Below the pieces are notes generated by a model. The model worked only from the letters and a program-made list of their open reading frames with translations, searched no databases and was not told the DNA's origin. Source: a virus. Taken from it: DNA of 25,503 nucleotides. The stretch is from the IMG/VR virus record IMGVR_UViG_3300005613_000377, positions 1 to 25,503 of that record. One strand, given 5' to 3'. Positions 1-25,503 of the stretch are shown here, one piece after another (position 1 is the stretch's first letter; each line of letters begins with the position of its first letter). The position numbers were made by a program, and so were the translations under genes.

Positions 1-166
1 AAAGCGCCTGAAGAAGATTAATCAGACCATCAACCTTGAGGATGTGGTTAGCACTCCTAAAGGCGCAGGTGTCGTTAAGCGAATCAGCAGCTACGGTCTT
101 ATTGATGTGAAGTTCAGCAACGGCGTGCAGCAAAGCTTCCTGAAGGAGCAAGTGAAGCCGATCTAA
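1..166 (+). CDS. 3' end of an unidentified gene (partial)
   Basis: An open frame enters from the left edge (first full codon at base 2) and stops at TAA 164-166, giving the last 54 residues of a protein whose start lies outside the window. The fragment is basic at its N-terminal end. Its second half (VVSTPKGAGVVKRISSYGLI then VKFSNGVQQSFLKEQVKPI) looks like a small beta-barrel of the SH3 or KOW kind, as found at the ends of nucleic-acid-binding proteins. That resemblance is inferred from the pattern of glycines and alternating hydrophobics only. A terminator follows directly, so this gene probably ends the preceding transcription unit. Function unknown. Confidence 0.7.
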   Translation, partial: KRLKKINQTINLEDVVSTPKGAGVVKRISSYGLIDVKFSNGVQQSFLKEQVKPI

Positions 167-171
167 GACTA

Positions 172-198
172 ACCCCTGAGGTACGGCAGGGATATTTT
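172..198 (+). terminator. Rho-independent terminator after the first partial gene
   Basis: The stem CCCTG (174-178) pairs with CAGGG (187-191) around an 8-base loop and is followed by ATATTTTT. It lies 6 bases after the stop codon at 166. It shares the pattern CCCTG...CGGCAGGG with the stronger terminator at 2911-2937. Confidence 0.6.
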
Positions 199-244
199 TA
201 ACCCAATTTTTTAACTTGGTTTGATGATTAACTTGATTCTATCT

Positions 245-270
245 GCGAAGGGCGTGCCACCTTCGCGTTT
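245..270 (+). other. Hairpin before the small-gene cluster
   Basis: GCGAAGG (245-251) pairs perfectly with CCTTCGC (260-266) over an 8-base loop, then GTTTT follows. It could be a second weak terminator, or a leader hairpin in the mRNA of the gene that starts at 285; only 18 bases separate it from that start. The stretch 199-244 before it is AT-rich and holds a direct repeat TTAACTTG at 211-218 and 228-235, but no convincing promoter. Confidence 0.45.
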
Positions 271-284
271 TGAAAAAGAGGACA

Positions 285-494
285 ATGAAGACATACAAAA
301 GGCAGGCGGTGTTTGCCGACCTAACAGATTACGACCCTTTGGCTGAGGAACATCACTTCATCGAAGTCACGCAGTGGCATAACGGTGAAGGCTTTGACGT
401 TGAAGTGCAGTCAGAAGACTTGTTTGGTTTTCACCTGACATGGCTTCAATTTGAGGCGCTGAAAGCAGTAATTGAAAAACTGGAAGAGTTATGA
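285..494 (+). CDS. Small acidic phage protein, unknown function (69 aa)
   Basis: I chose ATG 285 because AAGAGG at 276-281 is one of the few purine-rich Shine-Dalgarno-like sequences in the window and sits at a sensible distance. A TTG codon at 270 would extend the frame by five residues but has no such support. The product is 69 residues and acidic, with a core that reads FIEVTQWHNGEGFDVEVQ followed by a C-terminal helix (FEALKAVIEKLEEL). No catalytic motif is visible. It overlaps the next gene by 4 bases (ATGA), so the two are probably translationally coupled. It lies in the accessory segment between the early genes and terminase. I do not recognise a function. Confidence 0.75.
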   Translation: MKTYKRQAVFADLTDYDPLAEEHHFIEVTQWHNGEGFDVEVQSEDLFGFHLTWLQFEALKAVIEKLEEL

Positions 495-757
495 ACATCA
501 AAACAGCACTCCAAATCATTAAAGATTACCAGATCTGGCGCAGAGGCGGGCAAAACCCAATGCCAAACCCTACCTATATCGGGCAGGCGTTTGATGTGCT
601 GATTAAATACGTTGAGAGCATGGAGAAAGCAGAAACGTTGATTGAATTAGTTTATAGCCACCCATCTGTAACAGATGAAGGCTATGAAGGCGTGAAAATC
701 AAACAATCAGAAGCACCGCAGTGGGTAATAAGTCACTTTTCAAATCATTGGCAATGA
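491..757 (+). CDS. Small phage protein, unknown function (88 aa)
   Basis: It starts at ATG 491 inside the stop of the previous gene and ends at TGA 755-757, again overlapping the next start by 4 bases. The 88-residue product begins with a helical segment (MNIKTALQIIKDYQIWRRGG), then a Pro/Asn-rich turn, then a second helical stretch. The layout is typical of small accessory proteins of Bacteroidota phages. There is no signal peptide, membrane segment or cysteine cluster. The order of the three coupled genes suggests a unit with the downstream nuclease. I cannot name a role. Confidence 0.72.
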   Translation: MNIKTALQIIKDYQIWRRGGQNPMPNPTYIGQAFDVLIKYVESMEKAETLIELVYSHPSVTDEGYEGVKIKQSEAPQWVISHFSNHWQ

Positions 758-1236
758 TAACCAAATACCCATACCCAACCTTCTACAGCCGACCGCAGAA
801 AACGGTAATGCTCGTAACCGACAAGCTCGGCATGGAGACAAAACCTGCCAAAGCCCTAAATTACGGCTACGAGCCAGGTGACGAAAACCTGTCAGAAGCA
901 GCATTGCAGCAGCGCATCTTCATGCACCATTGGAATACCTACAAAGACGAACGCGGTAGGCTGTACCACAACAACAACAACTCACACAGCCGCAAGAAAG
1001 GCGCGATCATGAAAGGGCAGGGCGTTGTGGCGGGCGTGGCTGATCTGACGTACCTGTACCTTGATGATGACCTATGTGGGCGCGTTGCTTACTTAGAGGT
1101 TAAGCTGCCGGGCGAACAACAAAGCGCTAAGCAGAAAGAATGGCAAAAAACTGTTGACTGCCTCGGCTTTGATTACTTTATCATTCGCAGCATTGCGGAC
1201 TTTGAGGCGGTGAGGGGTGAACTTGTAAGAGAATAG
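754..1236 (+). CDS. VRR-NUC-like nuclease (160 aa)
   Basis: Start ATG 754 overlaps the previous stop (ATGA); a GTG at 721 is possible but would overlap the upstream gene by 37 bases. The C-terminal two thirds match the VRR-NUC pattern of the PD-(D/E)XK nuclease superfamily: GVADL with Asp97, the strand YLEVK with Glu115 and Lys117, then AKQKEW with Gln127, and a closing strand-helix ending in SIADFEAVRGEL. These are the expected metal-binding and catalytic positions, so it is probably active. Family knowledge: VRR-NUC proteins occur alone in phages and are structure-specific or junction-type nucleases. Lying directly before terminase, it may trim or resolve concatemeric DNA for packaging; that role is inference. 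Confidence 0.8.
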   Translation: MITKYPYPTFYSRPQKTVMLVTDKLGMETKPAKALNYGYEPGDENLSEAALQQRIFMHHWNTYKDERGRLYHNNNNSHSRKKGAIMKGQGVVAGVADLTYLYLDDDLCGRVAYLEVKLPGEQQSAKQKEWQKTVDCLGFDYFIIRSIADFEAVRGELVRE

Positions 1237-1253
1237 AATTATTTGTACATTAA
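1222..1253 (+). promoter_or_regulatory. Candidate Bacteroidota-type promoter for the terminase genes
   Basis: CTTG at 1222-1225 is followed after exactly 20 bases by TACATTAA (1246-1253), fitting the -33 TTTG / -7 TAnnTTTG layout loosely. The 16 bases ending in this TACATT match the sequence before the tape measure gene at 14 of 16 positions, and both have a 20-base spacer. The predicted start of transcription (about 1259) leaves only about 10 bases before ATG 1269. Confidence 0.4.
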
Positions 1254-1268
1254 GCAAAATGTCTACGA

Positions 1269-1637
1269 ATGAGCAAGTTGACAAAAAAACAAGAAGCGTT
1301 TTGCAGGGAGTATGTTGTTGATTTTAACGGCACACAGGCAGCTATTAGGGCGGGGTATAGTGAGAAAACGGCAAACAGAATAGCTACTGAAAACTTGTCA
1401 AAACCTGTTATATCAAATTTCATTGCTGAGCTACAAAACAAGCAAGCCGAACGCCTTGAAATTACAGCCGATGAGCTAACACGCTTTTTCAAGATGATGA
1501 AAGATGACGAAGAACAAAAAGGATCTGACCGTATAAAAGCTGCTGAGAACCTTGCCAAACGTTTTGGCTACTACGAAGAGCATAATAAGCAAAAGAAAGC
1601 GACCATCTCCCCACCTACAATAATCATTAGTGACTGA
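1269..1637 (+). CDS. terS: Terminase small subunit
   Basis: The 122-residue protein has the Terminase_2-type N-terminus: LTKKQEAFCREY, then DFNGTQAAIRAGYSEKTANRIATENLSKP, a helix-turn-helix used to recognise the packaging site, then a C-terminal helical and charged tail for oligomerisation and contact with the large subunit. In this family the subunit binds phage DNA at the packaging start and regulates the ATPase and nuclease of its partner. ATG 1269 is the natural start; an ATG at 1259 is out of frame and closes after about 20 codons. The gene overlaps the large subunit gene by 8 bases. A weak promoter-like sequence lies directly upstream. Confidence 0.9.
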   Translation: MSKLTKKQEAFCREYVVDFNGTQAAIRAGYSEKTANRIATENLSKPVISNFIAELQNKQAERLEITADELTRFFKMMKDDEEQKGSDRIKAAENLAKRFGYYEEHNKQKKATISPPTIIISD

Positions 1638-2868
1638 GATTAAGATACCGAAAGCCTATGCGCCTTTGTTCGACCAGTCACACGGCAAGCGCTATATTAT
1701 TATCACAGGCGGGCGCGGCTCTGCGAAGTCGTTTGCTACATCTTTACATCTCTGTGACGATATCCTGCGCAACCCCAACAAAAGGGTGCTGTACACCCGC
1801 TACACAATGATAGCAGCAGAGATGTCTATCATCCCTGAGTTTACTGAAAAAATAGAAATGCTTAATGCCTTGCCCGCATTCGACATCAAAACAAAAGACA
1901 TTACCTGCAATCTTACTGGCTCTGACATTTTGTTTAGGGGCATAAAAACAAGCTCCGGCAACCAGACAGCAAAGCTAAAATCTATCCAAGGGGTTACAAC
2001 CTTCGTGATTGACGAAGCCGAAGAAATGACCGATGAGGCGAGCTTTGATAAGATAGACTTGTCTATCAGGACCACATCGGGCAAAAATACCGTTATCCTA
2101 ATCCTTAACCCGACCACCAAAGAGCACTGGATATACAAACGCTGGTTTGAAAATTACCTCGACTATATCACCATCGAAGGGCAGCAAATCCCGGTAAGCA
2201 AACACCCTGATGTGGTCCACATCCACACGACCTACCTCAACAATATCAAACACCTGGATAAATCATTTTTAGCTCAAGTCGAGCGCATCAAGCAGGACAA
2301 CCCGGCAAAATACCGGAATGTTATTCTCGGCGGCTGGCTCGAAAAAGCAGAAGGCGTAGTATTTGAAAACTGGCAAACCGGAGAGTTCGACACCTCCCTT
2401 CCATACTGCTACGGCCTTGACTTCGGCTATAGCCCTGACCCTACCGCTATGGTGCGCGTAGCGATAGATAGCAAAAACAAGCGCCTGTACCTTGATGAGT
2501 GCTTGTACGCTAACGAGCTGTCAGTAGATCAGCTAATCGAAGCAGTCAAAAGCAACCTGAACAGCGCACGGGATTTGGTAGTGTGCGATACGAATGAAAA
2601 GCGCACTGTGGCAGCGATGGCAAAAGCGAGGATTAACGTTAGCAAGGCGCTGAAGTACCCAGGCAGCGTTGTGGACGGTATTAGGGATATGCAGGATTAT
2701 ACACTGATTGTAACAGACCGCAGCAAGAACCTGAAAAAAGAACTCAACAATTACGTCTGGAACGACAAGAAGGCAAGCATACCTGTGGATGAGTACAACC
2801 ATTTGATTGATGCAAGCAGGTACAGTGCAACTCGCCTCAGCCTGAAGCACAGGAAAAGAAAAAAATGA
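1630..2868 (+). CDS. terL: Terminase large subunit (packaging ATPase and nuclease)
   Basis: This 412-residue protein is the DNA-packaging motor. The N-terminal ATPase has Walker A GGRGSAKS (residues 27-34) and Walker B VIDEAEE (126-132, with the catalytic Glu after the Asp). The C-terminal RNase H-like nuclease has its acidic residues in GLDFGYSPDPTAM (Asp264), VVCDTNEKR (Asp320) and NHLIDASRYS (Asp394). This is the arrangement of the Terminase_3 (PBSX-like) group, at normal length and with every key residue present. The start is GTG 1630, which overlaps the small subunit's TGA; no better start exists because homologous sequence begins almost at once. The product docks on the portal encoded at 3820-5568. 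Confidence 0.95.
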   Translation: MTEIKIPKAYAPLFDQSHGKRYIIITGGRGSAKSFATSLHLCDDILRNPNKRVLYTRYTMIAAEMSIIPEFTEKIEMLNALPAFDIKTKDITCNLTGSDILFRGIKTSSGNQTAKLKSIQGVTTFVIDEAEEMTDEASFDKIDLSIRTTSGKNTVILILNPTTKEHWIYKRWFENYLDYITIEGQQIPVSKHPDVVHIHTTYLNNIKHLDKSFLAQVERIKQDNPAKYRNVILGGWLEKAEGVVFENWQTGEFDTSLPYCYGLDFGYSPDPTAMVRVAIDSKNKRLYLDECLYANELSVDQLIEAVKSNLNSARDLVVCDTNEKRTVAAMAKARINVSKALKYPGSVVDGIRDMQDYTLIVTDRSKNLKKELNNYVWNDKKASIPVDEYNHLIDASRYSATRLSLKHRKRKK

Positions 2869-2910
2869 TTATCTTAGCCTTTGTTTCATACTAATTGCTG
2901 CTTTACAATC

Positions 2911-2937
2911 ACCCCTGTCTCTCCGGCAGGGGTTTTT
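2911..2937 (+). terminator. Rho-independent terminator after terminase
   Basis: ACCCCTG (2911-2917) pairs with CAGGGGT (2927-2933) around a 9-base loop and is followed by five T residues (2933-2937). It lies 42 bases after the terL stop and directly before the head-module promoter, so it separates packaging from head transcription. Confidence 0.85.
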
Positions 2938-2938
2938 A

Positions 2939-2970
2939 TTTGCACAATTCCAAATTTTCACTTACTTTTG
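2939..2970 (+). promoter_or_regulatory. Canonical Bacteroidota promoter for the head module
   Basis: TTTG (2939-2942), a 20-base spacer, then TACTTTTG (2963-2970) match the Bacteroidota housekeeping consensus TTTG-N19/20-TAnnTTTG at every specified base. Transcription should start near 2976, giving a leader of about 50 bases that contains the stem-loop at 2991-3010. It sits just downstream of a terminator in the largest gap between genes here. It is the best evidence for the host phylum and implies use of the host sigma factor. Confidence 0.8.
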
Positions 2971-2990
2971 TTGCAACTATTTGTTAATCC

Positions 2991-3010
2991 CGTGCGAACG
3001 AGCCAGCACG
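2991..3010 (+). promoter_or_regulatory. Leader stem-loop, copy 1
   Basis: CGTGC (2991-2995) pairs with GCACG (3006-3010) around the 10-base loop GAACGAGCCA. The same loop recurs at 7065-7074 before the major capsid gene, where the T-A pair of this stem (2993/3008) is replaced by C-G. The 3' edge is 18 bases from ATG 3029. Conserved loop, compensatory change and fixed spacing suggest an RNA element acting on translation or mRNA stability; a protein-binding DNA site remains possible. Confidence 0.6.
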
Positions 3011-3028
3011 ATCATAAACCATATCAAA

Positions 3029-3673
3029 ATGGCATTATGTTCTTGCCCTCCCGGCTCAGCAATCGGTGACATTACCCTACCTACCTGCCTTGAAGACTTC
3101 GGGCAAATTCAAAAGATGTTTTTTCAGCGCGTCTATTCGACCGGCACTACCAAAAACAAGCTTACCATTGCATCAGCAAATCCGAACGTGATTGCATCAT
3201 GGTCCCCTCTGCTTAGTGCTTCTGACGGCACGAAGGTGGTACAAACCCCTTTCACGGAAGGCGTAACCAATACACCTGGTGAACCACGTCTTGTAGGCGG
3301 CGGCAACGACAGCCTCGGCGGTAAGCAGGCGGTCAAAGGCGCAAACCTTGACCTGTTTGAAGGCAATTTCTATGAGCTGCCGCAGAGCATCGCAAAGGAA
3401 ATCCGCGCCTATGAGTGTGAAATTTTCGGCGTGTACCTTATCAACGAATACGGTCAGATTGGCGGCCTTGCTGATGATAACAGCAACCCGACTGAGTTCT
3501 TCCCTATCCCGGTAGCTGAAAAGACGTTCTTTCTCGGACAAAAACGCTTTGGCGGCTTTGACGAGCGCGATGCTAACGCCTTCCGCTTTGAGGTCCTGCC
3601 GAACGTGCTCGATGAGTTTTACGTAGTGACGCCAACAGACTTTAACCCGCTTGACAAACTTGCAACATCGTAA
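3029..3673 (+). CDS. Phage structural protein, candidate major tail tube protein (214 aa)
   Basis: The 214-residue product starts at ATG 3029, 18 bases after the leader stem-loop and under the strong promoter. It is soluble and beta-rich, with glycine-rich turns (LVGGGNDSLGGKQ), a central FYELPQSIAKEIRAYECEIFGVYLI strand-helix segment and a C-terminal FEVLPNVLDEFYVVTPTDFNPLDKL. It has no signal peptide or catalytic motif. The strong promoter, and the leader element shared with the capsid gene, suggest a high-copy virion protein. No other tail tube candidate is visible between the capsid gene and the tail chaperones, so a displaced tail tube gene is my leading guess. A head decoration protein is the main alternative. 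The family itself I do not recognise. Confidence 0.45.
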   Translation: MALCSCPPGSAIGDITLPTCLEDFGQIQKMFFQRVYSTGTTKNKLTIASANPNVIASWSPLLSASDGTKVVQTPFTEGVTNTPGEPRLVGGGNDSLGGKQAVKGANLDLFEGNFYELPQSIAKEIRAYECEIFGVYLINEYGQIGGLADDNSNPTEFFPIPVAEKTFFLGQKRFGGFDERDANAFRFEVLPNVLDEFYVVTPTDFNPLDKLATS

Positions 3674-3674
3674 G

Positions 3675-3899
3675 ATGGAAGAAACGATCATATTAATCCA
3701 TCCGCAGTCCGGTAAGCCCTACGAATTTGAGGCAGAACATGCTAAGCGGATTTTAGGCATGGGCCACGGGTGGAAGCGGAAAAAGGAAACAGCCGGCAAG
3801 GCGAAGAAAACAAAAACGAGTGCTTCAGCGAAACGAGATAGCGGAAATACTGGACAGCAGGCGCAGCCGGACGATGATTGCGGATGCAATAAGGCATGA
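3675..3899 (+). CDS. Small basic protein with Cys-x-Cys tail (74 aa)
   Basis: ATG 3675 begins one base after the stop of the previous gene (TAAG ATG). Residues 1-30 (EETIILIHPQSGKPYEFEAE...) look like a small beta fold. They are followed by a Lys/Thr/Ser/Ala-rich linker (WKRKKETAGKAKKTKTSASAKR) that is probably disordered and could touch DNA or the portal, and an acidic end DDDCGCNKA with a Cys-Gly-Cys pair. The gene's last 80 bases overlap the start of the portal gene in another frame, so both proteins are encoded there if GTG 3820 is the true portal start. Function unknown; the location suggests a minor head component or portal assembly helper. Confidence 0.7.
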   Translation: MEETIILIHPQSGKPYEFEAEHAKRILGMGHGWKRKKETAGKAKKTKTSASAKRDSGNTGQQAQPDDDCGCNKA

Positions 3900-5568
3900 G
3901 CAGCGTATCCGCTTCCATACTGATATTGCCCTCGATCAGAACAGCGCTGAACGCTATACAACTGAGTACCTGGAATGGGTGAAAACCCTTATCCCGATAC
4001 AGAAGTATGAGCTGTTTTGCAGCCTGTTCCGGTTTCCTGGCAAAACCGTTGAGCTGACAGAGCAAATCTACTCAGCACTCGAAAAGATATTTGACGGCAA
4101 GAACGCTGTCTATAACTACGAGTTCAGTACGCCGGAAGCGGCGCAGGATTGGGATGAGTACCGCGAAGGATGGCAAAAAAAATGGCGGCACAAAGGGATG
4201 AATGCCCTGCGTTGTATGCCTAATTCGGTGCTTATCGTTGACATGCCGGAAGAATCAGAGGATGCTTATTGGTATTTTCTGCCTATATCTGCTGTGCTTG
4301 ACTACGAGCTTGAAGAAGATGGCGTCACATTCGACTATATCATCTTTGAGCAGAAGGACGACCGGATCGCTGTCTTTGACGATGAGGCGATGCAGGTATA
4401 TGAGTACAAGGACAAGACGCTAGGGCAGCAGATCAGCATCGCAACGCACGAGCTAGGCTATACCCCCGCCCGGTTCTTCCTGACCAACGCAGTTAATTTC
4501 AAGCAGCGTGGAGTTAAGCAGAACCCGATCAGCAAGCAGTTAGGCGACCTTGACTGGTATCTGTTTTTCGCCATCTCCGAGCGGCACCTTGACCTGTACG
4601 GCGCTTATCCGATTTATTGGGGCTTTGCTCAGGACTGCGACTATTCAGCGCCTGACAACAGCCGTGACGGGTTTGTGTACTGCGATAGCGGATTCCTCCG
4701 CAGAGATAGCGACAATAGTTATGTGCTTACTCGCGCAGGCAGCAGGGGGCATGGGCACGGCTTACAGCAATGCCCGATGTGCTCAAAGCGTCGGCTCAAC
4801 GGTGCAGGGAGCTTCGTTGAGGTAACGCCTCCAGGCTTAGAAAACGACAAAGCAGACCTGCGCGACCCGGTAGGCATCGTCAGCGTTGACCGCAACAGCC
4901 TGGATTACGTGCGCGAAAAGCGCAAAGCCTATGCGCTTGAGATATTTCAGGCCGTGACAGGCACAGGCGGTGAGATGAGCAAGAACCAGGCAGTCAACGA
5001 AAAGCAGGTAATTGCAAGCTTTGAAAGCAAAGCTCAGGTGCTGCGCAATTTAAAAAGCCAGTTTGAGGCAGCACAGCAGTGGGTGGATGAGACAGTGTGC
5101 CGGCTGCGGTACGGGCTGCAATTCATTAGCGCACATATCAACTACGGCACTGAGTTCTACCTGCATGAACCTGCTGAACTGCTTGAGATGTACCAACAGG
5201 CAAAAAACGCAGGTGTCGACGATAAGATATTATCCATGCTGCAATCAGAATACTACGAGGTGAAGTACAAAAATAACCCGGTAGAGCTGAAGCGCATTAA
5301 GATACTGTCTGACTTAGACCCGTTCCGGCACCTTGACAAGAATCAGGTGCAGGCGATGTACCAAAATGGGGAGATTGAGTACGAACCGTATATGCTGAAA
5401 ATGAACTTCAGCACATTGATTGCACGTTTTGAGCGCGAGAATACAAGCGTTATCCAATTCGGTGAAAACATCGAATATGCAAGCAAAATACAGCGCATTA
5501 CTAATGTGCTTAACAGTTATATTCAACGCCCTGTGATTGCAGCGGCACAAAACCAAAACGATGAGTAA
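3820..5568 (+). CDS. Portal protein (582 aa)
   Basis: This large protein between terminase and scaffold is the portal, the 12-fold ring through which DNA enters the head. The helical N-terminus, EYLEWVKTLIPIQKYELFCSLFRFPGKTVELT and LEKIFDG segments, and a C-terminal half with long helices (SMLQSEYYEVKYKNNPVELKR) match portals of Bacteroidota phages as I recall them; position and length agree. Four cysteines (273, 288 and 318/321 in CPMC) form a C-x14-C-x29-C-x2-C set that resembles a zinc ribbon inserted in the protein. GTG 3820 gives a good amphipathic N-terminal helix but an 80-base overlap with the upstream gene. ATG 3874 is the alternative and would shorten it by 18 residues. The gene ends overlapping the next by 8 bases. 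Confidence 0.85.
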   Translation: MLQRNEIAEILDSRRSRTMIADAIRHEQRIRFHTDIALDQNSAERYTTEYLEWVKTLIPIQKYELFCSLFRFPGKTVELTEQIYSALEKIFDGKNAVYNYEFSTPEAAQDWDEYREGWQKKWRHKGMNALRCMPNSVLIVDMPEESEDAYWYFLPISAVLDYELEEDGVTFDYIIFEQKDDRIAVFDDEAMQVYEYKDKTLGQQISIATHELGYTPARFFLTNAVNFKQRGVKQNPISKQLGDLDWYLFFAISERHLDLYGAYPIYWGFAQDCDYSAPDNSRDGFVYCDSGFLRRDSDNSYVLTRAGSRGHGHGLQQCPMCSKRRLNGAGSFVEVTPPGLENDKADLRDPVGIVSVDRNSLDYVREKRKAYALEIFQAVTGTGGEMSKNQAVNEKQVIASFESKAQVLRNLKSQFEAAQQWVDETVCRLRYGLQFISAHINYGTEFYLHEPAELLEMYQQAKNAGVDDKILSMLQSEYYEVKYKNNPVELKRIKILSDLDPFRHLDKNQVQAMYQNGEIEYEPYMLKMNFSTLIARFERENTSVIQFGENIEYASKIQRITNVLNSYIQRPVIAAAQNQNDE

Positions 5569-6055
5569 GAAAGACGAACGTTTCAACCGGGTAGACGAGC
5601 TGCTGCTAACAGGCATGAGCGAAGAGGATGTCATTGCCCATGTGTGCGATGAGTTCAGCGTCAAGCCTGCAACAGTGCAAAAAGATATTGAAGCCCTGAA
5701 AGCGCAGGACGAGCCGCTGCCCTTTAGCGATGAGCCTGCCAATACCCTGCTCGCTGATGTGCTTGCAAACAGGGTAGACGCAAACGGTGCTGACCTGTCA
5801 GGCATTGAGTACACGCCTGACGACGATGAAAAAGGCTTTGTTCATGCGCTGATTGAGGTGCCGACCTATGACAATAGCACGCCGCCCAAGAAGGACAGCC
5901 GCCCGCGCATTCAAAAATTCGACCCGAAGGCATGGGACAACTTCGGGCGCTATCACCGGGCGCAGGGCTATGTAGTACACGCTGTGCTGCACCTGCCCCA
6001 AGGCGCAAAGGCGCTTGAAGATATTGACATTTTCGGAGCTACCCGCAAAGCATAA
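5561..6055 (+). CDS. Unknown protein between portal and scaffold (164 aa)
   Basis: ATG 5561 lies within the last codons of the portal gene. Residues 1-50 form a helical segment (RVDELLLTGMSEEDVIAHVC then SVKPATVQKDIEALKAQ) that reads like a winged or simple helix-turn-helix. A Pro/Asp-rich linker follows, then a C-terminal part (RIQKFDPKAWDNFGRYHRAQGYVVHAVLHLP). No protease triad is evident, although a maturation protease often occupies this slot in HK97-like phages. The context suggests a minor head protein or an assembly factor acting with the portal. I cannot assign a family. Confidence 0.7.
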   Translation: MSKKDERFNRVDELLLTGMSEEDVIAHVCDEFSVKPATVQKDIEALKAQDEPLPFSDEPANTLLADVLANRVDANGADLSGIEYTPDDDEKGFVHALIEVPTYDNSTPPKKDSRPRIQKFDPKAWDNFGRYHRAQGYVVHAVLHLPQGAKALEDIDIFGATRKA

Positions 6056-6070
6056 CCAAAACTATAGACG

Positions 6071-7042
6071 ATGCCATTGACAGAGGACAAAATCAAACAA
6101 CAAGCAGCGCTGCAAAGCCTTACCGATGAGCAGGTGAAAGCAATTGCAACGCTCAGCGCAAACGATGAACAGCAGGTATTGAGCGAGGCGATAGCCAACA
6201 AAACCCGCGAAATGTGGGACAGGCTGGATGCTGACTTGAAAGAAGTGTTCGGCGTTGATAAGCCGCGTGAGGTGAAATCCTGGGAGCTGCTGAAACAGAC
6301 GCTTACTGAGGCAAAAGAGAAAGCAAGTAAAGCAAGCGAATACGAGCAGGCGCTAAATAAGCTGAAAGGCGAAAAAACGGTGCTTGAAGAGCAGCTCAAA
6401 AGCGGTGATAAATCCGGTATGCTGTCCGGCAGGATTGAAAAGTTGGAACAGCAGATCAAAGACCGCGACACGCAGTTGGCTGCCCTAAAAAGCCAAGTGC
6501 AGGAGAAAGAAAATGAGTACAAGCAGCAGATTGAACAGGAGCGCGATAAGCTTGACCGTTTCGAGTTTGAGCGCCACATTGATAGCGCCCTAGCAGGCGT
6601 AAAGTTCAAGGCTGAGATACCTGATACCATCCGCGAAACGTACATCAAGACAGCCAAAGAGCAGGTGCTGTCACAGTATAAGCGCGATTGGATTGAAAAA
6701 GACGGCAACCGCATCCCTATCTTCCGTGACGATCAGGGGAATATCGTCACCAACCCGAAGAACTTGCAGGAGCCGTATAAACCGCAGGAGTTATTCCTGC
6801 AACAGATTAAGGATGTACTTGCAGACGATGCCAAAGGAGGCACAGGCACGAAGACTAACGGCGAGGGCCGACAGGGCAAAAGTGTCGCCATTGCAGGTAC
6901 GCCACGCACAAAAAGCGAAGCCACAGACATGATCCGGCAAAGCCTGATGGCTGAGGGCATCGCTGCTGATAGCGACGAGTACCACGCCCGCATGAAGGAG
7001 GCTTACTCTGAAATGCAGGTAGACGACTTGCCGCTCCGATAA
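6071..7042 (+). CDS. Capsid scaffold protein (323 aa, coiled coil)
   Basis: The 323-residue protein is highly charged. Its long central coiled coil (about residues 75-170, with runs such as LKGEKTVLEEQLKSGDKSG and KLEQQIKDRDTQLAALKSQV) is followed by a less helical region and a C-terminal charged helix. Position directly before the major capsid gene and this composition are the hallmarks of GP20-like scaffolding proteins, which fill the procapsid, guide shell curvature and then leave. The C-terminal 60 residues (TPRTKSEATDMIRQSLMAEG onward) are the likely capsid-binding end, by analogy with other scaffolds. No separate protease gene is visible, so how the scaffold leaves is unclear. Confidence 0.82.
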   Translation: MPLTEDKIKQQAALQSLTDEQVKAIATLSANDEQQVLSEAIANKTREMWDRLDADLKEVFGVDKPREVKSWELLKQTLTEAKEKASKASEYEQALNKLKGEKTVLEEQLKSGDKSGMLSGRIEKLEQQIKDRDTQLAALKSQVQEKENEYKQQIEQERDKLDRFEFERHIDSALAGVKFKAEIPDTIRETYIKTAKEQVLSQYKRDWIEKDGNRIPIFRDDQGNIVTNPKNLQEPYKPQELFLQQIKDVLADDAKGGTGTKTNGEGRQGKSVAIAGTPRTKSEATDMIRQSLMAEGIAADSDEYHARMKEAYSEMQVDDLPLR

Positions 7043-7060
7043 CTTTATTTTTCACATTGA
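7027..7060 (+). promoter_or_regulatory. Weak promoter-like sequence before the capsid gene
   Basis: CTTG (7027-7030) and CACATTGA (7053-7060) are 22 bases apart. The stretch TTATTTTTCACATTGAG resembles the TTATTTGTACATTAAG sequence before terS. The spacing is off, and a start near 7066 would fall inside the stem-loop at 7061-7078, so capsid mRNA may instead come by read-through from the 2939 promoter. Confidence 0.25.
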
Positions 7061-7078
7061 GCGCGAACGAGCCAGCGC
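7061..7078 (+). promoter_or_regulatory. Leader stem-loop, copy 2
   Basis: GCGC (7061-7064) pairs with GCGC (7075-7078) around the loop GAACGAGCCA, identical to the loop at 2996-3005. It ends 19 bases before ATG 7098, against 18 in copy 1. Sequence outside the stem-loop is not conserved between the copies, so the repeat is confined to the hairpin itself. Confidence 0.6.
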
Positions 7079-7097
7079 AGTTCAAAATTAACAAACC

Positions 7098-8144
7098 ATG
7101 AGTTTAGTGAACACTCTGGCTCTTGAGTTCCGCGCCCAATCGCCAGAATTTGACAAAAACGAGTTCCGCGTTACCCGCGCAGGTGCTTTTGATACGTTCA
7201 AGCGCCAAAGCGATGCGCCATCTACCTGGCTGACTGCCGACCTGATTGAGAAGGTACGCCGCAGCTTCGGTAACACCGTCAAGCTGCCAGCTATCAACTA
7301 CAAGGACGTGACCATCCGCAGCACCCGCCCGCTGACGATTGCAGCCGATGAGAACACTTCTGCGCTGTACACCATCAGCTTTACGACTTTGGCGTATGGC
7401 TTCAAGATGTACCCGCAGCAGCATTTCAACAACGATGTGACTTACCAGCAGGACTTCAACAAGAAGTTCGAGGCGATGATCGTCAAGATGATGAGCACGC
7501 TCGAAGGGCTGGCCGTCACGCAGTTGGATGCGCAAAAAACGCAGGTGATTGGCGATGTGACAGGCGGGCACACCTTTGCAGGCAACGTAGTGAGCGAAAC
7601 CGCTGCCAGCCTAAAGGACAGCTATATCCTGTCTGACCTCGACCCGATGATGATGTCTAACGACTACTACGGCATGACGATGGACGTTATCGGCAACCCC
7701 GGATTCCACAGCATTATGCTCCGCATGGAAGGCTTCGGCGAGATGAACCAAGAGGACAAGACCTTACAGTTCATGAACAAGACGATGCACTTCACGAACG
7801 GCATCAGCAATGCAGCAGGCAAAAAAGCGACAGGCTTTGCCGTTGCTGACGGGCAGCTCGGTATCGTTACCCGTGTTGAACCTGACTCTCTGGCATCTAC
7901 ACGTCTGGCGGATGGGCATGAGTGGGGCACGGTGCTTGTGCCTGGACTGGACCTGACGTTCGGAACCTACTACTACGAAAACGCGGTGGACGCTTCCGGC
8001 CTTCACGCAGGCACTACCGGGCTGACGCGGACGTATGAGCAGGCCTTTGACTTCGCTATTGATATTGCGTTCCTTACGCCTTACAACAGCGATGCAACGA
8101 CCATCCCAACGCCGATCATCAAGTTCGACATCGCAACAAGCTAA
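7098..8144 (+). CDS. Major capsid protein (348 aa, HK97-type)
   Basis: The 348-residue protein follows the scaffold and has the composition of an HK97-fold coat protein: an N-terminal arm (residues 1-70), a P-domain-like region with a long helix (FNKKFEAMIVKMMSTLEGLAVTQLD, about 140-165), an A-domain with many Gly/Met turns (SNDYYGMTMDVIGNPGFHSI) and a C-terminal beta-rich segment ending in IPTPIIKFDIATS. It has no cleavable delta domain, in line with the separate scaffold. ATG 7098 lies 19 bases after the conserved stem-loop and has an A-rich leader without Shine-Dalgarno, as expected of strong Bacteroidota genes. A strong terminator follows at 8180-8216. Confidence 0.85.
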   Translation: MSLVNTLALEFRAQSPEFDKNEFRVTRAGAFDTFKRQSDAPSTWLTADLIEKVRRSFGNTVKLPAINYKDVTIRSTRPLTIAADENTSALYTISFTTLAYGFKMYPQQHFNNDVTYQQDFNKKFEAMIVKMMSTLEGLAVTQLDAQKTQVIGDVTGGHTFAGNVVSETAASLKDSYILSDLDPMMMSNDYYGMTMDVIGNPGFHSIMLRMEGFGEMNQEDKTLQFMNKTMHFTNGISNAAGKKATGFAVADGQLGIVTRVEPDSLASTRLADGHEWGTVLVPGLDLTFGTYYYENAVDASGLHAGTTGLTRTYEQAFDFAIDIAFLTPYNSDATTIPTPIIKFDIATS

Positions 8145-8179
8145 GCAAACCCGAAAGGGCGAGCATAGGTGAGTGTTCC

Positions 8180-8216
8180 GCTAGGTGTGTGGCAAAGGCT
8201 GCCACCTAGCCTTTTT
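8180..8216 (+). terminator. Rho-independent terminator after the major capsid gene
   Basis: GCTAGGTG (8180-8187) pairs perfectly with CACCTAGC (8203-8210), followed by CTTTTT. A competing inner stem GTGGCA (8189-8194) with TGCCAC (8200-8205) is possible. A small CCC-GAAA-GGG tetraloop hairpin lies at 8150-8159 between the stop codon and the terminator and may protect the 3' end of the mRNA. Confidence 0.8.
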
Positions 8217-8238
8217 CAACCTTTATAATTTTCAAGCC

Positions 8239-8691
8239 ATGAAAATCCATATTCTTATTATAGCCCTGCTTGCGATGACGGTATTTGGATGTCAGCAACC
8301 GCAGGCAGCACCAGCGCCTGAGCCTGAACAGGTAGGCGCTCAGTTTTCACCGCGCACAGTCCGCGCAATCACTGAGGACACCCTGGAAACATCTTCAAGC
8401 CTTGATACTGCCATTTTCGACCTCGGAAGCTACAGCATTGCAGTTGACTATGACGTGCAAGTTAATACGTCCGTAGAAACAGGCACAGGCAATTACACCT
8501 ACTACTTGCAAGCTGCACTCAACCCGAACGGCACAGAGTACGCCACGTTGCACACTGTAAGCAGCGCAAGCGATACAAGCCTGATTCATTCTGGGAATAT
8601 CAACGGCGGCAAAATCAGAGTGCTTGCCATTGCGCCTTCGAGCACGCAATTGACGACTATACGCCCGGTGATTAGTACCATCGCACAGTAG
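8239..8691 (+). CDS. Putative phage-encoded lipoprotein (150 aa)
   Basis: ATG 8239 opens a typical lipoprotein leader: MKIH, a hydrophobic run ILIIALLAMTVFG, then Cys19, followed by a Pro/Ala/Glu-rich linker (QQPQAAPAPEPEQVGAQF). Phe at -2 is unusual in a lipobox, so lipid attachment is likely but not certain. The rest is beta-rich (NYTYYLQAALNPNGTEYATL and later strands), like a small Ig or jelly-roll domain. An upstream in-frame start would put sequence before the signal peptide and is less likely. The gene is flanked by terminators at 8180-8216 and 8721-8747, so its expression is set apart from head and tail genes. Possible roles are a surface receptor-masking (superinfection-blocking) lipoprotein, or a capsid decoration protein with a misleading N-terminus. 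Confidence 0.65.
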   Translation: MKIHILIIALLAMTVFGCQQPQAAPAPEPEQVGAQFSPRTVRAITEDTLETSSSLDTAIFDLGSYSIAVDYDVQVNTSVETGTGNYTYYLQAALNPNGTEYATLHTVSSASDTSLIHSGNINGGKIRVLAIAPSSTQLTTIRPVISTIAQ

Positions 8692-8720
8692 CATCGTTGT
8701 TCATAGTTTTGGATAATTCT

Positions 8721-8747
8721 GCACCTGCCGTAACAGGCAGGTGCTTT
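8721..8747 (+). terminator. Strong hairpin, probable terminator after the lipoprotein gene
   Basis: GCACCTGCC (8721-8729) pairs perfectly with GGCAGGTGC (8736-8744) around a 6-base loop, followed by TTTC. The T-tract is short, so termination may be partial and allow read-through into the tail genes that start at 8761. Confidence 0.7.
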
Positions 8748-8760
8748 CAAAATAACAGGC

Positions 8761-9882
8761 ATGTACACAGCAAGCACACTAAAAACCGGGCTTATCGGGC
8801 TTATCGGCTGGCGGCAGAACCGTGACGCTGACGGCTTGCAGTTGCATGGCCTTACAAGCACAACAAGCGGGCTGTACTATAACGATGTGCACCCGCTCCT
8901 GACGTTCGACAACCTACTAAGCATCGCCCCTGACGTTGAGCTGTTAGGAGATAATGCAAGCGAACGAGCGCAAGCCTTCACAGATTGGCTGCAAGAAAAA
9001 ACAGAAGCAGGTATCATTAACGCGGTAACGGACTGGCTGGACCACAAACTGCCGATGCGCACAGCAAAAAACCTGTTAGAGCGCAGGCAGCTATGGCAGA
9101 CCGCAGCAGGGCAAGTGCACACAGATCAGAATTTTGGCAGGCTTGTAGGTATTGAATTAGTGCCGAAGCGTAGCCGTGACCTAGTACTGACTATTGAGCA
9201 GATAGGCGTACAGCTAACGCAAAACCAAAGCCTTGAAATCAAGCTATTCAGCAGCGATAAGACCGCAGCAGTTCAAACGGCGACTGTCAACTACACAGGC
9301 AATGGCGGCGTGCAATGGGAGGAAGTGAATTGGCAGGTCAGCGGCTACGGTGCGCATTATATTGTCTATCATCAGGACGACCTTACCGGGCAAAGCATTA
9401 ACGGCGCTTACGATTACTTTGAGCGCACAGCAATCTCGCAGCAAATCCCAGGTGCTAAGATGGTATTACCTTCGCCGTTCTCTGTTGATGCAGACGGCAG
9501 CGCACTGTGGGATATTAGCCGCAATGCGTACAACTACGACAGTAATCTTGGGCTGAACTTGCGCCTAAATATGCAATGCGATTACACGGATTTCATCTTA
9601 GATCAAAAGGAGCTTTTCAAAACTCTGATTAGCTTACATGTTGCTGCTGCGCTGCTTGGAGAGATGGCATACAACCCGAATGTGCGCATTAACCGAAATC
9701 AGGCGATAGCAGACAAATCGCAGATACTTTTTGAGTTGCATGGGGACAGTCAAGGCGCTCGCCCTATGGGCATCTTGCATAGGATAGAAAAAGCAAAGCA
9801 GGCGATCAGCGTTAACATGAATCAACTTGATAAGCATTGCCTGCCCTGCTTGCGGAGAGGGGTGAAGTACACTACGGTATGA
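8761..9882 (+). CDS. Connector-region structural protein, unknown family (373 aa)
   Basis: ATG 8761 opens a 373-residue protein with no signal peptide or catalytic motif. The N-terminal 60 residues (GLIGLIGWRQNRDADGLQLHG, then SGLYYNDVHPLLTFDNL) are followed by a helical part. A beta-rich domain (about 125-235: FGRLVGIELVPKRSRDLVL... through NYTGNGGVQWEEVNWQVSGY) comes next, then a helical C-terminus ending in DKHCLPCLRRGVKYTTV with a Cys-x2-Cys pair. It is the first gene after the head block and overlaps the tail-completion gene by 4 bases, so it is probably a head-tail connector or neck component. Its sandwich-like middle could be displayed on the virion. I do not recognise the family. Confidence 0.6.
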   Translation: MYTASTLKTGLIGLIGWRQNRDADGLQLHGLTSTTSGLYYNDVHPLLTFDNLLSIAPDVELLGDNASERAQAFTDWLQEKTEAGIINAVTDWLDHKLPMRTAKNLLERRQLWQTAAGQVHTDQNFGRLVGIELVPKRSRDLVLTIEQIGVQLTQNQSLEIKLFSSDKTAAVQTATVNYTGNGGVQWEEVNWQVSGYGAHYIVYHQDDLTGQSINGAYDYFERTAISQQIPGAKMVLPSPFSVDADGSALWDISRNAYNYDSNLGLNLRLNMQCDYTDFILDQKELFKTLISLHVAAALLGEMAYNPNVRINRNQAIADKSQILFELHGDSQGARPMGILHRIEKAKQAISVNMNQLDKHCLPCLRRGVKYTTV

Positions 9883-10319
9883 TAAAAAGCCTCGACGATA
9901 TCACGAAAGCCTTAGAGCGATGGCAGCGCGATGCTGACAAGCAGGTTATTGTCGTTGCTAAGACTGAGCAGCCTACGATTGAGCGCTTGAATACTGATGA
10001 GCAGATGTATAACAAAGGCGAGCGTGCAGATGGGGCAGCTATTACCCCACCTTATACCGCCTTCACAAAAGCCATCAAGTCGCAAACAGGGCAGCCTACT
10101 AACAGGGTGACGCTTAGAGATACAGGGGCTTTTCACCGATCAGTAGGCGTGCAGTGGCAGGCAACAGAATTTAAGCTTGTTGCTAATGACCCCAAAACGC
10201 CTGACCTTGTACGCAAGTATAGCCCGGCAATATTAGGTTTGTCTGATGATAGCCTGACAGTGCTTAACCGCCTATTGCTGCCGAAAATTCAAAACGCATT
10301 CAGAAAAGCAATACTATGA
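9879..10319 (+). CDS. Head-tail joining / tail completion protein (146 aa)
   Basis: Start ATG 9879 overlaps the previous stop (ATGA); a purine-rich GGAGAGGGGTGAAG lies 13-26 bases upstream. The product has an N-terminal helix (LDDITKALERWQRDADKQVI), a charged loop region (NKGERADGAAITPPYTAFTK), a strand pair RVTLRDTGAFHRSVGVQWQA and a C-terminal helix (VLNRLLLPKIQNAFRKAIL). The 'LRDTGAFHRSV' segment with flanking helices is typical of HK97 gp10-like tail completion proteins, which sit between the head-closure ring and tail terminator. Size and position agree. Assignment rests on pattern and synteny. Confidence 0.6.
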   Translation: MIKSLDDITKALERWQRDADKQVIVVAKTEQPTIERLNTDEQMYNKGERADGAAITPPYTAFTKAIKSQTGQPTNRVTLRDTGAFHRSVGVQWQATEFKLVANDPKTPDLVRKYSPAILGLSDDSLTVLNRLLLPKIQNAFRKAIL

Positions 10320-10894
10320 GCCGCCCAAGCAACTATCCTGCATATATACCCCAAACCCCTGCCTTGCTTGACAACGTAGCTATCGAGCTGCGCACAAAGC
10401 TGTTAGCGCACTTCGCCTGGCTGTCAAATGGCTACCTGATTGCAGAACGCAGGGTAAAGCGATACGATGACGGGCGCGACTTGCGCTTCCCGGCTGTACA
10501 GGTAGGCGACAAGGAGTACATCAACCTGCTGCCTGATGCACACTTGCAAAACCACAGCTATATCGAACGCGGAGGCAGCGATGCAATAGACTACCAGCGA
10601 GGGCGTTCACAGATGCAGACAGAGGCAGCAGTGGTTTTCTTCTTTGACTACCGCAAGGTGTACCCTACCGAATGGGGCAGCAGCACCGTAGAGCGCGTTA
10701 AGTCTGATGTGCTTGACTTCTTTGCGCAGACCGCCTTCAGCACTGCTCAGATTAAGCCTATCCGGTTCCATGACACCGCAGCAGGCATCTATCAGGATTA
10801 TGACTATTGGGAAATCGACAGCCAGTTCCTGATGAAGCCTTATGGTGCGCTGCGTGTCGACTTAGATATCCGCTACTTCCAAAACTGCCCTTAA
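10316..10894 (+). CDS. Probable tail terminator / neck protein (192 aa)
   Basis: The gene starts in the previous stop (ATGA) and ends overlapping the chaperone gene by one base (TAATG). The 192-residue product opens with an N-terminal helix (LLDNVAIELRTKLLAHFAWL) and then a beta-rich fold (RRVKRYDDGRDLRFPAVQVG; AAVVFFFDYRKVYP; GALRVDLDIRYFQNCP). Such an alpha/beta layout is usual for the tail terminator ring that ends tube growth in siphoviruses, and the slot directly before the chaperones fits. A tail tube identity is less likely because of the leading helix and the low Gly/Thr content. Confidence 0.5.
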   Translation: MSRPSNYPAYIPQTPALLDNVAIELRTKLLAHFAWLSNGYLIAERRVKRYDDGRDLRFPAVQVGDKEYINLLPDAHLQNHSYIERGGSDAIDYQRGRSQMQTEAAVVFFFDYRKVYPTEWGSSTVERVKSDVLDFFAQTAFSTAQIKPIRFHDTAAGIYQDYDYWEIDSQFLMKPYGALRVDLDIRYFQNCP

Positions 10895-11376
10895 TGCGCA
10901 CTATCAAAATCAACGGGCATGCCGTCAAGCTCCACGACAGCATTGAGACAATGCCTATCACTACCTTCCACCGCTTCAACCTTTACGCTGCAATAGATAG
11001 CGGCATAGGCGGCACTATTGAAGATGTAGACCGCCGCCTGCTGCGCGTAAGGCAGTTCATTAAGCACAACCAACAGGAGAACGCTGTAAAAGAGCTTGAC
11101 AACATGCGGCAGAGCATGGCGTTTGTGATCGAACACAGCAACCCTGAATTTCTTTCTTTTGCAGCGCTGATCCATAGTATTGACGGCAAAGAAGTGCAGG
11201 TCAATAATGAAGAAGATGCAAAAGAGGTATTGAGCAGGCTAAACAAAAAAGGGCTTACAGTAGGCGTTATCCGGCAGGCGCTCAATGATGTAAAAAAAAA
11301 CTTGACGATGAGATGGCTCTTTACTTTCCGCAACAAAAAGAGTCCGGCAAAGTCAAGCAGCAGTACAGCAGGCTAA
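10894..11376 (+). CDS. Tail assembly chaperone, short form (gpG-like, 160 aa)
   Basis: ATG 10894 overlaps the previous TAA. The helical, charged 160-residue protein sits two positions before the tape measure gene, exactly where gpG-type chaperones lie. Codons 134-136 read AAA AAA AAC after GTA, forming the slippery heptamer A AAA AAC, and the -1 frame opens right there and continues to 11654. In lambda-like tails the short form (G) coats the tape measure and a few percent of ribosomes shift to make G-T, which recruits tube subunits. Here the short form continues 24 residues past the shift site in frame 0 and ends in a Ser/Lys-rich tail (RNKKSPAKSSSSTAG). Confidence 0.7.
   Translation: MRTIKINGHAVKLHDSIETMPITTFHRFNLYAAIDSGIGGTIEDVDRRLLRVRQFIKHNQQENAVKELDNMRQSMAFVIEHSNPEFLSFAALIHSIDGKEVQVNNEEDAKEVLSRLNKKGLTVGVIRQALNDVKKNLTMRWLFTFRNKKSPAKSSSSTAG
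11292..11301 (+). promoter_or_regulatory. Slippery site for programmed -1 ribosomal frameshift
   Basis: Nine A residues (11292-11300) then C. In frame 0 this reads A AAA AAC (11295-11301), the X XXY YYZ form. After a -1 slip, reading resumes with CTT at 11301 and stays open to 11654, while the -1 frame is closed just upstream by TGA at 11286-11288. No clear downstream pseudoknot is seen; an SD-like GGCAGG at 11273-11278 could act as the upstream stimulator. Confidence 0.7.
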
Positions 11377-11654
11377 AAGAGCGTGCAGCGCTTATCCTTC
11401 AGGAGATAGCCGGGCAGCAGGTCGATAAGGCAAAAGTAGACTTCCTTGATGCTCAAATGTTGAGCACTACTGCACCGCAGCAGTATTGGGGGCCTAATGG
11501 CGTTGAAGCCAAAACGATAGTCAACTTTGAAGATATTTGCATAGGCTTATCACAGCATGTGCCGAAAGACCCTAAGACGATGACAGTGCTTGAGTTTTAC
11601 AGGGCCTTGGAGGCAGTGAAAAAGAAGGTCAAAGCGCAAGATCGCAAAAGGTAA
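11313..11654 (+). CDS. Tail assembly chaperone, frameshift extension (gpT-like)
   Basis: This frame overlaps the end of the gpG-like gene in the -1 register. It could be translated alone from ATG 11313 (113 residues). More likely it is made as a fusion: codons 10894-11301 joined to 11301-11654, giving about 253 residues. The extension contains charged helices (VKQQYSRLKERAALILQEIA), a Trp/Gly-rich turn (PQQYWGPNGVEAKT) and the ending MTVLEFYRALEAVKKKVKAQ, the type of C-terminal helix seen in gpT-like parts. Known role of such fusions: bridging tape measure and tail tube subunits during assembly. No Shine-Dalgarno precedes ATG 11313, which favours the fusion. Confidence 0.7.
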   Translation: MALYFPQQKESGKVKQQYSRLKERAALILQEIAGQQVDKAKVDFLDAQMLSTTAPQQYWGPNGVEAKTIVNFEDICIGLSQHVPKDPKTMTVLEFYRALEAVKKKVKAQDRKR

Positions 11655-11656
11655 CA

Positions 11657-11688
11657 TTTGCCGCAATCCTGAAATATTCGTACATTGC
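11657..11688 (+). promoter_or_regulatory. Candidate promoter for the tape measure and distal tail genes
   Basis: TTTG (11657-11660), 20 bases, then TACATTGC (11681-11688). The -33 box and spacing are perfect; the -7 box keeps TA and TT only. GAAATATTCGTACATT (11671-11686) matches 14 of 16 bases of the sequence before terS. The predicted start is near 11694. Confidence 0.5.
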
Positions 11689-11724
11689 AGCAACTCACCC
11701 ATGCTCGCCTATAACAACAGGCGA

Positions 11725-14469
11725 ATGGCAAACCCGATTAAGGCTTCAGATATATACGTTGACGATGGTGCAATAAGCCGCGCTATCGAAGAGCTAGGCC
11801 GTTTGGGCAAGCAGATAGAGGAGGTGCAAAAGGTCGCTGCACAGTATGCTAAAACGCTGAAAACAGCCAACGTAGCGCAGGAGGCAGGGCAAAAGCAAAT
11901 TACTGAAGCGACAAAAGCAGCCGACCGGCTGGCGAAAGAAAAAGAGAAGCTCACCCGTGAATACCGCGACCAGGAGGCGGAGCTGATAAAGCTTAGGGAG
12001 CAGCGCAAAGAAAATACCCGGCAGACAAGGTTGGAGATTAAGGCAGCGAAGGCGGCAGCAGGCAGCTATAACGCCCTGTCAGCGCAATACAGCCTGAACA
12101 AACAGCGCCTTAATGCGATGTCAAAAGAACAGCGCGAAGCAGCAGAGGCAAGCGAGGGGCTGGTCACTAAGACGCGCGAGATATACGAAGAGATGAAGCG
12201 CCTGCAAAAAGAGACAGGCAAAACAGCGCTAAATGTCGGTAATTACAAGGAATCGGTAGTTGAGGCAATCAAGGAAACCACAGGCTTCGGGCAGGCGATG
12301 GATATGGTCAGCAAAACGCCTTTGCTTGCTGTGATTGGCTTGCTTGTCGGTGCTATCTCAGGGCTGTTTGCAGCGTTCACAAAGACCGAGCGCGGGGCAA
12401 GGCTGATGGAGAAAGCCTCCGGTGCGCTGAGCGGTGCCATGTCTGTGCTTGTCGGCTTTGTTGATAAGTTTGTGGACATTGCAGTGGATGCGTTCAACGA
12501 CCCTATCGGGGCTATTGAAGACCTTTGGGCAGCACTTAAAGAGAATATCGTCAACCGATTTGAGGGGCTGATCGACTTGTTTGAAGCTGTCGGCAGCGGG
12601 CTAAAGGGCATTTGGGACAGAGACTTACCGAGCATTCAGCAGGCGGCACAGGATGCTGCTACTGCTATTGTGCAAATGAGTACAGGTTTAGACAAAGAAC
12701 AGCAAGAAGACTTTGCGGAAAGCGTTAACAAGGTTACCGAAGAAATATTCAGGCAAACGCAGGCTTATATTGACCTTGCAGATGCGCGAAGGCAGACTAT
12801 CCGGCAGAACAGGGAGTTAGAAAAGGCGCTGCAATCTATTATAACTGAGGAAGGGCGCTTGCAGATTATTGCGGATGACACGACACGCTCATTCAAGGAG
12901 CGCGAAGAGGCAGCAGAGGCGGCAAGGGATGCTAACGAACAACGGGCAGCACTTGAATTGCAGATAGCGCAAAGCAATTTAGACCTAATCAACAAGGAAA
13001 TATCTTTGCGCAGGCAGCAGGGCATGGATGTTGAGGATTTGCTAGACCAGCAGTTGCAAGCGTTTGTCGAGCTGAAAGGCGCTGAACGTGACTACACCCT
13101 GACGGTGCAGGAGAATGAGAAGACGCGCAGGGAGTTGGTACAGGACAGGCTTGAACGTGACCTAGACCTGTTCTTAGATATTTTCGACAATCAGAAAACA
13201 ATTAATGAGCGCATTATAGCTGATGAGACAGTAGCAGCATCAGAGCGGCAAAAACTCCTTGAAGAGACAAAGCAACTTGCTGATGACAGCTTTGCTGAGC
13301 AGATAGCGACAATACAGAAGTTCACAGGTGTACAGCTAGATGCTAACGAGCTTATTAATGAATCCAACTTAGTTGTCCTGCGCGAAAAACTGCGGCAGTT
13401 AGGGCTATCAGAAATTGTTGAGGGTAGGGTCCTGGAAATAATTAGAGACAGGCGCATGGCTGTTCAGGACCTTGCAGAAGCGGAGAAAGAGCTTACAAAA
13501 GAGGTAATGGAGCGCAGGCAGGCAGAGGCTGCGCCGCTTGAAATGCTGCCTGCCGCAGGGCAAGATAGGGATGAGGACTTAGGGGTTGAGATAGATTACA
13601 CAGTAGGGCAGAGCGATGAAGAAGGGTTATTTGCCCGCCTCGGCATCGGCGATGCAGAACAGGAACAACTGAAAAACAGCATAGACTTTGCAAAAGGGAA
13701 AATCGGAGAACTGGCCCAAGCGCGGGTACAGGCTGCTGAGGCTGCTGTGCAAGCGTCAGAGCGAGAGGTACAGGCAGCGCAGGCGGCTTTGCAGGCAGAG
13801 ATCACGGCTGCCGAACAAGGGCAAGCGGCGAATATCGAAGCAAGACAGGAAGAACTGAAGGCAGCAGAACAGCAACAGGAGGAAGCCCTGCAACAGCGGC
13901 AACGCGCACAACGCGCACAGCTCGCTATTGATACGGTAACGCAAAGTAGCAATCTGATAACGGCAGCATCTAAGATTTACAAGGAATTAGGGATCCCTGC
14001 TGCAATCCCTGCAATTGCATTGATGTTCGGCACTTTTGCAGCCGCCAAAATTAAAGCCTTCCAAGCAACAAAGATTTTCCGTGACGGTGGCTTGGAGTTC
14101 TTGGACTACGGCGGCAGTCACGAATCAGGTAACGACATCTTCATAGGCACAGATGGGCATGGCTCACAGATGCGGGCAGAACGCGGGGAGGCAATGGCTG
14201 TTATCAACAGGAAGGCAACATCTCGTTACCGGTCTGTCCTGCCTGCAATTATCGACAGCCTGAACAACCAAAGTTTTGATCGGCAGTTCAGCTATATGGG
14301 GCAGGCGGCACAAATTGTCCCGGTCGTATCGCAAAGCGTGAATGTTGATACCAAGCGCATGGAGGGGCACCTGTCAGCCATCCGGCAGAATGGGGCAGAA
14401 CAATACTACACCGATTCAAAGGGGCGCATGGTGCGCCGTAGGGGCAACAAAAGGACGATATACGTATGA
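11725..14469 (+). CDS. Tail tape measure protein (914 aa)
   Basis: This is the longest gene of the tail assembly block; the protein is threaded inside the tail tube and sets its length. Residues 1-150 are coiled coil. A hydrophobic stretch at 199-218 (PLLAVIGLLVGAISGLFAAF) is followed by a Gly/Ala-rich helical region. A long Gln/Glu/Ala-rich coiled coil occupies much of the middle and about 640-735, and a second hydrophobic segment lies near 757-779 (IPAAIPAIALMFGTFAA). The C-terminus has GGSHESGNDIFIGTDGHGSQ, a glycine-rich motif that I associate with tape measures of Bacteroidota phages. I prefer ATG 11725 (MANPIKASD...), the usual beginning in that group; ATG 11701 would add eight residues. 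At about 0.15 nm per residue the tail would be roughly 130-140 nm long. Confidence 0.9.
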   Translation: MANPIKASDIYVDDGAISRAIEELGRLGKQIEEVQKVAAQYAKTLKTANVAQEAGQKQITEATKAADRLAKEKEKLTREYRDQEAELIKLREQRKENTRQTRLEIKAAKAAAGSYNALSAQYSLNKQRLNAMSKEQREAAEASEGLVTKTREIYEEMKRLQKETGKTALNVGNYKESVVEAIKETTGFGQAMDMVSKTPLLAVIGLLVGAISGLFAAFTKTERGARLMEKASGALSGAMSVLVGFVDKFVDIAVDAFNDPIGAIEDLWAALKENIVNRFEGLIDLFEAVGSGLKGIWDRDLPSIQQAAQDAATAIVQMSTGLDKEQQEDFAESVNKVTEEIFRQTQAYIDLADARRQTIRQNRELEKALQSIITEEGRLQIIADDTTRSFKEREEAAEAARDANEQRAALELQIAQSNLDLINKEISLRRQQGMDVEDLLDQQLQAFVELKGAERDYTLTVQENEKTRRELVQDRLERDLDLFLDIFDNQKTINERIIADETVAASERQKLLEETKQLADDSFAEQIATIQKFTGVQLDANELINESNLVVLREKLRQLGLSEIVEGRVLEIIRDRRMAVQDLAEAEKELTKEVMERRQAEAAPLEMLPAAGQDRDEDLGVEIDYTVGQSDEEGLFARLGIGDAEQEQLKNSIDFAKGKIGELAQARVQAAEAAVQASEREVQAAQAALQAEITAAEQGQAANIEARQEELKAAEQQQEEALQQRQRAQRAQLAIDTVTQSSNLITAASKIYKELGIPAAIPAIALMFGTFAAAKIKAFQATKIFRDGGLEFLDYGGSHESGNDIFIGTDGHGSQMRAERGEAMAVINRKATSRYRSVLPAIIDSLNNQSFDRQFSYMGQAAQIVPVVSQSVNVDTKRMEGHLSAIRQNGAEQYYTDSKGRMVRRRGNKRTIYV

Positions 14470-16679
14470 GCAGGTGTAAGGCAGAATATCGGTTCGCAGC
14501 GCTAATCAACGGTGAGGAGTTGAACCTGCACCCTGTGTACGATGATGAGCTGAGCAAGTCTATCGAACGGGCGCAGGGGCGCAACCACTTCACAGAAAGC
14601 CTGTCCGGCAGCCTTACGTTTGTGCGCGATGAGTACGACCTGATTGCAGGGCTGAGCATCGAGACAGAAGTACCCCTGACAATTTTTGTTATCTATCCCG
14701 GGCAGTCAACGCAGGAGGTGTTCTTTAGGGGTAAATTCGCAAAGACGGACTGCTCCTTCGATGCTGATAACAGGCTTGTTACTGTCAGCTTGCAGTCGAA
14801 TAGCGCGACAAAAAAGGTGCTTGACGGGCTGAACAGGGAGTATAACCTTGTCGATATTGCACCTGTCACGTCAGCAGTGCGATATACCTTGCAGCCTATC
14901 TTACAGGTGTACATTGCAGGCAGCAGCTATGTGAATAACTATGTGAATGGCACAAACGCTGAGGTGCCTGTTTTGCGCCCTACAGGCTCAGGTTCACCCT
15001 ATACAGAGACAGAGCTTACAGATACTTACAAATTCAGTATTACAGGCATTGGCAGCAGGGTGATAGTGCCTTATTTTGACACGATGCCTGTTGACGTATC
15101 AGGTACTTACGAATCTGACCCTGTACTAGCAGGGCTATTCATCAGGCAGGACGGCGCATACCGCCTACAGCGCATCAGCAACAGGTGGCGCATTAGGGAT
15201 GAAAGCACAGGCACAGACATATATCAGTCTGACGTGCTGCCGTTCGGTGAGGGCATCTTTCCAGGTCAGGGATTTGAGGGCAACGACTTAGAGAAAGGCA
15301 AGCCCTTGCGCCCGGTAGGCATCGGCGGTCCTGATATATTCCCTTTCAGGGTGAAGATTTACAGCAGGCTGATAAGCCCTGTAGAGGAACTGAACGGCGT
15401 TACAGGCGAGCTGTTACCGGATGAAGATATAGCGCCTTCAGGCAGTGCTTACAGGTACGTAATACCTGAGGCTGATGTGCCTACAATTATCCTTAGCAGC
15501 GCAGCAAGTGCAGAGCCGACAAGGTGGGGCAAATACGCTGAGGATGCCGTAGGGCTTTCAGGGCAATACTTTGCAGAGCCTACAGAGGCAGCACCGGCGG
15601 GCAGCTATGCAAAGCCATTTCCGATCAGCCCAACGCAGTGGCAATATTTTTCAATGTGGTTCTACTACCCTGACGACTTAGCAGGAAGCTACGGTAATGG
15701 TCAAGTTATCGGCATCAATGACGGCTACCAGTTGCATGATGCGATCAATGCGCTACTTGACCAGTTTGCGCCAAATGTCAGCTACGGCAATACAGCAGAA
15801 TACTCAGACTTTTTCTACGGCAATAACAACCCGGTGCGCGGCACTCGCAAATACCCTGTAATAATCCCAAAAAGCAACGTTATTATAGGCGAGTACGACC
15901 GGGCAGCAACACGCGCAGAAATACGCTTGTCTGATGTCTTTGAAATGCTGCTGAACCTGTACAACTGTGATTGGTATGTAGATAGTGGAAACAGGCTGAG
16001 GATTGAGCACCTAAGCTTTTTTGAGGCAGGCGGCACGTACTCCGGCACTCAGGTAGGTGCCGACCTTACAGCGCTAATAGAACCGCAGAGCGGTCTGCCG
16101 TGGATGCATCGGACAAACAGGTGGGAATATCTGAAAGAAGAGATACCCGCACGGTTGGAGTTCGGGTACATGGACAAGTCGAGCCGGGCTTTTGAGGGCT
16201 ACCCGATTGAGGTGCGCAGCGCTTTTGCGCAGGGCAGTAATGTTGAGGAGCGCAATATCAGCAAGTTCACCTGTGATATTGACTACATCAACACCAACCC
16301 GAATGAGATTAACCCTGATGGTTTTGTGCTTATTGATGCGGAGCTAGACCCGGCAGGCTTTAGGGCGCCGTTCGTGGACATTATAACAAGTAGTGGCGAA
16401 AGTTTCAGGCTGCAAAACGGGTATGTCTCATTGCCTTACGTACATGAAAACTACTTCCTAGCCGCTATGCCTGCTGCCCTGCTGACTATCAACAGAGCAG
16501 AGGTGACAGCAAACAGCGTGCGCAGAGCAAAGCAGCAGGAGCTTGACTATGCAAGCAATGAAGTCGTGAACCCCCTGCAATTAGTGCGCACAGAGATAGG
16601 TGACGGCCTGCCGACTAACATCGAAGTGCGCCTGTCTACATTGAACATCAAAATAACCTTGCTGCATGACACCGAATAG
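14466..16679 (+). CDS. Distal tail / baseplate hub protein (737 aa)
   Basis: The gene begins in the tape measure stop codon (ATGA). The first 130 residues (FAALINGEELNLHPVYDDEL, GSLTFVRDEYDLI, then PLTIFVIYPGQSTQEVFFRG and KTDCSFDADNRLVTVSLQS) look like a Dit/hub-type beta domain that caps the tube. The middle is beta-rich and Gly/Pro-rich, and a conserved-looking segment near 500-530 (FEMLLNLYNCDWYVDSGNRLRIEHLSFF) resembles hub domains. It has no peptidase or lysozyme motif. Following the tape measure, it should form the tail tip to which fibre proteins attach. The exact homology (Dit plus Tal fused, or a Bacteroidota-specific hub) is inferred from order and size. Confidence 0.65.
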   Translation: MSRCKAEYRFAALINGEELNLHPVYDDELSKSIERAQGRNHFTESLSGSLTFVRDEYDLIAGLSIETEVPLTIFVIYPGQSTQEVFFRGKFAKTDCSFDADNRLVTVSLQSNSATKKVLDGLNREYNLVDIAPVTSAVRYTLQPILQVYIAGSSYVNNYVNGTNAEVPVLRPTGSGSPYTETELTDTYKFSITGIGSRVIVPYFDTMPVDVSGTYESDPVLAGLFIRQDGAYRLQRISNRWRIRDESTGTDIYQSDVLPFGEGIFPGQGFEGNDLEKGKPLRPVGIGGPDIFPFRVKIYSRLISPVEELNGVTGELLPDEDIAPSGSAYRYVIPEADVPTIILSSAASAEPTRWGKYAEDAVGLSGQYFAEPTEAAPAGSYAKPFPISPTQWQYFSMWFYYPDDLAGSYGNGQVIGINDGYQLHDAINALLDQFAPNVSYGNTAEYSDFFYGNNNPVRGTRKYPVIIPKSNVIIGEYDRAATRAEIRLSDVFEMLLNLYNCDWYVDSGNRLRIEHLSFFEAGGTYSGTQVGADLTALIEPQSGLPWMHRTNRWEYLKEEIPARLEFGYMDKSSRAFEGYPIEVRSAFAQGSNVEERNISKFTCDIDYINTNPNEINPDGFVLIDAELDPAGFRAPFVDIITSSGESFRLQNGYVSLPYVHENYFLAAMPAALLTINRAEVTANSVRRAKQQELDYASNEVVNPLQLVRTEIGDGLPTNIEVRLSTLNIKITLLHDTE

Positions 16680-18069
16680 TAATATACTACCTCTGCCTTT
16701 CTACGATGCGCTTGAAAAACAGCAGGCAGCAAAGTGGTACGCCTATGGGCAAGGCTATGAGCTGCCCGTCCCTGTGGGCTTCATCCTGCCGTTTCAGATT
16801 ATGCGCAGCAGGACAGGAGCAGCAATAACAAGCGTATCTATTGTGCGTGTCAGCGATGGCAACAGCACAGATATTCTGGCGCAAATGCAGAATACAGGGC
16901 TGGAAGTAGCACAGCCTGACGGCGAGGATTTCGACCTGATTATCTACCCCGGAACAGTGGCGATCACTTATTCTGAGGTGGGCTATCATTATTTGATACT
17001 AAGCGATGGTACGAACACCTGGTATTCTGATTACTTCTGCTTGGTAGCAAGCACAGCAGACCTTATCCGTATTCAATATTGGCACTTACAGGAGTTTTGC
17101 GTGCCGGGGGGCTTTGTGCGCTATCAGGCACCATACAAGTCAACACTATACCTTTGCACCGATATTGGGAAGCCGAGCTATGAGTACGACGAGGAGGTGT
17201 CACAGCGTGACGGCAGAAGCCTGAAACTGAAGCAGGTCAGCTTCAAGCGCTACAAGTTCAATACAATTATACCTGAATACCTGACTGACGCGATGCGGCT
17301 TATCAGCCTGCATGATCAGGTCGAGATATACAACTACCGGGACGGCAGGACGTACAGCGTTGATGAGTTTGATATGGGCGACCCGGCATGGGAGGACTTT
17401 GGCGACTTAGCAGATGTGACCTTTGAGTTCACGACAGATACCGTCGTCATCAACTCCGGGCGGCCTGTCGGCAGTACCGCCTACGAAGCAGCGCCAGGCA
17501 CTTGTATTGTTACAACTTACGATGCAGTAGCGCAATTAACGCTTAACGATAAGAACTACACTAATGCCGTCTATTTGGATAGTTCAGGAATTATTCGCAA
17601 TTTGCAGGAAGATGATTACATCGTAGTGCTTGACGGAAGCCTGAACCTTATCTTACAGCAGTACAACGGCAGCACTTACGATACAATCACGCTCACCGAT
17701 GGCGATATAGTGTACAACACAGCAGATGACGAGTACCTTATCGCTGATAGCGGAGAATTGCTCCTACCGCGAATACTCACCTATGATGATGGCACTGATA
17801 CGATAACAGCAAGGGCACTGCCTAATGTGCTAACAAAGCTCTATGCTGTTGCTGATTCAGGCGAAACGCTGCTTGGCACGTACACACAGGCAGAACTGGC
17901 AGCAGGGGTAGTAGCTGCCCTACCTGCTAATACTGACTATCTGTACACCGAAGCACAGAGCGCCAATTGCGGTGCCTTCGCAAAATCAGCGCTGTTTAGG
18001 GTTGGAGGCAACCCGGCAACTGAAGGTGTTGGATTTTGGATTATCGAAACGGACTTTGTGGTCCAGTAA
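16666..18069 (+). CDS. Tail tip protein (467 aa)
   Basis: ATG 16666 overlaps the hub gene by 14 bases. The 467-residue product is beta-rich. The N-terminal half (LPLPFYDALEKQQAAKWYAY, VPVGFILPFQI, IIYPGTVAITYSEVGYHYLI) looks like a folded tail-tip module, and residues about 110-260 contain several aromatic/Cys positions (FCVPGGFVRYQAP, YLCTDIG). The C-terminal half has repeated short Asp/Thr/Leu-rich strands (DDYIVVLDGSLNLILQQYNG, DGDIVYNTADDEYLIADSGE) like fibre shafts. It probably adapts fibres to the hub. No enzyme motif is visible, and the exact family is not recognised. Confidence 0.6.
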   Translation: MTPNSNILPLPFYDALEKQQAAKWYAYGQGYELPVPVGFILPFQIMRSRTGAAITSVSIVRVSDGNSTDILAQMQNTGLEVAQPDGEDFDLIIYPGTVAITYSEVGYHYLILSDGTNTWYSDYFCLVASTADLIRIQYWHLQEFCVPGGFVRYQAPYKSTLYLCTDIGKPSYEYDEEVSQRDGRSLKLKQVSFKRYKFNTIIPEYLTDAMRLISLHDQVEIYNYRDGRTYSVDEFDMGDPAWEDFGDLADVTFEFTTDTVVINSGRPVGSTAYEAAPGTCIVTTYDAVAQLTLNDKNYTNAVYLDSSGIIRNLQEDDYIVVLDGSLNLILQQYNGSTYDTITLTDGDIVYNTADDEYLIADSGELLLPRILTYDDGTDTITARALPNVLTKLYAVADSGETLLGTYTQAELAAGVVAALPANTDYLYTEAQSANCGAFAKSALFRVGGNPATEGVGFWIIETDFVVQ

Positions 18070-18078
18070 ACTTGCAAC

Positions 18079-18615
18079 ATGGCTCAGGAAAGCAGAGCGA
18101 CAATAAAGGGGTATTTCAATACCGGCGACACGCCAACAGAGGCGCAGTTTCATAACTTCATGGACAGCGTAGTCTGGTATGATGAGGGCGGCGCTTCACA
18201 GCCTTCGCGGGCTAATTTCAGCTTTGCAGCAGGCATCCCTGCTCCTGGAGATATTGACCCTGCTGGCACTGTACTATATTGGGGCGATGCGCCAACTATT
18301 ACAAACCCATCGCAGGGGCTTTTTCAAGTGGATTTTGCAGCAGGCAGCTTCCCGGAAAGCTTTAGGATGACATGCAGTAGCACTAGCTTTTCAGGCGGTT
18401 CGCTGACCTTGCGCTTTGGGCTTGCAGGTACTGAAATTAGCTGTATCACTCAGGTAAAGCGAGCTGATGCAACGAATCAGATTGTACACAACCCTAACGA
18501 CGAGAGTGTACAGATAAATGAGGGCGTTACAGTAGGGCAGACAAACCTAGTATTCAACAACCTGACTAACATCAACAAAGTAGACATTCTAATCAAATTC
18601 GTATCATGGCAGTAA
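18079..18615 (+). CDS. Small tail fibre-associated protein (178 aa)
   Basis: The gene starts 9 bases after the previous stop. The first 30 residues (ATIKGYFNTGDTPTEAQFHN then FMDSVVWYD) carry a motif I know from tail fibre proteins of Bacteroidota phages ('F.tGd.PTe.qF..f.dS'), thought to be an attachment or trimerisation segment. The rest is a Gly/Ser-rich beta domain ending in NINKVDILIKFVSWQ. It overlaps the long fibre gene by 10 bases. A minor fibre or fibre-attachment protein is likely. Confidence 0.6.
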   Translation: MAQESRATIKGYFNTGDTPTEAQFHNFMDSVVWYDEGGASQPSRANFSFAAGIPAPGDIDPAGTVLYWGDAPTITNPSQGLFQVDFAAGSFPESFRMTCSSTSFSGGSLTLRFGLAGTEISCITQVKRADATNQIVHNPNDESVQINEGVTVGQTNLVFNNLTNINKVDILIKFVSWQ

Positions 18616-21600
18616 GGCTATCTATCATATTGTTTTTGTTGCTGCCTGTTGTCGCTCAGGCGCAGTTGAAGTCTGATTTTGTCGGCATTTGTACATTTGA
18701 TGATTTCGTAAATACGACAGGCGATAACTATCGGGGCGACATTCTCAACTTCATCGACCGCTATAATCTAGGGGTGTCAACTAAAAACATTCAGATCGGC
18801 GATGAGATTGTGGACGGCAGCGGTGATGTATTCGAAGTGCTAACCATACACAGCACTGCAAGCAACTTTGAGGCTGATGTGACAGTGCAGGCGAGGGTAA
18901 GCGCATCAGGCGCGCCGACAGGCTCCGGGCAGGTGTACAGGCCGAGCGCAAACGGGATAATCCCTCCAGGCAGCGTTGATAACTTGGGCTTGAGCAACGT
19001 CACAAAAGGGCTGATTGATATGCACAATGCGCTAAGGCTCGATAGCTTGCTAGGTACGGTAGCAAACGGTGATAGCATTATAGCTGTGAGTTTTGGCAAT
19101 GACAGCCTAAGTATCACAATGGAGAGCGACACCGTGTACACAGCCATCATCCCTGTTGATAGCCTGCATCAGTTACAGGCAGACAGTATTTCGGCACTGT
19201 ACGACAGCTTAGGCGTTAAGGTTGACACCATAATCGCAGGCAACAACATCAATATCACCTACGCAAACGGGCAGTACACTATCTCAGCACCTGACCCAAA
19301 CGTGGGCACGGACGACCAAACGGCAGGGGAAGTGTGGTATAATGACAGCTATCTGCCCCTGAACGTGAACGATGTACAGCAGGCAATTGACAGCCTCAAG
19401 CGTGACTTAGATGCAGTTAGCGAAGGCGCAGCAGATGGCGTTGCTACAGCAGGCACGCTTGATGTTGGCAATGAAGAAATAGACGTGACAGTAGCAGCGC
19501 CGGGCAGTGCTTTCAGTATTGACATATCAGGTATTGAAACGCTAAGTAGTTTCTCAGGGTGGGACACTGATGCAAGCGACGACTTTGATGGCGCATGGGG
19601 CAGCTTGACAGGTGTCCCGGCAGGATTTGCGGACAACGTTGATGATGTAGATGACGCGGACGCTGATGCTACGAATGAGGGCAGCCTGACAGTTGCAGCA
19701 GGCTTAGGCAGCACATCAGTAATTAACAGCAATACATCCGGCAGCACGGGCGTAACAATCGAAGCTCAGGCAGGTATCGGTATTACTGAGAACACAGGCA
19801 CAGGCACTATTTTCATTGAAAACACAGGCGACCTTGATGCTACAAATGAGATTCAAACAATCAATGTAGACTTCACAGGTGATTTCCTGACTTTTGGCAT
19901 ATCAGGCGGCAACACAAGTAATAGGTTGCTATATACTTCTGGTGACATAAGCGGCGGCGGTTCAGAAAACGACCCTTTAACAGTCGATTTTAGTGGTATT
20001 AATATCGGTTTTACGGGTGACGTAGGCAGCGCTCAGCAGATCGGGGACGGGGAGTTCTTAGACCTAGAAGGCGGGTTTGGTGTTGTGACAACAATGACCA
20101 CTGATAAGGCTAATTTTAAGGTTGATACAACGCAGGTGGCTACAGTGTACAGCGTTGGGGATACTATTGCCAATCTGACTTCAGGTGTTACCGACTTTGA
20201 AGAGCTTGCATTCAACACAGTAGAAGAACCTACCCTTTCGCCCGGAATGATGGGCTGGAACAGCGATGAAAGCACTGTAGATGTCGCGCTAGATAGCGAT
20301 GTGACGCTACAGGTTGGACAGGAGATGGTCTACTACGTCAAAAACCAAACAGGCAGCACGATCAATGATGGGCAGGTAGTGCAGTTTTCGGGCAGCTTAG
20401 GCAACTCCGGCAGGCTGTTGATTGCACTTGCAAGGGCTGATACAACAAGCGAGGCAAAGTACATCATGGGCGTTGCTACTGAAGAGATAGCCAACGGCGC
20501 TGACGGCTTTGTCACAGCGTTCGGTAAGATACGAGGCATTGACACCGATGGCAGTGTGTGTAGCGAAACGTGGGATGACGGAGATATTCTATACCTAAGT
20601 GCAACAACTGCCGGATGTTTGACGGTAACAGCACCTTCTGAGCCTTCGTTGCGGATTCCTATTGCTGCGGTTGTTCATGCTGCTAATAACGGCACTTTGT
20701 TTGTGCGTCCTACCTACTACCCTAGATTAGATGACTTGCACGATGTCACCACGGATGGCGCAACAAACGGGCAGGTGTTGGTCTATAATTCAAGCTCAGG
20801 TGTTTGGGAGCCGGGCACTATATCTGGCGGCAGCGGCACAGGGTGGCTAAAGGATAGCCTAGCCGCAGGTGATGTAACTATCCCTATGAACAGAAACCAG
20901 TTAAGCTTTACGACAGATATACCGTTTACGGGCGGCGTAGACACCCTAATCAGCCTTTCTTCGCCACGTGTTGACAATGACATCGTGCCTTATTTTTTGG
21001 TTTTCAACTACGGCACAGACAAAGCAGGATTTAAAGAGACAGACAGCAATTTTACGTTTTTCAATACTGTGAACGGCGAGGGCATAACCTATGACGGTGA
21101 TTACTTTAACGGGCTTTCAGATGCTTTGCTTGCAGGCAGGCCCAGGGCATTACCTGATCTCCAAACTGTACAGCGAATTATTAGCGATTCATTAAGCGGC
21201 ACAGGCAGCTCAGCGTTTTGGGAAGACGCCTCCGGCACAGTGCGAACAGTTAGCGCCTCATCAGGGCTAGACTTTGTGTTTGGCTCTTCACAGCTTGATG
21301 ACAGCGGCAACGCTGCTGAAGATGACAGGTTTTTGTTCGACAACTCAAAAGGCTACTTTGCTGCAGGGAGGTTTCAGGGTACGCAAGTTGATAATGCTAA
21401 CAGGGGTATAGGAGCAGTAGCGCTAGGGATCAACCCGACAGCTTCAGGCAACGCATCTGTAGTTGCAGGGGGGCAGAACAATGCAGCGACAGGTACAGGC
21501 GCGTACGTGCATGGTGAAAACGGATTAGCAAGTATTAGAAACCAATACGCTCATGCAGGCGGCGGCGGCGGCGCTAACTCCGGCGAAACACAATATACCC

Positions 21601-21998
21601 GGCTGATTGCTTGGGCAGAAAAAACAGGTACAGGTAACTTTAACTTATACTTAGACGGCAGCAGCGAGGTGATTGCAATCCCGAACAATACGCTGTATGT
21701 AGGGCGCATTGAGGTTGGTTGCATAGCAACTGTTGCTGATGGCGTTGTGGAGCTTGGAGACCACAAATATATGCGGGCAGGGTTCACGGCAAAAAATATC
21801 GGGGGCACTATCTCTACTCAAATTATAGACGATACTGATGCTTTATTAGATGACACTGATTTTGATAACGTTAGTATATCATTGTTTCCCGATAATACTA
21901 ATGATGCAATGACCATAACGGTAAGTAATATACCAGGTGGCGCGTCGAGTGAAACGACTTGTACTGCAACTTTGCAAATCACGCAAACGAGCTATTAA
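18606..21998 (+). CDS. Long tail fibre protein with signal peptide (1130 aa)
   Basis: The longest protein in the window. It begins MAVR, then a hydrophobic run and the cut site AQA|Q (residues 1-19), a Sec signal peptide obeying the Bacteroidetes Q-rule, which is odd for a virion part. A repetitive Asp/Thr/Gly-rich shaft follows (TNEGSLTVAAGLGSTSVI; DLDATNEIQTINVDF). About 577-705 is the fibre module starting VKNQTGSTINDGQVVQFSG and ending LFVRPTYYP, shared with many phage fibres. Residues about 930-985 (GAVALGINPTASGNASVVAG and following) are YadA-head-like ALG..A.ASG repeats. The C-terminal about 150 residues form a beta domain (FNLYLDGSSEVIAIPNNTLY) that is probably the tip. It likely binds the receptor as a trimer. 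Confidence 0.75.
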   Translation: MAVRLSIILFLLLPVVAQAQLKSDFVGICTFDDFVNTTGDNYRGDILNFIDRYNLGVSTKNIQIGDEIVDGSGDVFEVLTIHSTASNFEADVTVQARVSASGAPTGSGQVYRPSANGIIPPGSVDNLGLSNVTKGLIDMHNALRLDSLLGTVANGDSIIAVSFGNDSLSITMESDTVYTAIIPVDSLHQLQADSISALYDSLGVKVDTIIAGNNINITYANGQYTISAPDPNVGTDDQTAGEVWYNDSYLPLNVNDVQQAIDSLKRDLDAVSEGAADGVATAGTLDVGNEEIDVTVAAPGSAFSIDISGIETLSSFSGWDTDASDDFDGAWGSLTGVPAGFADNVDDVDDADADATNEGSLTVAAGLGSTSVINSNTSGSTGVTIEAQAGIGITENTGTGTIFIENTGDLDATNEIQTINVDFTGDFLTFGISGGNTSNRLLYTSGDISGGGSENDPLTVDFSGINIGFTGDVGSAQQIGDGEFLDLEGGFGVVTTMTTDKANFKVDTTQVATVYSVGDTIANLTSGVTDFEELAFNTVEEPTLSPGMMGWNSDESTVDVALDSDVTLQVGQEMVYYVKNQTGSTINDGQVVQFSGSLGNSGRLLIALARADTTSEAKYIMGVATEEIANGADGFVTAFGKIRGIDTDGSVCSETWDDGDILYLSATTAGCLTVTAPSEPSLRIPIAAVVHAANNGTLFVRPTYYPRLDDLHDVTTDGATNGQVLVYNSSSGVWEPGTISGGSGTGWLKDSLAAGDVTIPMNRNQLSFTTDIPFTGGVDTLISLSSPRVDNDIVPYFLVFNYGTDKAGFKETDSNFTFFNTVNGEGITYDGDYFNGLSDALLAGRPRALPDLQTVQRIISDSLSGTGSSAFWEDASGTVRTVSASSGLDFVFGSSQLDDSGNAAEDDRFLFDNSKGYFAAGRFQGTQVDNANRGIGAVALGINPTASGNASVVAGGQNNAATGTGAYVHGENGLASIRNQYAHAGGGGGANSGETQYTRLIAWAEKTGTGNFNLYLDGSSEVIAIPNNTLYVGRIEVGCIATVADGVVELGDHKYMRAGFTAKNIGGTISTQIIDDTDALLDDTDFDNVSISLFPDNTNDAMTITVSNIPGGASSETTCTATLQITQTSY

Positions 21999-21999
21999 G

Positions 22000-22449
22000 A
22001 TGAGAATCGGACTAGGCATAGGGTTGAACAGGTTTAGGAAAGCAGTTGGTCCTGTTATCGCTGAAGGCGACCCCTTTGAAAGCATTACCCCTGTTGGGCA
22101 GTACGATTCAGTTGAATCTGCCGAAACAGACGGTGCAAGCTCAGGGGATTACTTCACAACAACATCAGACAACGTGTACGGCCTGCCTGAATCTGTTTTG
22201 ATGCGCGTGCCTACATTTACGTCTTATAGCTCTGCTACAGCAGGGTATAATGCTGTGGGCGGGAATGTGGTGTTTGAATTATCACAAAGCAATGCGCATG
22301 GCTACCCATTTGGAACAAGCATAATTACATACCCTGCTGCTGCTTATAACAATGATATAGAAGCAGGTATAGGCGGCGTTCAGGTGAACGATTTGTACGC
22401 TTTGAATGATTTTAATTTTGGAAACCTCATAAAACAACGCACAGCATGA
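22000..22449 (+). CDS. Small tail protein, unknown function (149 aa)
   Basis: ATG 22000 follows the fibre stop by one base. The 149-residue product begins with a basic, glycine-rich end (MRIGLGIGLNRFRKAVG), then Thr/Ser/Tyr-rich beta sequence (DGASSGDYFTTTSDNVYGLP, VGGNVVFELSQSNAHGYPFG) and ends in LKQRTA-like basic residues (GNLIKQRTA). It has no signal peptide, unlike both neighbours. It overlaps the tailspike gene by 4 bases. It may be a small fibre tip, a connector between fibre and spike, or a chaperone. I do not recognise it. Confidence 0.6.
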   Translation: MRIGLGIGLNRFRKAVGPVIAEGDPFESITPVGQYDSVESAETDGASSGDYFTTTSDNVYGLPESVLMRVPTFTSYSSATAGYNAVGGNVVFELSQSNAHGYPFGTSIITYPAAAYNNDIEAGIGGVQVNDLYALNDFNFGNLIKQRTA

Positions 22450-25034
22450 AGCGTGTAATAATTATACTTTTCGCATTGCTGCCGATTTTCGCAGCAGCAC
22501 AGAATGAAGGCTCAAACGATGGGCTAATCAATAAAGGCAGCGGTATCCTTTACTTTGAGGGGCGGCCTAACTTTGACCCGACACCTTTCACTGATGCTTC
22601 AGAGTTTGCCATAGACCTGAACACTAAAAAAGTGTATGTATATTCAGGCTCAGGCTCCGTATGGAACCGATACAACGCTATTGATACGCTTTCAACGCTT
22701 GCAGATACTGCTAATATTGATAATCGAATTGGGCAGCTTGTGTATGTCAATTCCGTAGATCAGTTTTGGACGGTTAACTCGGCGGGAAGTTGGGAGGTTT
22801 TGACTGGCGGCGGCGGCGCAGGCATTGACACACTTTGGGATTACACAGCCCTTAGAGCGTACACAGGCAGCGCAAATGCAGTCTATGTGAATAAGCCTGG
22901 TCTGGCAGGGCTATTCCGAAGGGTAAGCAGTGGCACTGATAATGGAGGCACTATTATCGTAGCAAGCAATAGTGTGGTTTGGGAGCGCGATTATCAGAAA
23001 GGGCATATTTATGTAGATTGGTTTGGAGCAGTTGGCGATGGGGTGGCTGATGATGCTCCTGCGATTAACGCTGCGATTGATAACTTACACGTAACAGATC
23101 ATTATAATTTTTACTTCACGCCTGGGAAAACTTACCTTCTTGAAAACTCTATTAATGACTTAAACGATAACTTACCAGCAACTTTCTGGGGATATGGCTC
23201 AACTGTTAAAAGGGCTGATGAAGTAGTGACAACAACTACTACAGCAACAGCTTCTGGCGCTACAACAATAGAGGTAACAGATGCTTCTGCTTTTTCTGTA
23301 GGTGATCAGATTATCCTGATTGATGTAACTGACACCTATGGAGGTACTGCGGAAAATGAAACGAGCGCAATCAATCTGTCTACTGTTATAAGTGATATTT
23401 CAGGGTCTACAATAACAGTTGATCAAGCTATCGCCCTTCCTCCTTCTGGCAACTTATCAACTGAATATCCGATTGGCAGTAAGGTTTTAAAAATCTATGA
23501 TCTTTTTAGCGTTTCTCAAAATGCTGAAACAAACTTTTTTGGGTTATCTTTTGATGGAAATGCAGCAGAAAATACTTCTTATCGAGGGTGGATTGGAAAC
23601 GCTACGATATCGAAGTTAGGGGATAACAGCACAGTTCAGGATTGTTATTTTACGCAATCGCCTTGCGAGACGATTTTTACAGACAGCGGGGTAAAAATTC
23701 TTAACAATACAGCAGACAGTATTTATGGTAGCTTGGTACATGTTTCTGCTACGAATCTAGGTAAAACGATTATCTCAGGGAATATTACCAACTACACAAA
23801 TTTAGCTACACAAGAAGTCAGCCAACACGCTGAGGCTGTATATACTTGCTCGGCTAATACGGACACTGTTATCATCACAAATAATATTGCCCAAAATGGT
23901 ATGGAGTATCTATATGGCTCCCATAATTCCTCAGACGACCACACAGTGAGCGTTATAGGAAATCTTGCAACGAATATGGGAGGCGCTGTATGGTGTAGGA
24001 GTGCCTCTAATTCAATAGGAAGTAATGTACTTATATCTAACAATCAGTTTATCAATTGCGATGAATTAACAATTTCTAGGGGTGGACAGGGGAGCCTAGC
24101 AGATGAGGCAGGACATTATGGTTTTTTAGTGCAGGATAATACGTTCCGAAACACTCGAATAGCTGCAAATGCTACTCACAGGCTGAAAATATCAAACAAC
24201 GAAATGGTGTTTGACTCTTCCTACACGCACACAAAAACCGGATATGAGTCTAGTGCAATTTACGTAGCGGAGTCGGGTTTTTTCGACATTACAGGTAACA
24301 CAATAGAGCAATACGACAGTTTGCTCCACAATGCTATTGTTTACAACTTAATAACAACTTTTCCATCCAGCAGCTTGGATAGGTATTTAACGTTCACAAG
24401 ATTCAACATTAGTGATAACACCTTTTTAAATTTTCAAAATGGAGTTAATAATAATTCATTAGATGGTAGTGCAAGGTCGCACTCTTTTGGAAACTCTAAG
24501 GTTAGTAACAACATAATTGTTAATTACACAAGCAAGACTAACAATGAGCCAAATACGATCGGTATATATGCGGTTCCAGGAGTGCATGTTTTCGATAATA
24601 TTCTGTGGGGGCAACCAAGTGCAAACACTAACCCTAATAATACTAGTTCGATTGGCATTTTAATGCGAGGCGTAGACTCTTTGTTACAAGACTCAATTAT
24701 GGGGCCTATTGTTTACGACAACACAATCTATGGGTTTACCGAAAGCATTGAAATATCCCAGCGTAGGCCAACAGGTTTGCTATATGGATATAATTGTGTC
24801 GCTAAGGATAATTACTACTCCGGCTTTCTTGACGACAATAACGAAGACCCATCTAACCCAAATACTGTGACTGGAAATATACAAATCGTAGACTTGCCAA
24901 AGAACTCGCTCCCGCATGTTTTTGGAGGCTCTGCATGGTTTGGATTAATCAACAATAAAAAATACAGAGATGAAATACTTTATGCTGCTTTGCTTAGGGC
25001 TTATGTTTTCGATCAACGCAACAGGGCGAGATGA
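22446..25034 (+). CDS. Beta-helix tailspike, probable polysaccharide depolymerase (862 aa)
   Basis: Residues 1-18 (MKRVIIILFALLPIFAAA, cut before Gln) are a Q-rule signal peptide. About 35-130 is an adaptor domain with the KVYVYSGSGSVWNRY and VNSVDQFWTVNSAGSWEVL strands. At 190-203, VDWFGAVGDGVADD is the Pectate_lyase_3 (PF12708) signature that begins right-handed beta-helix spikes. Residues about 416-815 carry at least a dozen coil turns of the N-N/N-T type (ILNNTAD, ISGNITN, ITNNIAQ, ISNNQFI, ISNNEMV, ITGNTIE, ISDNTFL, VYDNTIY). Such spikes bind and cleave capsule or O-antigen glycan. From about 22950 on the gene is clearly richer in A+T than the rest of the window, suggesting a recently exchanged receptor-binding domain. 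Catalytic acids cannot be named with certainty. Confidence 0.85.
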   Translation: MKRVIIILFALLPIFAAAQNEGSNDGLINKGSGILYFEGRPNFDPTPFTDASEFAIDLNTKKVYVYSGSGSVWNRYNAIDTLSTLADTANIDNRIGQLVYVNSVDQFWTVNSAGSWEVLTGGGGAGIDTLWDYTALRAYTGSANAVYVNKPGLAGLFRRVSSGTDNGGTIIVASNSVVWERDYQKGHIYVDWFGAVGDGVADDAPAINAAIDNLHVTDHYNFYFTPGKTYLLENSINDLNDNLPATFWGYGSTVKRADEVVTTTTTATASGATTIEVTDASAFSVGDQIILIDVTDTYGGTAENETSAINLSTVISDISGSTITVDQAIALPPSGNLSTEYPIGSKVLKIYDLFSVSQNAETNFFGLSFDGNAAENTSYRGWIGNATISKLGDNSTVQDCYFTQSPCETIFTDSGVKILNNTADSIYGSLVHVSATNLGKTIISGNITNYTNLATQEVSQHAEAVYTCSANTDTVIITNNIAQNGMEYLYGSHNSSDDHTVSVIGNLATNMGGAVWCRSASNSIGSNVLISNNQFINCDELTISRGGQGSLADEAGHYGFLVQDNTFRNTRIAANATHRLKISNNEMVFDSSYTHTKTGYESSAIYVAESGFFDITGNTIEQYDSLLHNAIVYNLITTFPSSSLDRYLTFTRFNISDNTFLNFQNGVNNNSLDGSARSHSFGNSKVSNNIIVNYTSKTNNEPNTIGIYAVPGVHVFDNILWGQPSANTNPNNTSSIGILMRGVDSLLQDSIMGPIVYDNTIYGFTESIEISQRRPTGLLYGYNCVAKDNYYSGFLDDNNEDPSNPNTVTGNIQIVDLPKNSLPHVFGGSAWFGLINNKKYRDEILYAALLRAYVFDQRNRAR

Positions 25035-25281
25035 TGGCCCAAGCGCTGCTAAAACAAGTAGCCATATTGAACTGACTAGGTCAGGAAATCAATATTTTCT
25101 TGCGTCAGGCACTAACGGTCAGTTACTCAGCACCAATAGCACTACGCTTAACTGGGCATCTGGCATTAATTTCACAAGCAATATTTTTGAGATAGAGTCA
25201 GGCTCAACGTTGCGGGTAACCGGGAAAGGCAGCACCTTGGTAAGTAGTTCCGCAACTTTTAACTGGATCGCAATCGAATAA
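24970..25281 (+). CDS. Small secreted-looking protein overlapping the tailspike end (103 aa)
   Basis: ATG 24970 (preceded by AGAG) lies 65 bases inside the tailspike gene in another frame. The N-terminus MKYFMLLCLGLMFSINATG is a plausible signal peptide, although it has no Gln at the cut site. The mature part is Ser/Thr/Gly/Asn-rich and beta-like, with a repeated pattern: ASGTNGQLLSTNSTTLNWAS and GKGSTLVSSSATFNWIAIE. These two halves look like a duplicated strand module ending in 'S.(T/A)..NW'. It may be a spike cap, a fibre tip or an exported factor. The start is uncertain; a shorter start inside the frame is possible. Confidence 0.5.
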   Translation: MKYFMLLCLGLMFSINATGRDDGPSAAKTSSHIELTRSGNQYFLASGTNGQLLSTNSTTLNWASGINFTSNIFEIESGSTLRVTGKGSTLVSSSATFNWIAIE

Positions 25282-25283
25282 CC

Positions 25284-25445
25284 ATGAGCAAAGCAATCAT
25301 CAAACAAATCATAACCGCCCTACTCGCGGTTTTCTTCGGCTACCAAGCCGGAAACCCCAACAGTATGGCCCGCGCCTTCCTCCTCCCCGAACCCCACGAG
25401 GAAGTACCAACCGCGTACGGCATTGACAAACCGGAATCACCATGA
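25284..25445 (+). CDS. Small membrane protein, lysis candidate (53 aa)
   Basis: ATG 25284 follows the previous stop by two bases and the frame ends at TGA 25443-25445, overlapping the next start. The product starts MSKAIIKQIITALLAVFFGY, a single hydrophobic segment after a basic end, then a Pro/Glu-rich hydrophilic tail (LLPEPHEEVPTAYGIDKPES). One transmembrane helix with a short periplasmic or cytoplasmic tail fits a small holin, antiholin or spanin part. The place after the tail genes is where lysis genes often lie. Codon use is markedly C-rich (many GCC, CTC, CCC) compared with upstream genes. Function is inferred only from shape and position. Confidence 0.5.
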   Translation: MSKAIIKQIITALLAVFFGYQAGNPNSMARAFLLPEPHEEVPTAYGIDKPESP

Positions 25446-25503
25446 GGTTAATCATAGGCATAGCACTAGGCTTACTAATAGCCTTAATCGCATACAGGGC
25501 GTG
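25442..25503 (+). CDS. Start of another small membrane protein (partial)
   Basis: ATG 25442 overlaps the previous TGA (ATGA) and the frame runs off the window after 20 codons. The visible part MRLIIGIALGLLIALIAYRA is a complete hydrophobic helix followed by Arg, typical of an N-terminal membrane anchor of a spanin (Rz-like) or holin. It is probably co-translated with the preceding gene as a two-part lysis unit; only the downstream sequence could show this. Confidence 0.5.
   Translation, partial: MRLIIGIALGLLIALIAYRA

Follow-up and report, generated by a model that had tools for sequence, protein, structure and literature searches.

The DNA analyzed here, hereafter the window, is a stretch of 25,503 nt comprising the structural module of a phage related to the Bacteroides phage B40-8 and to Croceibacter, Elizabethkingia, Parabacteroides and Flavobacterium phages. 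It raises the question of what is specified by two hairpins with the same loop, each of which lies shortly upstream of a structural gene. Comparison of phage leaders identifies them as predicted members of a phage-specific family of cis-acting RNA elements, which is found in the leaders of the most abundant virion proteins: the tail tube and capsid proteins and, in most relatives, also the scaffold.

Organization of the structural module

The relevant features of the window are as follows:

2911..2933, + strand: intrinsic-terminator-like stem-loop after the large terminase gene, setting apart the tail-tube transcript (GC hairpin and T-run, also in relatives)
2939..2970, + strand: putative Bacteroidota-type promoter, TTTG-N20-TACTTTTG (from sequence; the box ends 20 nt 5' of the hairpin)
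2991..3010, + strand: RNA hairpin before the tail tube gene, stem CGTGC/GCACG, loop at 2996-3005 (from sequence; homologous hairpins in 42 tube leaders)
3029..3673, + strand: major tail tube protein gene (MP2 of phage B40-8), putatively controlled leader 1 (phrog_8193, E 7e-48; PDB 9wwa)
3675..3899, + strand: small conserved basic protein with a HAERLLRMPNNGGW motif, directly 3' of the tube gene (alignment; low-confidence model)
6071..7042, + strand: scaffold-like or capsid-associated protein gene (phrog_7970; weak Phage_scaffold match, E 9e-5, below the cutoff)
7061..7078, + strand: RNA hairpin before the major capsid gene, stem GCGC/GCGC, loop at 7065-7074 (from sequence; 59 capsid leaders pass the criterion given below)
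7098..8144, + strand: major capsid protein gene (MP1), putatively controlled leader 2 (phrog_7231, E 3e-97; PDB 9ww9 'Capsid protein', E 2e-184)

The gene at 3029, which the initial annotation had left unassigned, encodes the tail tube protein: in addition to the phrog_8193 assignment, its product gives a profile match to PDB 9wwa chain N ('tube protein', E 2e-103), and Foldseek returns tail-tube folds for its predicted model. The gene at 7098 is the major capsid gene, as had been proposed, and the scaffold-like gene is located between the two. The mature virion of phage B124-14 contains the MP1 (ORF38), MP2 (ORF42) and ORF39 homologues, as detected by mass spectrometry (PMC3338817); ORF39 is equated with phrog_7970 because of the gene order. 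The unnamed small-protein family following the tube gene, with its basic tail, is found in 12 of the 12 complete genomes compared and is unannotated in several of the records.

Two hairpins with an identical loop

Both hairpins described by the initial annotation, CGTGC-GAACGAGCCA-GCACG and GCGC-GAACGAGCCA-GCGC, are present on the + strand, with gaps of 18 nt (ATG 3029) and 19 nt (ATG 7098) to the start codons. The only differences within their common 18 nt, T2993/A3008 versus C7062/G7077, are pairing partners, and amount to a single compensatory change from a T-A to a C-G pair. The exact loop 10-mer does not recur elsewhere in the window, which has only this one pair of hairpins with a common 10-nt loop. 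In Markov-1 simulations, any hairpin pair with a common 10-nt loop arose in only 2 of 200 cases, a rarity that without the relatives would be suggestive at most. Likewise, the 14-mer match between the hairpins carries little weight when taken alone, since the window has 11 repeated 14-mer pairs against an expectation of 2.4. It is the conservation in relatives that places the pair far above chance; hence, the original observation was correct, and even understated.

The hairpins are thermodynamically modest, which is a weak point: the minimum-energy fold of neither window leader contains its hairpin, folding being uninformative at such short lengths. Neither hairpin is followed by a U-run or falls among the intrinsic-terminator candidates, so they do not qualify as terminators. 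The GGA of CsrA/RsmA sites is absent from the window loop and from the consensus loop AAAGGGUNA of the wider family, and is present in the loop of the tube hairpin of one relative, L127. With loops of 9-10 nt, the hairpins also differ from the lambda-type boxB with its short GNRA-like loop.

Conservation in close relatives and in a wider phage family

A lack of the hairpin before the same genes in related phages had been named as the outcome that would speak against the element. The opposite was found: both hairpins are kept in every close relative whose leaders were read. The loop is invariant among relatives with about 92% capsid identity; their capsid stem is TTTGGTGC/GCGCCAAG, a longer stem seen in L122, L123 and L126. 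The tube hairpin is identical in the leaders L122, L128, L129, L130, L131 and L132. At 71% capsid identity, the more distant L127 has AAGCGC-GAAAGGGCCA-GCGCTT before its capsid gene and CGCTT-GAAGGAGCCA-GAGCG before its tube gene, the loop of the latter including AAGGAG; these are the sole such hairpins in that genome with a stem of more than 3 bp. The window clade is thus characterized by a 10-nt loop variant, GAA(A/C/G)G(A/G)GCCA, that has been altered jointly in both copies.

For each gene, some 75 non-redundant leaders were then compared, taken from B40-8-like phages of Bacteroidales and Flavobacteriales; 59 capsid and 42 tube leaders passed a hairpin-plus-loop criterion. The element emerges as a stem of 4-8 bp of near-free sequence closing a 9-nt loop, [AC]A[AT]GGGU[ACU]A, in which the GGG is nearly invariant, U7 is invariant at the capsid site and A9 is present in about 94% across the tube and capsid sites; at the capsid site, U7 and A9 are conserved about as strongly as the GGG. 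Examples are CCGGGU-AAAGGGUCA-AUCCGG, GCGGC-CAAGGGUAA-GCCGU, GGGGC-AAAGGGUCA-GCCCC and CCAGAU-AAAGGGUCA-AUCUGG. This commoner AAAGGGU loop of the wider family had escaped the initial annotation.

Across 55 distinct sequences the stem shows two-sided changes at every pair, with a covariation score of 0.779 versus 0.186 for shuffled partners, and shifting the partner by a single column destroys the signal. Because these rows had been selected for pairing, the covariation was retested on leaders picked by the loop alone, with no stem criterion: 344 of 440 stem positions are paired, against 210 +/- 11 with shuffled partners. The conservation in relatives and the covarying stem bear out the proposal that abundant virion proteins have a cis-acting RNA element in their leaders.

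The element is not uniformly retained. In the group of B40-8, B124-14, BK649P1 and BF698P1, the capsid site has a stem with other loops, or nothing, and no matching hairpin was found in the tube leader of the B40-8 clade. Capsid leaders of B. fragilis/ovatus phages (L140, L143, L144 and L146) carry a GC hairpin in the same place with other loops, e.g. GCGA and GTTAA. Separately, a palindrome, TTTTAACGTTAAAA, lies between the hairpin and the start codon in the tube leaders of L135, L137, L138 and L139. The annotated capsid starts of L133, L134 and L140 are 21, 99 and 72 nt downstream of a conserved MSL start; since the N-terminus and the leader are conserved, the upstream start appears to be the right one in these records.

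A third site at the scaffold start codon

The initial annotation had proposed a covariance-model search of related phages as a check. With a model built from the tube and capsid sites only and run over 66 sources (0.84 Mb), this search recovered the hairpins along with an unprompted third class at the start codon of the scaffold gene, a site that had previously been missed. As read from the table of matches, about 115 of the 121 lie at the three gene starts of the structural module and 119 are on the gene strand. The third site, AAUUC-AAAGGGUUA-GAAUU-AUG, abuts or overlaps the scaffold start codon and occurs in 43 of 67 loci; several others have loop variants of it, e.g. AAGGAGAAA. It covaries independently of the other sites (0.543 versus 0.110), as in the stem variants AUAC/GUAU, AGUAA/UUACU and AAAUC/GAUUU. 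The scaffold start-codon hairpin is absent from the window and from L151.

A fourth copy was observed in three of the phages (L299:1431-1451, PDS1 22430; L300:1669-1689, AS73P1 31668; L301:2498-2518, TCUEAP2 42497), within a lengthy, purine-rich and non-coding leader of the gene that precedes the large terminase. It is flanked by CCTCTTAAAA and TTTTAAGGAGG, which might pair, and is possibly part of a larger structured RNA, or a decoy. The PDS1 gene adjoining the large terminase (gp43, L299:1605-2288) is annotated as an RNA polymerase sigma factor. This annotation is doubtful, as phrog_645 is the best-matching family and the product seems closer to a small terminase or an HTH protein.

Outside this phage family the element is hardly seen. 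No Rfam match at the gathering score was obtained for the window or 10 relatives; at E<=5 there is nothing at the hairpins, and elsewhere in the window only chance matches of eukaryotic type. The unrelated Bacteroidota phages crAss001, phi14:2, ARB14 and phi40:1 give no model match below E 0.09. On the host side, 5 of 198 Bacteroidota genomes have a match at E<=0.01, one of the five being a phage contig; this is close to chance level, and those examined look like coding sequence. The exact 14-mer occurs in IMG/VR mostly in unrelated contigs, as expected given the size of the collection; among the matches listed it is present twice in two close relatives only, and the covariance model gives only marginal matches on 21 of the others (best E 0.12). 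Some contigs of this phage family (L308, L310, L314 and L315) are in metagenome-assembled genomes labelled Alphaproteobacteria, Propionibacterium and Clostridia, probably through binning contamination. In the literature searched, with subscription journals and supplementary tables beyond reach, we found no published description of the hairpin.

Position relative to the promoter and the start codon

The position and strand of the hairpin are constant across relatives, and from promoter boxes it is predicted to lie in the mRNA leader. A TAnnTTYG box occurs 2-20 nt upstream of the tube hairpin in 39 of 42 leaders (5% expected), versus 4 of 59 for the capsid hairpin. Given these counts, an mRNA probably begins almost directly with the tube hairpin, and the capsid hairpin is usually internal to the operon. 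The hairpin lies 27-39 nt from the capsid start codon, or 14-19 nt in the window clade; the tightness of this distance suggests a tie to the initiation of translation rather than to transcription.

Alternative explanations

The initial annotation had left two explanations standing, chance and a DNA operator. That the two hairpins merely resemble one another might be argued from the shortness of the element and from the repeated 14-mers counted above, but the conservation and covariation across dozens of divergent phages, together with a third site predicted out of sample, refute chance and leave it a negligible probability. A dimeric regulator binding the inverted repeat as a DNA operator would suit its location near the promoter of the tube gene; however, the half-sites vary freely while their complementarity is kept, and it is the centre, i.e. 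the loop, that is conserved, the opposite of what fixed half-sites would give. With most capsid copies also devoid of a promoter box, an operator of this kind is now highly improbable. Since the hairpin closely follows a promoter and recurs along the operon, the nascent RNA might also present it as a nut/put-like site for antitermination or polymerase loading. We regard this as very unlikely, as the hairpins are at gene starts, at a fixed distance from the AUG and even right at the scaffold start codon, their loops are of 9 nt and an unsystematic look revealed no boxA-like companion.

Two further explanations concern the mRNA itself. The loop could act as a translation enhancer or ribosome standby site, offering an SD-like AAAGGG to the 16S anti-SD or recruiting the 30S subunit otherwise. 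At the scaffold site the loop is indeed about 8 nt before the AUG, in the position of an SD, with AAGGAG at this site in some relatives and a plain AGAAAGGAG in the B40-8 clade; AAGGAG is also within the tube loop of L127. Yet when the loops are permuted, about 33-38% pair at least as well with the anti-SD, the window loop reaching only -2.6 kcal/mol, and on these permutation statistics we rejected anti-SD pairing as the main cause of loop conservation. Such pairing also leaves the conservation of U7 and A9 unexplained, and the tube and capsid loops are too far upstream for an SD. The sequestration of the anti-SD by Bacteroidia ribosomes (PMC9976891) further counts against it, and we consider this role unlikely. 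Alternatively, the hairpin could be a processing or stability element, shielding the tube mRNA at its 5' end and marking a position where cleavage gives new 5' ends before the scaffold and capsid genes. This would accommodate the tube hairpin directly after the promoter box, the mostly operon-internal capsid hairpins and the retention of capsid-site hairpins with other loops in the B40-8 clade. A conserved 9-nt loop is, however, unnecessary for simple stabilization, and since the scaffold hairpin abuts the start codon, a cut there would remove the leader; this too seems improbable.

A putative loop-binding factor

With a stem that is free and a loop that is fixed, the element is therefore best seen as a structured RNA recognized through its loop. 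The reading that we favor is translational control by a putative loop-binding factor, with feedback repression as its direction, although we rate this as slightly short of an even chance. A loop-specific RNA-binding factor, most probably a product of the phage's structural module or else one that evolves together with the phage, would bind the hairpins and jointly set the translation of the tube and capsid mRNAs, and of the scaffold mRNA in most relatives; the repressor might be an unassembled virion or assembly protein. Feedback repression is favored because the same hairpin overlaps the ribosome-binding region of the scaffold gene in relatives. Loop specificity is suggested by U7 and A9, conserved about as well as the GGG at the capsid site, and by the loop change in both copies of the window clade, as predicted if one common, co-evolving partner had changed. 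Several points argue in the other direction. The conserved loop is lost in one clade (B40-8); repression does not necessarily follow from a hairpin located 30 nt upstream; repression of the most abundant proteins is counter-intuitive; and the scaffold site, the one that fits best, is missing from the window.

As to the partner, the structural module accounts for the gene families found in all 12 genomes compared, among them G001, a relative of the window. If it is a phage protein kept throughout, it would probably be a member of one of these families; a factor from the host, or a phage protein that evolves fast, is also conceivable. Across the 12 genomes, no gene tracks the loop type in its presence and absence. 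A structural case for the tail tube protein as the ligand was rejected, its model resembling ordinary tail-tube folds and giving no support for RNA binding. The model of the small HAERLL protein (3675..3899) is too poor to interpret, and it remains an unproven candidate. More specifically, one phage-encoded virion or assembly protein could read the same loop on the tube, scaffold and capsid mRNAs to set the stoichiometry of heads and tails, with the loop and the specificity of the protein shifting together between lineages, as in the window clade; we offer this version tentatively, as it is somewhat unlikely.

Comparison with known systems and significance

The balance of the hundreds of capsid, scaffold and tube copies in tailed phages is mostly explained by transcription, codon or SD strength. 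The coat-protein operator of MS2/R17 resembles the element in being a loop-specific hairpin at a ribosome-binding region, as at the scaffold site here, for which a virion-protein ligand is conceivable; unlike it, that operator belongs to an RNA phage, doubles as a packaging signal and has no sequence similarity to these hairpins. The autoregulation of the P22 scaffolding protein offers a tailed phage with post-transcriptional control of structural proteins including the scaffold, and we know of no shared hairpin there. The closest known mechanism would be that of phage T4, whose DNA polymerase (gene 43) binds a hairpin in its own mRNA, about 40 nt ahead of the start codon, with the loop bases mattering for recognition (PMC3014915). 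As in the T4/RB69 operator, we find a hairpin in a phage mRNA leader upstream of a start codon, with a covarying stem and a loop that is recognized there (PMC3014915) and conserved here. However, that operator serves one autogenous replication-enzyme gene and has the loop UAAC, whereas the present element, with AAAGGGUNA, is common to two or three structural genes. The rpsU gene (bS21) of Flavobacterium likewise exemplifies the selective use of an SD-like sequence in Bacteroidota mRNAs (PMC9976891), but as an extended SD in one host gene rather than a loop in a hairpin 30 nt ahead of structural genes in a phage.

Since textbook copies are carried by cultured phages (Elizabethkingia TCUEAP2, Parabacteroides PDS1, Bacteroides BKO1-3 and Alistipes AS73P1), the element is directly testable, and the putative ligand could yield a new pair of RNA and protein for Bacteroides research. 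In hosts that make little use of SD pairing, a leader hairpin common to exactly the tube, scaffold and capsid genes suggests that virion proteins are subject to a distinct, post-transcriptional layer of control. If one protein does read this loop on the three mRNAs, it would constitute a new RNA regulon in tailed DNA phages.
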